Source of the DNA: a bacterium
Lineage (GTDB): Bacteria > Armatimonadota > UBA5829
Length of the DNA: 64,000 bases
Reading direction: 5' to 3'
NCBI GenBank assembly: GCA_021371935.1
Contig: JAJFVF010000003.1
Coordinates: forward strand, 1 to 64,000
Shown: piece by piece, positions 1 through 64,000 of the stretch
How positions within the stretch are numbered: the first letter of the stretch is position 1
How the letters are laid out: each line of letters begins with the position of its first letter
Made by a program: the position numbers and the translations under genes
Notes under the pieces: model-generated
Seen by the model: only the letters and a program-made list of their open reading frames with translations
What the model was told of the DNA's origin: nothing
The model's database searches: none

Positions 1-1
1 T

Positions 2-97
2 TGTAAAATGAGTGCCATTGGGGCGTGCATGAGAAAATTGCTGGCAATCGCATATGGAGTACTAAAAACCGGCACCTCGTTTGAAGTGCCAGCGTAA
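2..97 (+). CDS. IS110-type transposase, C-terminal fragment
   Basis: An open frame enters from the left edge and stops at TAA (95-97). Its 31 residues include MRKLLAIAYGVLKTG, which resembles the C-terminal tail of IS110/IS116 (Transposase_20) enzymes, where an R-K-L-L-x-I-x-Y-G-V-L-K motif near the end is common. The gene starts outside the window, so intactness cannot be judged. It would be the 3' end of an insertion sequence whose right end lies somewhere in 98-205. The assignment rests on a short stretch and a search of the extended sequence would settle it. Confidence 0.6.
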   Translation, partial: CKMSAIGACMRKLLAIAYGVLKTGTSFEVPA

Positions 98-120
98 AAA
101 ATTGACAGGCAAGACGGTAT

Positions 121-141
121 CTCGCATTCGCTCGGAATGAC
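121..141. repeat. Dispersed 21-bp repeat, copy 1
   Basis: Contains the small hairpin CATTC-GCTCG-GAATG. The same 21-bp sequence recurs exactly at 11591-11611 and with two substitutions at 56674-56694. Here it lies just downstream of the IS110-type fragment. Confidence 0.7.
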
Positions 142-206
142 TATGATTATTGGCCTTACAGTTTTGCGAAGGGCTTCCGCAATCCGATATTGCGGAGATT
201 CTGCAT

Positions 207-238
207 AAATACTCAATCAAAAATACTAATTACTAAAT
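207..238 (-). repeat. AT-rich 3'-end repeat, copy 1
   Basis: On the minus strand it reads ATTTAGTAATTAGTATTT and then TTGATTGAGTATTT, a member of the ten-copy AT-rich family described in the findings. It lies about 75 nt beyond the stop of the minus-strand nuclease gene, in that gene's sense orientation. Confidence 0.7.
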
Positions 239-249
239 CCAAAAGTGGA

Positions 250-278
250 GGAAGAGCGGCTGTTAAGCTCGCTCTTCC
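250..278 (-). terminator. Stem-loop downstream of the nuclease gene
   Basis: Arms GGAAGAGCG (250-258) and CGCTCTTCC (270-278) form a 9-bp stem around an 11-nt loop. It sits 35 nt past the stop codon of the gene at 314-1378. The U-tract is weak on both strands, so termination is likely but not certain. Confidence 0.5.
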
Positions 279-313
279 TTTCTCCCTCTCCCTCTTCCTC
301 GATACAAACTTGA

Positions 314-1378
314 CTATTCGTCCGCAAATGGATCGTAATCATCCTCCACGGCAAAATTCTCGAGATCGACAGCTTCTCCGCTCGGCAAAACAGGCTCTCC
401 TACCTGCCCTAAACCGTTAAAGACTTCAGCACTGCCGTGCAATCCCTTGAATATCGGCCTTTCCAACAGGAAATGACGCTCGGTGAACAGGCCGTCGCTG
501 CCGGAGCTTTGTATGGCTTCCTCGAATATCGCGACGTGGGCATCCAAATAGTCCGCGCAGTGCAATATCAGTGCCTCTATGCTCTTCGGCAGCTTTGGTG
601 AGCCCCACTCTTTTGTCCCATGATGAGAGATAATCATATGCTGCAGCGCAAGACTCATCATTGGGTCGAAACTATCGATAGCATCAGCCGCTGCCTTCAC
701 CATCATGGCACCGCCAACGACATGACCCACCAGATGACCCGCATTGGAAAACTTGATCGAACTCGACCACAAATACTCATCCACCTTGCCGATGTCATGG
801 AGTGCAGCGCCTGTAAGGAGCAGTTCGCGGTCGGCATTTGGATATAGATCGGCAAGAGCGGCGCATGTGCGAACAACATTGAGCGTATGTTCCAGCAGCC
901 CGCCGATATAAGCATGATGGAGCTTTTTTGCAGCCGGAGCCTGCTTGAACTTTGCGGAATACTCATTGTCTGAAAAGAAACTGTCGAGCAGAGAGCGCAG
1001 ATTTGGATTGGTCACCTGCGCCAATATCGCAGAAAGCTCACTGGACATCTCATCGGGATTTCGTGGGCTGCTGCGGAGAAAATCCGCAGGGTCTATGGCA
1101 TCGCCCCACCTTTGGAACGACTCTATGACCAGTTGGGGATGGTCGTTGTAGCTCTTGACGGATGCCTGGACATGGATGTAATCATCCTCGCTGATGCGCC
1201 CGACGTCGGCTTCTGAGACGTCCCATTTGACGCTGTCCACCGTGCCGGTCTTGTCGGCGAGGGTCATTTTGAGGAACTGTGAGCCGGTGCGTGTGTTTGC
1301 CACCGACTTGGAAACCACCAGGAATACCTCTTCGATCCTGGCACCCTCTTGAAGATTTGCAACGTAGAGCTTCTTCAC
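314..1378 (-). CDS. YhaM-like 3'-5' exoribonuclease (OB fold + HD domain)
   Basis: 354 aa. The N-terminal third looks like an OB-fold nucleic-acid binding domain (RTGSQFLKMTLADKTGTV), and the middle carries an HD phosphohydrolase domain with GAALHDIGK. This architecture matches Bacillus YhaM, a metal-dependent 3'-5' exonuclease acting on RNA and single-stranded DNA in the cytoplasm. I chose the GTG at 1376-1378 although the open frame runs on to 1426. The upstream part is occupied by a TTGACA-17-TAGAAT promoter whose predicted transcription start is at or within 1-2 nt of this GTG, and no Shine-Dalgarno sequence is present. The mRNA therefore looks leaderless. The C-terminus is acidic (EDDYDPFADE). 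Family assignment is confident, substrate is inferred. Confidence 0.85.
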   Translation of the reverse strand: MKKLYVANLQEGARIEEVFLVVSKSVANTRTGSQFLKMTLADKTGTVDSVKWDVSEADVGRISEDDYIHVQASVKSYNDHPQLVIESFQRWGDAIDPADFLRSSPRNPDEMSSELSAILAQVTNPNLRSLLDSFFSDNEYSAKFKQAPAAKKLHHAYIGGLLEHTLNVVRTCAALADLYPNADRELLLTGAALHDIGKVDEYLWSSSIKFSNAGHLVGHVVGGAMMVKAAADAIDSFDPMMSLALQHMIISHHGTKEWGSPKLPKSIEALILHCADYLDAHVAIFEEAIQSSGSDGLFTERHFLLERPIFKGLHGSAEVFNGLGQVGEPVLPSGEAVDLENFAVEDDYDPFADE

Positions 1379-1385
1379 GAGATGT

Positions 1386-1414
1386 ATTCTAGCCCCAAGA
1401 ATACACCTTGTCAA
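1386..1414 (-). promoter_or_regulatory. Sigma-70-type promoter, leaderless nuclease gene
   Basis: Minus strand: TTGACA (1409-1414), 17-nt spacer, TAGAAT (1386-1391), then 7 nt to the GTG start. Both hexamers and the spacer are near consensus. Transcription would begin at or next to the start codon. Confidence 0.8.
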
Positions 1415-1548
1415 GATATGAAGCACTCAAATTTGCAGAAAGCAGCAAGGGTCGCCCCCAGATCCGCCAATGTGATAAGCGATCATGTGACCAGCTATCC
1501 ACGATCAAACCGCCAGACAGCATGGTTATCTCTCGCGAATAATCCGAG

Positions 1549-1755
1549 TTAGCTGAGATAATTATGCGAACGTTTTTTCTGATCCCGGAGAAACTCTTCT
1601 TTTGTTGTCTCTCTCTCCTGCTTCTTGATGAATGAAGATATGCTCGCTCCATGAATTGCGCAGTGTGCTTCGTTGCCTTCGCATTTGCACGCATCGCTCA
1701 TAAGTTCACACCATTGAGTGTGTGTCTCCGGAAGCCAGTATTCACATTGTTCCAA
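1549..1755 (-). CDS. Small Cys/His-rich protein, unknown function
   Basis: 68 aa from a TTG start preceded by GGGAGG with a 9-nt spacer. The first half carries C4, C16, C23, C25, H31, C32 and H35, an arrangement that could bind zinc or an Fe-S cluster. The second half is charged, with a run of E, K and R residues. No family is recognised. It lies 36 nt downstream of the CPBP protease gene on the same strand and may be its distal cistron. A longer overlapping frame on the same strand lacks these signals and is probably a shadow. That the gene is real is supported by the ribosome binding site and Cys pattern only. Confidence 0.5.
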   Translation of the reverse strand: MEQCEYWLPETHTQWCELMSDACKCEGNEAHCAIHGASISSFIKKQERETTKEEFLRDQKKRSHNYLS

Positions 1756-1791
1756 GTCAGCAAACCTCCCGATTGCGGCAGGTTACATCAC

Positions 1792-2649
1792 TCACTGCAT
1801 GGGCGCAACGATCAACAGTCCAATCGCCGCCACGACCAGCGCAAATGTTCCAAGCAGGCCGGCATCGAGCGAATATAATCCGCCTGTTAGCCATGAGGGT
1901 CCCGATATATCGCTTACCACGACCCCGCGTTCGTATGAACGACCGGAACATGGGAGACCAAATATCGGTCCTGACGCCACGTTCCAGCCGAAATGCAAAC
2001 CGATGGGAAGCCAGAGCGTTCCCGTATGGAATCGGCAAAATGCCAGGATCAAACCAAATATGAATGCGTTGAGAGTGAACAGTGCAGGCATGCTTTTATG
2101 TTTGAACAGGTGAGCTATCGCGAATATGAATGACGATATCGCAATCGCTACCTCAAGCCCCCATGCGCTGTAAAGCAGATAGAATACATAGCCCCTGAAA
2201 ATTATTTCCTCAAAAACTGCAGCGCTCATAAAGTCGATCAGACCGCCCAAAAAAAGCGGCAGGCACGCTACACAGTCATCGGAGAGCACGGATGGTCTGA
2301 CTCTGACATAGCCGAATAACAGTCCGATCAGATATTCCAGGACTACACAACCAAGCGCTATACCAGCGCCATAGGCCATGTAAGTCAATGAACCACCGTC
2401 ATATGTCAGGCCAAGGGACGCAATAGACTTTTTGTCTACCAAGGTGATGAATGCAAGAGTAATTGCCACGGAAGTCCCCATTGGAATGCAAGCAATCAAC
2501 ATTCCAAGGGTTGTTCGTGAAAATGAGGACATTTGAGACTGCGCCACCTGCTGGTTCATATTCCAGTAGAAGCGGTGCGACAGCTCAAGCGCTATCCCAA
2601 TGCAGAAGAGATAGACTGCAAGTTTCGCACAGGTTTCATAAAGCGGCAT
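1792..2649 (-). CDS. CPBP-family intramembrane metalloprotease
   Basis: 285 aa with about seven to eight hydrophobic segments. It carries the family motifs EEIIFRGY (EExxxR), then FAIAHL, then HFGWN, which supply the glutamates and histidines of the CAAX-prenyl-protease-like (Abi/CPBP, Rce1-type) active site in the membrane. Substrates of bacterial members are mostly unknown; proposed roles include processing of exported proteins and bacteriocin immunity. The ATG at 2647-2649 was preferred over the longer frame to 2778, because it begins just before the first hydrophobic segment and GGAG lies 10 nt upstream. The longer version would overlap the preceding lipoprotein gene. Confidence 0.8.
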   Translation of the reverse strand: MPLYETCAKLAVYLFCIGIALELSHRFYWNMNQQVAQSQMSSFSRTTLGMLIACIPMGTSVAITLAFITLVDKKSIASLGLTYDGGSLTYMAYGAGIALGCVVLEYLIGLLFGYVRVRPSVLSDDCVACLPLFLGGLIDFMSAAVFEEIIFRGYVFYLLYSAWGLEVAIAISSFIFAIAHLFKHKSMPALFTLNAFIFGLILAFCRFHTGTLWLPIGLHFGWNVASGPIFGLPCSGRSYERGVVVSDISGPSWLTGGLYSLDAGLLGTFALVVAAIGLLIVAPMQ

Positions 2650-2740
2650 AACAGGAATACTCCGGGCCGGTCGATCTAAGCGTAAACTACCATTTTGTAT
2701 ATTCCATACTCCGACCAGCCCGTAAAGTAATCTTTTTAAG

Positions 2741-3253
2741 CTAGGGCGGAGTCGGCATCTGACCGGTTCCCGTATCACCTTGAGTTTGAGTGTTTTCCTT
2801 TACCGGCTTCGGAGCGATAAATGGGAAATCCTTGACTGCCTGGCCATCACTGGACATTGCTTTTTTTTGTTTTATTACATCAGACTCTTGATACGCGCTG
2901 AATGTCGCAACCCACTGATCGGGTGTGTATTCACCCTCGGACATGGCCTTTGGCAATTTGCACTTGTAGACTTTGCCGCTGTTGTCGGCATACTGAAACA
3001 CAAGAAACTCCAGACCGTTTTTGTCCTTGGTGGACTTGGCCGGTGTCTCAAGTGTGAGTTGGCTGAACTTGAGCTTTTGCTGCACGGTCGATGTGGGTGT
3101 CAGGACTTGTGTCGCATTTGATGCAGGAGGCTGATCAAACGTTGGGGATTGTGCATCCGAAGAACTGTTACCACAGCCTGTAATGAAAAGCAGACTCATC
3201 AAAACTGCAATAATGGCGAATATGGGTGCTGTTTTTGGAGCAGGGCTGTACAA
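2741..3253 (-). CDS. Exported lipoprotein, unknown function
   Basis: 170 aa with a type II signal peptide: a hydrophobic stretch ends at the lipobox FITGC, acylated Cys 27. After a Ser/Thr/Pro/Gln-rich linker there is a compact region of about 80 residues (EFLVFQYADNSGKVYKCKLP) and a Pro/Thr/Gln-rich tail. No family recognised. The TTG start at 3251-3253 has GGAGG 7 nt upstream. Its promoter faces the selA promoter across a short region with repeated TGCAAATT motifs. It is followed by the CPBP gene 91 nt downstream, so the two may be co-transcribed. Confidence 0.75.
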   Translation of the reverse strand: MYSPAPKTAPIFAIIAVLMSLLFITGCGNSSSDAQSPTFDQPPASNATQVLTPTSTVQQKLKFSQLTLETPAKSTKDKNGLEFLVFQYADNSGKVYKCKLPKAMSEGEYTPDQWVATFSAYQESDVIKQKKAMSSDGQAVKDFPFIAPKPVKENTQTQGDTGTGQMPTPP

Positions 3254-3292
3254 TTTTTTACCTCCGCCAGAGCTGAATTAACTGACAGAAGT

Positions 3293-3322
3293 ATTATACT
3301 CCCTAATCGCATTTGTGCACAA
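3293..3322 (-). promoter_or_regulatory. Promoter of the lipoprotein gene
   Basis: Minus strand: TTGTGC (3317-3322), 18-nt spacer, TATAAT (3293-3298). The leader of about 35 nt contains the GGAGG site. It is divergent to the selA promoter. Confidence 0.65.
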
Positions 3323-3326
3323 TGAT

Positions 3327-3361
3327 TGCAAATTGCTGTGCAAATTGCACGATTGCAAATT
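3327..3361. promoter_or_regulatory. Candidate operator: three TGCAAATT copies
   Basis: TGCAAATT occurs at 3327-3334, 3339-3346 and 3354-3361. The middle copy lies in the perfect dyad GTGCAA-A-TTGCAC (3338-3350). The third overlaps the selA -35 hexamer, and the array sits between two divergent promoters, which is a typical operator position. The regulator is unknown. Confidence 0.45.
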
Positions 3362-3381
3362 ACCGGTTATCGCAATATAAT
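3353..3381 (+). promoter_or_regulatory. Sigma-70-type promoter, leaderless selA
   Basis: TTGCAA (3353-3358), 17-nt spacer, TATAAT (3376-3381), then only 6 nt to the GTG of selA. No Shine-Dalgarno sequence fits, so a leaderless mRNA is predicted. Confidence 0.75.
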
Positions 3382-3387
3382 CCTATC

Positions 3388-4779
3388 GTGAAAAAAACAA
3401 ATACATCCGACCAATATCGACAACTGCCGTCCGTGGATGAGATGCTTCGCGACGAACGGATCGTATGCCTGTTGGACAAGCACTCCAGAACAGCAATCAC
3501 TGACGCAATCAGGACTGTGCTTGAAAAATCAAGATGCGCAATTGCAGATGGTGCGCAGGCACCGGACCATAGTGAGTTGTATGAGCAGGTGGAAACTGAA
3601 GTCAAAAGGCTGGCAAGGCCATCGCTTCGCCGTGCGGTCAATGCGACAGGTGTGATCCTGCATACCAATCTTGGGCGCTCGACTCTCTGCCAAGACGCAG
3701 TAAACTCGATAAACGAGATCGCTCAAAGCCACAGCACACTGGAGATGGATGTGGCATCAGGCAAGCGCGGCTCCAGACAAGATCATGTCAGATCTCTGTT
3801 GACTGAGTTGACCGGTGCAGAAAGCGCTCTGGTGGTCAACAATAATGCTGCGGCAGTGCTGTTGGCAGTCAATACACTGGCGCAGGGCGCTTCGGTCATA
3901 ATATCGCGTGGGCAGCTCGTCGAGATCGGCGGCTCTTTCCGCATGCCCGATATCATTAAACGTGCCGGAGCAAATCTTGTTGAGGTCGGAACAACCAACC
4001 GAACGCGCATTGCCGATTATGAGAATGCATTTACCGATGACACTGCGCTCATCTTGCGCTGCCACCCGAGCAATTTCAAGATCAGTGGTTTCGTTGAGGA
4101 AGCAAGTCTCGACGAACTCGTTGATCTGGCTCAGAGCCGTCACATCCCTATGGTGGATGACCTGGGCAGCGGTGCCCTTTTGGACATATCCACTTTCGGG
4201 ATGGACTATGAGCCGACCGTTATGCAAAGTGTCAAGGCCGGCGCATCAATAGTCTGCTTCAGCGGCGATAAGCTGCTTGGCGGTCCGCAGGCTGGGATAC
4301 TTGTCGGAAAGAGCGACGTTATAGACCTCTGTCGGAAAAACCCTCTCGCACGCGCTTTGAGAGTGGATAAATTTACACTGGCCGCACTGGAAGCCACGCT
4401 CAGAGTATATCGATATGGCGACCCATGGGCACAAATCCCGACGCTTGCCGCAATCAGCCGACCTCTCGACGAGATAACTTCCCAAGCAAAACGTCTGTCT
4501 CGCGCGATAAACTCGCTGCATGTAGACGGTCTCACTACGACGGTCGAACAGGTATCCTCAGAGATCGGTGGCGGGTCACTTCCAGGACAAAGTATTAAAA
4601 GCTGCGCAGTTGCTCTGAAGAGCGGCTGGTTATCTGCCGAAGATTTGGGTGAGCATTTTCGAGGAAATGACCCTCCGGTCTTCGGACGGATAGCGCAAGA
4701 ACGGTTTCTCCTTGATATGCGCACTGTAACTAAGCAAGAAGTAAATGACATCTTAGGCTGCGTAAAACGGCTCAAATGA
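3388..4779 (+). CDS. selA: L-seryl-tRNA(Sec) selenium transferase
   Basis: 463 aa, the normal length for SelA. The N-terminal signature RQLPSVDEMLR is followed by a fold-type I PLP enzyme core, with SGDKLLGGPQAG carrying the PLP-binding lysine. The enzyme converts seryl-tRNA(Sec) to selenocysteyl-tRNA(Sec) with selenophosphate. I start it at GTG 3388 rather than at 3313, because the upstream extension is Cys-rich, unlike SelA, and is occupied by the promoter. selB, selC and selD are not adjacent within the window, and I did not identify a selenoprotein. The stop is followed at once by the HD-GYP gene. Confidence 0.93.
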   Translation: MKKTNTSDQYRQLPSVDEMLRDERIVCLLDKHSRTAITDAIRTVLEKSRCAIADGAQAPDHSELYEQVETEVKRLARPSLRRAVNATGVILHTNLGRSTLCQDAVNSINEIAQSHSTLEMDVASGKRGSRQDHVRSLLTELTGAESALVVNNNAAAVLLAVNTLAQGASVIISRGQLVEIGGSFRMPDIIKRAGANLVEVGTTNRTRIADYENAFTDDTALILRCHPSNFKISGFVEEASLDELVDLAQSRHIPMVDDLGSGALLDISTFGMDYEPTVMQSVKAGASIVCFSGDKLLGGPQAGILVGKSDVIDLCRKNPLARALRVDKFTLAALEATLRVYRYGDPWAQIPTLAAISRPLDEITSQAKRLSRAINSLHVDGLTTTVEQVSSEIGGGSLPGQSIKSCAVALKSGWLSAEDLGEHFRGNDPPVFGRIAQERFLLDMRTVTKQEVNDILGCVKRLK

Positions 4780-4808
4780 TGAGTCGCGGTCATATCTTGG
4801 AGGATGTA

Positions 4809-5414
4809 ATGGGCATCGAGCGCGCGGGTCGAGGCGGGTTGCATCGTGTTTATGAACAGACGATAGATGCGCTTGTTGCTGCCGCAGGGCAGAGAGATAG
4901 GACTGCAGAGGGACACTCACAACGGGTGACCCGCTACAGTGCCGCAATTGGAAAAGTATTGGGTTTGACAAGCGATGAGATCACGAATTTGAAATATGCC
5001 GCCAGTCTTCACGATATAGGCAAAGTTGCAATCTCACGCAAAATCATCAACAAAATCGGCAAGCTCAATAATGATGAGTTCGCCATAATGAAACAGCATT
5101 CCACCATTGCAATACGGATCCTTGAAAAAGTTGACGGACTCGAATTTGCAGTTCCACTAATCAGGCATCACCACGAACGCTTTGACGGCAGAGGCTATCC
5201 TGATGGACTTAGTGGTGAAGATATTCCATTGGGTTCACGCATTATCTCTGTGGCTGAAGCATTCGATATACTCACCTCAGACGTGCCATGGCGCGACGCG
5301 ATGGACCAGGAGTCTGCACTCCGTGAACTCCAGGCATGCGCCGGTACGCAGTTCGACCCGGCGATTGTCGAAGCGTTTAGAACAGCTATCACCTCCGGCT
5401 ATGTGGAGAGATGA
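4809..5414 (+). CDS. HD-GYP domain protein, probable c-di-GMP phosphodiesterase
   Basis: 201 aa, essentially a stand-alone HD-GYP domain. Visible motifs are EGHSQRVTRY, SLHDIGKVAI (HD pair) and HHERFDGRGYPDGLSG (GYP loop). Such domains hydrolyse cyclic di-GMP through a bi- or trinuclear iron or manganese centre. No receiver or membrane sensor domain is fused. The start ATG 4809 has GGAGG 5 nt upstream; an alternative ATG at 4776 overlaps the selA stop but lacks such a site. The gene is 29 nt downstream of selA and probably shares its transcript. A functional link between the two is not evident. Confidence 0.85.
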   Translation: MGIERAGRGGLHRVYEQTIDALVAAAGQRDRTAEGHSQRVTRYSAAIGKVLGLTSDEITNLKYAASLHDIGKVAISRKIINKIGKLNNDEFAIMKQHSTIAIRILEKVDGLEFAVPLIRHHHERFDGRGYPDGLSGEDIPLGSRIISVAEAFDILTSDVPWRDAMDQESALRELQACAGTQFDPAIVEAFRTAITSGYVER

Positions 5415-5546
5415 TATACATTTGGAGGGAAAAGGAGATAAGGGTCAATCGGGGCGATAAGAATCAGTCATATCCGGCCACGGGCTGACGATCGCCAACC
5501 GATGACTGCCGACTAAATTACAAAGGAGAAAAAGGAGAGGTGATGT

Positions 5547-5570
5547 GCCTCCAGACTTGAGTCTGGGGGC
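5547..5570. terminator. Stem-loop between convergent genes
   Basis: Arms GCCTCCAGAC (5547-5556) and GTCTGGGGGC (5561-5570) pair around TTGA with one G-T wobble. It ends 4 nt from the stop of the permease gene and lies 130 nt after the HD-GYP gene. It has no strong U-tract and may act on both convergent transcripts. Confidence 0.45.
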
Positions 5571-5574
5571 ATAT

Positions 5575-6384
5575 CTATTTCTTCCTCCGCCTCGGAGATA
5601 GCACGGCAGATACGACGAATGCAAGTGTGGCAAGCAATACAATAGACGCACCCGGCGCAATAGACAGCCAGTCAGATATCAACAGCCCGCCGATTGTCGA
5701 GCCGATGCCGAACACTACTGCCAGAGCCATCATCTTCCTGAAACTCTCAGTAAGCTGATATGCTGCGGCAGCTGGAGTGACAATAAGCGCGGAGACCAGC
5801 ACAATCCCCACCACTTTGATAGACATGACCACTGTAAGCGCTATCATCGTTATCAGCAGATAATATAGCTTTCCAGCCGGCACTCCCGTCACCTCGGCCA
5901 TCTCAGGGTCGAATATCACGAACATCAGGTCCTTGAACAACACGAACACGCAACCGAGCACGAGAGCAGTGATGACGACAGTCGTCCAGACGTCCTGGAC
6001 CGTGACAGCCGTAATACTGCCGAATAGATAACTTAAGAGGTCGACCTGATAGCTGTGGGTCAGCCCGATAATAAGGATTCCCAGCGCCATACCCGATACA
6101 AATATAATGCCGATGGCTGTATCCTCTTTGACATGCCCCTTGCGTGACGCAGCAGCGATCCCCCACCCGGCCAGTATCGAGAAAACCACAGCGCTCCATA
6201 TGGGGTTGATCCCAAAAAGAATTCCAATCGCCACTCCGCCGAGCGAACAGTGCGCTATTCCTGCCCCCATAAACGCCATTCCGCGCAGAATCACATATAC
6301 GCCGATGACAGCACACAGCGCTCCTACGAGCGTTCCGGCGATTATCGCGCGCTGCATAAACGAGTAGCCCAGTATGTCTATCAT
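5575..6384 (-). CDS. Metal ABC transporter permease (ZnuB/MntB type)
   Basis: 269 aa with about eight transmembrane segments, belonging to the ABC-3 permease family. Recognisable features are the N-terminal YSFMQRAIIAGTLVG segment, GMAFMGAGIAHCSLGGVAIG near residue 40, and the SALIVTPAAAAYQLT segment near residue 200. It forms the membrane channel of a zinc or manganese importer with the ATPase and binding protein encoded directly upstream. Its ATG overlaps the ATPase stop codon by 4 nt, which implies translational coupling. Zinc versus manganese cannot be decided from sequence alone. Confidence 0.88.
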   Translation of the reverse strand: MIDILGYSFMQRAIIAGTLVGALCAVIGVYVILRGMAFMGAGIAHCSLGGVAIGILFGINPIWSAVVFSILAGWGIAAASRKGHVKEDTAIGIIFVSGMALGILIIGLTHSYQVDLLSYLFGSITAVTVQDVWTTVVITALVLGCVFVLFKDLMFVIFDPEMAEVTGVPAGKLYYLLITMIALTVVMSIKVVGIVLVSALIVTPAAAAYQLTESFRKMMALAVVFGIGSTIGGLLISDWLSIAPGASIVLLATLAFVVSAVLSPRRRKK

Positions 6385-7163
6385 TCGTGCTCCTCCACCA
6401 CAATATGCGGGGCACCGCCATGATGAAGATACGCCACGTCACAGCCATACATTGCCTTGAGCGCATTAGTACACTCGACCTCGCCGGGCCGGCAGTGTGC
6501 TACCAGCGATCTGTTGAGACACGCCAGTGTGTCGATATAATTTGCCACTACGCCGACATCGTGCGTGACCAGCAGCACCGTAACCCCCTCGCCTTTAAGC
6601 TGGCGCAGCAGTGTATATAAGCTGCCGGTGGTCGCAATATCGACGCCGGTTGTCGGCTCATCAAGGACCAGCAGATCAGGATTGTTCGCCAATGCCCTTG
6701 CAATAAACGCACGCTGCCTCTGGCCGCCGGATAGCCTGGCTATCGGCCTGTCCTTCAAATCAGTGATGCCTACCTTTTCCATCGCCGCATATGCCGCCTC
6801 GCGCTCAGGAAGTCCAACGCGTCGGCCAATGCCCAGCCTGCCGTACATGCCCATCAGCACTGTCTCGAAGACTGTGATAGGAAACTTTATGTCGATGGTG
6901 AATATCTGAGGCACATAGCCTATCTTGGAGCGCAGTTCACCCAACTGGTCGAGAGGCCTGTCGAAAACTTTCACCGTACCATGGTCGGGTTTGATAAGAC
7001 CCAGTATGACCTTGACAAGAGTGGTCTTGCCTGCGCCATTGGGACCAATTATTGCAGCGAAATTGCCTTTGTCTATAGTCAGGGATACATTATCGATGAT
7101 GGCTATATCGTTATGCTTGACCGTGATGTCGGTAAGCTCAACGGCATGTGTAAAATCGCTCAT
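6381..7163 (-). CDS. Metal ABC transporter ATPase (ZnuC/MntA type)
   Basis: 260 aa. Walker A GPNGAGKTT, signature LSGGQRQRAFIARAL, Walker B LLVLDEPTTGVD and the switch histidine in VTHDVGVV are intact. The short C-terminal part (CDVAYLHHGGAPHIVVEEHE) is His-rich, as in several zinc or manganese transport ATPases. The ATG at 7161-7163 overlaps the stop of the binding-protein gene (ATGA). An extension to 7274 would lie inside that gene and is rejected. It energises import through the permease encoded downstream. Confidence 0.9.
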   Translation of the reverse strand: MSDFTHAVELTDITVKHNDIAIIDNVSLTIDKGNFAAIIGPNGAGKTTLVKVILGLIKPDHGTVKVFDRPLDQLGELRSKIGYVPQIFTIDIKFPITVFETVLMGMYGRLGIGRRVGLPEREAAYAAMEKVGITDLKDRPIARLSGGQRQRAFIARALANNPDLLVLDEPTTGVDIATTGSLYTLLRQLKGEGVTVLLVTHDVGVVANYIDTLACLNRSLVAHCRPGEVECTNALKAMYGCDVAYLHHGGAPHIVVEEHE

Positions 7164-8059
7164 TTTCGCCCCAGCGCTTTTGTCATTTGATCGAGATTGG
7201 CATGCATGGTCTCGATATAGTCGTAATCGGGCGCTTTGCCCATCGGATCGAGCATCAAAACCTGCGCTCCGCATTCATCCGCTATTACTTGAGCGGCTTT
7301 TGGAGAAAACTGAGGCTCTGAGAATATAGCTTTTGCATTAATTCTTTTACACACTTTGACTATGTCACCCAGTTCAGATGGTGCTGGCTCTCTGCCGGGT
7401 GTCTCCTCGATCACCGCGACCTGGTTGAGCCCATACTCCCTGGCAAAATATACCCATGCAGGGTGAAACGCTATGAAATCCTTTGAGGTGAAAGTCTTCA
7501 CCCGCTGACGAATTTGCTTGTCGAGCTGCATAAGTTTGTTTATGTATTGTGCGGCATTCTTATCATACTGCTCTTTGTGCTCGGGATCGGCTTTGATGAA
7601 TGCATCGCGTATCATTTTTACCTGATGGACCGCGTATATAGGGTTCAGCCATACGTGTGGATTGCCGCCGGGGTGGTCATGGTCGTCACCGGAATCGATG
7701 ATCGGCAGTCCATTGGCTGTCTTTACGACAACCAGTTTTGAGTTATTCGCAGCATCAATTGCCTTGTCTGCCCAGAACTCGAGATTGACACCGTTCAAGA
7801 CAAGCACGGACGCTTTGCTGAGCATCTCCATCTGGTCGGTCGTGAGCTGGTATGTGTGCGGGCTGGCGCCGGGTTGCACAAGTATGTGGACGTCGACATT
7901 GTCCCCACCCACATTCTTCGCGAAATCACCCAGCGGTCCGATGCTTACAGCGACCTGCATTCTTTCCGGTCTACTCTGCCTATGGCCGCAGCCTGCAGCA
8001 CCGCAGACAATGACAATAGTTACAATAGTAAGCACTGCCAATTGATATAGGGTCTTCAA
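7160..8059 (-). CDS. Metal-binding lipoprotein of the ABC importer (ZnuA/TroA family)
   Basis: 299 aa. The signal peptide ends at a lipobox (GAAGC, Cys 24). Metal ligands typical of cluster A-I binding proteins are visible: H in SPHTYQ, a short acidic His stretch DDHDHPGGNPH, H in AFHPAW, and a C-terminal acidic ligand near VLMLDPMG. It captures zinc or manganese outside the cytoplasmic membrane and delivers it to the permease. The TTG start has AGGAGG 5 nt upstream and fits the signal peptide better than the ATG at 8092. It is the first gene of a three-gene operon. Confidence 0.9.
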   Translation of the reverse strand: MKTLYQLAVLTIVTIVIVCGAAGCGHRQSRPERMQVAVSIGPLGDFAKNVGGDNVDVHILVQPGASPHTYQLTTDQMEMLSKASVLVLNGVNLEFWADKAIDAANNSKLVVVKTANGLPIIDSGDDHDHPGGNPHVWLNPIYAVHQVKMIRDAFIKADPEHKEQYDKNAAQYINKLMQLDKQIRQRVKTFTSKDFIAFHPAWVYFAREYGLNQVAVIEETPGREPAPSELGDIVKVCKRINAKAIFSEPQFSPKAAQVIADECGAQVLMLDPMGKAPDYDYIETMHANLDQMTKALGRK

Positions 8060-8090
8060 ATAAGCCTCCTGCCTGAGATTACCCTGTAAC

Positions 8091-8096
8091 ATTATA
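8091..8096 (-). promoter_or_regulatory. -10 box of the metal importer operon
   Basis: TATAAT on the minus strand, 31 nt before the TTG start of the binding-protein gene. No clear -35 hexamer and no recognisable Zur or MntR box were seen. Confidence 0.5.
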
Positions 8097-8143
8097 GCAG
8101 GTAGCGCAAGATAGGCGCCAGGCTTGTTGCAGCAAGTAGTCGA

Positions 8144-8728
8144 CTAGGACATGAGAGGAGGTATGCCGATCTCACCAAGAAGATTGCTCAGCTTGTGGAC
8201 CGGCAACCCGACGACATTGAAATAGCACCCGCATATCGACTCGATCAACACTGCTCCGCGGCCTTGTATTGCATATGCGCCGGCCTTGTCCATCGGTTCG
8301 CCGCTGGATACATAACGCGAGATGATTTCATCGCTCAGATCGCTGAAGGTGACATCCGTGCACTCAAATGCGCTGTGCTGCTTGCCGTCATATATTACCG
8401 CGACACCTGTGTAGACCTGATGAGTCCTGCCACTGAGCATCTTGAGCATGCGCGCTGCGTCCGCCCTGTCATGGGGTTTGCCGAGTATGGTCTCGTCTAC
8501 GACCACAATCGTGTCCGCTGCTATCACAAGCGATTTGGGGTTACCTGCGGCCACATCCCTGGCTTTCATTTGGGATGAATATACTACCTGTTCGGCAGGT
8601 GGAAGGTCTTGAGGGACTTTCGATTCGTCAAACTCACTGGGCGTGACCCAGAATTCCTTGAATATCAGCCCGAGCAGTTCCTCGCGCCTCGGCGAGGCTG
8701 AAGCAAGAATCACGTCACGTTTGGGCAA
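8144..8728 (-). CDS. maf: Maf-like nucleotide pyrophosphatase
   Basis: 194 aa, full length for the Maf/YhdE family. The N-terminal LASASPRREELL motif and the later AADTIVVV and KPHDRADAARML motifs are diagnostic. These enzymes hydrolyse non-canonical or housekeeping nucleoside triphosphates such as dTTP and UTP and influence septum formation. The start is TTG (8726-8728). Only a poor ribosome binding site is visible, so the start is less certain than the gene. It follows yvcK after about 200 nt of repeat-bearing DNA. Confidence 0.88.
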   Translation of the reverse strand: MPKRDVILASASPRREELLGLIFKEFWVTPSEFDESKVPQDLPPAEQVVYSSQMKARDVAAGNPKSLVIAADTIVVVDETILGKPHDRADAARMLKMLSGRTHQVYTGVAVIYDGKQHSAFECTDVTFSDLSDEIISRYVSSGEPMDKAGAYAIQGRGAVLIESICGCYFNVVGLPVHKLSNLLGEIGIPPLMS

Positions 8729-8841
8729 TGCTGTTTCTCGATTCTCTAGCGTTTGTTATTGCAATCAGAAATTGCAGGAGTTATGTTTCGGTCGCGATCA
8801 GATATCGTGCCCGAACACAAACTAACTTATCTTGAGACGCC

Positions 8842-8857
8842 GGGGCAAGAATGCCCC
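8842..8857. repeat. REP-like hairpin, small type
   Basis: GGGGC and GCCCC arms around AAGAAT. It is paired with a larger hairpin 11 nt away. The same AAGAAT/AGGAAT loop recurs in hairpins around the RAYT gene at 49 kb. Confidence 0.65.
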
Positions 8858-8868
8858 TCGCAAGGTGC

Positions 8869-8892
8869 GTCCGGGGCAGGAATACCCCGGAC
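8869..8892. repeat. REP-like hairpin, large type
   Basis: Perfect 8-bp arms GTCCGGGG and CCCCGGAC around CAGGAATA, followed by GATCA. Near copies lie at 33549-33572 and 48965-48988. Confidence 0.75.
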
Positions 8893-8929
8893 GATCAAGC
8901 CCGAACATATACTCTCTGCTTTCCACTTA

Positions 8930-10231
8930 TTAATAGGACAGCTTGATAATTGCTTCGGCCAACTTGTCAGGATCGTGTCGGACGACATCCGTCTGGCTTA
9001 TATAGTCCCCTACGACCGGCTTGTAACCCATATCGCGTATTTCAGTGATATCCGGCTCGACAAAATACTGTTTCTCCTGAGCATACTTTTCGAGCAGGTC
9101 TTTGGTGGGTCGCTCCTGGTTTACAAGCACATGCTGGAACACTCGGCACTCCGTATGCCGGGCAACCGCACTGACATGGTCCGATGCAGTGAATCCGTCA
9201 GTCTCGCCGGGCTGGGTCATGACATTGCATACATAAATCTTGACTGCTTCCGACTTCTCAATGGTCTCAGGAATGCCGCCCACAAGCAGATTAGGCACTA
9301 TGCTCGTAAACACACTGCCCGGACCAAGCACAATCACATCCGCAAGTTCGATTGCGCGCAGCGTCTCTTCGAGTGGACTTACGTTTGATGGATGCAGCAT
9401 CATATATTTGATCGCACCAGGCGTTTTGGTGATGTTTGTCTCGCCCTCGATGAATGAACCGTCCGTAAACTCTGCCTGGAGCTTCACCCTGTCGGTCGTG
9501 GAAGGCAGGACAAGCCCACGAATCGCCAGAATCTGACTCGTCTCCTTGATTGCCTTCTCAAAATCACCGGTAATCTGGGTCATGGCGGCGATCAGAAGAT
9601 TACCGAAAGAGTGGCCGTCAAGCTGATCGCTGGTCTCGCTGAACCTGTATTGAAAAAGCTTGGTCATGGTAGGCTCGGCGTCCGCCAGAGCAACCAGGCA
9701 GTTTCTGATGTCTCCAGGCGGTAGAATCCCCATGTCGCGCTGCAGACGGCCTGAACTGCCGCCGTCGTCGGTCACAGTCACCACCGCCACGATATTGCTG
9801 GAATACTGCTTCAGACCACGCAGCATGGTCGACAGGCCAGTGCCTCCGCCGATGACCACGATTCGATGACCCTGTGACAGATATCGCCTCTGGTAGATCA
9901 CGTCGGCAAGTTTGCCCTCCGCCTCGGGGCTGACAACGCTGGTGATCGATCTGACCACCTGGCGCAGGCTCGCAAAGATCAGAATCAACCCGGCAGAGAC
10001 CAATCCAATGCCGACAGGTATTTGTACGCCGGGCTTATCCAGCCTCAGTCCGAACCTGCGGAACGCTTCCGTGCCGACCGTTCCCAGCAGATCGACAATG
10101 TGCATATTGAGTAACAGGACGACACCTGCTATTACTGCGGCCACACCGACCGGGACCAGCATCAGCCACCGCTTGACCCTCATACCCGGATACAGCCACT
10201 TCAAATTGCTCATAAGAGACTTAACGCGCAT
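8930..10231 (-). CDS. yvcK: YvcK/CofD-like gluconeogenesis factor
   Basis: 433 aa. Two hydrophobic segments in the first 100 residues are followed by a CofD-like Rossmann domain with RIVVIGGGTGLSTMLRGLK, VTVTDDGGSSGRL and GPGSVFTSIVPNLLV. Bacillus YvcK binds UDP-sugars and is needed for growth on gluconeogenic carbon sources and for cell-wall homeostasis; the membrane-anchored N-terminus seen here occurs in some phyla. The ATG at 10229-10231 has GGGGG nearby and overlaps the 3' end of rapZ by 11 nt. The rapZ-yvcK order is widely conserved; the usual third partner whiA is absent here and the next gene is maf. Confidence 0.88.
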   Translation of the reverse strand: MRVKSLMSNLKWLYPGMRVKRWLMLVPVGVAAVIAGVVLLLNMHIVDLLGTVGTEAFRRFGLRLDKPGVQIPVGIGLVSAGLILIFASLRQVVRSITSVVSPEAEGKLADVIYQRRYLSQGHRIVVIGGGTGLSTMLRGLKQYSSNIVAVVTVTDDGGSSGRLQRDMGILPPGDIRNCLVALADAEPTMTKLFQYRFSETSDQLDGHSFGNLLIAAMTQITGDFEKAIKETSQILAIRGLVLPSTTDRVKLQAEFTDGSFIEGETNITKTPGAIKYMMLHPSNVSPLEETLRAIELADVIVLGPGSVFTSIVPNLLVGGIPETIEKSEAVKIYVCNVMTQPGETDGFTASDHVSAVARHTECRVFQHVLVNQERPTKDLLEKYAQEKQYFVEPDITEIRDMGYKPVVGDYISQTDVVRHDPDKLAEAIIKLSY

Positions 10232-11132
10232 CGCTCTGCCCCCGAAGCTGATGGAGGTCGCGATGCTCGACCCTGACAACATAATTGGAACTTGCGAGGA
10301 ACTTGGCCAGTTCGTTGGCAACCACGACCGACCGCTGTTTGCCGCCGGTGCAGCCGATTGCAATCGTCAAATATGCTTTGCCCTCTTTGATGTATTGAGG
10401 AATGCTGAACTCCACCAGATCGAACAATTTCTCAAGCAGAGGCTCGGTGAGCGGGTCGGAGAGAATATACTGCTGCGCATCGGGAGTCGTGCCGTCCTTG
10501 TCACGCAGTTCGGGAACCCAGAACGGGTTCGCCAGGAACCTGACATCGAAGACCACATCCGCATCCAGAGGTACGCCATGCTTGAACCCGAAAGACACAA
10601 CTGCAATCATCAGCCGTTCCTGAGCATTGGCCGGACCGAAAACCTGCCGTATCAAACGACGCAGGCCTTCGGCTTCCAGGTTCGTGGTGTCTATGATCTT
10701 GTCTGCATGTTCCTGGATGTCGGCGAGCACTTCGCGTTCCAGCCTGATCGCATCGATTATACCCCTGTCATTCGTCACCAACGGGTGCTTTCTGCGCGTC
10801 TCTTTGAACCTCTTTATCAGTTCTCCGTCACTGGCATTGAGGAAAAGCACCACTGGTTTTGAAAAGCTCTCCGGAGGGTTTTCGTATATCTGCTCGCATG
10901 CAGGCAAAAAGTCATTGAAGAACTGCCCCGCCCGCACATCGACTGCTATGGCGACATTCTCAGGCTCCTTCGGCGATTTCCAGAGGTCCACTGTGCCCGG
11001 AAGGAGCGCCGGAGGCAGATTGTCTATACAAAAGAAATTGAGGTCCTCGAATGTTGCGACCGCAAGCGACTTTCCCGCACCGGACATCCCGGTGACTATG
11101 ACCAGTTGTTTCTTGCTGTCCAAATCAGTCAT
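10221..11132 (-). CDS. rapZ: RapZ-family nucleotide-binding protein
   Basis: 303 aa. An N-terminal P-loop (GMSGAGKS) is followed by the conserved FFCIDNLPPALLP and RKHPL motifs, and the C-terminal domain contains VSFGFKHGVP and IGCTGGKQRSVV. Escherichia coli RapZ steers GlmZ small RNA to RNase E to control glucosamine-6-phosphate synthesis; function outside Proteobacteria is less clear (YvjC/YvcJ in Bacillus). The start overlaps the end of the preceding holin-like gene by 8 nt, and the gene is coupled to yvcK downstream. Confidence 0.92.
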   Translation of the reverse strand: MTDLDSKKQLVIVTGMSGAGKSLAVATFEDLNFFCIDNLPPALLPGTVDLWKSPKEPENVAIAVDVRAGQFFNDFLPACEQIYENPPESFSKPVVLFLNASDGELIKRFKETRRKHPLVTNDRGIIDAIRLEREVLADIQEHADKIIDTTNLEAEGLRRLIRQVFGPANAQERLMIAVVSFGFKHGVPLDADVVFDVRFLANPFWVPELRDKDGTTPDAQQYILSDPLTEPLLEKLFDLVEFSIPQYIKEGKAYLTIAIGCTGGKQRSVVVANELAKFLASSNYVVRVEHRDLHQLRGQSDAR

Positions 11133-11481
11133 TCTCCTTAAGCGCAGAGTTCAGCGGAGCGGATATTATGGTGTATAGGATCGAGCCAACAAACGGCGCA
11201 AGAAAGCTCATTTGCGCGCCGGTTGCGATTCCCGCAAGCCAGAAGACTATTGCATTTATTACGAACCCAAAAAGTCCCAGTGTGAGACAGCTTATGGGCG
11301 CGGAAATTAGTTTCAGAATACTGCCGACCACAGCATTTGCGACTGCCAATACAGGCACGAACACAATCGGTCCCCACAGCGATTTCCAGCCGAGATTAAA
11401 AATCGGCGGAAGCTGCTTCAAGACCCATACGGTGACCAGTATGGCGAAAATGCCGATCAGCCATCTTTTGAACATACCCAT
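11125..11481 (-). CDS. Phage-holin-family IV-like membrane protein
   Basis: 118 aa with four hydrophobic segments, resembling the PF04020 (mycobacterial four-TM holin superfamily, YvlD) family. Family members are common chromosomal membrane proteins and need not be phage holins. GGAG lies 8 nt upstream of the ATG. It is the first gene of the run that continues with rapZ and yvcK, overlapping rapZ by 8 nt. Function is not known; the operon suggests an envelope role. Confidence 0.75.
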   Translation of the reverse strand: MGMFKRWLIGIFAILVTVWVLKQLPPIFNLGWKSLWGPIVFVPVLAVANAVVGSILKLISAPISCLTLGLFGFVINAIVFWLAGIATGAQMSFLAPFVGSILYTIISAPLNSALKEND

Positions 11482-11526
11482 AATACAATCTCCACTACAA
11501 ACAATGCCAATGGATTGAGCATTGGT

Positions 11527-11626
11527 AACGTAACTTTCAGTCGGTGTAGGCCGACTCTGCTTTTTCCAACGTCAGGTTCACAGCAGATTCCTCGCATTCG
11601 CTCGGAATGACTGAAAGTGAAACGTT
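11527..11626. repeat. 100-bp MITE-like element with inverted ends
   Basis: Inverted ends AACGT..CTTTCAGTC (11527-11542) and GACTGAAAG..AACGTT (11609-11626) share a perfect 9-bp core. Inside are a small hairpin AGTCGG/CCGACT and the dispersed 21-bp repeat at 11591-11611. No coding capacity. It could be a non-autonomous element, but only one complete copy is seen. Confidence 0.45.
11591..11611. repeat. Dispersed 21-bp repeat, copy 2
   Basis: Identical to copy 1 at 121-141, including the CATTC/GAATG hairpin. Confidence 0.7.
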
Positions 11627-11654
11627 TGCTAGTTTTGCAATAGGCTCAAAAAAA

Positions 11655-12161
11655 TCAAACCATCCTAGCCCCTTCAAGCCTGAGCAGCTTTCTTTTCATG
11701 TCCAGACCTGCGGAAAACCCGCCTATCTTCCCACCAGAAGCTATAACGCGGTGACACGGTATTATTATCGGCACATTGTTGCCCGCCATAGCACTTCCGG
11801 CGGCTCTGGCCGCCTTTTTTGAGCCAGCCATTGCAGCAAGGCCGCCGTAGGTTATCAGTTCACCATACGGCACTTTTCGACATGCCGAAAGGACGGCCGC
11901 ATGAAATTTGCCGTATCCACTCAAGTCGACCGACACGCCGGAAAAGTCCACGCGCCTGCCGTTTGCATAGTCCATAAGCCTGCCGGGCAGATCGCCGAAT
12001 GCATCACAATCTTCCACAAATGAACTCTCTATTCCTGCACCGAGCGATTCGAGAGCTGACGTCCGTGTCGGTTTAGGCAGAGTCGAGCGAGTGAGTCTGC
12101 CGTCAACTCCCGCAAGCGCAATAAAGCCGAGCTTAGTTTCTATGACACAATAATATTTCAC
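11655..12161 (-). CDS. ogt: Methylated-DNA-protein-cysteine methyltransferase
   Basis: 168 aa. The C-terminal domain has the active-site motif IPCHRVIASGG and the helix-turn-helix region KVPYGELITYGGLAAMAGSKKAARAAGSA (split motif, key residues Y and G). The catalytic Cys takes methyl groups from O6-methylguanine in DNA in a suicide reaction. The N-terminal half is short and divergent as in Ogt/MGMT single-domain enzymes. The GTG start overlaps the uvrC stop codon, so repair of alkylation and bulky lesions is transcribed and probably translated as a unit. Confidence 0.9.
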   Translation of the reverse strand: MKYYCVIETKLGFIALAGVDGRLTRSTLPKPTRTSALESLGAGIESSFVEDCDAFGDLPGRLMDYANGRRVDFSGVSVDLSGYGKFHAAVLSACRKVPYGELITYGGLAAMAGSKKAARAAGSAMAGNNVPIIIPCHRVIASGGKIGGFSAGLDMKRKLLRLEGARMV

Positions 12162-14077
12162 TACTGATCCTCATTTTCGCTGTGAAAGTACATATACACA
12201 GCCTGAGCAGCCGACTGACCCATATTCGGCACGGCTGCAAGCTCATCGACGGACGCCTCTTTTATTTTCTCTACCGACCCGAAGTGTTTCATCAGTTCCT
12301 TTCGACGTTTCGGTCCAATGCCAGCGATATTGTTTAGAACGGATGCGCGCATACTCTTGCCGCGCAGGTTTCTATGATATGATACGGCAAACCTGTGCGC
12401 TTCGTCACGCACTCTTTGAATCAGATGCAGAGCCTTTGAGTTTCGAGGCAAAATTATCGGGTCCGGCCTGCCGGGTTTGTATATCTCCTCAAACTGCTTT
12501 GCCAATCCTACCACAGGCGACACTCCCTGCTCTCCACTCTCTCTAATCACTTCCAGTGCAGCGTTGAGCTGACCTTTGCCGCCGTCTATGAGCATCAGGT
12601 CGGGCAGTTCAGCGAATGCTTGGGTCTTGCGGAGGCTGCCTGTGAGCCTTCTTGAGACAGCTTCCTTCATAGATGCATAATCATCGGGTTTGCCGTCATG
12701 CTGCTTGATCTTGAACTTGCGGTAGTGCGCTTTCTTGGGCTGGCCATCCTCGAATACGACCAATGATGCGACCGTATAATAGCCCTGTATATTGGAAATA
12801 TCATACGCCTCGATACGCCGTGGTAGTTCAGCTAGGCCAATTGCCCGCTGCAATTCGCCCAGTTCTTCATGTATCCTGGCTTCGTCGGTGGACATCTTGA
12901 GCTTGATCTGCTTCAATACCAGCTCTGCATTCTTCTTCGCCATCTCGACAAGCTGTCTGCGCTCACCGCGTTTGGGACAGTGGACACTGACCTTGGTCCC
13001 CCTCTTTTGCCTGAGCCAGCTTTCGGTCATATCGAGTTCGGCTATATCGGCATTGACCAGAATCTCCGGCGGGACATAAGGAGCTGTGGTGTAGTGCTGG
13101 TCTATGAACTCCTGCAGGCTCGCACTCAGATCATCCTCACATGCGTTTTCCAAAAGATAGTGCTCCTGGCCTATCAGTTTGCCGCCACGAATGAAGAACA
13201 TCTCGGCTATGGTGTTGCATCCGTCTGCCACCATTGCTATCACGTCCTGATCCTCCAACGCAGTCGATATCACCTTCTGGCGCGCTATCAGGGTCTGGAT
13301 CGCCTGGACCTGGTCCCTGAGCCGTGCGGCTTTCTCGAATTCTAGGTTCTCGGCTGCCTGTTCCATCTGAGCCAGTAGCTTTTTTACAAGCTTCTCCCGC
13401 TTACCGGCCAGGAAATCCATTACATCGTCTATCACAGTCATATATTCGTCGTGAGTGATCTTGCCGGCGCAGACGCCTGTGCATTGGTTGATGTGATAAT
13501 ACATGCACGCCTTACCCTTGGATAGCTCGGGGTGCTTGAAACCGCACGGCACTCTGAACACACGGCGGATAAGGCGCATGGTGTCGCGAACAGCTTCTGT
13601 GTCCGTATATGGACCAAAATATCTGTCTGCTTCCTTGGGCTGCATTCTGAGTTTGCGTTTGTACTCGACGCGGGGCCACTCGTCGCTGAGTGTGATCGCG
13701 ATATATGGGTAGCTCTTGTCGTCACGCAGGCGAACGTTATAGTTTGGGTTGTGCTTCTTTATGAGGTTCGATTCGAGTATGAGTGCTTCAAGTTCGGTAT
13801 CCGTTGCTATCCAGGTGAGGTCTGCTATCTCACGAACCATACGCCTGGTGCGTCTGGTGTGATCCGCGCCCTTTTGGAAATATTGCCGCACCCGGTTGCG
13901 CAAAACTTTTGCCTTGCCGACGTATATGATCTCGCCGGACGAATTTTTCATCAAATAGCATCCGGGAGACGTGGGCAGGGACGAGAGCTTCTCCCTTAAT
14001 GTCACGGAGTATCTCTTTTCAAGAACAGCCCAGTCCAGTGAGTCGAGACCCACATCGGCCGCAGACTTTTCGACCAC
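12161..14077 (-). CDS. uvrC: Excinuclease ABC subunit C
   Basis: 638 aa. Order of domains: GIY-YIG nuclease (SLPTSPGCYLMKNSSGEIIYVGKAK, key residues G-Y and K), Cys-rich hinge (CMYYHINQCTGVCAGKI), UVR motif (LEFEKAARLRDQVQAIQ), RNase H-like endonuclease with DLMLIDGGKGQL, and a helix-hairpin-helix end (NIAGIGPKRRKELMKHFG). It makes both incisions in nucleotide excision repair with UvrA and UvrB. I prefer the GTG at 14075-14077 with GGAGG 7 nt upstream; the TTG at 14101 lies at the predicted transcription start. Confidence 0.95.
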   Translation of the reverse strand: MVEKSAADVGLDSLDWAVLEKRYSVTLREKLSSLPTSPGCYLMKNSSGEIIYVGKAKVLRNRVRQYFQKGADHTRRTRRMVREIADLTWIATDTELEALILESNLIKKHNPNYNVRLRDDKSYPYIAITLSDEWPRVEYKRKLRMQPKEADRYFGPYTDTEAVRDTMRLIRRVFRVPCGFKHPELSKGKACMYYHINQCTGVCAGKITHDEYMTVIDDVMDFLAGKREKLVKKLLAQMEQAAENLEFEKAARLRDQVQAIQTLIARQKVISTALEDQDVIAMVADGCNTIAEMFFIRGGKLIGQEHYLLENACEDDLSASLQEFIDQHYTTAPYVPPEILVNADIAELDMTESWLRQKRGTKVSVHCPKRGERRQLVEMAKKNAELVLKQIKLKMSTDEARIHEELGELQRAIGLAELPRRIEAYDISNIQGYYTVASLVVFEDGQPKKAHYRKFKIKQHDGKPDDYASMKEAVSRRLTGSLRKTQAFAELPDLMLIDGGKGQLNAALEVIRESGEQGVSPVVGLAKQFEEIYKPGRPDPIILPRNSKALHLIQRVRDEAHRFAVSYHRNLRGKSMRASVLNNIAGIGPKRRKELMKHFGSVEKIKEASVDELAAVPNMGQSAAQAVYMYFHSENEDQ

Positions 14078-14101
14078 AATTTCACCTCCCGAAGCACTCA
14101 A

Positions 14102-14131
14102 ATTCTAACACCGGGAGGCGGGTGTACACAA
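14102..14131 (-). promoter_or_regulatory. Promoter of the uvrC-ogt operon
   Basis: Minus strand: TTGTGT (14126-14131), 18-nt spacer, TAGAAT (14102-14107). Transcription starting about 7 nt further gives a leader of roughly 20 nt that holds the GGGAGG site of the GTG start. Confidence 0.6.
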
Positions 14132-14148
14132 GCGGAATAGCTATCCAG

Positions 14149-14171
14149 GCAATTTACGCTAAGTAAATTGC
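14149..14171. repeat. 23-bp dyad element, copy 1
   Basis: Perfect arms GCAATTTAC and GTAAATTGC around GCTAA. The same dyad, reverse complemented, is at 48419-48441. Here it lies between the stop of the exported protein gene and the uvrC promoter. Confidence 0.75.
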
Positions 14172-14239
14172 AGGTCTAAGTTTGGATTACGTATATTCAG
14201 AACCTATACTTTGGATACAAGATTATGGTCATATTATAC

Positions 14240-15049
14240 TTAGAAACTAGCCGAGAGGCCGAAATATCCATATTGACTGGTATCATAGCCGAATTGAATG
14301 CCGATCCGCTGCGAAATAAGTGCTCTGTAGCCGATCTGCGCGGCTGGTCTTGTGCTGTAATCGTCTCCGCCTTTCCATTTCCAGCCTGTGACGTTCGAGA
14401 CATCAGTATATATCGTCTCTTCAACCGCAATTCCCACGCCCAGTATCAGCATAGACCTTTCCGTCCCCATGCAGTATAGACCCTCAAGCGAAAAGCAAGA
14501 TTTGCTGGTATCTGTGTGGTAGTCATCATGTGGGATTGGTGCATCAATTACGTCATCGTCCTCATCAGCATCGCCCGAACCCCACAATGCAATTCCAAAC
14601 TTCTGCTTCCCTATCCACTGCAGACCGATGGCAGTCTTTTCAATGCGCCCGGACGGCGCAACAAGCAAGCTGATACTCGACCTCTCCATGGGGTTGCCCA
14701 TAAATCCCAGACCAATGCTGCTCGATTCATAAGTATGACTGTTAAGATTATAATGCTCTTGTCTGCGCTGTTTATCTTCAACTCGCTCACGCCGCTCGGC
14801 CTCGGCACGCGCCTTGTACTCCAATTTTTCTTTTTCTTTGCGGTCTTTCTCTTCCTTATCCTTGTCTTTGTCTTTAGCTGTGGTTCCGTCAGAAGTATTT
14901 GTGGTTGTAGTATCCACAGAAGTGCTGTTAGTGGTATCCGTAATTGAAGCTGCCGGCTGATCGGATTGAGAATCCTGCGCAAGCGCAGGAATGCACGTCG
15001 AAAATGCCAGAATAAGTAGAGCGGTTAGTGCGATCAAATACCTGTTCAT
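14240..15049 (-). CDS. Exported protein, possible outer-membrane barrel
   Basis: 269 aa. A signal peptide (MNRYLIALTALLILAFS, then ALAQ) is followed by a Ser/Thr/Asp-rich linker, a very charged K/E/D/R stretch near residues 58-100 that may form a coiled coil, and a C-terminal half rich in alternating hydrophobic residues and ending in YGYFGLSASF. The terminal aromatic residue is typical of outer-membrane beta-barrels. The ATG at 15047-15049 has AAGGAG 7 nt upstream; the open frame extends further but without a signal-peptide start. No named family is recognised. Confidence 0.7.
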   Translation of the reverse strand: MNRYLIALTALLILAFSTCIPALAQDSQSDQPAASITDTTNSTSVDTTTTNTSDGTTAKDKDKDKEEKDRKEKEKLEYKARAEAERRERVEDKQRRQEHYNLNSHTYESSSIGLGFMGNPMERSSISLLVAPSGRIEKTAIGLQWIGKQKFGIALWGSGDADEDDDVIDAPIPHDDYHTDTSKSCFSLEGLYCMGTERSMLILGVGIAVEETIYTDVSNVTGWKWKGGDDYSTRPAAQIGYRALISQRIGIQFGYDTSQYGYFGLSASF

Positions 15050-15223
15050 GATGCCACTCCTTATGATGCCCGTGTCATGGCCAGTTGAGAGGACAATGCT
15101 TGTATACTTAATAAGACGCAGCATTATGAAATATATTTTGTAGAAATCTGATATTGTAGGGTTATCTTTCGGGCGCGACTGAGTTCAGGGCCATATATTA
15201 TTCAGACATCGCGCCCGGCTGAG

Positions 15224-15646
15224 CTATTTGCAGAATATTCTTACATGTTCCCCATCTTTGTCGTCAACGTTTATCTCAAGATCGCCGAATGCGCTGATTA
15301 TCTCATCGATGGCATCCGGCTTCATATTCGACAGATCGAAATTGAGCCCCTTTCTTTCCAGTTCGGATTCAATTTTCTCTTTAGCCTGTTGGGGAATCAG
15401 AGACGTGAATTGCATTCCAGCATATAGAAGTTGAAGCGGCACGCGGATATTTATGTTGTCTTCACCTTCTACTACAACACAAAGATACTTTGGCTTTGCT
15501 TTCGCGGGCTGTTCGACAGATGTCTGCACATCTTTCGAAGCATCGACTGCATCGAGCAAGCGTTCTGCGTCAGTAACGGAAATCTTACCCTCCGCAAGCA
15601 TGGTTAGAATTTGTTTGTTTTCGTCATTCATTTCAATCATCCTCAT
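15224..15646 (-). CDS. SHOCT-like/YvlB-N-like domain protein
   Basis: 140 aa. The N-terminal helix pair (NKQILTMLAEGKISVTDAERLLDAVD) matches the SHOCT-like segment found in YvlB and related proteins. The C-terminal part has a repeated beta-like pattern ending in INVDDKDGEHVRIFCK. It is the last gene of a three-gene unit with a DUF2089 regulator-like protein. Its ATG overlaps the stop of the small membrane protein (ATGA). Cytoplasmic; probably an accessory or regulatory factor for envelope stress, which is inferred from YvlB relatives. Confidence 0.7.
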   Translation of the reverse strand: MRMIEMNDENKQILTMLAEGKISVTDAERLLDAVDASKDVQTSVEQPAKAKPKYLCVVVEGEDNINIRVPLQLLYAGMQFTSLIPQQAKEKIESELERKGLNFDLSNMKPDAIDEIISAFGDLEINVDDKDGEHVRIFCK

Positions 15647-15894
15647 TTAATAGAAATTAAGACGCCATTTCCTTTGCCATTAACGTCTACCTCCAGACCA
15701 CGTAATGCGCAGATCATTGCATAGAGCTTTTGTACGAGCGTCAGGCACCTCGCCTGCCGCGTGCATATGGCAAAGGTAATACACACAATAATGGCAATCG
15801 GCGCCAATAGTATTGCCAAAGGCCATAACAGGAAAAGCGGAATAACGATTCGCCGCTTGCCAATCTTTAGCAGAAGCAGTGAAGGCGGTATCAT
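15643..15894 (-). CDS. Small membrane protein of the DUF2089 operon
   Basis: 83 aa with one long or two closely spaced hydrophobic segments (VIPLFLLWPLAILLAPIAII) and a C-terminal tail LEVDVNGKGNGVLISIK that resembles the tail of the next protein. Start and stop each overlap the neighbouring cistrons by 4 nt, which is strong support for it being real and translationally coupled. No family recognised. Confidence 0.7.
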   Translation of the reverse strand: MIPPSLLLLKIGKRRIVIPLFLLWPLAILLAPIAIIVCITFAICTRQARCLTLVQKLYAMICALRGLEVDVNGKGNGVLISIK

Positions 15895-16247
15895 CGTCTC
15901 ATCATCTCCAATGCTTCTTCGACCGATACTTCACCTCGGTCGAGTTTTGCAAGAACTTCATCTTGTGAGACAGGTGAGGCAACTTCAACGAACTTTAGTT
16001 CGTTGCCAATACGGTTCAGACGTGATTTGATTGTAGGATAGCTGACGCCAAACGTCTGCTCCATCTGCTTGATTGAACCATGACAGCGGACAAACGCCGC
16101 TACAAAGACTTGATCTTCCGCCGACAGGTTAGCCAGCGGCGGCAACTCGAAGCTGCCTTCTATGGCAACGTCTTTGTCTTCGATTCTCACCCGTTCGACC
16201 AGCACTTTTGCGCCATTTGTCATCTTGGTAAGTTCATACCATTCCAT
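15891..16247 (-). CDS. DUF2089-family regulator-like protein
   Basis: 118 aa. The central region LSAEDQVFVAAFVRCHGSIKQMEQ and FGVSYPTIKSRLNRI form the DUF2089 helix-turn-helix-like core (the Y-P-T-[IV]-x-x-R-L motif is characteristic). The C-terminal LDRGEVSVEEALEMMRR is another SHOCT-like helix. Canonical DUF2089 proteins often have an N-terminal zinc ribbon; it is absent here. It probably senses or controls expression of the small membrane protein and SHOCT-like protein encoded with it. A near-consensus promoter lies upstream. Confidence 0.8.
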   Translation of the reverse strand: MEWYELTKMTNGAKVLVERVRIEDKDVAIEGSFELPPLANLSAEDQVFVAAFVRCHGSIKQMEQTFGVSYPTIKSRLNRIGNELKFVEVASPVSQDEVLAKLDRGEVSVEEALEMMRR

Positions 16248-16283
16248 GGTCGAAACACCCTCTTATATTAACTAATTTAAGTT

Positions 16284-16312
16284 ATTATGCCACTATATAT
16301 TGATTATGTCAA
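16284..16312 (-). promoter_or_regulatory. Promoter of the DUF2089 operon
   Basis: Minus strand: TTGACA (16307-16312), 17-nt spacer, CATAAT (16284-16289). The leader is about 30 nt and contains GAGGG upstream of the ATG at 16247. Confidence 0.75.
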
Positions 16313-16380
16313 GCAGTACATTAACTTATTTATCGACAAGTGTGTCCACACAGCAAACCGAGAATCCAGCTATTAGAAAA

Positions 16381-16416
16381 AAATGGTCTGGGACCAAGTT
16401 TGGTCCCAGACCATTT
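16381..16416 (-). terminator. Rho-independent terminator of the DUF2795 gene
   Basis: Perfect 16-bp arms (16381-16396 and 16401-16416) around a 4-nt loop. On the minus strand the stem is followed by a run of eight U residues. It lies 40 nt after the stop of the DUF2795 gene. Confidence 0.9.
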
Positions 16417-16424
16417 GATAAAGA

Positions 16425-16457
16425 CAAATACTCAATATAAAATCTCAAATACTAAAT
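16425..16457 (-). repeat. AT-rich 3'-end repeat, copy 2
   Basis: Begins at the stop codon of the DUF2795 gene: TGATTTAGTATTTGAG, then ATTTTATATTGAGTATTTG. It lies between the stop and the terminator. Confidence 0.8.
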
Positions 16458-16654
16458 CACTCGAACTTGCCGAGAATTTCTTTGATGTCACGATATCTGT
16501 GCTCGGGCAGGCTCTCTATGGCATCGAGGATCGCATCGGGTGCTTCGTTCTCCTCAGCACAGCGCAGGATTTCGTAGCGTGAGCAGGGAAAGATTATGTC
16601 ATCCAGATATGCTTCCACCTTCAACGGTGTTCTGTAATCAATAAATGTTGCCAT
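16457..16654 (-). CDS. DUF2795 domain protein
   Basis: 65 aa. The sequence IDYRTPLKVEAYLDDIIFPCSR and the C-terminal ESLPEHRYRDIKEILGKF match the small DUF2795 (PF11387) family, whose members typically read L-x-G-v-x-y-P-a-s-k and end in a helix with Y-x-s-v-d-E-v. The cellular role is unknown. The ATG at 16652-16654 has AGGAGG 7 nt upstream, so a longer frame to 16753 is rejected. It has its own strong terminator. Confidence 0.75.
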   Translation of the reverse strand: MATFIDYRTPLKVEAYLDDIIFPCSRYEILRCAEENEAPDAILDAIESLPEHRYRDIKEILGKFE

Positions 16655-17059
16655 CGGTGCACCTCCTATTGCGTGTGGCCTATAAAACGCGAAGTCGATA
16701 TCAGGATACCCAAAATTGTGCTCTTCACTAACAAAAAATGTTCGAGAAGTCACGCCTGAGACCTAATCGGTTCACAAACAATGCAAGCATGCGGAATCAT
16801 GATCTCGCCCTATAACACTGCTTGAAGAAACCTGCTCTGCAATAGATAAAAAGAGGACTTTATCAGGAATGAGTGTGGAGCCTGCCTGCCGGTCCGCTCC
16901 AAGACAAACCTGACACCCGCCCACATATGAAGTAAGTTGTATTAGCAGTATGCATCATTTTCTGCAGTAGTCAATATCGCATTTGGTGTTATTTCATTCA
17001 CCAAATCGCAACGCGAAGTTTCATGATGTCATAGATGCTTGATAAGGACGGCAGGTTGA
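16655..17059. other. 405-nt gap without a gene
   Basis: No open frame with a ribosome binding site was found. It holds the upstream region of the DUF2795 gene and, at 16981-17006, an 8-bp inverted repeat ATTTGGTG/CACCAAAT with a 10-nt loop, about 55 nt past the holA stop. That repeat has no U-tract. No clear promoter hexamers were found. Confidence 0.6.
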
Positions 17060-18133
17060 TTATTTTCGCGCAAGCTCGATGACCAAAAGCTGCATCACCA
17101 TCTCAGGGTTTTCCATATCGCCGTCAATGGATTTAAGCATCTGATCAGCCTTTGCTATTGCGCTGAAGCATCTGGTTAGGTCCGAGCGTGAAAACGGTCT
17201 CGCCTGGCGAGAGAGCCGCTCGGCCTGCCAGCTTTGTCTGGAGAGGATGTCGAGTATGTTGGTGTCGGTGGGAAGCATATCTTTGATATTGTCCGGCACG
17301 TCACTTTTCGTGAATGACCTAACCCCCATCTCATTAAGCAGTTTCATCTGCCAGACCATACGGAACTGACGCGCGATCACGGCAAGGGTCTTGGGAGCTT
17401 CGGCGCGCGGATCGTCGCTGAACTCGAATATCTCTTCCAGGAGCCTCAACGAAAGCGCCTGATCCTTTGCGGCAACCGCGTCGACCAGCTTAAACACTTT
17501 CTCCTCATGCGTCTCGCTTGTGACTGCTGCAACGTCCTGGACTGATATTGTCTCAGCATCGCCCGAATAGTCTATGAGCTTCTTGATCTCGGTCGAAAGT
17601 ATAGACGAATCCGTCCCGACACGCTGGACAAGTGCGGCTGCCACAGGCGAGACGACTTTCTTGCCCGAATCGGTAAATGCAGTCATGGCAAATTTGATCG
17701 CGGCGTCGGTTCGCATTTTCCCGAACTCGACGACTTCGCCGACCTTGCGCACAGCCTTTGAGAGGTCGCCTATAACCTCGGAACCCTTTTTGGGTTTGCC
17801 GTCGACTTTTTCAGCGGCTGGGTTCACCAAAATCAGGCAGCCTGTCTGCGAAATGGAACCGATCTTCTCGGCCAGTCTGCTCTGCTCATCTGGATGCATC
17901 TTGTTTGCGTGCCTGACCAGCACCACACGCTGTTTTGAGCCGAACGGAGGAATATTGAGGCCGGTGATGATGCGGTCGGAAGTGGCTCCATCACCTTCCA
18001 TCGGCTCCAGATCGAAATCGGCAAAATCGCCCGTCACCAGGGTCCTGAGCAGCTTGTCCAGGTGCTTGTTCTTCTGGAAATCGTCATCGCCGCGCAGCAG
18101 ATATGCTCTTGGATTGTCTTTTTTCGCGCTCAT
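17060..18133 (-). CDS. holA: DNA polymerase III subunit delta
   Basis: 357 aa, full length for HolA. The N-terminal AYLLRGDDDFQKNKHLDKL and the TDSSILSTEIKKLIDYSG segment are typical, followed by a helical C-terminal clamp-loader collar domain (AVIARQFRMVWQMKLL). It opens the sliding clamp within the clamp-loader complex. The ATG at 18133 has no Shine-Dalgarno sequence, but a promoter places the transcription start 2-3 nt upstream, so the mRNA is close to leaderless. Confidence 0.9.
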   Translation of the reverse strand: MSAKKDNPRAYLLRGDDDFQKNKHLDKLLRTLVTGDFADFDLEPMEGDGATSDRIITGLNIPPFGSKQRVVLVRHANKMHPDEQSRLAEKIGSISQTGCLILVNPAAEKVDGKPKKGSEVIGDLSKAVRKVGEVVEFGKMRTDAAIKFAMTAFTDSGKKVVSPVAAALVQRVGTDSSILSTEIKKLIDYSGDAETISVQDVAAVTSETHEEKVFKLVDAVAAKDQALSLRLLEEIFEFSDDPRAEAPKTLAVIARQFRMVWQMKLLNEMGVRSFTKSDVPDNIKDMLPTDTNILDILSRQSWQAERLSRQARPFSRSDLTRCFSAIAKADQMLKSIDGDMENPEMVMQLLVIELARK

Positions 18134-18142
18134 GCCGCAGTT

Positions 18143-18172
18143 ATTATCTCACACAAGCATGTAAAAATACAA
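18143..18172 (-). promoter_or_regulatory. Promoter of holA, near-leaderless
   Basis: Minus strand: TTGTAT (18167-18172), 18-nt spacer, GATAAT (18143-18148), then 9 nt to the ATG. Confidence 0.6.
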
Positions 18173-18175
18173 AGG

Positions 18176-18199
18176 CTCGGCGGGAGGAACGCCCTCCCA
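18176..18199. repeat. GGCTCGGCGGGAG-type repeat, copy 1
   Basis: GGCTCGGCGGGAGG followed by AACG and CCCTCCC, a short hairpin. Related copies lie at 54273-54298 and 60952-60977. Confidence 0.6.
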
Positions 18200-18227
18200 T
18201 TTGTCCGTTAGCGAGAAGAAGCACTTG

Positions 18228-20126
18228 TTAATGCCCTATCAACTTTGCAACTGACGGAAACCTGCCAATGTCAGTATGAGGCAAAAACAGAGCGCTGAGG
18301 TAGGCATCCATATAGTGGTTATCGCTGCTGAGGTCTATATAAGTCATCTTTGATGCGATTTCTGTCAGCCGATCCCTGTGGTCCTGAGACAAAAGCGCTA
18401 TATACGAGCCGGTGAGAGAGGAATTGCCTATATATGTAAACCGCTCATACGGCAGGTCGGGCAGCATACCTATCAGAACTGCATCTTCGATGTGTATATA
18501 CCTGCCGAACCCGCCTGCTATGTATACTCGCGATATTGATGCATAATCCAGCCCTACATTGTCCAGAATCAGAGAGCATGCGGCATATATCGCGGCTTTG
18601 GTGCGCATCAGGTTTTCTATATCAACTTCAGTGATTATCAGGTCCTGGCTGTTGGCTGTATTCTCGGCTCGCTCTATTATAAAGACAGGTTTGCCGTCAA
18701 TGCAGTCAAGCCGATCCGTTGCAAGATCGGTGTTGAAATGACCCATCTGGTCGATTATCCCATGAATAAAGAGTTCTCCAAGCAGGCAGATGAGTCCCGA
18801 TCCGCAGATGCCTGACGGCTTCACACCGCCTATCACATCGCAGTCGATCCGGCCCAGGTCATCACTTATTTTCACATACTCGATTGCGCCCTCGGAAGCG
18901 CGCATGCCGCACTTGATCCCCGAACCCTCGAATGCCGGACCTGCTGAACATGCGCATGAGACCACCCAGTCGGCATTTCCCAGCACAATTTCGCCATTCG
19001 TGCCGATATCCAAAAATAAAAATACTTCGTCAGAATTGGTTGGGATGTCTGTGCACAGCAGACCGGCAGTAATATCGCCTCCCACATAGCTCCCCACCCC
19101 AGGCGCAAACTCCACAGGACTGTTTTTCGCTATATTCAGCCCGACCTGATCTGCACTCAAGCAAGGCACTGCGTTAACAGTCGTTACATACGGACTTTCG
19201 CGTATATATTTAGGCGGCAGAGCCAGGAACAGGTGGATCATGGTCATGTTGCCGGAGATAAATGCGGCTTTGATATCATCCGCGTGCAGATCACTGTCTG
19301 TGGCAGCATCGGCGATGAGGCCGTTTATGGTCTCGATCACCAGGCTGTGGAGTTCGCTCAGTTTTTGAGGTGTGCGGGCATAGTCTATCCGGCTGATTAT
19401 ATCCGAGCCGAGCCTGATCTGGGCATTATATGACGTTCTGGACGATACGACTCTGCCGCCCACCAGATCGACAAGCTGGAGTGCGGCTGTGGTCGTGCCT
19501 ATGTCTATCGCGACACCGTAGAGTTTATTCGTATCGTGACCCGGCAAGACTTCAGTCACTCTCACGCCGGATTTATTCGAGTGAAACAGGACAGTCACAT
19601 TGCCGTCCTGCTCACGGACCGCCGAAGCAAGACTTTGCAATACATGGACATCTGAAGTAATCGGCTGCGAACCGGTATGTTTGGAAAGCTCGCGAACCAT
19701 GCGCTGCCAGTCTGAATAGTTCTCGTCTATCGACGCAGGCGGAATTGTCAGCTCCACACTTCTTACGAGAGGCGTAAGGCTTGTCATATCGGGCAAATGG
19801 TCTTCACCTATGAGCAGGTGGCTGTCGCCGACAACACGCATCGAGATGTCATGTGCCGGTGTTATACGGACGGTAATATCACCCGTAATGTGCGAGCGGC
19901 ATGCCATTACAAGGTTTTTTTTGGCAAGTTCGCTGTCTATCTTCGAGGCTTTGTCCTGCTCGACATGTCCCTCCACCAGTTCGACAAGGCATCTGCCACA
20001 TGTGCCTTTGCCTCCACAAGGCAGATGCAAATCTCCGATGCCCGCCTTGATGGCTGCATCCGAAATAAGCGTCTCAGTCGGGACTGTGATCTCTTTATTC
20101 GACGGCAGAAACTTTACTGTGTGCAT
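18228..20126 (-). CDS. Corrinoid protein reductive activator (AcsV/RACo-like)
   Basis: 632 aa. The N-terminus is a 2Fe-2S ferredoxin domain with C37, C43, C46 and C76 (LPCGGKGTCGRC). A linker leads to a C-terminal ASKHA-type ATPase (DUF4445) with VAIDIGTTTAALQL, ISGNMTMIHLFLALPP and YIAGGFGRYIHIEDA. Such proteins use ATP to drive one-electron reduction of inactive Co(II) corrinoid back to Co(I). It follows acsC by 6 nt, so the corrinoid Fe-S protein is the probable client. Related activators also serve O-demethylase and methyltransferase corrinoid proteins, so the exact client is inferred from context. Confidence 0.88.
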   Translation of the reverse strand: MHTVKFLPSNKEITVPTETLISDAAIKAGIGDLHLPCGGKGTCGRCLVELVEGHVEQDKASKIDSELAKKNLVMACRSHITGDITVRITPAHDISMRVVGDSHLLIGEDHLPDMTSLTPLVRSVELTIPPASIDENYSDWQRMVRELSKHTGSQPITSDVHVLQSLASAVREQDGNVTVLFHSNKSGVRVTEVLPGHDTNKLYGVAIDIGTTTAALQLVDLVGGRVVSSRTSYNAQIRLGSDIISRIDYARTPQKLSELHSLVIETINGLIADAATDSDLHADDIKAAFISGNMTMIHLFLALPPKYIRESPYVTTVNAVPCLSADQVGLNIAKNSPVEFAPGVGSYVGGDITAGLLCTDIPTNSDEVFLFLDIGTNGEIVLGNADWVVSCACSAGPAFEGSGIKCGMRASEGAIEYVKISDDLGRIDCDVIGGVKPSGICGSGLICLLGELFIHGIIDQMGHFNTDLATDRLDCIDGKPVFIIERAENTANSQDLIITEVDIENLMRTKAAIYAACSLILDNVGLDYASISRVYIAGGFGRYIHIEDAVLIGMLPDLPYERFTYIGNSSLTGSYIALLSQDHRDRLTEIASKMTYIDLSSDNHYMDAYLSALFLPHTDIGRFPSVAKLIGH

Positions 20127-20132
20127 AGGCTT

Positions 20133-21473
20133 TTACGCCACCAGCATCTTCATATACGGTCCCAAGTCTGAGGCTTCCTGTGGGCCGACTGATATCTCCC
20201 AGCCCGGCAGGTTTTCTTCCAGTTCGCCGCTTATCTGAGAGACATATCCGGGGATCACCAGCTTGCGGCTCTTTATCTTGTCTGCAATGCCGGACTCTTT
20301 GATAAATGCGGCAATCTTCTCGCCTGAGAATTTGCCGGCAGCCCATGCTGTAAGCACACTCATGCCCTCGGAGTCGACAATCGCCAGATGCGCGGGCACA
20401 CCCGAGTTTTCGACTTCACCGGAGACGATGAAATATGTCAGGGAGAAATTGGTGGTGACCAGCACTGGCGAGTCCACACCAGCGTCACCAATCGGGTAAA
20501 CCTTAGGCTCCACCTGAATTGGCTTCTGTGGATCGGTGAAGATATTCTGACGCAGCATCATCACAGGCAGCAGCGCTTCATAAGCCAGGCTGTCGATCAC
20601 AAGAATAGAGGCATATTTACACATCAGGCTCGATGCGTCGGCAACCAGACACGGCAGATCACTGCCAGTCAGATAATTGATGACCGGATAGCCCATAGGC
20701 TCATATGTGTTCTTGAGCGCCGCTTTGCGTATGATTGTGTTATATTGGATTGCAGCGGCGGGGTTATCTGACGGAAGGTCGAGAACTATGTCCTGCACGC
20801 CCATCCCAGCCAACTTCGTAGTCAGGTCAGCAAGTTCATCGAGAGACTTCGCACGCGCAACAAGTGGCGACTTATAATCCAGCGCCAGTTTAGCCATTAC
20901 TTCGACATTATCGGGCGTGGCGGCATGGATCAGCGGTCTCTGACCGTCAATTGCCTTCAACGCAGCCTCAATAGCGTCGGGATTGTCGCTCATAAGCACT
21001 GCCGGGCGGCCTGTTGTGCCGATCACTTCTTTGACTGCCGTGACAAACTGCTCAACCTCGCCCGTCACATTCTCGATCAGGACCATATCCAGCGTAAGCT
21101 GCTCGCCGACACGCTCAAGACAGTAGTCACGCACGAGAGCAGCCTGATGCGCAAGATCGTCCGGCCGCAGATCGTCTGTAAACGCGACTGCAATGGCCGT
21201 CTGGTTCACGAAGGTCTTCTCGTGTCGAAACATCACTATTTCGCCGCCGACCACCACTTCATGACCGGCAGGACCAATCTTCACCGACCGAATCGGCGGT
21301 TTGCTTGCCGCTCCCAGCTTCTCCTTAGCCTCATCGGAAGCATACGGACAAGCGGCGAGTTCGGCTGACTTTGCCGCCATCTTCATGGCAAAGGCCATGC
21401 ATGTGGGCACACCGCACTCGCCGCAGTTGGTCTTCGGCAGCAGCTTGAATATATCCAGGCCAGTTAGCGCCAT
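20133..21473 (-). CDS. acsC: Corrinoid iron-sulfur protein large (gamma) subunit
   Basis: 446 aa. The N-terminal 4Fe-4S motif is C17-x2-C20-x4-C25-x16-C42. A TIM-barrel middle and a C-terminal corrinoid-binding domain follow, with GEVENSGVPAHLAIVDSEGMSVLTA (key residues in the lower axial region) as in AcsC/CdhE. The protein carries methyl groups between methyltetrahydrofolate and acetyl-CoA synthase in the Wood-Ljungdahl pathway. The small subunit acsD, acetyl-CoA synthase acsB and methyltransferase acsE are not in the window. It sits between rubrerythrin and the activator on one strand, with AAAGGAG before its ATG. Confidence 0.9.
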   Translation of the reverse strand: MALTGLDIFKLLPKTNCGECGVPTCMAFAMKMAAKSAELAACPYASDEAKEKLGAASKPPIRSVKIGPAGHEVVVGGEIVMFRHEKTFVNQTAIAVAFTDDLRPDDLAHQAALVRDYCLERVGEQLTLDMVLIENVTGEVEQFVTAVKEVIGTTGRPAVLMSDNPDAIEAALKAIDGQRPLIHAATPDNVEVMAKLALDYKSPLVARAKSLDELADLTTKLAGMGVQDIVLDLPSDNPAAAIQYNTIIRKAALKNTYEPMGYPVINYLTGSDLPCLVADASSLMCKYASILVIDSLAYEALLPVMMLRQNIFTDPQKPIQVEPKVYPIGDAGVDSPVLVTTNFSLTYFIVSGEVENSGVPAHLAIVDSEGMSVLTAWAAGKFSGEKIAAFIKESGIADKIKSRKLVIPGYVSQISGELEENLPGWEISVGPQEASDLGPYMKMLVA

Positions 21474-21487
21474 TTAAACTCCTTTGC

Positions 21488-22063
21488 CTACCAGTTTTCC
21501 CCAAGCAGCTCGAAATGAGCCTGCGGATGCGCACAAGCAGGGCAGACTTTTGGAGCCTCAGTGCCCGTGTGCAGATAACCGCAGTTGCGACATCGCCATA
21601 CCACCACGCCGTCTCGCTTGAAAACTATATCCGCTTCGATATTGGCTGCAAGTTCATTATAGCGCTTCTCATGCTGCTTCTCTGCAACAGCTATAGCCTC
21701 CAGCATCTTTGCGATGCCGTCGAAGCCCTCTTCCTGTGCCTCTTTTGCGTAGTCAGGATACATTGATGTCCACTCATGGTTCTCGCCTGCGGCTGCAGCT
21801 TTCAGGTTCTCTAATGTGGTTCCGATCACACCGGCGGGAAATGCGCCTGTTATCTCAACCTCGCCGCCCTCAAGATTCTTGAAAAGGCGCTTGGCATGCT
21901 CTTTTTCCTGGTTCGCGGTCTCCTCGAATATGGCTGCAATCTGCTCATACCCATCTTTCTTGGCCTGGCCGGCAAAGAAAGTATAGCGATTGCGTGCCTG
22001 AGACTCCCCGGCAAATGCCGTCAGTAAATTCTTTTCCGTCTTGGTTCCTTTCAAATTCGACAT
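21488..22063 (-). CDS. rbr: Rubrerythrin
   Basis: 191 aa. A ferritin-like four-helix diiron domain (AFAGESQARNRY, NQEKEHAKRL, AVAEKQHEKRYNEL) is followed by a rubredoxin domain with paired Cys (CRNCGYLHTG and CPACAHPQAHFELL). It reduces hydrogen peroxide in anaerobes. The ATG at 22061-22063 has GAGGAG 7 nt upstream. Only 14 nt separate it from acsC, so it is probably co-transcribed with the oxygen-sensitive corrinoid protein and its activator. Confidence 0.93.
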   Translation of the reverse strand: MSNLKGTKTEKNLLTAFAGESQARNRYTFFAGQAKKDGYEQIAAIFEETANQEKEHAKRLFKNLEGGEVEITGAFPAGVIGTTLENLKAAAAGENHEWTSMYPDYAKEAQEEGFDGIAKMLEAIAVAEKQHEKRYNELAANIEADIVFKRDGVVVWRCRNCGYLHTGTEAPKVCPACAHPQAHFELLGENW

Positions 22064-22163
22064 GTTACTTCTCCTCAAGAAAAATATGACATTCGCCCAT
22101 TGTCCATCCATAACCCCTTTGATGCAAGCCCGTGCATTTCCTTCTTCCGACGAGCATCCATGT

Positions 22164-22208
22164 GATTTTAGATTTGGTATTATGTATTGAGTATTGGATC
22201 GAGTATTG
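22164..22208 (+). repeat. AT-rich repeat, copy 3
   Basis: Plus strand contains TTAGATTTGGTATT, TATTGAGTATTGG and GAGTATTG. It lies between divergent genes rather than after a stop, and its last unit overlaps the -35 hexamer of the methyltransferase promoter. Confidence 0.6.
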
Positions 22209-22234
22209 ACTCGAGTGGCTGGGGATGATAACTT
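22206..22234 (+). promoter_or_regulatory. Promoter of the methyltransferase gene, leaderless
   Basis: TTGACT (22206-22211), 17-nt spacer, TAACTT (22229-22234) with an extended TGA before it, then 6 nt to ATG. No Shine-Dalgarno sequence is present. The -10 is weaker than in the other examples. Confidence 0.5.
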
Positions 22235-22240
22235 ATCTTT

Positions 22241-24181
22241 ATGGCTAATGTGCAGACTCCCAAAAAACTGGCCGATATGCTGGCTGGGATCGTTCGTCAG
22301 GACTCAAACCCAGACACGCAATACGAAGCCTACAGCCTTTTTCTGGACAGACTACTGCAATCTTCCATCGCCACGCCACATAATTGCCCGATCACAAAAC
22401 AGGTGGCTGCAGTTCTGGATCATATTGACCTCGACCAGGTCTTCACGGACTACGTGGCTGAGGGCAAAGACCCGGCTATATACTTCTTTGAAGAGTTCAC
22501 CAGAGCTTGCAACGCATTGGCTTCAAGAAAACGCGGAGTGCACTATTCCCCTCCGACAATTGTCTCATACATGGTCCGCTGTGTCGAGTCTATATTGTCC
22601 GCAAACATGGGCATATCGATGCAGGATGCGGTGGTGATCGACCCGTGCTGTGGGATGGGAACATTTCTAAAATACATCGAAGACAACTGCAAACACGGTC
22701 GACTGATCGGTATGGAACTCGATCCGACCCCAGCAAAACTGGCTTTGCACATCCTGAGAAAATCAGAGATTATCCAAGCCAACAGTCTCGATAAGACAGA
22801 CCTCGACATTGGGAATAATATGCCGGTCATAATAGGCAATCCGCCCTATTCAGGCCATTCGTCCAACGCAGGCAAAATCGAAGAACTGCTTGCCGACTAT
22901 AAAGATGGCCTTGCCGAACGCAACCCCAAATGGCTCCAGGACGATTATGTAAAGTTCATGCGAATGGCTCAGAATCATATAGATTCAGCAGACAAGGGTA
23001 TAGTCGCGTTCATCACAAACCACAGTTACCTTTTTAACCCGACATTTCGAGTGATGCGCGAAAGCCTGATGCGCTCTTTCAACCACACTTATATCCTGGA
23101 CCTCAATGGCAATGCAAAGATAAATGCAGAACGCTCAGACGAGAATGTGTTCCCTATCCAGATGGGTGTCGCAATATCGTTTATGGTAAAAAACGCGGAT
23201 TGCAACAACAAACGTTTATACTATACTCAACTGCACGGCACCCGCACGCAAAAACTCGACACTCTATCGCATATGAGCTTCACTGATACTCCGTGGAAAG
23301 ATATAACACCTATAAAGCCGTTCAACCTCTTCATTCCAGTCGATAATGACCTTCAGAAGGAGTATTACGCATACCCTTCTATCCTGGACCTGTTCAATGA
23401 AAGGAGCGTAGGGTTTGTGACCTCGCGCGATGAGTTCGCTGTCGATGAGGACAGGCAGGCTCTGCTCGAACGAATAACGGCTCTCAGAGACGACAAAATC
23501 TCACCGGATGAGATTCGCGGTCGCTATGCAGTAGGTGACCTGGATATCGAGTCTGCAAGACAAACACTTCAACTCGACCCGGACTGGGAAAGCAAAATTG
23601 TGGAGGCGACCTACAGGCCGTTCGACAGGCGCTGGGTGTATCTGTCAAAGGCCGTCATGGAGCGGCCAAGGCTGCCTTTTATGGAGAACATGCTTCATGA
23701 CAACATAGCCCTGGCCGTCGGGCGTGCAGGTCGGGTTACTGGATCGAGCGAATGGGATGTAGTTTTCTGTGCGGACTGTCCGACTGACCTGAATTTGTTC
23801 CGCCGAGGCGGAGCCATGCTGCTGCCGAAATATATTTATACTGATGGACACAGAAAATCCAATCTCAAATCGGACAATGATGGAATCTTCTTTTACATAT
23901 ATGCGGTCCTTTACAGCGTGCAGTATAGAGCGCGCTATGCCGATTTCCTCAAGTCCGACTACCCCCGCATCCCAATAGTGGATAACTCGCACATATTTGA
24001 TGAGCTTGTCGATCTGGGGAAGGAGCTTATTGCGGTCCACCTGATGCCCAACAAGGTGTTTCCGGGAGATATGTCACAGATGACGATAGGAGGCTATGGC
24101 ATTCCGCTGGGAAGCGCGGTTATCAGGACAGGTGTTATACAAAAGAAGATCGATAAGGCTCTTTGTTCGGGCGCAATCTGA
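22241..24181 (+). CDS. Type ISP-like adenine DNA methyltransferase with specificity domain
   Basis: 646 aa. After an N-terminal helical region comes RGVHYSPPTIVSYMV, typical of N6-adenine methylases, then SAM motif I DPCCGMGTFL near residue 134 and catalytic motif NPPYSG at residue 200. The C-terminal half (residues 430-640) contains YRPFDRRWVYLSKAVMERPR split by key residues YRPFD, and resembles the type ISP/Eco57I-like C-terminal target-recognition domain. No nuclease or helicase domain is fused or adjacent, unlike the roughly 1,500-residue type ISP enzymes. It may be an orphan modification enzyme or the remnant of a restriction system. Flanking genes are unrelated, which suggests transfer. 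Confidence 0.82.
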   Translation: MANVQTPKKLADMLAGIVRQDSNPDTQYEAYSLFLDRLLQSSIATPHNCPITKQVAAVLDHIDLDQVFTDYVAEGKDPAIYFFEEFTRACNALASRKRGVHYSPPTIVSYMVRCVESILSANMGISMQDAVVIDPCCGMGTFLKYIEDNCKHGRLIGMELDPTPAKLALHILRKSEIIQANSLDKTDLDIGNNMPVIIGNPPYSGHSSNAGKIEELLADYKDGLAERNPKWLQDDYVKFMRMAQNHIDSADKGIVAFITNHSYLFNPTFRVMRESLMRSFNHTYILDLNGNAKINAERSDENVFPIQMGVAISFMVKNADCNNKRLYYTQLHGTRTQKLDTLSHMSFTDTPWKDITPIKPFNLFIPVDNDLQKEYYAYPSILDLFNERSVGFVTSRDEFAVDEDRQALLERITALRDDKISPDEIRGRYAVGDLDIESARQTLQLDPDWESKIVEATYRPFDRRWVYLSKAVMERPRLPFMENMLHDNIALAVGRAGRVTGSSEWDVVFCADCPTDLNLFRRGGAMLLPKYIYTDGHRKSNLKSDNDGIFFYIYAVLYSVQYRARYADFLKSDYPRIPIVDNSHIFDELVDLGKELIAVHLMPNKVFPGDMSQMTIGGYGIPLGSAVIRTGVIQKKIDKALCSGAI

Positions 24182-24196
24182 TACGCCCGAACACCG

Positions 24197-24229
24197 CAAA
24201 TAATCAATATCAAATATCATATACTAAAT
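24197..24229 (-). repeat. AT-rich 3'-end repeat, copy 4
   Basis: Directly follows the TAA stop of pfkA, reading ATTTAGTATATGATATTTG on the minus strand and then ATATTGATTATTTG. It fills the gap between two convergent genes. Confidence 0.75.
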
Positions 24230-25201
24230 TTAGTGTGCCAGTGGTTCTGCGAGCTTGAGGGCTTCAAGGCTGAGTTCAGGACGTGTTGAAAGCACGGCAC
24301 CGAGATCGGTCGTCACCATATTGTTGCCAGTAACCCCTACCATCACGCCTGTATTACCCGCAATAAGGCTGTCCACTGCCGCCGCGCCGAGTCGCGTGCC
24401 TAGGAGCCTGTCATAGCACGTAGGGCTGCCGCCGCGCTGGACATGACCCAGCACAGTCGATCGTGCGTCATGGCCGGATTCAGTCACATACTCGGTCAGA
24501 AGCGCCGTAATTGATTTCTCGGGTGTGGAAGCCCCCTCGGCTGCCACAATAATAAAGTGCGGTTTGCCGCGCAGAAAAGCAGACCTGACTTCGCGGATCA
24601 CTGTTCCCTTATCAACCTGCACACCCGGCAAAACAACCATCTCAGCGCCGCCCGCGATCCCAGACATAAGCGCCAAATAGCCATACTCCCTGCCCATGAC
24701 TTCTATAATGAATGCGCGCTGGTGAGCACTGGCAGTATCTTTGATCTTGTCCATTGCATCGAGGATTGTGTTCAAGGCCGTATCTACGCCTATCGCCATC
24801 TCCGTGCCCGATATGTCATTGTCTATTGAAGCCGGCACTCCAACCACCGGAAAACCCAGATCGTTGAGGCATGCCGCGCCATGAAGAGAGCCATCACCAC
24901 CGATCACGACCAGGCCATCTATGTTCCATCCATGAAGCACATCAAGCGCTTTTGCCTGACCCTCAGGGGTTTTGAATTCCATCGATCGGGCGCTCATGAG
25001 GATCGTGCCGCCCTGGCGGATTATTCCGCCCACATCGCGAGAAGTAAGCACTCTTATTTCATTTTCCATCAGACCTGCGTAGCCACGAGTGACGCCGTAG
25101 ACCTCGGCCCCCGCAGCCATTCCATATCTGACCACGGCTCGAATGCAGGCATTCATGCCCGGCGCATCCCCGCCGCTGGTTAAAACTGCTATTCGTTTCA
25201 T
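24230..25201 (-). CDS. pfkA: ATP-dependent 6-phosphofructokinase
   Basis: 323 aa, the length of typical bacterial PfkA. Motifs: TSGGDAPGMN, VVIGGDGSLHGA (Gly rather than Asp after GGD, indicating ATP and not pyrophosphate use), PASIDNDISGTE with the catalytic Asp, and GHVQRGGSP. It phosphorylates fructose 6-phosphate in glycolysis. The ATG at 25199-25201 has GGAG 6 nt upstream, so the longer frame to 25294 is rejected. The AT-rich repeat lies in the 44-nt gap between this gene and the upstream oxidoreductase gene. Confidence 0.95.
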   Translation of the reverse strand: MKRIAVLTSGGDAPGMNACIRAVVRYGMAAGAEVYGVTRGYAGLMENEIRVLTSRDVGGIIRQGGTILMSARSMEFKTPEGQAKALDVLHGWNIDGLVVIGGDGSLHGAACLNDLGFPVVGVPASIDNDISGTEMAIGVDTALNTILDAMDKIKDTASAHQRAFIIEVMGREYGYLALMSGIAGGAEMVVLPGVQVDKGTVIREVRSAFLRGKPHFIIVAAEGASTPEKSITALLTEYVTESGHDARSTVLGHVQRGGSPTCYDRLLGTRLGAAAVDSLIAGNTGVMVGVTGNNMVTTDLGAVLSTRPELSLEALKLAEPLAH

Positions 25202-25212
25202 ATATGAGACTC

Positions 25213-25245
25213 CAAATACTAAATATAAAATTGCAAATACTAAAT
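25213..25245 (-). repeat. AT-rich 3'-end repeat, copy 5
   Basis: Directly follows the TAG stop of the oxidoreductase gene on the minus strand: TAGATTTAGTATTTGC, then AATTTTATATTTAGTATTTG. It ends about 10 nt before the pfkA start codon and so forms most of an intercistronic spacer. Confidence 0.85.
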
Positions 25246-26160
25246 CTACTGGAAGTGTTTCTTGACTTCTGAAAAGTATTCCTTCCCCAGCCATTCTCGA
25301 TTTGATTCAATCCATCCTGCGAGGCTTGTATGGCCGGTAGGCTCATTTTTGGACACAAGCAGGTTCGCGAGCAGACCATTCACCTCCTCAGGAGTCAGCA
25401 CCACGTCATGCACAAGCGTGCCAATAATCTGAGTGGCAGCCAACGCAAATATGGGCGGTATATGTATTACAATTGCTCTGCTGTTAATGACATCCTTGAT
25501 TAGCCGAATTAGGTTATCAAATGTATATACTTCCGGGCCGACAGCATCAAATATCGTATTCTCACCCCTGCCTCCCCACTCTACAGCCAGGTCGGCAAGG
25601 TCTTCAACAAAGATCGACTGTATCTTGTATTCACCAGAACCTGGAACACCGAACATAGGCAGGTGCCGGAGAAACCAAGCAATGTTGTTGATCAATATTC
25701 CCTGGTCTCCAAAAAGGACATTGGGTCTCAAGATCGCATAGGATAACCCACTTTCGACAATCGTCTCCTCCACAAGTGCTTTACCGCTGTAATATGGCAG
25801 GGGAGAGTCCACCGATGGGTTCGTAATGCTGATGTGGACAATCCTGCGCACACCTGCACTCTTCGCAGCATCTATCAGAACGCATGAGTTTGCCACGGCT
25901 TTATCAAAGGTGATGTTATCGCGCTCGAAACGAATCCAATAGGTGTTATATAGTGTAGTTACGCCTTGCAGACTTTTGGCAAGCTCAGTTGGATCATCAA
26001 AACTGAAAGGCTTTGATGTGACCCTGTCACCAAAGTTATGAGAACGTTCAGGATGGCCTGTGAGACTGACAACACTAATGCCCTTCGCAAGCAGACGCTC
26101 GGTTATATATCGACCGCTGAAGCCGAATGCGCCTGTAACAGCGTTGAGTTCACTGCTCAT
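25246..26160 (-). CDS. NmrA-like/atypical SDR NAD(P)-binding protein
   Basis: 304 aa. The N-terminal Rossmann motif TGAFGFSGRYITERL is followed by a typical extended SDR core (LIDAAKSAGVRRIVHIS, YYSGKALVEETIVESGLSYAILRPNVLFG split by key residues Y-x3-K). Complex I NDUFA9-like and Ycf39-like proteins share this pattern. The substrate is unknown. The gene is 5 nt downstream of a membrane protein gene and uses a GGAG lying in that gene's last codons. It probably belongs to the operon that begins at 27219 and ends with pfkA. Confidence 0.78.
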   Translation of the reverse strand: MSSELNAVTGAFGFSGRYITERLLAKGISVVSLTGHPERSHNFGDRVTSKPFSFDDPTELAKSLQGVTTLYNTYWIRFERDNITFDKAVANSCVLIDAAKSAGVRRIVHISITNPSVDSPLPYYSGKALVEETIVESGLSYAILRPNVLFGDQGILINNIAWFLRHLPMFGVPGSGEYKIQSIFVEDLADLAVEWGGRGENTIFDAVGPEVYTFDNLIRLIKDVINSRAIVIHIPPIFALAATQIIGTLVHDVVLTPEEVNGLLANLLVSKNEPTGHTSLAGWIESNREWLGKEYFSEVKKHFQ

Positions 26161-26165
26161 TTACT

Positions 26166-26690
26166 TTACTCCGGCTCTGATATCTTGTGGTTGTACACTA
26201 AGTCAACAATGTATCCCGGTCGATAGGCGAGAAACGGACCAATCATCAATGTGACAACGGACTGCACAAGCGGACCCCATGGTTTGCTTGCTATCCATGC
26301 TTTTGACCAGGCTGTCTGGTTTTCGCCGACACATATTACTTCCATCAAACTTGAATATAGTGATAATAATGAGACTGCCACGAATACGATCCCAGTCAGT
26401 GCGACCGCAGCGCCGAAAATTGTCTTGACCGAGAGTTCTTTCTCATGCTTGATTATCAGCTTCGCCAATCTGTCACTGAATGCAAAAAAGCAAATTGTTA
26501 TCAGCACAGTTACCACCAGATATCCGAAAACTCGAAGCGGATAAGTTGGTGAATACACTTTTTCGCCATAAAAACTCATATTTACAAAACACAGAGAGCG
26601 CAGCGTTGAATAGAGTGTGCTTACACAGCGCACAGCCCAAGCAAAACCCGCAACTTTCAAACCGAGGGACAATGCGTTACGATCAGTCAT
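26166..26690 (-). CDS. Four-TM membrane protein, paralogue of the upstream gene
   Basis: 174 aa with four hydrophobic segments. Its N-terminus MTDRNALSLGLKVAGFAW aligns with LTKRDALSISLKVLGVIS of the protein encoded just upstream, and the tails (VDLVYNHKISEPE and AAFIYRHEPDNGG) are also similar, so the two arose by tandem duplication. The ATG at 26688-26690 overlaps the end of the first gene by 8 nt. No family recognised. Confidence 0.7.
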   Translation of the reverse strand: MTDRNALSLGLKVAGFAWAVRCVSTLYSTLRSLCFVNMSFYGEKVYSPTYPLRVFGYLVVTVLITICFFAFSDRLAKLIIKHEKELSVKTIFGAAVALTGIVFVAVSLLSLYSSLMEVICVGENQTAWSKAWIASKPWGPLVQSVVTLMIGPFLAYRPGYIVDLVYNHKISEPE

Positions 26691-27219
26691 CAGCGCAGCC
26701 TCCATTGTCGGGTTCATGTCGATATATAAATGCTGCGAACTGTCTGCTGCACAGCAGCAAATATGCGCCTACTCCAAGATACAACACGAAATCGAGTATT
26801 CTCGACCACTGGATTATTGCGAGAGCACGACTTAAGTATTTAAAACTCATATCGCCGATAATACCGGCGAGGAAGCCTATGCCTTGCACAGAAAAGACCA
26901 CCCCAAGCACCCTTACGGCCAAAATGAACACCGCCTTCTTTTCTCTCAATGACTCGGGCAGCGAGACTGGTGAATCATCCTTGACCATCATTCGGGATAA
27001 CGAATCGGACGACGCGATCAGCCAGCACGAGAGTGTGGCATAAAGCACGATTGCTATGGCATCTATCCATATAAATGTTGACCGGCTTATGCCCTGCGTA
27101 ATACTGGATATCGGCATAGCAGTACTTAGAAACAAATTCGGAATGATGAGAATGGCATACGCAAGGCTGATGACACCAAGTACCTTCAGCGAAATAGAAA
27201 GCGCATCTCTTTTTGTCAA
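26683..27219 (-). CDS. Four-TM membrane protein of unknown function
   Basis: 178 aa with four hydrophobic segments and a charged loop (VKDDSPVSLPESLREKK) near the middle. I start it at TTG 27217-27219, where GGAGG lies 8 nt upstream and the start aligns with the start of the paralogue. The GTG at 27234 is directly followed by that GGAGG and is less likely. First gene of a putative operon with its paralogue, the NmrA-like gene and pfkA. Nothing in the sequence identifies a function. Confidence 0.65.
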   Translation of the reverse strand: MTKRDALSISLKVLGVISLAYAILIIPNLFLSTAMPISSITQGISRSTFIWIDAIAIVLYATLSCWLIASSDSLSRMMVKDDSPVSLPESLREKKAVFILAVRVLGVVFSVQGIGFLAGIIGDMSFKYLSRALAIIQWSRILDFVLYLGVGAYLLLCSRQFAAFIYRHEPDNGGCADD

Positions 27220-27293
27220 TCGTTTGGCCTCCACATATTAGTCCCTTGCTATTGAATTAATTCTTCAAACGTCCCTCCATTCCTTTTTAGTGC

Positions 27294-27327
27294 TCAAAAA
27301 GCCCCCGGATCATGAATCCGGAGGCTT
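27294..27327 (-). terminator. Rho-independent terminator of the DUF5666-like gene
   Basis: Minus strand stem AAGCCTCCGGAT/ATCCGGGGGCTT with loop TCATG, followed by UUUUU. It lies about 40 nt after the stop at 27368. Confidence 0.88.
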
Positions 27328-27367
27328 GGTGGTCAGCATGGGCGCATTGCCCTATGGAAAGCAGACT

Positions 27368-28309
27368 TTACGGCGCGCTTATTATCTGGATATGCTGGGC
27401 AGCGTAACCCGTGCCGGGACTGCCGTATCCGGTCATCTTGACCCTCATGCCGGGTTTCAAGTCGAGCATGGATATTCGTGTGAGCTGACGCTGGATCACC
27501 GTGTCTTCATCTACAGAGATCACCAGCTCGGAGTTCTCCGTGCGCATCCTGAATGTGAATGACGGATAATCGACCTGCTCGATCAATCCGGCCACACTCG
27601 CCGGTGTCAGAGGAAGCGAGTTTTCGGCCTCGCTTCTGCTGCGTGTTACGCGAATAGTCTGCGCCTGGACCTCGTTTACTCCGACAATGTTTCCAGATAT
27701 CTTCACGGCGTCGCCCTGGTTCAACTGAGCCAGGCCGATTATGGTCGCACCATATATCAAAGGCACGTTCCCTATATCTATCGTATAGTGTCCGGCTGGT
27801 GTCTGCACCTTGAGGCGTTTTGCCAAATAGTCTATATAGGTAATCAATCCCCTGCCGCGCCACTGGTTACCACACGGAGCACAACCAGGCTCGGTATCCT
27901 TTTCAATTATTATTTTGACCTCTTTTGCGGGTCCTGCTCCCTCAGGCAGCACACCTGACGACAGTTCCTCAGCCGTGAAAATCCTCACACGGGACGCATT
28001 GATCTTACACCCGTCACCGACCGTGCCATAGACCCTCACCGTGTCGCCGGCCTTGAGCAAATAATGCTCGACTTTCACTTCCCCTATCATTATCTCCGCT
28101 TTATGCGTGTCAATTTTGTATGAATTGTTGTCCTTGCCTTGCATATAGAACGTCTGGCCGTCTACATCCGTTACTGTGCCGGTAGCCAGCCACGTTTGAC
28201 CGACGACTTCTTTGATGTTGCAGTCCTCGCCGTTTGCGAGAGCGCCAACGGACATGGCTGCCATAGCCATGCCGACTAACAGTAATGCAGCAATCTTCAT
28301 ACTATACAT
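27368..28309 (-). CDS. Exported protein with repeated DUF5666-like beta domains
   Basis: 313 aa. The signal peptide (KIAALLLVGMAMAAMSVGALA) is followed by at least three segments of one small-barrel pattern: a short strand, GxVxxVD, a strand ending in L/I, then a hydrophobic pair and GD or GM before VRVYG/VKISG/VKMTG. This resembles DUF5666-type OB-like repeats found in exported proteins. Cys pairs (CAPCG) occur in a linker near residue 145. GGAGG lies 11 nt before the ATG. Binding partner unknown. It is monocistronic with a strong terminator. Confidence 0.72.
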   Translation of the reverse strand: MYSMKIAALLLVGMAMAAMSVGALANGEDCNIKEVVGQTWLATGTVTDVDGQTFYMQGKDNNSYKIDTHKAEIMIGEVKVEHYLLKAGDTVRVYGTVGDGCKINASRVRIFTAEELSSGVLPEGAGPAKEVKIIIEKDTEPGCAPCGNQWRGRGLITYIDYLAKRLKVQTPAGHYTIDIGNVPLIYGATIIGLAQLNQGDAVKISGNIVGVNEVQAQTIRVTRSRSEAENSLPLTPASVAGLIEQVDYPSFTFRMRTENSELVISVDEDTVIQRQLTRISMLDLKPGMRVKMTGYGSPGTGYAAQHIQIISAP

Positions 28310-28457
28310 GCTTCGCTGCTCCTCCTTTGCCGGTCGAATACACTCAATAGAGGTGTACCCTTGCCCAATATGCGCCAAACGAATTGAGAATTGAGAGGCA
28401 GGATGCGAGGGTGAGAATTTTTTTATGCAGAGCTGGTTATAAATGCACATGAAGTGG

Positions 28458-28463
28458 TATAAT
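28458..28463 (+). promoter_or_regulatory. -10 box of the MarR gene
   Basis: TATAAT, 32 nt before the ATG. No convincing -35 hexamer, which would suit an activator- or regulator-dependent promoter. Confidence 0.45.
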
Positions 28464-28494
28464 AAAGTTGCTTATTAGTTAAGGGGCTTAATCA

Positions 28495-29049
28495 ATGGCG
28501 GCTGAGCAAAAATCAATAAACAGAGACTCGGCTCAATATGCAGAAATAATCGCTGAAGTTTTTGTGGAAACGGTCCAGAAGGCGGCGTCGGACGCAATGT
28601 ATTGCATGCACTGCGGCGAAGAGATCACCCGTTCGCTGATGGAATGTCTGCAATATGTATTTCTGCACGGCGCATCACCAATACGTAAGATTGCAGACGG
28701 GCTTGAAGTGAGCCTGTCGGCGGCCAGCCAACTTGTTGACCGGCTAGTCAAAAAGGAACTGGTCACCAGAAGTGAAGATGAGACTGACCGCAGGCTGACC
28801 AGCATAGAACTGACTGATGCCGGTCGCGCAGTGGTCGAAGAGATGCGGCAGCGTCGGTCGAAGTGGTTTGATACAGTATTAGTGAGCATGCCGGAAAAGA
28901 AGAGACTCGCATTCATCGAAGGACTTGAGAGTTTTCTTAAGTCGTCGCTGGCGGAGGTTGATAACATCGACCGCGCATGTGTTAAATGCGGCATGGAACA
29001 CGTCTCATTTTGCGTGATAAATAAACTCAAAACGCAGCGTTCGATTTAG
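28495..29049 (+). CDS. MarR-family regulator with two Cys clusters
   Basis: 184 aa. The winged-helix core includes IRKIADGLEVSLSAASQLVDRL (recognition helix) and the wing DETDRRLTSIELT. Unusual for MarR proteins are C37-x2-C40 before the DNA-binding domain and C162-x2-C165-x3-H169-x3-C173 at the C-terminus. The six ligands could hold an Fe-S cluster or zinc. The next two genes encode Fe-S scaffold proteins, so I infer a sensor of iron-sulfur status or oxidative stress that controls them and perhaps itself. AAGGGG lies 8 nt before the ATG. It terminates in an AT-rich repeat that contains the stop codon. Confidence 0.82.
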   Translation: MAAEQKSINRDSAQYAEIIAEVFVETVQKAASDAMYCMHCGEEITRSLMECLQYVFLHGASPIRKIADGLEVSLSAASQLVDRLVKKELVTRSEDETDRRLTSIELTDAGRAVVEEMRQRRSKWFDTVLVSMPEKKRLAFIEGLESFLKSSLAEVDNIDRACVKCGMEHVSFCVINKLKTQRSI

Positions 29050-29079
29050 TATTCGAGATTTTATATTTAGTGTTGAATC
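29044..29079 (+). repeat. AT-rich 3'-end repeat, copy 6
   Basis: Includes the TAG stop of the MarR gene: ATTTAGTATTCGAG, then ATTTTATATTTAGTGTTG. Same sense orientation to the gene as the other copies, and it lies between two genes of a probable operon. Confidence 0.85.
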
Positions 29080-29094
29080 TGAAGGGGCATTGTT

Positions 29095-29529
29095 ATGAAC
29101 CAGGGCTATAGCAACAAAGTAATGGAGCATTTTGCCAACCCGCATAATGTGGGCGAGATTCCAGATGCGGACGGCATCGGAAAAGTCGGAAACCCCGTGT
29201 GCGGAGATATTATGAACATGTATATCAAGGTCAAGGACAACGTCATAACAGACGTCAAGTTCAAGACATTCGGCTGTGGAGCGGCTATCGCCACCAGTTC
29301 CATGGCCACCGACCTCATAAAGGGCAAGACACTGGATGAAGCACTCAAGCTCACAAATGATGCAGTGGCTGAAGCTCTGGGTGGCCTGCCCAAGATTAAG
29401 ATGCACTGCTCAGTGCTGGCTGAACAGGCCGTGCGAAGGGCAATTGATGACTACCTGGTCAAGACGACCGGCAAAGGACTCGAACTCAAAGCGGACGAGG
29501 ACCTCCATCACGAAGCGGTGGAAGCATAA
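29095..29529 (+). CDS. nifU: IscU/NifU N-terminal-type Fe-S scaffold
   Basis: 144 aa. The three scaffold cysteines are C36 (NPVCGD), C61 (FGCGAAIATSS) and C105 (MHCSVLAEQ), with Asp 38 next to the first. This NifU-N/IscU type assembles transient 2Fe-2S clusters with a cysteine desulfurase. A C-terminal tail rich in Glu, Lys and His follows. The partner desulfurase is not in the window. The gene lies 45 nt after the MarR gene and 19 nt before an Nfu-type gene. The symbol is used for the family, since the link to nitrogenase is not implied. Confidence 0.9.
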   Translation: MNQGYSNKVMEHFANPHNVGEIPDADGIGKVGNPVCGDIMNMYIKVKDNVITDVKFKTFGCGAAIATSSMATDLIKGKTLDEALKLTNDAVAEALGGLPKIKMHCSVLAEQAVRRAIDDYLVKTTGKGLELKADEDLHHEAVEA

Positions 29530-29548
29530 ACCGAAGGGAGCAAATAAG

Positions 29549-29797
29549 TTGACAGAACAAGCAAACGATCTGCGCGCAAAGGTGCAGGCTACACTGGAAC
29601 AGATCAGACCGTCACTGCAGGCTGACGGCGGCGATGTGGAACTTATAGATGTGGAAGGGACTGTGGCAAAAGTTAGATTACAGGGAGCATGTCACGGATG
29701 CCCAATGGCTGCAATGACACTTCAGATGGGAATCGAAAGAGTGGTAAAGAGCCAGGTTCCTGAGATTACTGCTGTCGAGAACGTAACTGAGGATTAG
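29549..29797 (+). CDS. Nfu-type Fe-S carrier (NifU C-terminal domain)
   Basis: 82 aa from a TTG start with GGGAG 8 nt upstream. The domain shows LQADGGDVELIDVEG and the C-x2-C motif ACHGCPMA that holds a 4Fe-4S cluster between two monomers. Nfu proteins deliver clusters to apo-proteins. Together with the upstream gene this is a split NifU. It is followed by a strong hairpin terminator at 29875-29909. Confidence 0.9.
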   Translation: MTEQANDLRAKVQATLEQIRPSLQADGGDVELIDVEGTVAKVRLQGACHGCPMAAMTLQMGIERVVKSQVPEITAVENVTED

Positions 29798-29874
29798 TCT
29801 GAATGTGATCGCGAATATTACAAACCGTGTTTTTGCGATTATATCCGAATTTGCTTTACCAATTGCGAGATATG

Positions 29875-29909
29875 AAAAAGCCCGGGTGCAAATGCATCCG
29901 GGCTTTTTT
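29875..29909. terminator. Bidirectional Rho-independent terminator
   Basis: AAAAAGCCCGG pairs with CCGGGCTTTTT with a short inner stem TGCA-AA-TGCA; U-tracts follow on both strands. It ends the MarR-nifU-nfu transcript and, on the minus strand, the small gene at 29923-30108. Confidence 0.9.
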
Positions 29910-29922
29910 CGCATCGATATCT

Positions 29923-30108
29923 TCAAGCCGGGTCACAAGACCCCGAAGATTTTTCGCCCCGACGCGAATGGGCAGATTTCGGGAGGCCAATCTTTGAGCG
30001 AACTTGCACAGGCTCATCTCGCAGGGCAGCATCAAGCAGCATAAGAATTCTCTGCTGTGCCCATACTGCTCGCCTTTCGCAGTCGACTGAATAACTGTCT
30101 TTGCCCAT
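29923..30108 (-). CDS. Small hypothetical protein
   Basis: 61 aa. The ATG has GGAGG 6 nt upstream, and the frame ends 14 nt before a bidirectional terminator. The first half (WAQQRILMLLDAALRDEPVQ) could be an amphipathic helix; the second half is basic and ends in SRRGEKSSGSCDPA. No family recognised. Evidence is limited to the ribosome binding site and terminator placement, so it may not be a gene. Confidence 0.4.
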   Translation of the reverse strand: MGKDSYSVDCERRAVWAQQRILMLLDAALRDEPVQVRSKIGLPKSAHSRRGEKSSGSCDPA

Positions 30109-30239
30109 GGCCGTCCTCCACACATCTGAGCGGCAAACGAGTGTTGTATTCTCTCATCATGAGTTTTCCACGTAAAATGACTGGTTTATCCCCGTACTTT
30201 TGCGGGTTTATTCCAATGTTCTAAAACCGACTCCAGTAC

Positions 30240-30305
30240 GGATTATACGCTCCCCGCATAATCCAGGTCTCCGAGAGCATTATTCATGTTTCTCGCAAAT
30301 AATGC
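30240..30305. repeat. 66-bp two-hairpin element, copy 1
   Basis: First hairpin from GGATTATACG to CGCATAATCC, a linker with CTCCGAGA, then a hairpin from GCATTATTC to AAATAATGC. The same element lies reverse complemented at 55190-55255, also exactly 66 bp. Confidence 0.85.
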
Positions 30306-30454
30306 TGGCTAGTATTGTGCCGTTACCCCACTTTTGCCCTTTGCTGTGGAAATGATAACTCCTGTTCGTACGCCACAGCGCTGTAAAACCTGGTAATGTT
30401 ACCAGATTTTCAACCCGCACAGGCTCAGCAGATGAACAGATTAAGAAAATACCA

Positions 30455-30483
30455 TTGACAACACAGCCATAATGTTACACAAT
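30455..30483 (+). promoter_or_regulatory. Promoter of the SUMF1-like gene
   Basis: TTGACA (30455-30460), 17-nt spacer, CACAAT (30478-30483). The predicted leader is about 75 nt and ends with AGGAGG upstream of the ATG. Confidence 0.6.
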
Positions 30484-30565
30484 GTTGGCGAGTTTATCTA
30501 CAATAAGACTACGGCAAGCAGTAGAAGTCGTGCGGCTACAACATATTGTATAGGAGGAGATAACA

Positions 30566-31582
30566 ATGAAATGCATGTTTGTAGTAACGGCTGTTCTTTC
30601 GCTACTGGCTTTAAGCATCGCCACTTGTGCCGCCATTACCATTGATACCGTAACTGTCGGCGACCCGGAAAACGAAGCGGACCCGCTTACCGGATACGGC
30701 AGTGTGCCCTACACCTACAAAATCGACAAATATGAAGTTACCGCCGGAGAGTATTGCGCTTTCCTCAACGCAGTGGCAAAGGACGATACACATGGACTGT
30801 ATAACCTCGATATGTGGAGCAGCAACTATGGCTGCAAGATACAGCAGATCGGTGATGCAGGCAACTACAGTTACAGCATAGCATTAGGATGGGAAAATAG
30901 ACCTGTTAACTATGTGAGTTATTGGGATGCGTGCCGTTTCGCCAACTGGCTCCATAACGGCCAGCCAACCGGCGAGCAGGACGAAACGACCACCGAAGAC
31001 GGGGCGTACACGCTCAACGACTACACCGATTCCGACGGCCGCGACATTCAAAGAAATACAGATTGGAAATGGGCGGTCACAAATGAAAATGAATGGTATA
31101 AAGCAGCATATTATAAGGGCGGGATAGATGCCGGTTACTGGCTCTTCCCGACACAGAGCAATACTCCGCCTTCCAACCAACTGATCGACCCTGACCCTGG
31201 CAACAATGCTACATATTACGACAACGGCTATACCATAGGGAATCCGTATTACAGAACAGAGGCAGGTGCTCATGAGAATTCTGAAAGCGCCTACGGAACA
31301 TTCGACCAGGGCGGAAACGTGACAGAGTGGAATGAAGCCGTTATTTATATTGGCGAAGATGTGGCTGCCCGTGGTCGACGCGGTGGTTCGTATGGAGGCA
31401 GCGTCGATTTCCTTAGATCTTCATTCCGCGCGGTCGATAATCCGACATATGAAGATTATTACGTTGGGTTCCGCGTCACTCAACCAGTATTCCCATATGC
31501 CGTACCGGAGTTTCCAGCAGCATTGCTTGCCACGCTTGGTGGTTTGTCAGGGGTTGTTTGGCTGAGATTGCGCAAATCATAG
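30566..31582 (+). CDS. Exported SUMF1/FGE-like protein with PEP-CTERM-like tail
   Basis: 338 aa. Signal peptide (residues 1-23) followed by a formylglycine-generating-enzyme-like fold: YEVTAGEYCAFLNAV, PVNYVSYWDACRFANWLH, NENEWYKAAYYK, DQGGNVTEWNEA and a closing RGGSYG..GFRV. The catalytic Cys pair of true FGE is not evident, so it may be a non-enzymatic or different member of this superfamily. The C-terminus VPEFPAALLATLGGLSGVVW with a final LRLRKS resembles a PEP-CTERM sorting signal (motif, hydrophobic helix, basic end) with VPEF in place of VPEP. AGGAGG precedes the ATG. Confidence 0.85.
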   Translation: MKCMFVVTAVLSLLALSIATCAAITIDTVTVGDPENEADPLTGYGSVPYTYKIDKYEVTAGEYCAFLNAVAKDDTHGLYNLDMWSSNYGCKIQQIGDAGNYSYSIALGWENRPVNYVSYWDACRFANWLHNGQPTGEQDETTTEDGAYTLNDYTDSDGRDIQRNTDWKWAVTNENEWYKAAYYKGGIDAGYWLFPTQSNTPPSNQLIDPDPGNNATYYDNGYTIGNPYYRTEAGAHENSESAYGTFDQGGNVTEWNEAVIYIGEDVAARGRRGGSYGGSVDFLRSSFRAVDNPTYEDYYVGFRVTQPVFPYAVPEFPAALLATLGGLSGVVWLRLRKS

Positions 31583-31598
31583 TCTTTGTCTTTTGAGC

Positions 31599-31621
31599 CC
31601 GCCATGGCAAAACCATGGCGG
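31599..31621. terminator. Bidirectional hairpin between convergent genes
   Basis: Perfect 9-bp arms CCGCCATGG and CCATGGCGG around CAAAA. It lies 17 nt after the SUMF1-like gene and 38 nt from the end of the convergent GH2 gene. U-tracts are weak. Confidence 0.65.
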
Positions 31622-31658
31622 ACTCAGTTTCATTAGGCGCTTCTTGACACACAAAACC

Positions 31659-33455
31659 TTATTTGCGTGGTTTCAACCCCGTTGCGTGGATTTCGGCAAT
31701 AACATCGGCAGCGACCTTAGGTTTGCGATCATATGTCAGATAACCGTTTACCTCGCCCTCCACATCGTATAACTGCACATATGAGAACCCGGCGCACAGC
31801 GGCTCAGCCATCATCGCGATGAAAAAGTCTCTGTAGAGCGCTATATAAGCCTCGACATTATCAGCCGGATCATAGCCACATGGCTTCCACTGGCCTATAG
31901 GCATATGATCCTTGATCCACCAGTTGCCTGTTTCGCTGATTACGACGGGCTGGCCTTGGTGCTTGAACCCATCACAATAGGTCGGAATGTTCTCATATGC
32001 CTGGAAATTTTCCGTCTCAGCAATAAACTTGCGCCAGTCGTTCCACCACCTGCGGCAGTCTGCGCCGTCTTTGGGGTTCACATGCAGATCGACGATATCG
32101 GTCTTGGTGTGGCAATAACCGCTGTTGTCGACTACCGATCTGGTCGAATCGAGCGCCTTTGTGGCCTCATAGAGCTTGACTTTAGCCTGGTTCATCGCGT
32201 CACTCGTAGGCTCTTTGCGCTCATTTGACGGGACCCAGCCTATTATGCATGGGTGGTTGATGTCGCGCTTGATACATGCCGTCCATTCACGCAAAAAACC
32301 GTCTATATTTGAAACGATATCCGCGCCCCAGTCTGCCATCTCCTCCCAAATAGTCAGCCCCAGCTTGTCGCACCAGTAATGGAATCTGGGTTCTGCCACG
32401 ATCTGGTGCTTGCGAACATGATTGAGGCCGTATTTCTTTGCCCATTCAACATCCGCTCGAAGTGCATCATCCGTTGGAGGGGTGTAGAGGCCGTCGGGAT
32501 AAAAACCCTGATCCAGGGCGGAAATTATAAAGAACGGCTTGTCATTGAGATATACCTGGCCGTCCTTGATGTCTATTTTTCGGAAGCCGAAGTATGTGTC
32601 CACACTATCTACTTCGACGCCGTCAGCAGAAGTCAGGCTCAGGTGAAGGTCATACAGGTTGGGATCATCATTGGACCATAACCGCGCATCCGGCACACTT
32701 ATAGACAACCCGGCTTTGCCATGCTCGACTTTCGCGGTTTTGTGTGATGCTTCTTTGCCGTCTAAATACGCCGATGCAGTCAGGCTCAAGCCTGTGCCGC
32801 TGCCGTCGATCTCGGCGCTGATCGTTAGTTCGCCATTATCGGGATTATCGATCAGACGCCAGTCTTTGATATATGTGTCGCCGACCGCCTCGAGCCACAC
32901 TGTCTGCCATATACCCGTAGTCCGCATATATATGCAGCCATGTGGATATCTCTCTGCAGACTGCTTGCCCTTGGGCTTGGATTCACTCGGATCATCATGA
33001 ACACGCAGATAAAGACGATTGTCTGCCGGCTTCACAATGTCAGTAATATCGAACGAGAAAGAATCATATCCGCCTTCATGTTGGCCGAGATGACGGCCAT
33101 TGAGCCAGACGTCGCACTCATGGTCGACTGCGCCAAAATGAAGCAGCACACGCTTTCCGATCATATTATCCGGCAGATCGAAAGACCGCGCGTAACGGCA
33201 GATTGTGTGCAAATCTTCGTCATATACGCCGCTGAGCACGCTCTCCGGGCAAAAAGGAACCACGATATTGCCATCAAGCGGTTTATCGGGTGAACCGGTG
33301 TCATCAGGATCGAAAGCAAAATCCCAGACGCCGTTTAGGTTGAGCCAGTTCGCCCTCACACGATCCGGCCTGGGATGTTCGGGACGCGGTATGTCGCCAT
33401 ACTCATCTATAATCGACTTGATTGATCTGTGATCATATAGTTTCCAGTCTGACAA
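31659..33455 (-). CDS. Glycoside hydrolase family 2 enzyme (copy A)
   Basis: 598 aa. Order: sugar-binding jelly roll (LHFGAVDHECDVWLNG, residues 40-195), immunoglobulin-like domain (200-295) and TIM barrel (295-590). The acid/base is in WVPSNE (Glu 412) and the nucleophile in VVISETG (Glu 508), both intact. No signal peptide, so it acts in the cytoplasm on imported oligosaccharides. Beta-galactosidase, beta-glucuronidase and related activities cannot be told apart here. The TTG start has GGAG 6 nt upstream. It is a tandem duplicate of the gene just upstream. Confidence 0.9.
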   Translation of the reverse strand: MSDWKLYDHRSIKSIIDEYGDIPRPEHPRPDRVRANWLNLNGVWDFAFDPDDTGSPDKPLDGNIVVPFCPESVLSGVYDEDLHTICRYARSFDLPDNMIGKRVLLHFGAVDHECDVWLNGRHLGQHEGGYDSFSFDITDIVKPADNRLYLRVHDDPSESKPKGKQSAERYPHGCIYMRTTGIWQTVWLEAVGDTYIKDWRLIDNPDNGELTISAEIDGSGTGLSLTASAYLDGKEASHKTAKVEHGKAGLSISVPDARLWSNDDPNLYDLHLSLTSADGVEVDSVDTYFGFRKIDIKDGQVYLNDKPFFIISALDQGFYPDGLYTPPTDDALRADVEWAKKYGLNHVRKHQIVAEPRFHYWCDKLGLTIWEEMADWGADIVSNIDGFLREWTACIKRDINHPCIIGWVPSNERKEPTSDAMNQAKVKLYEATKALDSTRSVVDNSGYCHTKTDIVDLHVNPKDGADCRRWWNDWRKFIAETENFQAYENIPTYCDGFKHQGQPVVISETGNWWIKDHMPIGQWKPCGYDPADNVEAYIALYRDFFIAMMAEPLCAGFSYVQLYDVEGEVNGYLTYDRKPKVAADVIAEIHATGLKPRK

Positions 33456-33548
33456 TTTCTTCTCCTATAAGCTGAGAGCGGGGAGCCCGGAGCCGCTGCC
33501 GCTCATTTATTCTGTTGATTAAGAGATTGCTATCTAGTCTAAAAGCCC

Positions 33549-33572
33549 GTCCGGAGTAAGAATTCCCCGGAC
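33549..33572. repeat. REP-like hairpin, large type, degenerate
   Basis: GTCCGGAG and CCCCGGAC around TAAGAATT, one arm mismatched, followed by GATCA as at 8869-8892. It lies between the two GH2 genes. Confidence 0.7.
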
Positions 33573-33583
33573 GATCAGCACGC

Positions 33584-35383
33584 CTACTTAAGTGATTCGC
33601 GCAGCTTGAGACCCTGAGCATGGACATCTGCTATGAACTCTGGCGACACCTTTGCCTTGCGATCATATGTCAGATAACCATTGACCTCGCCCTCAACGTC
33701 ATATAGCTGCACAAATGAGAAACCGGCGCACTCCGGTTCCGACATCAGTTCCAGAAAGAACTGCTTATACAACGCCATATATTCATCGAGATTGGCGGCA
33801 GGACCTGCACCATGCACCCGCCACTTGCCCATCGGCAAGTAGCCCTCGATCCACCAGTTGCCGGTCTCGCTTATCACCAACGGCTCGCCGCGATATTTAT
33901 AGCCCTTGCAGTATGTGGGTCTGTTTTCATATGCCTGAAAGTCACCGGTCTGCCTTATCGACTTGCGCCACCTCTCAAACCACATGTGCCAGTCCTCGCC
34001 ATGCAGCGGCCTTATGTGCAGGTCGACCATATCTGTGATGGTGTGGCAGTAACCGCTGTTATCGACAACCGGTCGGGTCGGGTCGACAGACTTGGAAGTC
34101 TCATAAAATTTCAACTTGACGGAGTTAGCATCATCTTCATCCCACTTGTGCTGCTCATTCTTGGGGACCCAGGCGATTATACACGGATGGTTGATATCCC
34201 TCTTCATACATGCCGTCCATTCGCGCAGGTGCTGGTCGGAATCAGTGCAAAAGTCCGGCTCTGTGCCCCAATCGGGCATCTCTTCCCAAATGGTCAGGCC
34301 CAGCTTGTCGCACCAATAATGGAACCGAGGCTCAGCAATTATCTGGTGCTTGCGCACGTTATTGAGGCCGTATTTCTTTGCCCACTCAACATCAGCGCGC
34401 AGTGCATCATCAGTTGGAGGTGTATACAGCCCATCCGGGTAATAGCCCTGGTCGAGAGCAGATATGAGGAAAAACACCTTGTCATTGAGATATATCTCGC
34501 CGTCTTTGGTATATGTGCTGCGGAAGCCGAAGTATGTCTCTACCGAATCGACCTCACTGCCGTCAGGACTACTCAGACTCAAACTAAGCTCATAGAGGTT
34601 CGGGCTTTCAGGCGACCATAAACGGTGGTTCGGAATGGTCAGTGTCAGTTCATTTGACCTGGATGACTGCCGCACAACTTCTTTTCCGCCAAAATATGCG
34701 ATCGCGGTAAGGGTCAAGTCTTTTGCCGGACCGTCTATCTCAGCTTTGATCGCTAGCTTGCCGGTCTTGATATCATCATGCAGCAGCAAGTCTTTGATAT
34801 ATGTGCCGCCGACTGCTTCCAACCACACAGTCTGCCAGATACCCGTAGTCCGCATGTATCGGGTTCCCTCGGGGCACCTCGCGGGAGACTGCTTGCCCCG
34901 CTGCTTTATGTCCGCAGGATTGTCATAGACTCTCAGGGCGAGGCGATTGCCGGTCGGCTTTATTATATCGGTGATATCGAATGCAAATGAGTCATACCCG
35001 CCGGTATGCTTGCCCAGATGGACGCCGTTGAGCCAGACATCGCACTCATGGTCGACCGCGCCAAAATGAAGCAGCACACGCTTTCCGATCATATTATCCG
35101 GCAGATCGAATGTGCGGGCATACCGGCAGATTGTGTGCAGTTCCTCATCATACACCCCGCTGAGCACGCTCTCCGGGCAAAAAGGCACAACTATCCTGCC
35201 ATCGAGCGGTTTGTCGAATGAACCCGCATCATCAGGGTCGAATGCAAACTCCCATACACCATTTAGATTGAGCCAGTCTGGCCTTACGCGATCGGGCCTG
35301 GGATGCTCAGGACACGGAACACCGCCGAGTTCATCTATAATGGACTCAACCGATCTGTGGTCATACAATTTCCAGTCAGACAA
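33584..35383 (-). CDS. Glycoside hydrolase family 2 enzyme (copy B)
   Basis: 599 aa, closely similar to copy A over its whole length (for example identical SVLSGVYDE, MIGKRVLLHFGAVDHECDVW and LTIWEEM stretches). Acid/base Glu in WVPKNE (about residue 410) and nucleophile in VISETG are kept. No signal peptide. The start is TTG at 35381-35383 with GGGGG 8 nt upstream, at the same position as in copy A, so the longer frame to 35479 is rejected. The two copies differ mainly in the central beta domain, which may mean different substrates. Confidence 0.9.
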   Translation of the reverse strand: MSDWKLYDHRSVESIIDELGGVPCPEHPRPDRVRPDWLNLNGVWEFAFDPDDAGSFDKPLDGRIVVPFCPESVLSGVYDEELHTICRYARTFDLPDNMIGKRVLLHFGAVDHECDVWLNGVHLGKHTGGYDSFAFDITDIIKPTGNRLALRVYDNPADIKQRGKQSPARCPEGTRYMRTTGIWQTVWLEAVGGTYIKDLLLHDDIKTGKLAIKAEIDGPAKDLTLTAIAYFGGKEVVRQSSRSNELTLTIPNHRLWSPESPNLYELSLSLSSPDGSEVDSVETYFGFRSTYTKDGEIYLNDKVFFLISALDQGYYPDGLYTPPTDDALRADVEWAKKYGLNNVRKHQIIAEPRFHYWCDKLGLTIWEEMPDWGTEPDFCTDSDQHLREWTACMKRDINHPCIIAWVPKNEQHKWDEDDANSVKLKFYETSKSVDPTRPVVDNSGYCHTITDMVDLHIRPLHGEDWHMWFERWRKSIRQTGDFQAYENRPTYCKGYKYRGEPLVISETGNWWIEGYLPMGKWRVHGAGPAANLDEYMALYKQFFLELMSEPECAGFSFVQLYDVEGEVNGYLTYDRKAKVSPEFIADVHAQGLKLRESLK

Positions 35384-35451
35384 GATGGAATCCCCCTTGA
35401 GATCAAGCAAAACTTCGCTATAGTAGCGCAGAAGCGGGTTTATGTCAACAG

Positions 35452-36528
35452 CTAGACAGAGGCGGGAATTGTTTCCCATGTATCTGGAATTTCAGACAGT
35501 TTTGGCACTCTCTGCACCATATTTTTGATCAGCACAACTGTGGTGCCGTCCGACCCGGTTTTGAGCAGTATGCGGTCGCATGCATCAAGCATTATTGAAT
35601 ATCCCATGCCAAGCGAGGGTTTGGTCGAAAATCCACGCCGCAACACTGCGCTGGGCAAAACGAGAGACTCTATGCCGGGGCCATGGTCCGCAACCGCCAC
35701 CCATACTTCATTATCCGTCCTGCCTACGTATACCCTGCCATATAATGCATGTTTGAATGCATTGGTGATGACCTCACCTACTGCAACAATCAGTGGATGC
35801 AGAGACTCTTCATCGAGGCCATAACTGCGAATAATATACTCCACCTTATGCCGCGCATTGGAAACGTCCACTGCTTCATACACGTCCAGGCTTGCTAGAG
35901 CGCTATGAATGTATGGTTTGACATCTTCTGCATCGCAAATTTCAAGTTTACCCTCGGTTACGCTCAGAATGGTCTGACGATAGAATCTGCGTTTCTGTTC
36001 TTCCAAGCTCTGTTCTAGCGAGCGTCTTTCTTCTTCCACCTGCTTTCGCACTGTTATGTCACGTCCGACAGCCAGCAGACGCTCCTTGCCGCCAATTTCA
36101 GCCAAGCGAAAATTCCATTCCATCCAAAATAACTGCCCGGACTTGTGCCTCATATGCCATTCGAATGTCTGAAATTCACCAGAAATGGCAGCTTTCATTA
36201 GTTCAATGGCATGATCTTGTGTATACGGTTCTTCACCAGAACTCAAATTGCCTGGATACAGACCTACAACCTCATCGTGAGTATAACCCAGAACGTCAAA
36301 CATACGCTGGTTGGCGTCAAGGATTTCGCTGGTGATTGGATCATGCACAATGATTACATCGTTGACTGAGTTGTAAATTGCCCGGAACCGAGTCTCGCTC
36401 TCTTGCAACTCGCGCAAGCGCTTTTGAAGCTCAGAGTAATAGCTCTTTCTTATCGACTCCTCTCCCAGGCCGATAACTTTTTTTCGCAGTGATTCCCATC
36501 TACGCGGTTTATCAGAAGATCCGCTCAT
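35452..36528 (-). CDS. PAS sensor with HATPase domain, ErcS-like
   Basis: 358 aa. An N-terminal helix leads to a PAS domain (residues 55-165: RFRAIYNSVNDVIIVHDPITSEILDANQRMFDVLGY by its key parts), a coiled coil, then an anti-sigma/serine-kinase-like HATPase domain with GEVITNAFKHAL (N box), VADHGPGI and GFSTKPSLGMGYSIM. A conventional phospho-acceptor His box was not found, so it may act like RsbW-type kinases. The ATG has GAGGAG 4 nt upstream and overlaps the alcohol dehydrogenase gene by 17 nt. The pair resembles ErcA/ErcS of Pseudomonas. Confidence 0.8.
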   Translation of the reverse strand: MSGSSDKPRRWESLRKKVIGLGEESIRKSYYSELQKRLRELQESETRFRAIYNSVNDVIIVHDPITSEILDANQRMFDVLGYTHDEVVGLYPGNLSSGEEPYTQDHAIELMKAAISGEFQTFEWHMRHKSGQLFWMEWNFRLAEIGGKERLLAVGRDITVRKQVEEERRSLEQSLEEQKRRFYRQTILSVTEGKLEICDAEDVKPYIHSALASLDVYEAVDVSNARHKVEYIIRSYGLDEESLHPLIVAVGEVITNAFKHALYGRVYVGRTDNEVWVAVADHGPGIESLVLPSAVLRRGFSTKPSLGMGYSIMLDACDRILLKTGSDGTTVVLIKNMVQRVPKLSEIPDTWETIPASV

Positions 36529-37678
36529 AAATCTCCTCAATATCTCGCCGACTAGGTTGTCTGGGGTTTGTTGCAACATCCGGGTCCTGCATCGCTTTTT
36601 TGGCGAGTCCACCGATCATGTTGCGATCCATAGCAAGCTGACTGAGATCATCTTTGATGCCAAGTAATTCCTTGAAACGCGCTAACTCATCAACCAGGCT
36701 GGCTAGTATCTCATCATCTCTCTTGCCTGCCATATCCAAATCCATTGCCTCACCGATAGCCCGATATCTACCGACAACAGATGGGAAGTTGAACGAAATA
36801 ACCTGGGGGAGCAAAATTGCATTGGACAAACCATGTGCAATGTCCAGCACACCCCCAAGGCTGTGGGACATAGCATGTGCCAATCCAAGACCGGCATTTG
36901 AAAAAGCGAAACCTGCATTCAGGCATGCAATGGACACCCAGCCTCTTAGTTCAACATTGAGTGGATCTGTAATGGTGGATGGAAGATATCTGTGTATCAA
37001 ACGAACAGCCTCAAGCGCAAAAAGATCGGTGATCGCCGATTGAGCGTTTGAGACATACGCTTCAAACGCATGTGTGAGGGCGTCGAAACCGGTGTCTGCT
37101 GTCAGTTCTGACGACAGCGTCGTCAGAGTGACCGGATCGACAAGGGAAACATCGGGCACTATGGCTTTGCTGACAATTGCAATTTTTACATGTCTGGTTG
37201 TATCCGTGATTATTGCAAACTGAGAAACATCTGCCGAACTGCCTCCTGTTGTGGGCACACATATCAGAGGCGGTATGGGAATGTGGACCTCATCGACACC
37301 CTCAAACTTCAGAATGTTTCGGTTATTGGTGCTGACAATCCCTATCCCTTTGGCACAGTCAATCGGGCTTCCACCACCCACAGCTATCAAAGAATTGCAT
37401 CCCTCATTCAGGTAAACCTCGGTGCCTGACATTACCTCATTATCCCGGGGATTTGATGATACATTCTCAAAGATCACGTAAGGCAGCCCAACAGATTGCA
37501 AACCTGTCACGATGTCACCTGTCCACCCGGCTACATCCACACCGGGGTCAGTTACGATCATGACTTTGCGCGCTCCCAAATTGACAGCGTATTTGGCGGC
37601 CAAATTCCGTGCATCAGCGCCAAAGACACATTCAGGAGCGACGAATTTGCGCAGTTCCAGTATTCCGCCACTAAGCAT
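36512..37678 (-). CDS. Iron-containing alcohol dehydrogenase, ErcA-like
   Basis: 388 aa, full length for the group III Fe-ADH family. NAD-binding GGGSPIDCAKGIG, the metal ligands in DTGFDALTHAFEAY (Asp and His), HAMSHSLGG and DIAHGLSNA are present. Because the next gene, overlapping by 17 nt, is a PAS/HATPase sensor, I infer an ErcA-like regulatory role, as described for Pseudomonas ethanol oxidation; a plain catabolic dehydrogenase is the alternative. The ATG has GAGG 8 nt upstream. Confidence 0.88.
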   Translation of the reverse strand: MLSGGILELRKFVAPECVFGADARNLAAKYAVNLGARKVMIVTDPGVDVAGWTGDIVTGLQSVGLPYVIFENVSSNPRDNEVMSGTEVYLNEGCNSLIAVGGGSPIDCAKGIGIVSTNNRNILKFEGVDEVHIPIPPLICVPTTGGSSADVSQFAIITDTTRHVKIAIVSKAIVPDVSLVDPVTLTTLSSELTADTGFDALTHAFEAYVSNAQSAITDLFALEAVRLIHRYLPSTITDPLNVELRGWVSIACLNAGFAFSNAGLGLAHAMSHSLGGVLDIAHGLSNAILLPQVISFNFPSVVGRYRAIGEAMDLDMAGKRDDEILASLVDELARFKELLGIKDDLSQLAMDRNMIGGLAKKAMQDPDVATNPRQPSRRDIEEIYERIF

Positions 37679-37723
37679 CCGCGAGGCCTCACGTTTTTAT
37701 TGCTTATACCCCTACAAACAAAA

Positions 37724-37758
37724 TATAGCGCAGTGCCAACATCAAGCACTGCGCTATA
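37724..37758 (-). terminator. Rho-independent terminator of the barrel protein gene
   Basis: Perfect 13-bp arms TATAGCGCAGTGC (37724-37736) and GCACTGCGCTATA (37746-37758). On the minus strand it is followed by UUUUGUUUG. Confidence 0.88.
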
Positions 37759-37762
37759 GACC

Positions 37763-37796
37763 TAAATACTCAATATAAAATTTACAATACTAAATT
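37763..37796 (-). repeat. AT-rich 3'-end repeat, copy 7
   Basis: Starts just after the TGA stop of the barrel protein gene on the minus strand: ATTTAGTATTG, then ATTTTATATTGAGTATTTA. It lies between the stop codon and the terminator, as in copy 2. Confidence 0.85.
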
Positions 37797-37797
37797 A

Positions 37798-38445
37798 TCA
37801 GAATCCTTTGTTGAAGTTCAGACCGAAACCGATGTCATCACCATCAATGAGGTCTACATGTGCCCTGAATCCACCGGCTGCTGCAAACTGAAGGCCGATG
37901 TTGAGGTTGTCTGTGTCATACTCGGTCATCAGGGTGAGATTGTCGCTGATGACTGCGGACAAACCGGCAAACACACCATCAAGCGTACCGTCACCAAAAC
38001 CAATGCTTCCCTTGATCTGGTGCAGAGTGAGTTTGGGAATGTCCAGAGTCTTAGTGACAACCACATACGGTGTGACATCGATCTCATCCGTCAGATCACT
38101 GACACCAAAGGCAATTCCAGGTGTGGCGAACGTCTCCTTTAGGACAGAATACTTTGCATTCAGGATGGTATCATTATCACCTTCGTCCGGGTCCAAAAGC
38201 GCTGCGCCCACTTCAAAACCATTGATGATCCCTATGTTGGCTGAAAAATAGGATGTGTCGATGTCATCACTGCTCAAATATGACGCTCCGAAGTTCACAC
38301 CTCCCATGTTGAGTGTATCGGCTGTAGGTGTGAAAATAAGCCCTGTGTAGCCGGGATAAGCCGGCGCCGCAGCAAGCCCACTTGCCAGAGACATCATCGC
38401 CATGGCCGCTATTGCAATCAATGCAAGCATCTTTGAGTTTAACAT
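37798..38445 (-). CDS. Outer-membrane beta-barrel-like exported protein
   Basis: 215 aa. Signal peptide of about 25 residues, then PAYPGYTGLIFTPTADTLNMG, which resembles the YjbH-like group of exported barrels, and alternating strands with GFxVGAALL, VVVTKTL and LTLMTEYD patterns, ending in the aromatic GFGLNFNKGF. It probably forms a small outer-membrane barrel. The ATG follows GGAGG and a second AAGG. A TATAAT box lies upstream. Exact family is uncertain. Confidence 0.75.
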   Translation of the reverse strand: MLNSKMLALIAIAAMAMMSLASGLAAAPAYPGYTGLIFTPTADTLNMGGVNFGASYLSSDDIDTSYFSANIGIINGFEVGAALLDPDEGDNDTILNAKYSVLKETFATPGIAFGVSDLTDEIDVTPYVVVTKTLDIPKLTLHQIKGSIGFGDGTLDGVFAGLSAVISDNLTLMTEYDTDNLNIGLQFAAAGGFRAHVDLIDGDDIGFGLNFNKGF

Positions 38446-38586
38446 AATTCCTTTGCCCTCCTTGGTGCATCTTTGCATTATAATATACTAGGACGCAATT
38501 GTTGAGTAGTTATCTACCCAACAAAAAGGACAATTTTATAAACCTGCATAATATGAGAATTGACCGCAGGTTATGGAGGCTGTGTT

Positions 38587-39369
38587 TTGATTCTGGACAT
38601 GTTTTCTCTAAAAGGCAAGGTCGCGCTCGTATCGGGCGGAGCAGGACTCTATGGAAGACAGATAGTGGCTGCTCTGGCTGAAGCGGGTGCGAAAACTTAT
38701 ATAGCATCGCGTTCTGTCGATGCACTCAAAGACGTGGCTGCCGAACATCAGGCGAGAGGCGAAGATGTGGTAGCTATGTATATGGATTTGGCGGAAGAAG
38801 CATCAATACTTGCTGTCAGAGACGAGATCGCTAAAAGAGAAGGCAACCTGGATGTGCTGGTCAATAATGCGGTCGCACGGCCTATGAAAAACGCATATGA
38901 TGACGACGCTTCGGCGTTCGCTGAAAGTATGAGGATAAACGCTACTGGGCTTTTCATAATAACCCGAGCCATGGGTGATCTTATGGCCGAGCATGAAAAA
39001 GGCTCGATCATAAATGTCGGCTCGATACAGGGAATGGTCGGACCCGACTCGACAATCTATGAAGGCACCAATATGACCGGCTTCTATCCGGACTATTTCT
39101 TCCATAAAGGCGGGATGATTAACTACACCCGCTTCACCGCAAGCTATTACGGCTCCAAAGGGATCAGGTGTAACTGTATATCACCCGGCGGGCTGTGGAA
39201 CCCCAATATGCCAGAGGCGTTCATCAAAAAATACAGTGCGCGCACATTCCTCGGCAGGCTGGCCGACCAGACCGACCTTATGGGAATCATCGTATTTCTG
39301 GCATCCGACGCATCGGCATATATAACAGGCACTAATATACCCGTCGACGGCGGATACACGGCCAAGTGA
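38587..39369 (+). CDS. Short-chain dehydrogenase/reductase
   Basis: 260 aa classical SDR. Cofactor motif GGAGLYGRQIVAALA, VLVNNAVA, catalytic Ser in NVGSIQG and YFFHKGG as Y-x3-K, then SPGGLWNP and the C-terminal ITGTNIPVDGGYT. The TTG start (38587) has GGAGG 7 nt upstream; the frame's ATG at 38560 lacks one. First gene of a four-gene run with an aldo-keto reductase, a BNR-repeat protein and a Gfo/Idh enzyme. That company suggests sugar or sugar-acid oxidation; the substrate is unknown. Confidence 0.9.
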   Translation: MILDMFSLKGKVALVSGGAGLYGRQIVAALAEAGAKTYIASRSVDALKDVAAEHQARGEDVVAMYMDLAEEASILAVRDEIAKREGNLDVLVNNAVARPMKNAYDDDASAFAESMRINATGLFIITRAMGDLMAEHEKGSIINVGSIQGMVGPDSTIYEGTNMTGFYPDYFFHKGGMINYTRFTASYYGSKGIRCNCISPGGLWNPNMPEAFIKKYSARTFLGRLADQTDLMGIIVFLASDASAYITGTNIPVDGGYTAK

Positions 39370-39374
39370 TTATA

Positions 39375-39400
39375 GGGTCAGGATTCGGAAATCCTGACCC
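39375..39400 (+). other. Intercistronic hairpin
   Basis: Perfect 10-bp arms GGGTCAGGAT and ATCCTGACCC around TCGGAA, between the SDR and aldo-keto reductase genes. No U-tract follows directly, so it is more likely an mRNA-stability or processing element than a terminator. Confidence 0.6.
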
Positions 39401-39424
39401 AGAGGCGTAACAAAAGGACTTTTT

Positions 39425-40372
39425 ATGCAAGGCAGTAAGATCAGTAATCTCAACATTTCGCCCATGACACTGGGGACAGTCCAGTTCGGGCTTGACTACG
39501 GCATCGCAAATACATCCGGCAAGCCCTCTTATGAGACTGCGCGGGACATAATCGCATGCGCATATGAAGGAGGCATCACCTGTCTGGACACGGCGGCTCT
39601 CTATGGCGAGAGCGAAACTGTGCTGGGCAAAGCGCTTGCTGAGCTTAAAATATCGGACGAGATTACCGTAGCGACCAAAGTATGCCACATCGCCGATGAT
39701 CTGAGCATGGCCGAGGCGGACTCGATTGTCGAAAAGTCTGTAATGCAGTCCCTTGCCAATCTGCGCATAGAAGCAATACCCATCTGTCTGTTCCACACTG
39801 AAAATAACTTTCTGCAATATGCCGAGTCTCTGCGAAAACTCAAAGAAAAGGGACTGGTAGAGCGTATCGGATCATCAGTTAATACACCCGACGGTGCGTA
39901 TAGTGTGGTAACATCCGGCCTATCGGAAGCAATGCAGATGCCGTCGAGCGTGCTTGACCACAGGTTCGTTCGTAAAGGCATCTGTTCTGAAGCTGCAAGG
40001 CGAGGCACTGCACTATTTGTGCGCAGCGTGTATCTCCAGGGACTCATACTCATGCCCGAAAAAGATATTCTGCCTGAGCTAGCCGATGTGATTCCCATTC
40101 GGCGCAAACTCTGCGCCCTGGCATGCCAGGCAGGCATAACACCGGCTGAGTTGGCCGTGAGATATATGCTCGGCGTCGAAGGGATCACCAGCCTTGTGAT
40201 CGGTGTAGATTCTGTCCAGCAGATGCACGAAAACATTTCGCTGTTCGCTAAAGGTCCGCTGGATGATGACCTTCAGCTGGCTGTCACACAGGCCGTGCCA
40301 GACCTGTCCGACAAAATTCTCTTTCCGGGGAACTGGTCGAAACGGATGGCAGATGCGAAACCGGAGAAGTAA
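39425..40372 (+). CDS. Aldo/keto reductase
   Basis: 315 aa. The catalytic tetrad of the family is visible: Asp and Tyr in LDTAALYGESE, Lys in VATKV and His in CLFHTENN. The C-terminal IGVDSVQQMHENI binds NAD(P)H as in sugar-acting members. It probably oxidises or reduces a sugar together with the neighbouring SDR and Gfo/Idh enzyme. The TAA stop overlaps an ATG of the next frame. Confidence 0.88.
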   Translation: MQGSKISNLNISPMTLGTVQFGLDYGIANTSGKPSYETARDIIACAYEGGITCLDTAALYGESETVLGKALAELKISDEITVATKVCHIADDLSMAEADSIVEKSVMQSLANLRIEAIPICLFHTENNFLQYAESLRKLKEKGLVERIGSSVNTPDGAYSVVTSGLSEAMQMPSSVLDHRFVRKGICSEAARRGTALFVRSVYLQGLILMPEKDILPELADVIPIRRKLCALACQAGITPAELAVRYMLGVEGITSLVIGVDSVQQMHENISLFAKGPLDDDLQLAVTQAVPDLSDKILFPGNWSKRMADAKPEK

Positions 40373-40413
40373 TGACTTCAGTGCTGAGGTTCCGAAAAGA
40401 CTGGGAGAATGAG

Positions 40414-41751
40414 TTGCGGAAAACTGCTGTAATCATAACGGTATGTATGTGTGTATTGTTGGCTGGTTGCACTTTTTCTATAGCTGCTGCTGGGGAAGAA
40501 TGTGTGGTCGATAAAATAGATGTTGCGCCTGTATGGTCAGGCCACAGCGTCGGTTTTTGCCTGTTGACGTACGGCGATGACCAGTTTGCAACATTCTATG
40601 ATAAAGACAGGCAGATGACACTTGCCCAGCGCAAGTTAAATGAGCGCACATGGAAGCTTACAAAATTGCCCCAAAAGGTGGGGTGGGACAGTCACAACTA
40701 TATAACAATGGCTGTTGACAACAACGGTTACTTGCATTTATGCGGCAATATGCACGTGAACCCGCTTGTTTACTTCCGCTCCAAAAAACCTCTCGATATC
40801 TCCGAGATGATAAACGTTGGGCATATGGTGGGCACTCAAGAGGAACATGTCACATATCCGCGATTTATGAACGGACCAAACACTGAGTTGATTTTTACTT
40901 ACCGCGACGGCAAAAGTGGATCAGGCAACCAGATATACAACGTTTATAATGAAAAGACCCAGAGTTGGAGCCGCCTGCTCGATAAGCCGCTGATAGATGG
41001 CGAAGGAAAACGGAATGCATACATCGACGGGCCGGTGCTCGGGCCGGACGGATGGTATCACATGTGCTGGGTCTGGAGAGACACCCCTGATTGTTCGACA
41101 AATCATGACCCCTCGTATACAAAAAGCCCGGACATGCTCCACTGGTACACAAGCGCAGGTAAGCTATTGGAACTGCCGATTACTTATGAAACTGCAGAGA
41201 TCGTAGACCATGTGCCGGTGCGTGATGGACTGATCAACTCGAACGTAAGAATCGGTTTTGATTCTCAAAAGCGTCCAATTATCACTTACCATAAATATGA
41301 TAAGGACGGCAACACCCAGATATATGATGCTCGTCTGGAAAGCGGAGTCTGGAAGACACATCGGATCACTGATTGGAAATACAGATGGTGGTTTGAAGGC
41401 GGCAGGTCGATTCAATCGGAGATCGGGCTGTCGGCGGTCATGCCATATGGACCAGGCAAAATTGCGCAGACGTTTAGCCATAAGAAATACGGCTCCAAAA
41501 GACTCGTGATTGACGAGCAGACTATGCAGATTGTATCGAACACAAAAACAGAATCCGCAATCATCCGAAAACCGGAAGGAAATTTCCCTGGGCTTATGGT
41601 AAAGACCGGCAATGATATCGGCAAATGCTCTGAAGATGGCGTGAGATATATGCTGTGCTGGGAGACACTGGGGGCTAACTATGACAAACCCCGTGAGGGG
41701 GAAATGCCGCCGCCGAGCATGCTGCGGGTCTATAAGATAAAGAAATCATAG
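40414..41751 (+). CDS. Exported BNR-repeat lipoprotein
   Basis: 445 aa from TTG with GGGAG 6 nt upstream. A signal peptide ends at a lipobox (LLAGC). The body is a six-bladed propeller-like protein of the BNR-repeat (BNR_4) family with recurring W-S-x-x and D-x-x-G-x-x-H patterns (AVDNNGYLHLCGN, GPDGWYHMCWVW, QKRPIITYHKYDKDG). Members occur with sialidase- and polysaccharide-lyase-like enzymes and may bind or cleave glycans at the cell surface. The longer ATG start at 40372 would put 14 extra residues before the signal peptide. Confidence 0.8.
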   Translation: MRKTAVIITVCMCVLLAGCTFSIAAAGEECVVDKIDVAPVWSGHSVGFCLLTYGDDQFATFYDKDRQMTLAQRKLNERTWKLTKLPQKVGWDSHNYITMAVDNNGYLHLCGNMHVNPLVYFRSKKPLDISEMINVGHMVGTQEEHVTYPRFMNGPNTELIFTYRDGKSGSGNQIYNVYNEKTQSWSRLLDKPLIDGEGKRNAYIDGPVLGPDGWYHMCWVWRDTPDCSTNHDPSYTKSPDMLHWYTSAGKLLELPITYETAEIVDHVPVRDGLINSNVRIGFDSQKRPIITYHKYDKDGNTQIYDARLESGVWKTHRITDWKYRWWFEGGRSIQSEIGLSAVMPYGPGKIAQTFSHKKYGSKRLVIDEQTMQIVSNTKTESAIIRKPEGNFPGLMVKTGNDIGKCSEDGVRYMLCWETLGANYDKPREGEMPPPSMLRVYKIKKS

Positions 41752-41798
41752 CCGACTATAGTTTAGTGTTTCCGGTCCGACCGGGTTAGGAAGATGTT

Positions 41799-42764
41799 AT
41801 GAGTGATGCAAAACCGCTGGTAAAAGACTCAACAATTCGGATTGCAATGCTGGGGATGGTGGATGGAAACGGCCACCCATACTCATGGAGCGCGATTTTC
41901 AATGGATATGACAAAGATGAAATGGCGAAATGCCCGTTCCCGGCCATTCCGGCGTATCTCGACAAGCAGCCGAAAGATACATTCGGCATAGCGGATGCGC
42001 ACGTCACACACATATGGACTGATGACCCTGCGGATGCAGCAAAAGTGTCCAAGGCGTCACTGGTGCCAAATATTGTATCAAAGGCAGAGGATGTGATCGG
42101 TGAGGTGGACGCAGTGATCGTCGCGACCGACAAAGGTTATGAGCATGTAGAGCGGTGCAGACCGTTTGTGGAGGCCGGGATTCCAATCTTCGTCGATAAG
42201 CCGATGGTGGATAACGAGGCGGATCTCGAAACCTTCTGCAAATGGGTCGATGAAGGCAAACCAATCCTCTCATCGAGCAGCATGCGCTATTGCAAAGAAT
42301 TTATCCCATACCAAATCTCCACACACGATCTCGGCGAACTGCGGTATGTAAGCATTCTGACTCCGAAGACATGGGAACGCTACGGAATCCATGCGCTAGA
42401 GAGCATATATCCGATAATCGGACCGGGGTTCGTATCGGCCAGAAATACAGGCAGCATGGATCGCAATATAGTACATCTCAAGCACGAGAAAGGCGTCGAT
42501 GCCACAGTGGTGGCAACTAATGACCTCGGCATATTCGGCGCGATGCAGCTCTGCGGCACAAAAGGATATGCCAATGCCGCCATATCCGACTCATATCACT
42601 CGTTCAAAGCACAGCTCGAAGCATTTGTAAAATATCTTATGACCGGCGTCCGACCATTTCCGTTTTCTGAGACAATCGAGCTGATGAAAATGGTCATCGC
42701 AGGCATAAAGAGCCGTGATGAGGGTGGTCGGGAAGTTATGCTTGCCGAGATTTCCGAAAAATAG
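41799..42764 (+). CDS. Gfo/Idh/MocA-like oxidoreductase
   Basis: 321 aa. The N-terminal Rossmann region is somewhat divergent (IRIAMLGMVDGNGHP), but the diagnostic VDAVIVATDKGYEHVERCRPFVEAGIPIFVDKPMV segment with D-K-P and the C-terminal sheet domain are present. The family oxidises sugars, inositols or related compounds with NAD(P). It is the last gene of the SDR/AKR/BNR run and its stop is one base from the convergent pyrF stop. AGGA lies 9 nt before the ATG. Confidence 0.82.
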   Translation: MSDAKPLVKDSTIRIAMLGMVDGNGHPYSWSAIFNGYDKDEMAKCPFPAIPAYLDKQPKDTFGIADAHVTHIWTDDPADAAKVSKASLVPNIVSKAEDVIGEVDAVIVATDKGYEHVERCRPFVEAGIPIFVDKPMVDNEADLETFCKWVDEGKPILSSSSMRYCKEFIPYQISTHDLGELRYVSILTPKTWERYGIHALESIYPIIGPGFVSARNTGSMDRNIVHLKHEKGVDATVVATNDLGIFGAMQLCGTKGYANAAISDSYHSFKAQLEAFVKYLMTGVRPFPFSETIELMKMVIAGIKSRDEGGREVMLAEISEK

Positions 42765-42765
42765 A

Positions 42766-43485
42766 TCAGACTCTCTCAATCTCATCAGCAATTGCACGCG
42801 CGGCTGCTACCGGGTCACCAGCCTTGATAATCGGCCGGCCAATCACCAGGTAATCCGAGCCTCTACGCACTGCCTCGCCAGGGGTCATTACCCTTTTCTG
42901 GTCACCTACATCACCGCCAGCCGGCCTGACGCCGGGGGTCACTATCATAAAATTATCGCCGCAAGCCTGACGGATTTTCTCGATCTCATGCGCTGAGGCA
43001 ACTACTCCGTCCAGACCCGCCTCCTTAGCCAGTTTTGCGAAATGAACAACCTGATCGGCTACAGTGCCCGGCACGCGCATCTGGTCGTTGAGCACACACT
43101 GGTCTATACTGGTCAGGATCGTCACGCCTATCACCTTGGGTGGCTCCACCCCGGCTTGTTCAGCAGACTCTACCGATGCCTGTTTTGCGGCTTTCATCAT
43201 GTCCAGACCACCTGCGCAGTGGACATTAAACAGCCACAAACCCCTTTTGGCTATAGCGCGCGACGCTCCGGCGACCGTGTTGGGGATATCATGCAGTTTG
43301 CAATCGTAGAAAACTTTATCGGCTCCGGCTGACTTGATCTTGTCAAATATGGCCGGTCCAGCTATGTTTATAAGTTCCAGCCCGACTTTGAATGCCCCCA
43401 CTTCACCGCTTAGCTTATGTACCAGCTCAACTGCTTTGTCGGGTATATCGACGTCCAGTGGAATAATGATCTTTTGTTTGCTCAA
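42766..43485 (-). CDS. pyrF: Orotidine 5'-phosphate decarboxylase
   Basis: 239 aa. The catalytic D-x-K-x-x-D array is in YDCKLHDIPNTV, and the phosphate-binding end VTPGVRP and SDYLVIGRPI are intact. It makes UMP in the last step of pyrimidine synthesis. The TTG start has GGAGG 7 nt upstream. It stands alone, convergent with the sugar oxidoreductase run. Confidence 0.95.
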   Translation of the reverse strand: MSKQKIIIPLDVDIPDKAVELVHKLSGEVGAFKVGLELINIAGPAIFDKIKSAGADKVFYDCKLHDIPNTVAGASRAIAKRGLWLFNVHCAGGLDMMKAAKQASVESAEQAGVEPPKVIGVTILTSIDQCVLNDQMRVPGTVADQVVHFAKLAKEAGLDGVVASAHEIEKIRQACGDNFMIVTPGVRPAGGDVGDQKRVMTPGEAVRRGSDYLVIGRPIIKAGDPVAAARAIADEIERV

Positions 43486-43622
43486 ATTCGTTCCTCCACC
43501 TATATGCTCGCCTTATATCCTAGCAAGAAAGTAAACAGCAGGCAAGCAACTGTCGGGAGGGAAACTCTTACTGTCTGCATAAGGATAAACAGACAAGACC
43601 TGTAGTATAGGATACGTTATAA

Positions 43623-44093
43623 ATGAGCACACATTGCAAAATACGAACAGCAGCAGAATCGGATGTACCACTTGTATTTGAGCTCGTCAGAGACCTGGCC
43701 GAATTTGAACATATGACTGACGAATGCGTCGCTACGGAGCAGGATATTCACAATCTGCTATTTGGAACAGGCGCAGTCGCCGAAGCTGTCATAGCAGATT
43801 TTGACGGCCAGGCTGCCGGGTTTGCCCTTTTTCTGCACAACTGTTCCACTTTCGCAGGCAAAAAAGTAATATATCTCGAAGACCTGTTCGTCCGGCCTGC
43901 TCTACGCGGTAAGGGTATAGGCAAGGCGCTTCTGCTGCATGTAATCGATCTCGCAAAGGAAAGAGACTGTGCCCGCGTGGAGTGGCACGCCCTCAAGTGG
44001 AACACACGGGCCATTGAGTTTTATAAGAGCATAGGAGCCGTGCCCAGAGACGACTGGATGTGGTTTCATATGCTCTTGCAGGGGAGTTGGTAG
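43623..44093 (+). CDS. GNAT-family N-acetyltransferase (diamine/thialysine-like)
   Basis: 156 aa. The acetyl-CoA site is VRPALRGKGIGKALL (R-x-x-G-x-G) and the C-terminal signature WHALKWNTRAIEFYKSIGA is typical of the spermidine/spermine and thialysine acetyltransferase branch. Substrate specificity cannot be assigned. No ribosome binding site fits the ATG; leaderless translation is possible. It is convergent with the zinc-ribbon gene; a hairpin overlaps its stop. Confidence 0.85.
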   Translation: MSTHCKIRTAAESDVPLVFELVRDLAEFEHMTDECVATEQDIHNLLFGTGAVAEAVIADFDGQAAGFALFLHNCSTFAGKKVIYLEDLFVRPALRGKGIGKALLLHVIDLAKERDCARVEWHALKWNTRAIEFYKSIGAVPRDDWMWFHMLLQGSW

Positions 44094-44107
44094 AGCTACC
44101 TCTCCCC
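44081..44107. terminator. Bidirectional hairpin at convergent ends
   Basis: GGGGAG..GGTAG pairs with CTACC..CTCCCC around AG with small internal loops. It overlaps the GNAT stop codon and lies 13 nt from the end of the convergent gene. Confidence 0.55.
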
Positions 44108-44119
44108 AACATTCATCAA

Positions 44120-45232
44120 TTAGGACAATATGGAGCAATCGAGAGTAAAACAAATTCGCTTGTTGGCATCGTCAGCCGGTGAATATGATTTTGCCTGAAG
44201 CACATAACCATCCGCCGACGCGACTAATACATATGGACGCTGATCGAGACCAGCTAGCTCAAACCTGCCGAGAGCATCCGTGATAGCACATATATCATCC
44301 TCGCGCGAATCTATCTTTACAACCGCACCAGCAATAGGACTGCTTTCAGATGTATCCAGAACACTGCCGCTTATAGTAATGCCTGCTTGGCTCGATTGTG
44401 GCTGGACTGGCTCTTCCAAAGCCAGTTTGGCTGAGCATACCGGGCAATACTGCCATCCGGGTTTTACAGGCGACTGGCAGTGCGGGCACATCTTTTCAAT
44501 CTCCAGACCACAAAATGGGCAGTATTTCAGGCCGATAGCGACACTCCTGCCGCAGTGTGAGCACATTTGTGGATCGGGGTATCTGATCACCAGATATGTC
44601 ACCAGACCGACCACATTGGTCACAAGAACCAGGACAGCCCAGGGCATACCGTCCATTTTCCGCCAGGCACTGTCCAGATATACCCACCATGCCAGCATGA
44701 CCCAGTATGAAGCTATCGAGAAAACTTCTATAGCCAGCCCAAAGGTTTTGCCCAAAAGAGGATTCAATATAATACTGAGTATGCCTGCCGCGGCAAAAGC
44801 GATCGTCAGCTGCTTTGCAGTCTCTTTGGCCTTATCCACAGGACTGTGCACCAGAGAATCGATAAGTATGGAATAGTTTCTGCCAATTGCACGCCACCAT
44901 CTGATAACCAATATCGTGTAACCACAAACCGGACACGGCTGCCATTGGCTCGGCATCATGGATCCACACCCAGAACAAACCGACGGAACAGATGGACGGA
45001 AACGGTAATACAATAAAAAACCTATTGGGCCGGTAAAGAATGTAAAGACTGTCCAAAACGATATGCGATTGCGCCGCCAATTCTCATCCAGGGCAACCCA
45101 AACGAATGTGCATATCCAACTCAACAAAACAAAAAACGAGCCGCCGCCGCACACTGCAATTATTCCGCCGCCCCATGCCGCAAGAGATACAATCTCCTTT
45201 GCGCGAAGCAAGTTCAAATCATTAGGCTTCAT
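44120..45232 (-). CDS. Membrane protein with zinc ribbons and a CarboxypepD_reg-like tail
   Basis: 370 aa. Two TM pairs are each followed by a short Cys module: CSGCGSMMPSQWQPCPVCGY after the first pair, then three C-x2-C ribbons (CSHCGRS, CPFCG, CPHCQSP, CPVCSAK). The C-terminal 100 residues form a carboxypeptidase regulatory-like beta-sandwich (GSVLDTSESSPIAGAVVKIDS, GRFELAGLDQRPYVLVASADGY in parts). Its ATG overlaps the end of the upstream homologue by 11 nt. Last gene of the sigma/anti-sigma operon. The arrangement suggests a membrane adaptor; function not known. Confidence 0.75.
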   Translation of the reverse strand: MKPNDLNLLRAKEIVSLAAWGGGIIAVCGGGSFFVLLSWICTFVWVALDENWRRNRISFWTVFTFFTGPIGFLLYYRFRPSVPSVCSGCGSMMPSQWQPCPVCGYTILVIRWWRAIGRNYSILIDSLVHSPVDKAKETAKQLTIAFAAAGILSIILNPLLGKTFGLAIEVFSIASYWVMLAWWVYLDSAWRKMDGMPWAVLVLVTNVVGLVTYLVIRYPDPQMCSHCGRSVAIGLKYCPFCGLEIEKMCPHCQSPVKPGWQYCPVCSAKLALEEPVQPQSSQAGITISGSVLDTSESSPIAGAVVKIDSREDDICAITDALGRFELAGLDQRPYVLVASADGYVLQAKSYSPADDANKRICFTLDCSILS

Positions 45233-46562
45233 CCGAGTCCTCCCTTGTAACAGACTCAAGCGCAAAGCCTATCGTCAGACACTGACTCCGCTCTACATCT
45301 GCAATCTTTGTCTGGCGAGCATACCCCGGCGCATCAGCGCACAGGCTATAAGGGCCCTGAGGTATGTCTTCCAGTCTGAATTCGCCGTTACTACCAGTGG
45401 CCATCTCACGCTCTACACGAGTGGAGTCGATAAAGACTCTTGCACCGATTACAGGCTGCAGCGAAACTTTATCAATAACACGACCGCCTATTGAGCCGTT
45501 CGCTTCCTCATTATGATACGGCTCACACAGCTCCGGTATACCTTGTCCATCTTGTAATGCGTCATCCAAGTTGGGATGAACCGTAAACGGCTCATAAGGC
45601 TGCGGTTTCTCTTCCTGTGGCTTGGACTGCCGCTCATTACAAGTAGGACAGAACTGCCAGCCCGGTTTGAGTTTTTTGCCGCATATAGGGCATTTCGTGT
45701 GCAGCGGAGTCCCGCATACAGGACATTTTTTGTAGCGCGAGAAGACTTCTTCCCCGCAGTTTGGGCATAACCTCGGAGGAGCAAGCCGTGCTATCAGATA
45801 GGCAGCCAGCCCTATTGGACCTGTGAGTATAATCAGTGCAACCCATGCAAATGAACGCATCCCGCGCCAACCAGCATCCAGCGCGACCCATGTCGGCAGC
45901 AAAACAATAAACGCTAGAAAACTGATCAGCGCCGCAAGAGCTGCACTAAACTGCGACATGATTCCATGAACCTGTGCTTCCGGGGGAATAATGGCAACCT
46001 TATACTGTGGCAGTTTTCTCCATGCGACAGCAACACTTCCAATTTGCCTGCCATGGGCATCAAATATTGGTGAAACATCAATTTCGTCTGTTGGATTTTG
46101 ACCCGAAGCAAGCGCGCCCCGCCACCCTTCGACTGTTGGCCGATTGACAAGCCCCATGGGCTTTCTATATTCCTTGGGGTAAGTCGCAATGACTGTGCCA
46201 TCTCTATCAGCTACCGCTGCCCAAGTCTTTTGTATTCTTCCATCAGAGACTTTTGGAGTAGCCCAGGTATCGACGAGTTGATCAATAGTTTCCCAGGAAT
46301 AATGACTATTATAATTACCATTGAGTCGGCCCACAGGCTGCAACACATATCCACGAAGCAGATTGGGAGAATTTATGCCTTCGCGTGTCAATTGCTTAAC
46401 AAGAGCATTCATAGATGAGTTCCGCTCTTGACTGTAATCCCAATAATAGCGAACCTCTCCACCCCTAAAAAATGGCGCCAATACTAGATAGGAAAAATAA
46501 GCTGCAAAAGCTATAGTCAATACTAAGCTGGCATAACACAGCCACCCGGCAACTTTTCTCAT
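45222..46562 (-). CDS. Membrane sensor-like protein with zinc ribbons and a CarboxypepD_reg-like tail
   Basis: 446 aa. One N-terminal TM segment is followed by an extracytoplasmic region of about 170 residues (residues 35-205) that looks like a Cache/PAS-type sensor (TWAAVADRDGTVIATYPKE, DVSPIFDAHGRQIGSVAVAW). A second and third TM, paired ribbons (CPNCGEE, CPVCGTP, CPICGKK, CPTCNER) and a C-terminal carboxypeptidase-regulatory-like domain follow. The last two parts match the next gene. GGAGG lies 7 nt before the ATG. In an operon with an ECF sigma and anti-sigma factor, it could receive the signal, an inference from domains and position. Confidence 0.75.
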   Translation of the reverse strand: MRKVAGWLCYASLVLTIAFAAYFSYLVLAPFFRGGEVRYYWDYSQERNSSMNALVKQLTREGINSPNLLRGYVLQPVGRLNGNYNSHYSWETIDQLVDTWATPKVSDGRIQKTWAAVADRDGTVIATYPKEYRKPMGLVNRPTVEGWRGALASGQNPTDEIDVSPIFDAHGRQIGSVAVAWRKLPQYKVAIIPPEAQVHGIMSQFSAALAALISFLAFIVLLPTWVALDAGWRGMRSFAWVALIILTGPIGLAAYLIARLAPPRLCPNCGEEVFSRYKKCPVCGTPLHTKCPICGKKLKPGWQFCPTCNERQSKPQEEKPQPYEPFTVHPNLDDALQDGQGIPELCEPYHNEEANGSIGGRVIDKVSLQPVIGARVFIDSTRVEREMATGSNGEFRLEDIPQGPYSLCADAPGYARQTKIADVERSQCLTIGFALESVTREDSDEA

Positions 46563-46581
46563 GATAATTCCTCCATGCTTT

Positions 46582-47073
46582 TCATCTTCTGAAAGTCATA
46601 CCGTTCAGCGGCCTTCTCTTTGACGCTACCGCTATCGGAAGGAAAGATGTGACGAATATAGCGACTAAAATAAAAACAGTAATCGGCGCAGGACCTATCG
46701 ACCATATCGCAGCAGCAAGATTGAAGTGACCCAATACCTGGAGCGATAGCACAACCGCAATCGCACAAAACACAACCAGTGAGCCAAATATCAGAGCAGG
46801 CAAACCTTTTGAATAAGGCTGTGCATCCGGCCGGGTCTGTTGCTGATGGAGAGGAATCTGTGCCAGAGCTTGCGAGAGAGACTCAGACTCGGCAAGAGTG
46901 GGAATCGGTTCGGCGTCGCGTGAAATCTCATCCACAAGGCATGCATATTTCTCATAAATGCTCCGGCAGTGTTCGCATGCCTCTATATGCGCATGGCACT
47001 GCTCCGCTTCGGCCTCCGCCAATTCACCAAGGACATATGCAACAATTTTCGGTTCGTATTTCTCACAGATCAC
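46582..47073 (-). CDS. Zinc-finger anti-sigma factor
   Basis: 163 aa from GTG overlapping the sigma stop codon by 4 nt. The N-terminus has the zf-HC2 motif H-x3-C-x2-C (AHIEACEHC) preceded by a Cys, typical of anti-sigma domains that clamp the sigma factor. Two TM segments (LIFGSLVVFCAIAVVLSLQV and a second near residue 130) anchor it. It probably holds the adjacent sigma factor inactive until a signal is received. Confidence 0.85.
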   Translation of the reverse strand: MICEKYEPKIVAYVLGELAEAEAEQCHAHIEACEHCRSIYEKYACLVDEISRDAEPIPTLAESESLSQALAQIPLHQQQTRPDAQPYSKGLPALIFGSLVVFCAIAVVLSLQVLGHFNLAAAIWSIGPAPITVFILVAIFVTSFLPIAVASKRRPLNGMTFRR

Positions 47074-47636
47074 TTTTGTTCTCGCTCCAATGATTTTCTG
47101 AGAGTCTTCAACGCATAATGAACCCACGACCTAACCGTTCCACTCGGAGCCTTCATCACTTCGGCAATCTCGTCATATGTGAGTTCCGCGCGAAACCTCA
47201 GGATCACAGCCGTGCGATGCTTGTCTTGCAGAGACTCGACTTCTTGCCATAGCATTACCGATTCAGCCCTGCCGACAAGGAAATCTTCAGGCGATACATC
47301 CTCGCAAGCCAAATCTATCTCAGACTCATCGCCTGACATCTCCGAAAACAGAGACACACCTTTGCGTTTGCGCCTGCGCAGTTCCTCCCTCGTCAGGTTG
47401 AGAGCTATTGTATACAGCCACGTTTTGAAGCTGGATTGTTGTCGAAAGGAGGCAGCACATCTAAATACTCTCACCAGGGTAATCTGAGCAACATCGGCAG
47501 AGGCTTCCCTGTCATTAAGATGCCTCTGCGCAAAATCTATCAGCTTACCATGATATCTGGACACCAGCACATCCATCGCGGCTCTTTCACCTGACGCCAA
47601 GCGCACGATGAGTTCCTCGTCCGAAAGTCGGTTCAA
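47070..47636 (-). CDS. ECF RNA polymerase sigma factor (A)
   Basis: 188 aa. Region 2 (DVAQITLVRVFRCAASFRQQSSFKTWLYTIALN by its key residues) and region 4 (LTYDEIAEVMKAPSGTVRSWVHYALKTLRK) are complete, with the variable linker between. The TTG start has GGAG about 11 nt upstream. It heads a four-gene operon with the anti-sigma factor and two related zinc-ribbon membrane proteins. No -35/-10 pair of a recognised ECF type was found upstream. Confidence 0.9.
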   Translation of the reverse strand: MNRLSDEELIVRLASGERAAMDVLVSRYHGKLIDFAQRHLNDREASADVAQITLVRVFRCAASFRQQSSFKTWLYTIALNLTREELRRRKRKGVSLFSEMSGDESEIDLACEDVSPEDFLVGRAESVMLWQEVESLQDKHRTAVILRFRAELTYDEIAEVMKAPSGTVRSWVHYALKTLRKSLEREQK

Positions 47637-47747
47637 ACCCTGGCCGCTCCTCTTCGCTTCCTCAATTGATTAGATGATGCAAAAGGAGAATTCGTTGAAG
47701 TCTAGTAAGAAATTATACGAGGATGATTGAAGAACCTCTCCCCTGCC

Positions 47748-47766
47748 CCTCCCCAATATGGGGAGG
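47748..47766. repeat. Pyrimidine-rich hairpin
   Basis: CCTCCCC and GGGGAGG arms around AATAT, with outer CCTGC/GCAGG. It lies 18 nt past the nitroreductase stop and may serve as its terminator, though no U-tract is present. Confidence 0.5.
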
Positions 47767-47784
47767 ACAGCAGGTTTGCGGTTT

Positions 47785-48312
47785 CTATGGATTGAAATTG
47801 CCGAATTTGCCGTAGTGCAGGCGACCCTCGGGAATTTTGGGCTCGCGCGGCTGCGGAAAACGTGCGCCGTAGCCGAGTGTAACCATGTTGACCACGCCCA
47901 TCTGCTCAGGCAGATCGAGCGCATCGCGGACTATGGCTTCGGCATTATACTCCTCATCGGCCAGACCCTGGACTCCCACCCAGCACGTAGACAAACCCAT
48001 GTCGGTCGCTTGGATGAGCATGTTTTCCGTGAAAGCCGAACCGTCCTCAATCCAGAAGTGGTCGAAACCGGTGCGCTCCACACAAACAACAATTACAACC
48101 GGAGCCTTTCTAGCTATCTTTGCCCATTTATGGACAGCGGTGAGTTTCTCTTTCGTTTCCTGGTCCCTGACAACAACTGCGTGCCACTGGCATCGATTAT
48201 GCGCCGAAGGTGCGCAAAACCCTGCCTTGAGCACCTCTTGGATCTGTTCGTCGCTGACTTGTGTGTCTCGATAAAACCGTATACTGCGTCTGTTTTTTAT
48301 TGCTTCAAGCAT
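47785..48312 (-). CDS. Nitroreductase-family protein
   Basis: 175 aa. The FMN-binding N-terminus LEAIKNRRSIRFYRD and the AGFCAPSAHNRCQWHAVVV segment are diagnostic; GLSTCWVGV and VNMVTLGY follow. FMN-dependent NAD(P)H oxidoreductases of this small type reduce quinones, nitroaromatics or enones; the natural substrate is unknown. A near-palindrome GAATAT-ACG-ATATTC at 48392-48406 lies about 80 nt upstream and could be an operator. Confidence 0.88.
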   Translation of the reverse strand: MLEAIKNRRSIRFYRDTQVSDEQIQEVLKAGFCAPSAHNRCQWHAVVVRDQETKEKLTAVHKWAKIARKAPVVIVVCVERTGFDHFWIEDGSAFTENMLIQATDMGLSTCWVGVQGLADEEYNAEAIVRDALDLPEQMGVVNMVTLGYGARFPQPREPKIPEGRLHYGKFGNFNP

Positions 48313-48418
48313 CTGCTATCTCTATTCCCTTTCCTGCGCAAGAGCATCTAAGTAAAACACGACCATAAACTTGTATCAAGGCGCGTATTTTGAATATACG
48401 ATATTCAGAGCGAAACGT

Positions 48419-48441
48419 GCAATTTACTTAGCGTAAATTGC
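48419..48441. repeat. 23-bp dyad element, copy 2
   Basis: Arms GCAATTTAC and GTAAATTGC around TTAGC, the reverse complement of the element at 14149-14171. The spacer contains the TAA stop of the Mut7-C gene, and the final codons of that gene are inside the dyad. Confidence 0.8.
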
Positions 48442-48874
48442 TTAGCACATGCTCAACATGCGTCCCACGCCAGTATATCTTATCACAATTTGCGCAGAAG
48501 CCGAACTCACTCTGAGTTTGAAAAACATACGGAGGCACTCTGCCATAAAGCTCAGACTTGTCTATCGGCACAATCTCGCCGTTGCATATGGTGCATCGGG
48601 TAAAAAGTCGATCTCTCGATGGTTTGAGGTCAAATTGCCGCATTACCTGGCGTACCTGATCGCCGGTTGTGCCCCAATCGATAAATATACATCGGCTGCG
48701 CACCATTCGGCGGCGGCAGAGCAATCTGTCGCGTGTGAGCAGGATCCGGTCCTCTCGGATCGCTATCCGCACCAACTCATCATCGTCGATGTCGGAGTAA
48801 TACAGCGTGTCATAGCCGAGCATCCTCAGCCACTTCGCCAGTTTTCCGAGCATTGCATCCGCTAGAAACTTCAT
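48428..48874 (-). CDS. Mut7-C RNase-domain protein
   Basis: 148 aa. A PIN-like nuclease core (FLADAMLGKLAKWLRMLGYDT, DDELVRIAIREDRILLTRDR with acidic active-site residues) is followed by a zinc ribbon (C94-x2-C97 and C127-x2-C130, RCTICNGE and FCANCDKIYW). This is the stand-alone Mut7-C (PF01927) family, a predicted RNase linked to RNA processing. The ATG at 48872-48874 is preceded by AGG 7 nt upstream. The stop codon lies inside the 23-bp dyad. Confidence 0.88.
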   Translation of the reverse strand: MKFLADAMLGKLAKWLRMLGYDTLYYSDIDDDELVRIAIREDRILLTRDRLLCRRRMVRSRCIFIDWGTTGDQVRQVMRQFDLKPSRDRLFTRCTICNGEIVPIDKSELYGRVPPYVFQTQSEFGFCANCDKIYWRGTHVEHVLSNLR

Positions 48875-48889
48875 ATGATTACCTATTGT

Positions 48890-49017
48890 GGGCAAGAATG
48901 CACACATAGACTGGTCGAGGGCAAGAATACTCCCGACCATCGGGGGATTACCTGATTCCAGATTGTCCGGGGGATTCTTACCCCGGACGCACGTATCCGG
49001 GCATTCCTGCCCACGAG
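48890..49017. repeat. REP-like hairpin cluster downstream of the RAYT gene
   Basis: Four hairpin-like units: GTGGGCAAGAATGCACAC (48888-48905), GTCGAGGG/CTCCCGAC around CAAGAATA (48914-48937), GTCCGGGG/CCCCGGAC around GATTCTTA (48965-48988), and GGGC/GCCC around ATTCCT (48999-49012). The last two are in the opposite orientation to the first two. They abut the RAYT gene at 49019. Confidence 0.8.
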
Positions 49018-49018
49018 T

Positions 49019-49534
49019 TTACCAATCAATGACCTCCAAAGGTTGAATAGACGCACGATCCTCATAATAGAAACCAGCACTTGAGTATTTCCAATCGCAC
49101 GGATTCGTCACAAAACCTGCTCTTACCGGATTATCATGCATGTATCTCATTTTCTGCTCGCAAAACTTGATTGAATGAATTTGCTCTGGGTGATATCCAT
49201 CTTGCCATACACCACCTGCCCGCTCAATTGCACGAACCCATGAACTGCGATCTTCCTGACGTATTTTTTCAGCAACTAAATGCGCAGTGTAACCTTTGAT
49301 ATTGCCCAATAGCTGAGGTAAATCGCCATCAGTTTGTGTGCATATCAAGTGGAAGTGATCCGGCATAATTACATATGCATGAAGAATCAAACCCCTGCAT
49401 TTGATGCAGTAACCTAGACTATCAGTCATGACTCGAAAGTAGTAGTCACGACGAAAAGCCGGTATCCAGTGAATAGTCGCACTGGTTACAAAATGAGGGT
49501 AATGGCCATCATATACTTTGAAGTGTGCCGGCAT
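49019..49534 (-). CDS. rayT: REP-associated tyrosine transposase (RAYT)
   Basis: 171 aa. It shows the Y1 transposase (IS200-like) fold: N-terminal PHFVTSATIHWIPAF, the metal-binding HUH motif in MPDHFHLI, and a C-terminal helix with YMHDNPVRAGFV and KYSSAGFYYED supplying Tyr candidates. Single-copy enzymes of this type, flanked by REP palindromes, bind and cut those palindromes. Hairpins of one family lie on both sides (48890-49017 and 49601-49649). The ATG at 49532-49534 is preferred over the TTG at 49543. It is probably the source of dispersed hairpins at 8.8, 33.5 and possibly 54.4 kb. Confidence 0.85.
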   Translation of the reverse strand: MPAHFKVYDGHYPHFVTSATIHWIPAFRRDYYFRVMTDSLGYCIKCRGLILHAYVIMPDHFHLICTQTDGDLPQLLGNIKGYTAHLVAEKIRQEDRSSWVRAIERAGGVWQDGYHPEQIHSIKFCEQKMRYMHDNPVRAGFVTNPCDWKYSSAGFYYEDRASIQPLEVIDW

Positions 49535-49600
49535 GATTATCAACCATTTAGTGAAATTCTATCAGTTGTACACTTAATCCTCCATTACAAGGCACTTTCC

Positions 49601-49649
49601 GGGCAGGAATGCCCATGAAGACTGGTCGGGGGCAAGAATACCCCCGACC
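49601..49649. repeat. REP-like hairpin pair upstream of the RAYT gene
   Basis: GGGC/GCCC around AGGAAT (49601-49614) and a perfect 9-bp stem GGTCGGGGG/CCCCCGACC around CAAGAATA (49624-49649). The same loop CAAGAATA occurs at 48922-48929. Confidence 0.85.
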
Positions 49650-49753
49650 ATCGGTCCCGCTGACTGTCGCCGTACCTACGCCGAAGGAATATCCTAAAGC
49701 CGTGTCTAACCTGTGTATGGTACATTTGTTTAACACACTGGAGGATTTCTCAA

Positions 49754-51115
49754 GTGGCTGATATAGCACAGCTCGAAAATGAACTCAACAGCTTCGAATC
49801 TACTGAACGCGCAGATGCGCTGTGTTCCATAGCCGGACGTATGGAAGCGGGGGGGATTACCGTTCCCGGACAAAAAAACGAGGTGAACCTGCATTTCCAC
49901 ACGTTCTTCTCATATAATGCAAATGGCTGGTCTCCCAGCAGGATTGCCTGGGAAGCAAAGAAATACGGTCTTGCAGCGGCGGGAATAGTCGACTTCGATG
50001 TGCTCGACGGAATGGAAGAGTTCCTGGCGGCGGGCGAAATTATCGACATCAGGACCACTGCCGCTATAGAGAGCCGCGTGTTTATCAAAGAATACTCGGA
50101 CAAGGTTATCAATTCGCCAAAAGAACCGGGAATAGCATACTTTATGGGCGGTGGGTGCTTTAAGCTGCCGGACGAAGGCTCACATACCGCACGCCTGCTG
50201 CAGAATATGCGAGTGATGGCAGGCCGCAGGAATTTGCAGATGATCGAACAGATCAACTCATGTCTGGAAAAGGTTCAACTCGATTATGATGTGGATGTGA
50301 CACCTCTCACACCCTCCGGCAATGCCACCGAACGACATATACTCGCCGCTTATGACGCCAAGGCAAGACAGGTCTTTGGAGAAGATGAGACCGCGCTTGC
50401 CCAGTTCTGGGCAAAACACCTCGATATACCCTTGGAAGAAACTCAGACACTCCTGCAAGACACACCAAAGCTACATGAAAAAATAAGAAACAAACTCATG
50501 AAATTCGGAGGAGTGGGATATGTCGCGCCTACGCCCGACACTTTTCCGCCCATTGAACAGATGATCGAAATGATCCAGGGGATGGAAGGCCTGCCTATGG
50601 CGGCATGGCTGGACGGGACAAACCCAGGCGAGTCAGACATGCTCAAGATGCTGACGCTCCTACAAAAGAAAGGCGTCGTCGCGATGAATATCATCCCTGA
50701 CCGCAACTGGAACATCAAAGACCCGGCTGAGAAATCAACTAAACTCGACCACCTGGCAAGCGCGATAAGAGCCGCAAGAAAGGTCAACTTCCCGATTTGC
50801 GTGGGCACTGAAATGAATAAGATCGGGCTGCCGTTTGTTGACGACTTCTTCGCTCCTGAACTGGCTCCATATCTCAATGATTTCCTGGACGGCGCATATT
50901 TTCTGTGGGGTCACACATTCCTTGCGCGTGCAGCCGAGATGGGCTTTGCCAGCGAATGGGCACGATTCCATTTCGGTGACGACCGGCCGGGCAAGAACAG
51001 CTTCTATACCAGAATTGGACGGGTAACGAGCCCCAAAAAGATTCGGATGATCTCAAGTGGAGCAAACCTGCGAACCGCCTCGCCGACTGAGATTCTCAGG
51101 CTGCTGCAGGGATAA
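49754..51115 (+). CDS. PHP-superfamily metal-dependent hydrolase
   Basis: 453 aa from GTG with GGAGG 9 nt upstream. An N-terminal metal motif NLHFHTFFSYN, GLAAAGIVDFDVLDGMEEF and a Glu in AAIESRVF begin a PHP TIM-barrel; a long insertion (residues 160-260) and DRNWNIKD, VGTEMNKIG and a closing His in LWGHTFLARAA follow. Such enzymes hydrolyse phosphoesters or related bonds. It lies 3 nt upstream of the glycosidase-tail gene, with which it is co-transcribed. The substrate may be a sugar phosphate, which is an inference from the neighbour. Confidence 0.78.
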   Translation: MADIAQLENELNSFESTERADALCSIAGRMEAGGITVPGQKNEVNLHFHTFFSYNANGWSPSRIAWEAKKYGLAAAGIVDFDVLDGMEEFLAAGEIIDIRTTAAIESRVFIKEYSDKVINSPKEPGIAYFMGGGCFKLPDEGSHTARLLQNMRVMAGRRNLQMIEQINSCLEKVQLDYDVDVTPLTPSGNATERHILAAYDAKARQVFGEDETALAQFWAKHLDIPLEETQTLLQDTPKLHEKIRNKLMKFGGVGYVAPTPDTFPPIEQMIEMIQGMEGLPMAAWLDGTNPGESDMLKMLTLLQKKGVVAMNIIPDRNWNIKDPAEKSTKLDHLASAIRAARKVNFPICVGTEMNKIGLPFVDDFFAPELAPYLNDFLDGAYFLWGHTFLARAAEMGFASEWARFHFGDDRPGKNSFYTRIGRVTSPKKIRMISSGANLRTASPTEILRLLQG

Positions 51116-51117
51116 AT

Positions 51118-52425
51118 ATGCTCGATCAGTTCAAAAATCCGCCTGCACGATACAGGACCATTGCGTTTGATGCGACAGATAAGCCATTGCTGATGCGTGA
51201 GGTCAAAATAGAATTCGACCGGATGATGGTCGAGGCAAATCTGCCTGCATCATTAAAGTTGCCCGCGGCGATTGGATCAACAAGCCCATACTTCAGACTG
51301 TTCATGGATTATGCAACACGTGTCAGGTATGCTCTTTCACTCGGCAGACGAAAAGCACAGATCGCGTTGATGAGGCCATCAACACAACAGCGTTCGGACT
51401 TTTTCGAGTTTTATGATTCTAACCTGCCGATGGAACACGTGTCGCACGATGTCATCGATGAAGATGCTATCGTCGGCGCCACTGTTGTCGACCAATCCCT
51501 GATATGCTCATATAGCCGATACGAAATGCTGATCATGCCGCCAATGGATGCGATCCGGTATGAAACAGCCCTGAAAATACAGGAGTTTGTCGATGACGGC
51601 GGCCAAGTAATGGCGGCAATGCCGGTTCCAACCAGAGACTCACAAGGCAAAAAGCATGCCGAGGTTGAATCCATATTCGCCGAGATATTCAAATCAAAGT
51701 CATGTGAACGTGAGCCTGTTGTGCAGACGAATAACGGAGCTATACTCATTAAGACTTATAATCCGCATGAGCTGGAGGATGTCCTCAGAAACTGCATATG
51801 CATGGCGATAAAACCGGAAGTATCCATAAAATCCGATGGCCGTCAATGCCGGGACATCACGTTTGTTCACAGGACATGTAAAGAAGCTGAAATTTTCTTC
51901 TTTGCCAACAGCTCCACCACAGCGCACCAGGTGCAGCTCTCGATCAGATGCGATAAGGCACCTCATATACTCGATCCCGAAACCGGTGAGCAGATCGCAC
52001 TGACCAATTGCACTCAACAGGGCAACCGCACTATACTTCTGCACAACTTTGAAGGATGCGGCTCGCTGCTGTTGTATTTCGACGATGAGCCGAGCCTGGC
52101 CGTCCCAACGCCGCAGTCTGAATATGGCCAGCAAATTACCATTCCAGACGATTGGAACATTGACGACGACCATATCGACACGGTGGTCTACAGCCGGAAT
52201 GTGCTTATTCCTGAATTCTTGCGGGGACAGCGCGTTATCATAAAAGTTGATGACCAGCCGGATATAGTCGAGTTTATTATAAACGGCGCGGCTGCAGGCA
52301 CCAGGCTCTGGCCACCGTATGAAATGGACATTACCGCATTAGTCAAGCCCGGAATCAACGAAATTACTCTAAAAGTCATGGCCGCATTGCGTCCCCTCGG
52401 AAACACCAGTATCAATATCTACTGA
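51118..52425 (+). CDS. Glycosidase C-terminal-like protein without catalytic domain
   Basis: 435 aa. Residues 120-200 form a GATase-like flavodoxin fold seen in the middle of large glycosidases (YEMLIMPPMDAIRYETALKIQ, FVDDGGQVMAAMPVP). Residues 250-340 resemble the beta-sheet linker of GH106-like enzymes (ILDPETGEQIAL), and residues 340-435 form a jelly-roll sugar-binding domain (FIINGAAAGTRLWPPYEMDIT). The N-terminal catalytic barrel of such enzymes is missing. It is either a degraded gene or a stand-alone binding protein. Immediately downstream of the PHP gene. Confidence 0.6.
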   Translation: MLDQFKNPPARYRTIAFDATDKPLLMREVKIEFDRMMVEANLPASLKLPAAIGSTSPYFRLFMDYATRVRYALSLGRRKAQIALMRPSTQQRSDFFEFYDSNLPMEHVSHDVIDEDAIVGATVVDQSLICSYSRYEMLIMPPMDAIRYETALKIQEFVDDGGQVMAAMPVPTRDSQGKKHAEVESIFAEIFKSKSCEREPVVQTNNGAILIKTYNPHELEDVLRNCICMAIKPEVSIKSDGRQCRDITFVHRTCKEAEIFFFANSSTTAHQVQLSIRCDKAPHILDPETGEQIALTNCTQQGNRTILLHNFEGCGSLLLYFDDEPSLAVPTPQSEYGQQITIPDDWNIDDDHIDTVVYSRNVLIPEFLRGQRVIIKVDDQPDIVEFIINGAAAGTRLWPPYEMDITALVKPGINEITLKVMAALRPLGNTSINIY

Positions 52426-52522
52426 TCCACCTCCGATTCCGCTTAAGCCCGGATGGGTAAAAATTTATTGACAACAAGGGAACCAATCCCGGTTGCACCC
52501 ATCGATCTTACGGAGGTGCAAA

Positions 52523-52957
52523 ATGATGGGATCTTTAAGATATACGCTTCTTATGATTGTCGCTGTCGGTGCTCTTATTGCACTGCCGGTGTTCGTCAAC
52601 GCAGCACAAGCCCGGCAGCAGGCCGATGCGCCTGAATATATGCATATGACCATAACTATCACTGACACCAGCCTATCCGGTTCGGTCGATAAACCTGTCG
52701 GTGGACTGTATATTCTGACGGTCCGAAATGACTCATCAAATGCGAGAGGACTGGTAATCAGAGGAACCGATTACTGCTGCTCACCGTATACCAGGCTCGT
52801 GAAAATCCTCAGACCGGGTCAGCAAAAGACGTTCAGATGGTATTTCCCAGACCAGAGAAGTGTCGAAATAAGAGACCTGATCCGCTGCGATCCGGCTCCC
52901 ACAGCTTGCTCGCCATGGGTGCCGGGAGAAAAGAGCCTGACTTTGCGATTCCCGTAA
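52523..52957 (+). CDS. Secreted protein with GTD-CC module (short form)
   Basis: 144 aa. Signal peptide of about 25 residues, then one domain of about 90 residues: GLYILTVRNDSSNARGLVI, GTDYCCSPYTR, ILRPGQQKTFRWYF, ending with SLTLRFP. Strand order and the LxPG motif resemble cupredoxins, but metal His residues are missing and a CC pair is present. The C-terminus of the next protein has the same module. GGAGG lies 6 nt before ATGATG; a hairpin terminator follows at 52966-52994. Confidence 0.72.
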   Translation: MMGSLRYTLLMIVAVGALIALPVFVNAAQARQQADAPEYMHMTITITDTSLSGSVDKPVGGLYILTVRNDSSNARGLVIRGTDYCCSPYTRLVKILRPGQQKTFRWYFPDQRSVEIRDLIRCDPAPTACSPWVPGEKSLTLRFP

Positions 52958-52965
52958 TTTCAGAT

Positions 52966-52994
52966 AAGTGGGATGCATTGTGAGCATCCCACTT
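52966..52994 (+). terminator. Rho-independent terminator
   Basis: Arms AAGTGGGATGC (52966-52976) and GCATCCCACTT (52984-52994) around ATTGTGA, followed by TATTAAAT. It lies 8 nt after the stop of the short CC-module gene. Confidence 0.75.
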
Positions 52995-53129
52995 TATTAA
53001 ATCAACTGCCCGCATTTTGTGATTGGTAGCTAATTTGTCAAACTGTTTGCTTATTATCGTCACAGGGTAGTATGGTGTCTAGAGCACAAAAATTGCAAAG
53101 CAGCACCAACACAAGAGGGGGTATATGAG

Positions 53130-54251
53130 ATGAAATCCCAATATCGTATGTGGCATCTGGTCGTGATTATTGCACTGATCGCCGCATTATGCGCAACCTC
53201 AATGGTCGCTATGGCAAATGGTAAGGTAAAACTTAAGCCGATGCCTAAGGAAAAACCTGCGCCCGCCATGACCGGTAGAGGACCCACGACCGTTACTCTG
53301 ACAACCGTCACGGCATCCAGTATAGGCAACTGCGCATGGATGTATACATCGCTGCCGCTGAATCAGTGCCCGCCGACATCGGTTGCAGGCACAATTCAGG
53401 CAATGGCGACGAAAGGACCAGCAGGCGCAGCAGTCATGAATGACAGGGCAAGCGTATTGTCGACATTCACATGCCCGGCAGGCGGACCTACTTATACTGT
53501 TAAATTTGTAAGTCTTGCTTCTGCAGGACGGTTCAACACTCCGTTTGGAGGAATTGCGTTCGAGCGATCTATATTCGGCGATACGAAGTTCTTTGCGTTC
53601 GATCTGCCCTCCACAACGGCCTTTGTGGCTCTTGTCGGGATCGCAACCATTATGAAAGACAATGATGTGATTGCTGATAATCAGCCCGCACTGGCCGCGA
53701 TTACCCATGGCATTCACGACGCCAATCATTGCCTGCTGTCACAAGCCGATATCACCAGAAAAGAATTTCACCTGATCGTCCCAGGCTCGCTTGTCGATGG
53801 CGTCAGTCCTGTCCCTAATTTTCCAAACGGTTACTTCTATATATACTGGCCGTCAGCGGACTTTAACATCAGCAAAGAAACCATTACGATACCGGCAGAG
53901 ACTATCGCACCTCTCGGCCGAGGACCAAGCAACCCGGGTAAGCTTGTTATAAATCTGACGGACAAGGGGATTCATAAAACGGTCGGCACCGCCCAGTTTG
54001 GCCTATACGATATCACGGTCAAAAACATATCAAAAAAACCACAAGGGCTATATATGACCGGCACGGATATCTGCTGCACGGATTACAAGCGCTTCTCCAC
54101 GATACTCAAACCGGGCGCGAGCCAGAAGTTTACTTTCTATTTCGCTCCTGGAAAGGTCGTGATGAGGCCATTCTGCTGCGCGATCAAGACGCCTACGTCC
54201 TATAAAGACTATAACTGGACCGGACCAGCGACATCGATCAAATTTGAATAG
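53130..54251 (+). CDS. Secreted protein with C-terminal GTD-CC module (long form)
   Basis: 373 aa. Signal peptide (residues 1-30), a Pro/Lys-rich spacer, an unrecognised domain of about 190 residues with several Cys (NCAWMY, QCPPTS, FTCPAGG), then the CC module from about residue 280 (GLYDITVKNISKKPQGLYM, GTDICCTDYKR, ILKPGASQKFTFYF). The last 50 residues contain another CC (FCCAIKTP). The GGGGG site lies 8 nt before the ATG. Paralogous to the preceding gene in its last third only. Function unknown; a cupredoxin-like fold is inferred. Confidence 0.72.
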   Translation: MKSQYRMWHLVVIIALIAALCATSMVAMANGKVKLKPMPKEKPAPAMTGRGPTTVTLTTVTASSIGNCAWMYTSLPLNQCPPTSVAGTIQAMATKGPAGAAVMNDRASVLSTFTCPAGGPTYTVKFVSLASAGRFNTPFGGIAFERSIFGDTKFFAFDLPSTTAFVALVGIATIMKDNDVIADNQPALAAITHGIHDANHCLLSQADITRKEFHLIVPGSLVDGVSPVPNFPNGYFYIYWPSADFNISKETITIPAETIAPLGRGPSNPGKLVINLTDKGIHKTVGTAQFGLYDITVKNISKKPQGLYMTGTDICCTDYKRFSTILKPGASQKFTFYFAPGKVVMRPFCCAIKTPTSYKDYNWTGPATSIKFE

Positions 54252-54272
54252 CGTTGGGTGAAGATATATTTG

Positions 54273-54298
54273 GCTCGGCGGGAGCCTCGCCCTCCCGG
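54273..54298. repeat. GGCTCGGCGGGAG-type repeat, copy 2
   Basis: GGCTCGGCGGGAGCCTCG followed by CCCTCCCG. It lies 25 nt past the stop of the long CC-module gene. Related to copies at 18176 and 60952. Confidence 0.6.
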
Positions 54299-54395
54299 CA
54301 TGCATCTTGCAGAAAGAGCCGAAGTGAGCAAGAATTTCCAGGTAACCGGACTATATCGGTCCGATTGTAGATGAAATTTGGCCGGATATGATTAT

Positions 54396-54421
54396 GGTCG
54401 GGGGCATGGCTGTCCCCGACC
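54396..54421. repeat. GGTCGGGG hairpin
   Basis: Perfect 8-bp arms GGTCGGGG and CCCCGACC. The same arms as at 49624-49649, but the loop is different (GCATGGCTGT), and it can extend by G-T, C-G and A-T pairs. It ends 6 nt before the stop of the gene at 54427. Confidence 0.65.
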
Positions 54422-54426
54422 AGTCT

Positions 54427-54801
54427 TTAACGTGAGATGGCTTTCAGACCTTTGAGAAGTTCGATCTCACCGTTGGTCAGGCCATCGAACTCACCACTCT
54501 TGTCATGAGTATCCATCTGCGAAACTTTTCTGATATCCTCGACATCGACAATATCCTGAGGCCGTATATGCCGCTCGGCATCAGCACAGGCGCTCTCGAT
54601 ACGGGCAATACATTCGTCCGTGACAGCCCTGAGATCGGCCATAAGCCGGGCTGCACTCTCCTCCAGCACCTTGAGGTCCGCTGGAGAGAGCGGAGGGTCC
54701 TTGCGAGCCTGGATCTGCCCTGCATGCAGCATCCATTTGATCCCGCGATATGCGCCGTAGCAGATACCAACCACCACCAATATCGAAAATATTGTATCCA
54801 T
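54427..54801 (-). CDS. Small single-TM protein of unknown function
   Basis: 124 aa. One N-terminal TM segment (MDTIFSILVVVGICYGAYRG), then a basic stretch and a helical cytoplasmic part with many acidic residues (LSPADLKVLEESAARLMADLRAVTDECIARIESACADAE in part). The C-terminus GLTNGEIELLKGLKAI could be a small capping helix. No family recognised. It follows the 98-aa gene by 5 nt and probably shares its transcript. Confidence 0.6.
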   Translation of the reverse strand: MDTIFSILVVVGICYGAYRGIKWMLHAGQIQARKDPPLSPADLKVLEESAARLMADLRAVTDECIARIESACADAERHIRPQDIVDVEDIRKVSQMDTHDKSGEFDGLTNGEIELLKGLKAISR

Positions 54802-54806
54802 ATACT

Positions 54807-55103
54807 CTATGCCACCACATCCAGATGAGATTCGCCGTCATCCTCATCGGGTTCATCCTCATCAGAAGCAAGCATATGCCGCTCCAACTCACGGCGGCGC
54901 TGCTCGCGGTCGTGCCTTACCTTGTCGCGCCGAAGCTGCTCCGAGGCATCCGTCTTTTTCTGCAGAAGCACGGCTTCATCTTCCGCCAATATTTGTTCCT
55001 GAGTTATATCAGTAGCTCTCTGAGTCGCACCGGGCGACCGGTCGATCTCCATCGACTTTGTCAGCGACGACGCCAAATTCATCGCATCGGGTCCAGGTCC
55101 CAC
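54807..55103 (-). CDS. Small charged protein of unknown function
   Basis: 98 aa from a GTG with GGAGG 8 nt upstream (a GTG at 55112 is less well placed). After a Gly/Pro start there is a long charged helix (ILAEDEAVLLQKKTDASEQL, then RRDKVRHDREQRRRELERHM) likely to form a coiled coil, and an acidic end (SDEDEPDEDDGES). No family recognised. It heads a two-gene unit with the single-TM protein downstream; a partner relationship is possible. Confidence 0.6.
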   Translation of the reverse strand: MGPGPDAMNLASSLTKSMEIDRSPGATQRATDITQEQILAEDEAVLLQKKTDASEQLRRDKVRHDREQRRRELERHMLASDEDEPDEDDGESHLDVVA

Positions 55104-55189
55104 CGGCCTCACCTCCCCGTCTAGGAGTTAGAGGTCAGATGCTAGAGGTCAGAAGAAACCCTAACATAGACCACGAAACACTACTAACC

Positions 55190-55255
55190 GCATTATTCAC
55201 GAAGATCGTGAATAATGCTCTCGGAGCCCCGGATTATGCGGAAAACGCATAATCC
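55190..55255. repeat. 66-bp two-hairpin element, copy 2
   Basis: Hairpin GCATTATTCACGA/TCGTGAATAATGC, linker CTCTCGGAG, hairpin GGATTATGCG/CGCATAATCC. Reverse complement of the copy at 30240-30305, with stems here almost perfect. Confidence 0.88.
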
Positions 55256-55270
55256 AGGCTAATGCACAAA

Positions 55271-56446
55271 TTATCGGCAGATTGGCTCGCAAACTTGAGC
55301 ACATCTCGACATCAGCACGCGCAGATCGTTATCCGTAACCTCCTTTTTGGTGTCCGCAACCTCAAGAAACCTGGTATGAATGTGCTCCAATTCCCCAGCA
55401 GATATTGTATAACCCAGTGACTCCAGCCTGTGCCGGAGCGCATGACGGCCGGACCTTGCGGTGAGCACGATCTGCGTGCCATCCGAACCCACATCCTCGG
55501 GTGAGAATATCTCGTAGTTGCTGCGGCTCTTCAAGACACCGTCCTGATGAATGCCTGAAGAGTGAGCAAAGGCGTTGGCTCCTACCACTGCTTTGTTGCG
55601 GGCTATGGCAAGGCCGGTCAGACGGCTGACCATGTTGCTGGTCGGGCATAGCTGACTCGTCACGATGCCTGTCCTTGCCCCATAATAACCGCTGCGCACT
55701 CTGATGCCCATCACGACCTCTTCCAGAGACGCATTGCCTGCGCGCTCGCCTATGCCATTGACCGCGCATTCAACTTGCTGAGCACCAGCCTTGACCGACG
55801 CAAGAGAGTTCGCCACGGCCAGACCCAGATCGTTGTGGCAGTGTACGCTCAAAACAGCATGGTCGATATTCGGCACATTACGCCTTATGTCGGATATCAG
55901 CCTGCCCCACTGCGCAGGCACAGCATATCCGACCGTATCGGGAATATTGACTACTGTCGCACCCGCATCTATCACGGCTTCGATGAAACGAAACAGATAT
56001 TTCCTATCGCTTCGGGAAGCGTCCTCTGTCGAATACTGCACGTCCGGGCACAGCGTGCGGGCATACTTTACAGCCTCCACGCCGATTTGTAGTATCTCCT
56101 CACGGCTGCGATTGAACTTGCCTTTGATATGAATATCCGAACTGCCCAGCACTATATGTATGCGCGGGCGTTCGGCCTCGCGGATCGAATCCCATACGGC
56201 GTCTATATCCGATTTGACCGCGCGCGCCAGGGCAGTTATTACCGGTCCCCGTATATTTCGCGCAATTTCTTGAACCGCCGCAAAATCACCCGGCGATGAT
56301 GCGGGAAAACCTGCCTCTATAATGTCAACATTCAGCCTCTGAAGTTGAATTGCTATCTCCAGCTTTTCAGAGCCGGTCAAACTCGCGCCGGGTGACTGCT
56401 CGCCGTCGCGAAGGGTGGTGTCCAGAATATGAACCATGCGTTCCAT
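55271..56446 (-). CDS. leuA: 2-isopropylmalate synthase, short form
   Basis: 391 aa. The HMGL-like TIM barrel is complete: ILDTTLRDGEQSPG, STEDASRSD, NIPDTVGY and SVHCHNDLGLAVANS, followed by HSSGIHQDGVLK. The protein ends after the linker region and lacks the C-terminal leucine-binding regulatory domain of 500-residue enzymes. It catalyses the first step of leucine synthesis, apparently without allosteric feedback; homocitrate synthase is an alternative with the same domain. The T-box leader upstream supports the leucine role. AAGGAG lies 6 nt before the ATG. Confidence 0.85.
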   Translation of the reverse strand: MERMVHILDTTLRDGEQSPGASLTGSEKLEIAIQLQRLNVDIIEAGFPASSPGDFAAVQEIARNIRGPVITALARAVKSDIDAVWDSIREAERPRIHIVLGSSDIHIKGKFNRSREEILQIGVEAVKYARTLCPDVQYSTEDASRSDRKYLFRFIEAVIDAGATVVNIPDTVGYAVPAQWGRLISDIRRNVPNIDHAVLSVHCHNDLGLAVANSLASVKAGAQQVECAVNGIGERAGNASLEEVVMGIRVRSGYYGARTGIVTSQLCPTSNMVSRLTGLAIARNKAVVGANAFAHSSGIHQDGVLKSRSNYEIFSPEDVGSDGTQIVLTARSGRHALRHRLESLGYTISAGELEHIHTRFLEVADTKKEVTDNDLRVLMSRCAQVCEPICR

Positions 56447-56587
56447 AGCTTTCTCCTTTTCATAGCTAAGAGTGGAAAGTGGAGAGCTAAAAGCCCGGAA
56501 CCACTTCCACAAGACCAAACACGTTGTTCGAGATCGTCAAGATCACTAAGGTCGCTAAGACCGCTGTCCATAAAACCACCACCTTTC

Positions 56588-56620
56588 GATTTAGTATTTA
56601 GTATTTGAGATTGAGTATTG
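56588..56620 (+). repeat. AT-rich repeat, copy 8
   Basis: Plus strand GATTTAGTATTTAG, then TATTTGAGATTGAGTATTG. It is in the leuA leader and, unlike most copies, is antisense to the nearby gene. Confidence 0.7.
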
Positions 56621-56673
56621 TTAACGTGAGTGAAAGGTTGTCCGACCGCAATCACAATGCAAAAAGCAGATTC

Positions 56674-56694
56674 CTCACATTCGTTCGGAATGAC
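56674..56694. repeat. Dispersed 21-bp repeat, copy 3
   Basis: Two substitutions from the copies at 121 and 11591; CATTCGTTCGGAATG forms the hairpin here. Confidence 0.65.
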
Positions 56695-56743
56695 AGGCTG
56701 TGCTTTGTTTGTGTGCTGCGCGCAAAGCAGTCGCATGCGCTCC

Positions 56744-56780
56744 CAAATACTCAATATAAAATAATCAATATAAAATAAAA
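56744..56780 (-). repeat. AT-rich 3'-end repeat, copy 9
   Basis: On the minus strand it directly continues the U-tract of the T-box terminator: TTTTATATTGATTATTTT, then ATATTGAGTATTTG. The unit therefore starts where the attenuated transcript would end. Confidence 0.75.
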
Positions 56781-57096
56781 AAGCGCTTCGTCTCCATACA
56801 GAGACGAGCGCTTTGCTCTCGTGGTACCACTCTGATTGACCGACGCTTACGCGCACGGCCCACTCTACCCGCTGCGGCTAAGGCCCGTACGTCCTAAGCG
56901 ACAGCGTCTTCCTTTTAACGGTGGAAGTTTCCGTCCCAGTCTACTTTCCGTCTGTACCGACGGATTTCGGTGGGCGACTCAAGAGGGAGTTGGGGCAGTG
57001 CCTGCAACGCCGGTTTCCAGCGACCCGGCTCTCTGGCAGTCCGGCTCTCCGCCTTACTGATCTCTATCATAGTCTTTGGTGGCTATTCAGTTGTAT
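56775..57096 (-). promoter_or_regulatory. T-box leader of leuA
   Basis: About 320 nt. Stem I distal elements AGAGAGCCGG and GCTGGAAACCGGC match the AG bulge and terminal loop of T-boxes. The conserved antiterminator sequence reads AGAGTGGTACCACGAGAGC (56833-56815). A terminator of AAAGCGCT-GTCTC type follows (56813-56781) with a U-tract. A CTC triplet (56989-56987) lies where the specifier codon is expected, which would pair with tRNA-Leu. Uncharged tRNA would stabilise the antiterminator and turn on leuA. The specifier assignment is a sequence-only guess. Confidence 0.88.
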
Positions 57097-57102
57097 AATC
57101 CT

Positions 57103-57131
57103 ATTATTGCCCGGATGTGGGTGATTGTCAA
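57103..57131 (-). promoter_or_regulatory. Promoter of the T-box/leuA transcript
   Basis: Minus strand: TTGACA (57126-57131), 17-nt spacer, AATAAT (57103-57108). Predicted start near 57096. It overlaps the 5' region of the divergent sigma factor gene. Confidence 0.75.
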
Positions 57132-57197
57132 CATTTTTCCGCAAAAAATTCTCAACCAAGACGCTGCGGCTGTCGTAGTCATTGTGGAGGAGAGTTG

Positions 57198-57764
57198 TTG
57201 GTGGTGCCGACGGACGCCGAACTGGCAGAACAATGTCTGCAAGGCGATAATCGAGGATTTGACTATCTGGTGAAACGATATCAGAAACAGGTGACTGCAT
57301 TCTGCTATCGTATACTCGGTGACACCAACCAGGCATCTGACGCGGCGCAGGAAGCATTCGTGAAAGCGTATTATGCCCTGGAAAACTTCAGGCAGGACGC
57401 ATTATTTCTAAACTGGATCATGAAGATAGCGGCTAATACGTGTTATGACATGTTAAGGAAAATTGGCCGAACTAGAACAAAATCACTTTATGAAGATCCA
57501 ATTCAGGCAGACCAGTTGCAATCCGAAGAGCCCTCTCCCGAGAAAATTGCAATCAATAATGAGGGTCACAAGCTGCTCTGGGATGCAATACAGAGCCTGC
57601 CTGTTAATCACAGAATGCCGTTGGTGCTTTTCCATTTTCACGATATGAAGCTCAGGGAGATTGCCGAAGTGCTTGACAGACCTGAAGGGACTATAAAATC
57701 GAGTTTGCATACAGCGCGCGAAACGCTGCGGCGCAAACTGCAAGGGGTGATAGTTGAAATATGA
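57198..57764 (+). CDS. ECF RNA polymerase sigma factor (B)
   Basis: 188 aa. Region 2 (SDAAQEAFVKAYYALENFRQDALFLNWIMKIAAN in its key residues) and region 4 (MKLREIAEVLDRPEGTIKSSLHTARETLRRKL) are complete. Several start codons lie close together (TTG 57195, TTG 57198, GTG 57201); the one at 57198 has GGAGG 7 nt upstream. Its stop overlaps the anti-sigma ATG by 4 nt. Divergent to the leuA transcript. Confidence 0.9.
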   Translation: MVVPTDAELAEQCLQGDNRGFDYLVKRYQKQVTAFCYRILGDTNQASDAAQEAFVKAYYALENFRQDALFLNWIMKIAANTCYDMLRKIGRTRTKSLYEDPIQADQLQSEEPSPEKIAINNEGHKLLWDAIQSLPVNHRMPLVLFHFHDMKLREIAEVLDRPEGTIKSSLHTARETLRRKLQGVIVEI

Positions 57765-58348
57765 AGTGCACAGATGCTAGAGAAATAGTCCAGAACTCGA
57801 TGGATGGAGATCAATGCCCAAACGCAAGATTGGCATATGAGCATATCGCCGAATGCACAGACTGTCAAAAGTGGAAGTCGGGAATGGAAGCCATATTAGC
57901 CGCTGCGAATGAGGCTGTCGAAGCTATTCCAAACATAGATATATCAACCACAGTAATGGCGCGCCTGCCGGAACATCATCCGGCAAGCGCTGAATATACT
58001 GGGAAACACCTGCTTGCGCTAGCTGCGGCAAGCTGGTTTGCCGGAGCCGCAATTCTTGTGGCTGTTTTGAGTATCTGGATGACCGTGAACGGCATATCGC
58101 TTACATCTCTGCCGACCCTGCTGTATAGCTCTGTTAAAGAATTGGTGATATTTATAAACACAATTATATCGAGTGCAGGTGCGGCAGCGATAGCGACCAT
58201 CGGCAAGTCTGCGCCAACGCTTAGGGAGTTTGCAGTCAAGATGAAGCCACTGATGCTGTTTACCACGGCAACTGATATCGGACTGATCATAGCAGGCTAT
58301 CTGCTCTGGACGCATAGAAAAACAATAACCGGTCTGAATCTTATTTAA
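57761..58348 (+). CDS. Zinc-finger anti-sigma factor with membrane anchor
   Basis: 195 aa. The N-terminal zf-HC2 motif HIAECTDC follows CTDAREIV, and three hydrophobic segments (HLLALAAASWFAGAAILVAV, ELVIFINTIISSAGAA and LMLFTTATDIGLIIAGYLL) come after. It is translationally coupled to the sigma factor and should sequester it at the membrane. The next gene, 19 nt on, encodes a large exported membrane protein. Confidence 0.85.
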   Translation: MKCTDAREIVQNSMDGDQCPNARLAYEHIAECTDCQKWKSGMEAILAAANEAVEAIPNIDISTTVMARLPEHHPASAEYTGKHLLALAAASWFAGAAILVAVLSIWMTVNGISLTSLPTLLYSSVKELVIFINTIISSAGAAAIATIGKSAPTLREFAVKMKPLMLFTTATDIGLIIAGYLLWTHRKTITGLNLI

Positions 58349-58367
58349 CCGACGGGAGGGATTCAAC

Positions 58368-59816
58368 ATGAAAACAAAAATTATGATATTACTGGCGGCA
58401 GTCGCCTTCATCACGAATGCCTGTTATGCGCAGGTGCAGGACAGGATCGAGCTGCCGAAAACATGGCGCTTCAGCACCGATCCAACAGATATTGGCCTGA
58501 AGAACGGGTGGCAGAAGCCCGATTTCGATGCATCGGGCTGGCGAAATATTGATGTGCCCGGTGTCTGGGAAAATCAGGGGATCAACCAGCCGAATCCTAA
58601 CTATCAATCGCTCGGGACGCCAAAAGGTTATGACGGTTATGCGTGGTATCGGCTGAGCATGGTTATTCCAAGCGATTGGAAAAATAAAACTGTCTATCTT
58701 AACCTTGGAAAAATAGACGATCATGATTGGACATATTTCAATGGCTCGCTTATAGGTCAGATGAGCACTCGAAATGATGCCGTTCTGTTCGTCAGGTCCT
58801 ATCAAGTGCCTGCGGAGATGATTAAATATGGTGAATCCAATCTCATTGCGGTGCGGGTTCTCGATTTTGGAGGATGGGGAGGAATAATTGAAGGTCCAGT
58901 TACCATTACCACCGGCAGCCCGGAGACTGCAACAAACAGCGCCTCCAGTTCACAGACCGAAGTCCAGGATAGAGTGCAGGTTACCGGCAATGTTACCGTG
59001 GGACCCGGTGAGACCGTAGGGGATGCGGTTGCGGTAATGGGCAATGTGACTGTAAAGGGTCATGTTACCGGTGAAGCCACGGCTGTTATGGGCAATATAG
59101 TTGTAGAAAACGGTGGAGTCGTTGACGGAAATGCCACAACCGTCTGCGGGCAAGTGATTCAAAAAAATGGAGGCAAAATTAAAGGCCAGACGACATCCGT
59201 CGGTGGATGGAAAGGTATATCTGGTATTCCTTGGGGATGGGCCGGTTTCGGCTGGATATTTGGGTTATGGGGAGATTTAGCGTATGCGCTGGTTATGGCC
59301 GTGCTGGCTGCACTGGTGGTCGCTCTGTTCCCGGCAAGAATGGAAACTGTGGCCGGCACTCTGCTCGAACAGCCCGGAAGATCCGCTTTGTTTGGGATCG
59401 TAAGCGGTCTTCTGATAGTGCCTGTAACAATGCTGCTGATCCTCACCATTATAGGAATCCCACTGGTGCCTTTGGAAATATTGCTGATAATAATCGCCTT
59501 TATTGTAGGGCAAATATGCGCAGGTCTGGCGGTGGGAAACAGAATAATATCTGCAATAAACAAACCGCCGCTGCCGTCCGTTCTGGCTGCCGCTATCGGT
59601 ATGCTGGTGCTGGGAATCGTAAAGATGATGCCGTTTATCGGCGGACTGCTGGTATTCGCAATGTATGTGCTTGCGTTCGGAGCAGTCATTATTACCGGCT
59701 TCGGCACCCACAAGAACTGGTTCGGAAACAGGTTCCATAAACATGGACCCCCTCCGGCTCAGACACCCATGCCATCAAGCGAACCGGCAAACAACACAGA
59801 AACCCCTTGTGATTGA
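58368..59816 (+). CDS. Exported jelly-roll/bactofilin-like/multi-TM protein
   Basis: 482 aa. Signal peptide (1-21); a GH2-type sugar-binding jelly roll (25-180, for example DIDVPGVWENQG in part, TVYLNLGKIDDHDWTYFNG) with no catalytic barrel; a polymer-forming bactofilin-like repeat (200-280: VTGNVTVGPGETVGDAVAVMG, NVTVKGHVTGEATAVMGN, NIVVENGGVVDGNATTVCG); then about four TM helices and a Pro/Thr-rich tail. This domain order is unusual. In an operon with sigma factor B, it may be an output or sensor of that system, which is inferred from position. Confidence 0.8.
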   Translation: MKTKIMILLAAVAFITNACYAQVQDRIELPKTWRFSTDPTDIGLKNGWQKPDFDASGWRNIDVPGVWENQGINQPNPNYQSLGTPKGYDGYAWYRLSMVIPSDWKNKTVYLNLGKIDDHDWTYFNGSLIGQMSTRNDAVLFVRSYQVPAEMIKYGESNLIAVRVLDFGGWGGIIEGPVTITTGSPETATNSASSSQTEVQDRVQVTGNVTVGPGETVGDAVAVMGNVTVKGHVTGEATAVMGNIVVENGGVVDGNATTVCGQVIQKNGGKIKGQTTSVGGWKGISGIPWGWAGFGWIFGLWGDLAYALVMAVLAALVVALFPARMETVAGTLLEQPGRSALFGIVSGLLIVPVTMLLILTIIGIPLVPLEILLIIIAFIVGQICAGLAVGNRIISAINKPPLPSVLAAAIGMLVLGIVKMMPFIGGLLVFAMYVLAFGAVIITGFGTHKNWFGNRFHKHGPPPAQTPMPSSEPANNTETPCD

Positions 59817-59864
59817 GTATTTTAGATTGATTATTGAGTATTTTATTGGGAATTGGGGATTGGC
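59811..59864 (+). repeat. AT-rich 3'-end repeat, copy 10
   Basis: Includes the TGA stop of the preceding gene: GATTGAGTATTTTAG, then ATTGATTATTGAGTATTTT and ATTGGGAATTGGGGATTGG. It is in the sense orientation of that gene. Confidence 0.8.
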
Positions 59865-59949
59865 GTTCGGGCTGGATCGGATATCCAGCCCGAACTGATA
59901 TTTGGCACCTACAGAGTCATCTATGACAATGAACGTCCATCGCTAAAAT

Positions 59950-60876
59950 TTATACCACAAACCCCACTCTTCGTCCTGTCTCAGAGCAAAGCTCGCCAGC
60001 AATCTCCGCAGCAACCCCGGCATTGTTCTTTAGCAGAGCTATATTGGCCTTTATAGACTCGCCATTGGTAAGCTCCCCTACTCTGCCGAGCAGATATGGT
60101 GTAAGCTCCTTGCCTTTGATCCCCTTCTCAGCCGCTTCAGCAACAGCTTTATCGATATGCTCGGCTGCAGATACTTCGTCAGACTTGGGCACAGGCACTG
60201 CTACTATCGTCGCGGAACGCGTACCTAATGCGCTGCCTGAAAGCTCCAATATCTTGATTAACTCGCATGCATCATCGACCCTCGGAATGGATATGCCCGT
60301 GGAAGACGAATAAAATGCGGGCAGTTCAGATGTCTGATAGCCATATATGGGCACGCAGTGTGTCTCCAGCCATTCGACAGTGGCAGCAATATCCAACACT
60401 GCTTTTGGTCCTGAACATACGACTATGACAGGCGTCCGTATCATCTCCCAAAGGTCGGCGGATATATCGAATGTCTCAGATGCGCCGCAGTGGACTCCTC
60501 CGATTCCGCCGGTGGACATAACGGCAATGCCCGCCGTGGAAGCTATGCGCATGGTGGCTGAGACTGTTGTGCCACCGTCTATCTTTTTCGCTAGCGCGTA
60601 GGGTATATCTCGAACGGCTATCTTGGCGGCGCCGCCATCGCCTAGTTTCTTGATCTCCTCTTCAGTAAGACCGACCCTCAGCTTGCCGTCAATCACTCCG
60701 ATTGTGGCTGGGACTGCTCCGGCATCCTTTACAGTCTGTTCAATGGCCAGGGCTGTCTCGACATTGACGGGCGACGGAAGCCCCTGTGTGATAACGGAAG
60801 ATTCCAGCGCGACCACGGGCTTATCAGTGTTCAGTGCACTGGCAATTTCATGAGATATGTCAAGCGGGTTTTGCAT
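59950..60876 (-). CDS. psuG: Pseudouridine-5'-phosphate glycosidase
   Basis: 308 aa. The family motifs VVALESSVITQGLPSPVN (start of the barrel), GTTVSATMRIAS, TGGIGGVHCGA and SGPKAVLDIAAT are all present. It cleaves pseudouridine 5'-phosphate to uracil and ribose 5-phosphate in nucleoside salvage. The partner kinase psuK is not next to it. GGAGG lies 5 nt before the ATG. Single gene. Confidence 0.93.
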   Translation of the reverse strand: MQNPLDISHEIASALNTDKPVVALESSVITQGLPSPVNVETALAIEQTVKDAGAVPATIGVIDGKLRVGLTEEEIKKLGDGGAAKIAVRDIPYALAKKIDGGTTVSATMRIASTAGIAVMSTGGIGGVHCGASETFDISADLWEMIRTPVIVVCSGPKAVLDIAATVEWLETHCVPIYGYQTSELPAFYSSSTGISIPRVDDACELIKILELSGSALGTRSATIVAVPVPKSDEVSAAEHIDKAVAEAAEKGIKGKELTPYLLGRVGELTNGESIKANIALLKNNAGVAAEIAGELCSETGRRVGFVV

Positions 60877-60951
60877 TTACGCCTCCATTGCGTCTTTGTT
60901 AAATTATAGGCGTCCAGTGGTAATATGTGCAATTGATAACCATGGAATTTT

Positions 60952-60977
60952 CGGCTCAGCAGGAGCTTCGCCCTCCC
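60952..60977. repeat. GGCTCGGCGGGAG-type repeat, copy 3
   Basis: GGCTCAGCAGGAGCTTCG followed by CCCTCCC, diverged from copies at 18176 and 54273. Confidence 0.6.
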
Positions 60978-60998
60978 TTGTAATAGCTTACCATAGTG

Positions 60999-61083
60999 AG
61001 CATGCTGAGCACCGTCGAAGCGCGCGGGTAAATTTTGCCCTTAATTATACATACCCGCATCCTTCGACAAAGCTCAGGATGCT
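60999..61083. repeat. Imperfect 32-bp inverted repeat
   Basis: Arms 60999-61030 and 61052-61083 match at 25 of 32 positions in inverted orientation, with CTGAGC and GTCGAAG blocks, around a 21-nt AT-rich loop. It contains a sequence (CTGAGC..GTCGAAGG) known as a common environmental-genome palindrome. Confidence 0.7.
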
Positions 61084-61158
61084 TGGGTTCTACCAGGACA
61101 CCAGGTTCTATCAGAATGCTGTGATGCTCAAAAAGAGTGAACAGTAATTATTATTCAA

Positions 61159-61188
61159 CTTGAGAAACTCTCCTCCGGCGTGATACAA
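61159..61188 (+). promoter_or_regulatory. Promoter of the GH94 gene
   Basis: TTGAGA (61159-61164), 18-nt spacer, TACAAT (61183-61188), start near 61195, followed by GGAGG 5 nt before ATG 61224. Confidence 0.7.
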
Positions 61189-61223
61189 TCGCGCCAACAA
61201 AGCACAAACAATTGGAGGCACAT

Positions 61224-63650
61224 ATGGCTCTTGATAAATATGGATACTTTCTGGACAAAGAGAGAGAATTCGTTATAACCCGACCCGACACACCAGCGCC
61301 ATGGGTCAACTATATGGGCAACGGACGCTATTTCGGCCTGATATCCAACACGGGCGGAGGATTCAGCTATTGGCTGGACCCAAGAGACAGCCGGATCACA
61401 CGGTTTAGATACAACTGTCTGCCATGGGACCGTCCCGGCAGATATATATACCTCAAAGACATGGAAGACAATTACTGGAGCCTGTCGTGGCAGCCGACCG
61501 CTCATAAGCCCGATGAATATGAGTGCCGGGTCGGCATGGGATATGAGACTATCAAGATGCTGTATCGCAATGTGCGAAGTGAGGTCACATACTCCGTGCC
61601 CCTGGATGATGACCTAGAAATATGGCTGGTGAAGGTAAAGAATGAGGATATCGATCCCAAGCGCCTGGCTGTGACATCATACGTTGAGCTTTGTTTGGGT
61701 CATGCGCTGGTCGATCTCATAAACCAGCCCAACGATCAGCACTTTAATATCGTAAACTTCAACCGCGAAGACAACGCAATATACGCCACAAAAAACTATT
61801 GGGTGACGCACAAAGGAGTCTCTGTCGAGCAGCCAAATGAGGCGTGGGACCGCTACGTGTTTTTTACCAGTGACTTGAATGTGGAAAGCTGGGACGGCTC
61901 AAAAGACGCATTCATCGGACCATGGAGAAGCGAGCAGGACCCTGTTGGAGTCGAGAACGGCCTGCTATCCGACACAAATATCACCGCTGGTGATGCATGT
62001 GCCGCCCTGCAGGGCGAGATTCTGCTGGAGCCCGGTCAGGAAGTCGAGTTCGTGGTGCTGATGGGATGTGTGGGGGCTGAGGGATATCGAGAGAGATCGA
62101 TTCCACTGATGGCAAAATACCGCTCACCTGAGGCGGCACATGCCGCGCTTGCAAAAGTGAAGGCGTACTGGGAGAAATATTTATCGTCGGCAATCGCCCA
62201 GACACCGGATGCGGATATGAACCGTATGATAAACATATGGGGCAAACGCCAGTCGTGGGTCACTTTCAACTGCAACCGGAACGCGGGTTACTATCACGGT
62301 GGGCTGCTGTATGGAGTCGGGATGCGCGACCAGTGTCAGGATATGATGGGTCCTATCATCAGCGACCCGAATGCTGTTGCCGACAGGCTCCTGGAAGTGC
62401 TGACGCATCAGTTCCAAAACGGCAGCACCTTGCATAACTACTTCAAACTAACCGGCCATGGCGAGAGGACCGGTCACTCGGATACTCCGCTCTGGATACC
62501 GCTGGCTGTAATCAACTACTTGAAAGAGACTGAAGACTTCGACTTTTTGACAAACGTCGTGCCTTTCCAGGATGGCGGTGAGGCTGACGTGCTCGACCAT
62601 GTGATCCGCGCATGCGACTTTGTGTTGAGTCAACTCACCGAAGACCACCTGCCCAAGTTCGGACCGGGTGACTGGAACGATACGCTGGACTATGTGGGAC
62701 GAAAAGGCAAGGGTGAAAGCGTATGGGTGGCGCACTTCCTGTGCTATATATTGCGAGAGACTGCCGAGATGCTCGACAATATCCTGCAAAAGATCACCTG
62801 CCCCGGCACTAACTATATATCAGATACTGCAGCAAGATTCCGCAGGGAATATGACCTTGTCAAAAACGCGATCAATGAAAAATGCTGGGATGGCAGTTGG
62901 TATATCCGCGGAATTCGTGATGATGGAGATGTCATCGGATCGAGCAAAAACACCGAGGGCAAAATATTCACGAATGCCCAGAGTTGGGCTGTGATTTCCG
63001 GTGTTGCGGACCAAACAAGAGGAAAACTGGCGCTGGACTCCGCTGACCAACTGTGTATAACTTTGAGGGGGCCAAAGATTTTATCCCCAAGTTATACACA
63101 GCTTGATGGAGGTATAGGTTTGGCTACAAGATGTGTTCCCGGCAAGAAAGAAAACGGCTCAATCTTTAACCATGTCGCCGCATGGGCAATCCTGGGAAAC
63201 CTGGTCCTCGGCAACGGTAATAGAGCGTATGACTATTACAGAAAAACTTTGCCAATGGTCCAGGCGCATGATCCTGATGTGTATAAGATGGAGCCTTATG
63301 TTTATGCAGAGTACGTCACCAGCAACGATCACCCCACTTTCGGGCAGGCCAGCCACTCATGGCTTACAGGCTCGGGAGTGTGGATGTTCAGAGACGCGCT
63401 GGACTATATCCTCGGCGTCCGACCGACATATGACGGCCTGATTATAGACCCATGCATCCCCGACAAATGGGACGGGTTCAAAGTGACGCGAAAATTCAGA
63501 GGCGCGACATATGATATAGAGGTCAAGAACCCCAAGCATGTGCAGAAGGGTGTAGAAAGGCTGGAGATGGACGGCCAAATAATAGATGGGCAGGTTTTGC
63601 CGCAGATTGAGAAAGGGCGCATGGCGAAGGTCGTGTGTGTGATGGGCTAG
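61224..63650 (+). CDS. Glycoside hydrolase family 94 phosphorylase
   Basis: 808 aa, the usual length for GH94. An N-terminal beta-sandwich (GNGRYFGLISNTGGGFSYW, LPWDRPGRY) is followed by an (alpha/alpha)6 barrel with the catalytic Asp in FGPGDWNDTLD, and the C-terminal DALDYILGVRPTYDGLIIDPCIPDKWDGFKV in its key parts. The family phosphorolyses beta-linked disaccharides (cellobiose, laminaribiose, chitobiose) to a sugar 1-phosphate plus a sugar. Which disaccharide is unknown. No signal peptide, so cytoplasmic. It overlaps no other gene and lies 1 nt before a Nudix gene. Confidence 0.92.
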   Translation: MALDKYGYFLDKEREFVITRPDTPAPWVNYMGNGRYFGLISNTGGGFSYWLDPRDSRITRFRYNCLPWDRPGRYIYLKDMEDNYWSLSWQPTAHKPDEYECRVGMGYETIKMLYRNVRSEVTYSVPLDDDLEIWLVKVKNEDIDPKRLAVTSYVELCLGHALVDLINQPNDQHFNIVNFNREDNAIYATKNYWVTHKGVSVEQPNEAWDRYVFFTSDLNVESWDGSKDAFIGPWRSEQDPVGVENGLLSDTNITAGDACAALQGEILLEPGQEVEFVVLMGCVGAEGYRERSIPLMAKYRSPEAAHAALAKVKAYWEKYLSSAIAQTPDADMNRMINIWGKRQSWVTFNCNRNAGYYHGGLLYGVGMRDQCQDMMGPIISDPNAVADRLLEVLTHQFQNGSTLHNYFKLTGHGERTGHSDTPLWIPLAVINYLKETEDFDFLTNVVPFQDGGEADVLDHVIRACDFVLSQLTEDHLPKFGPGDWNDTLDYVGRKGKGESVWVAHFLCYILRETAEMLDNILQKITCPGTNYISDTAARFRREYDLVKNAINEKCWDGSWYIRGIRDDGDVIGSSKNTEGKIFTNAQSWAVISGVADQTRGKLALDSADQLCITLRGPKILSPSYTQLDGGIGLATRCVPGKKENGSIFNHVAAWAILGNLVLGNGNRAYDYYRKTLPMVQAHDPDVYKMEPYVYAEYVTSNDHPTFGQASHSWLTGSGVWMFRDALDYILGVRPTYDGLIIDPCIPDKWDGFKVTRKFRGATYDIEVKNPKHVQKGVERLEMDGQIIDGQVLPQIEKGRMAKVVCVMG

Positions 63651-63651
63651 G

Positions 63652-64000
63652 ATGTATCTTAGGAATTCGGCTAAAGCAGTTATAGTAAAAGACGACAAAA
63701 TTTTATGTATAAAATGCAAAGACGACTGGAGATTTTTTTATCTCCTGCCGGGTGGAGGACAGGAACCCGGAGAAACCCTGCCTGATGCCGTTCGTCGTGA
63801 GTCTCGTGAGGAAGTTGGGGCGGATGTGGTTGTTCATGATCTCATTTTCGTAAGAGACTACATAAGCGCTAATCACGAATTCGCAGAATATGAATCGGAA
63901 GTCCACCAGGTCGAGCTGATGTTTAGTTGTGAGCTTGCCGATGGCAGCAAACAGGAGTTTGGTGATTTGCCTGACAAAGATCAGATTGGCATTGAGTGGC
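63652..64000 (+). CDS. Nudix hydrolase, truncated by the window edge
   Basis: At least 116 codons. The Nudix box is complete: GGGQEPGETLPDAVRRESREEVG in its key residues G-x5-E-x7-R-E-x2-E-E-x-G. The N-terminal strands NSAKAVIVKDDKILCIK precede it. Nudix enzymes cleave nucleoside diphosphates linked to other groups; substrate not known. It starts 2 nt after the GH94 stop and continues beyond the window. Confidence 0.85.
   Translation, partial: MYLRNSAKAVIVKDDKILCIKCKDDWRFFYLLPGGGQEPGETLPDAVRRESREEVGADVVVHDLIFVRDYISANHEFAEYESEVHQVELMFSCELADGSKQEFGDLPDKDQIGIEW

Follow-up and report, generated by a model that had tools for sequence, protein, structure and literature searches.

The window, by which we mean the entire 64,000-nucleotide stretch of DNA that was analyzed, carries a small transposase gene whose neighbors encode a Mut7-C protein and a 453-aa protein. 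The product of this gene matched the NCBIfam RAYT model (NF047646, REP_Tyr_transpos) at 108.3 bits, above the cut-off of 80, and the Pfam model Y1_Tnp far more weakly (26.8 bits). The Y1-type transposase recognized here in a preliminary description is thus a RAYT, with both the HUH motif (DHFH) and the tyrosine motif (YMHDNP) in place, as well as W113-Q114 and a C-terminal WKYSS. In an alignment of nine RAYTs, residues H63, H65, W113, Y134, N138, and P139 were invariant, and the HUH/Tyr region could be aligned to E. coli TnpAREP (4ER8), the sole solved relative that we found. The gene is single copy in its own genome (G000, a draft assembly of 3.54 Mb), where the next RAYT, on contig C19, is 42% identical.

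Hairpins lie on both sides of the gene, as the preliminary description had reported, and they resolve into three units (Table 1). Along the plus strand, a class B unit in plus orientation (48890–48938) is followed by a class A unit in minus orientation (48965–49012), the gene on the minus strand, and a second class B unit in plus orientation (49601–49650). The two units that adjoin the gene are mutually inverted, each with its short hairpin facing the gene, and the extra unit outside them matches the one at 49601–49654 with 87% identity over 54 bp; all three fold about 4 SD below shuffles. The flanking set had been called mixed, with hairpins in opposite orientations and differing arms. Both the inversion and the two arm types are real, whereas the apparently different hairpins on each side are the two parts of one repeated unit; given the arrangement of the gene-adjoining units, the "mixed" arms are therefore the two ends of the RAYT locus.

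Table 1. Positions of the RAYT gene, its bracketing hairpins, and gene-less copies in the window
Feature	Position	Strand	Remarks
RAYT / TnpAREP gene	49019..49534	-	ATG start; alternative TTG start gives 49543
Whole RAYT block (units and gene)	48884..49654		771 bp; absent from the syntenic G004 site
HP1, short hairpin of 5'-side end unit	49601..49614	+	GGGCAGGAATGCCC
HP2, long hairpin, class B	49623..49650	+	TGGTCGGGGG CAAGAATA CCCCCGACCA, then ATC
HP1, short hairpin of 3'-side end unit	48999..49012	-	
HP2, long hairpin, class A	48965..48988	-	GTCCGGGG TAAGAATC CCCCGGAC
HP1 of third, outer class B unit	48890..48903	+	degenerate stem
HP2 of third, outer unit	48913..48938	+	class B
Gene-less class A two-hairpin unit	8820..8897	+	HP1 8841–8858, HP2 8868–8893
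Degenerate lone class A HP2	33548..33573	+	loop TAAGAATT
Degenerate copy, class B arms	54395..54422	-	loop lost; 25 bits with the covariance model

Anatomy and gene-less copies of the unit

A full unit comprises two hairpins of the same orientation with the same loop—the long hairpin (HP2; 9-bp stem, 8-nt loop) and the short hairpin (HP1), separated by a linker of about 9 nt. HP2 occurs either alone or with HP1 placed 29–31 nt ahead. The loop reads CARGAATA, or TATTCYTG on the complementary strand, where the order is GAT foot, HP2, about 9 nt, and HP1. The two arm types of HP2, A (GTCCGGGG; CGTCCGGGG..CCCCGGACG) and B (GGTCGGGG; GGTCGGGGG..CCCCCGACC), share this loop and differ by compensating pair differences at two stem positions. 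ATC directly follows HP2 of both arm types in 46 of 53 copies, corresponding to the GAT foot on the complement; the canonical GT[AG]G foot (GTAG/GTGG) is absent, with 4/53 on the written strand and 0/53 on the complement. The nine-base-pair HP2 stems are held by compensatory change: 96.2% of stem cells are paired across the 53 copies, 56 cells are changed on both sides, and the covariation exceeds that of every shuffle (0/500 as high), with pairing in slid registers reaching only 38–59% as a control. A family tagged by CGTC, with which class A starts, was rejected as an identification; CGTC lies inside the stem here, and in the family described in PMC3733652, stems that start with A/T and have a CCA tail carry it unpaired, as a tag.

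Across the 3.54 Mb, GGGCARGAATRCCC has 55 exact sites and 78 with at most one mismatch, compared with 0 and 2, respectively, for the reversed-pattern control, and the HP2 covariance model gives about 50 strong matches. The copies that had been noticed elsewhere in the window also held up: the lone hairpin at 8842–8892 belongs to a two-hairpin unit (8841–8893), that at 33549–33572 is a degenerate copy (33548–33573), and the partial one at 54396–54421 retains its arms only. A 20-bp direct repeat (80%) flanks the insertion at 8820–8897, a possible target duplication, and overlaps another hairpin family. As a separate observation, an ORF call of 752 aa contains a class A hairpin at C11:22783 (L213), which may be an in-frame insertion of a REP.

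Four inverted A/B pairs are gene-less (C5:53484/53584, C13:19830/19873, and C13:301039/301109 in G000, and one on C16 of the congener G004), and inverted pairs joined A with B in 5/5 cases, a small number. The arms are best read as the preliminary description suggested, with one enzyme serving two REP subfamilies: they have the same loop, sit at opposite ends of the RAYT locus, and are partners in every inverted pair seen. They resemble in this the Y and Z REPs of E. coli.

Relatives, empty sites, and other RAYT-associated families

Exact hairpins are unevenly distributed: 55 in G000, 18 in G004 (a second species of the genus), none in G001, G002, or G003, and at most 3 elsewhere among 61 genomes. 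Equal abundance in RAYT-less relatives had been named beforehand as the observation that would speak against a REP/RAYT system, and the zero in G001, a congener without any RAYT, is far from equal to the count in G000. Covariance-model matches of at least 35 bits numbered about 50 in G000 and about 23 in G004, with single ones in G001, G003, and G016, and those below 35 bits in G005 and G017 may represent other hairpin families.

At the syntenic locus, G004 keeps both neighbors without the block at 48884–49654, and G003 and G001 are also without a RAYT there; the 78-bp unit at 8820–8897 is likewise absent from the corresponding place in G004. Five copies are common to G000 and G004 (L042/L116, L057/L118, L060/L126, L067/L114, and L083/L117), and one is probably shared with G003. 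Since some copies are shared across species and others are absent in G004, the family predates the species, and G000 has gained copies (or G004 has lost them). G004 does have RAYTs, none nearer than 41% to that of the window, and a search for a remnant of the cognate gene returned only weak fragments, none near the window RAYT. Either the 18 exact sites of G004 have outlived their enzyme or the draft assembly lacks its gene; repeats are able to persist in a genome in which a cognate enzyme was not seen.

Other RAYTs have hairpins of their own. Designating the CARGAATA hairpins family 1, we found that the C19 RAYT of G000 is bracketed by hairpins with the loop CTCCGA (family 2), of which GATCTCCGAATC occurs in 19 exact copies in G000 and 67 in G004. 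CTCCGA-type hairpins also lie 50–150 bases from the starts of seven G017 contigs (C7, C14, C31, C244, C297, C319, and C336), which suggests that the assembly is broken there by a longer element present in multiple copies. Family 3 (loop CAGAT/ATCTG, TTCGGGC arms) is represented at window positions 8755–8817, with similar hairpins at 24164–24193 and 59865–59895; G000 has more than 20 copies of it and G004 has many, and it matches the ends bracketing the G004 RAYT at C66:99064. No RAYT bracketed by family 3 hairpins was seen in G000. Enzyme and repeats are thus not strictly coupled today, as G004 for family 1 and G000 for family 3 illustrate.

Other RAYTs of the clade, from G000 and five further genomes, lie between inverted hairpin ends whose loops are private to each, and almost all of these ends have two hairpins. 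Foot, long hairpin, linker, and short hairpin were present on both sides at 10 of the 11 loci inspected, that of G022 differing, and the linker is mostly 7–14 nt, about 30 in one locus. In Acidobacteria, Elusimicrobia, and other groups, RAYT relatives likewise have conserved-loop hairpins at their flanks, some of them doubled.

Orientation, known systems, and competing explanations

Copies on the same contig share orientation (permutation p=1e-5). To assign the leading strand in the draft assembly, we took the T-A skew at third codon positions and corrected it for the direction of genes. Its sign is largely stable along contigs, with one switch within C13, and mostly agrees with G-C skew and gene excess; raw GC skew in 20-kb stretches was dropped as a marker, being dominated by gene direction. 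Among lone family 1 copies in G000, the CARGAATA strand lies opposite the leading strand in 35/41 (Fisher p=1.2e-5; contig-level sign flip p=0.0098), sites that both suggested and tested the trend. Two independent looks were available: lone family 3 copies follow the same rule in 19/21 (p=0.004), and G004 agrees in direction only (14/20, p=0.17, not significant). Families 1 and 3 combined give 54/62 (p=0.001), and family 2 showed no significant bias (8/12). Where gene direction and replication conflict, replication predicts orientation by 7 to 2. The strand with the foot (GAT-HP2-HP1) thus tends to serve as template for lagging-strand synthesis; IS608-type transposases use this same strand (PMC6006769), and the orientation is as single-strand transposition of that type would predict. 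In the papers covered by a limited literature search, REPs were nowhere described as oriented by replication strand; those of E. coli have been reported over both strands without clustering (PMC12306157).

The REP/RAYT layout inferred beforehand from the hairpins stands, given the family match, the bracketing inverted hairpins, and the many gene-less copies. Its attribution mainly to Proteobacteria and cyanobacteria was too narrow (PMC3733652, PMC6006769). A small single-strand-DNA transposase gene, inverted two-hairpin repeats around it, and about 50 copies without a gene, mostly in one orientation relative to replication, identify a REP/RAYT system, here of an atypical, poorly described type. 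Canonical REPs often form inverted doublets, which hide orientation; most copies here are lone, and orientation is therefore readable. As in the REPtrons of E. coli, Stenotrophomonas, and Pseudomonas, a RAYT-family gene with HUH and Tyr motifs is surrounded by inverted palindromes with many gene-less copies, and paired subtypes form inverted dimers (Y/Z in BIMEs) with compensatory stem changes. Unlike in REPtrons, GAT takes the place of the GT[AG]G foot, a second short hairpin carries the same loop, and the majority of copies stand alone, with an orientation that follows the replication strand. The best fit in layout is the TIRtron/TIRYT of Di Nocera 2013, including "double palindromic TIRs" (PMC3733652): a RAYT-like gene without GTAG repeats, long TIRs, some of them double-palindromic, and moderately abundant families. 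In the window, too, a RAYT-like gene is flanked by TIRs that are unrelated to GTAG and form a repeat family. In the text consulted there is no mention of a shared loop, of A and B arms, of a replication bias, or of loops specific to each enzyme within one clade. By motifs and descriptions, the window RAYT also appears to resemble TnpAREP subclass 2.6 (RAYT group 5, mostly Bacteroidetes; Quentin 2018, PMC6006769), which is characterized by NH[LIV]H, WQ, YIH[QN]NP, an SS tail, a 21-aa insertion, and atypical structures. WQ, a YIH[QN]NP-like tyrosine motif, the C-terminal SS, and an insertion of about 20 residues before W are shared, as are "atypical secondary structures" that surround the gene and recur elsewhere, whereas the HUH motif is DHFH (NHFH or THxH in relatives) and the tyrosine motif YMHDNP.

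We consider it likely that the locus is a non-GTAG REPtron/TIRtron of subclass 2.6-like type that moves single-stranded DNA. What the RAYT would recognize is the folded, single-stranded form of its own repeat, comprising the GAT foot, the 9-bp hairpin with loop TATTCYTG, the linker of about 9 nt, and the short same-loop hairpin. Because loop and foot are constant while the arms vary in a compensating fashion, specificity probably resides in loop and foot, so that one enzyme could serve both arm types; group 3 TnpAREP enzymes, in which single loop bases are decisive and GTAG changes tolerated (PMC8266576), offer a precedent for loop-led recognition. The HUH/Tyr site would then cleave and rejoin the strand, spreading gene-less units, which would be copied or moved at replication forks, mainly on the lagging-strand template; such insertion could account for the strand bias.

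Several alternatives must be weighed against this mobile REPtron/TIRtron. That the window RAYT merely sits among hairpins moved by another enzyme, whether a different RAYT or a lost one, seems unlikely to us: persistence of the family in G004 without a cognate RAYT would fit, as would the interspecific sites, by which the family predates the present locus, but the C19 RAYT has its own loop and its own exact copies, other clade RAYTs have private loops, and three CARGAAT units hug the window RAYT alone, with no such hairpins seen in the stretch inspected at the third G000 RAYT (C7:48292). We give distinctly less credence to RNA elements, terminators or mRNA stabilizers under selection rather than mobile DNA. 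A T-run is not the rule after the hairpin, where ATC prevails; orientation tracks replication better than genes; convergent, divergent, and tandem spacers are all occupied; and G004 has a unit-sized empty site—all of which weigh against the position of 42/50 placed copies outside ORF calls and the RNA roles of REPs elsewhere (PMC3733652). The slimmest chance falls to a conventional insertion sequence of the IS200/IS605 type, accompanied by MITE-like derivatives, which would explain a Y1 transposase and a 771-bp block missing from the congener's syntenic site; yet the gene is found once rather than in multiple copies, with its next relative in the genome so divergent, the RAYT model is far stronger than Y1_Tnp, and the ends are inverted repeats, unlike those of IS200/IS605 (PMC2817692).

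To our knowledge, no RAYT has been seen moving a REP in a cell, and the spread of REPs is still deduced indirectly. For the clade as a whole, we offer as a tentative proposal, held with slightly less than even confidence, that RAYTs with two-hairpin ends recognize loop and foot and that lone repeats record one-strand insertion, making lagging-strand targeting by a domesticated transposase readable from genomes. The clade supplies natural enzyme/loop pairs for tests of recognition rules, and its orphan families suggest that repeats outlive their enzyme.

Further hairpins of the window

A further two-hairpin repeat, GCATTATTCACG-N5-CGTGAATAATGC, lies at 55190–55258 and has an invariant 12-bp stem with a variable loop, the reverse of the RAYT family. 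We counted 67 copies in its own genome, 27 in G022 (another family of the same class), 3 in G004, and 0 in six other relatives searched; one G022 copy adjoins a RAYT. A 9-bp hairpin arm, GCAATTTAC, is shared by 14149–14171 and 48419–48441, where the loops are complementary to each other, and a perfect 16-bp hairpin, AAATGGTCTGGGACCA-AGTT-TGGTCCCAGACCATTT, is located at 16381–16416.
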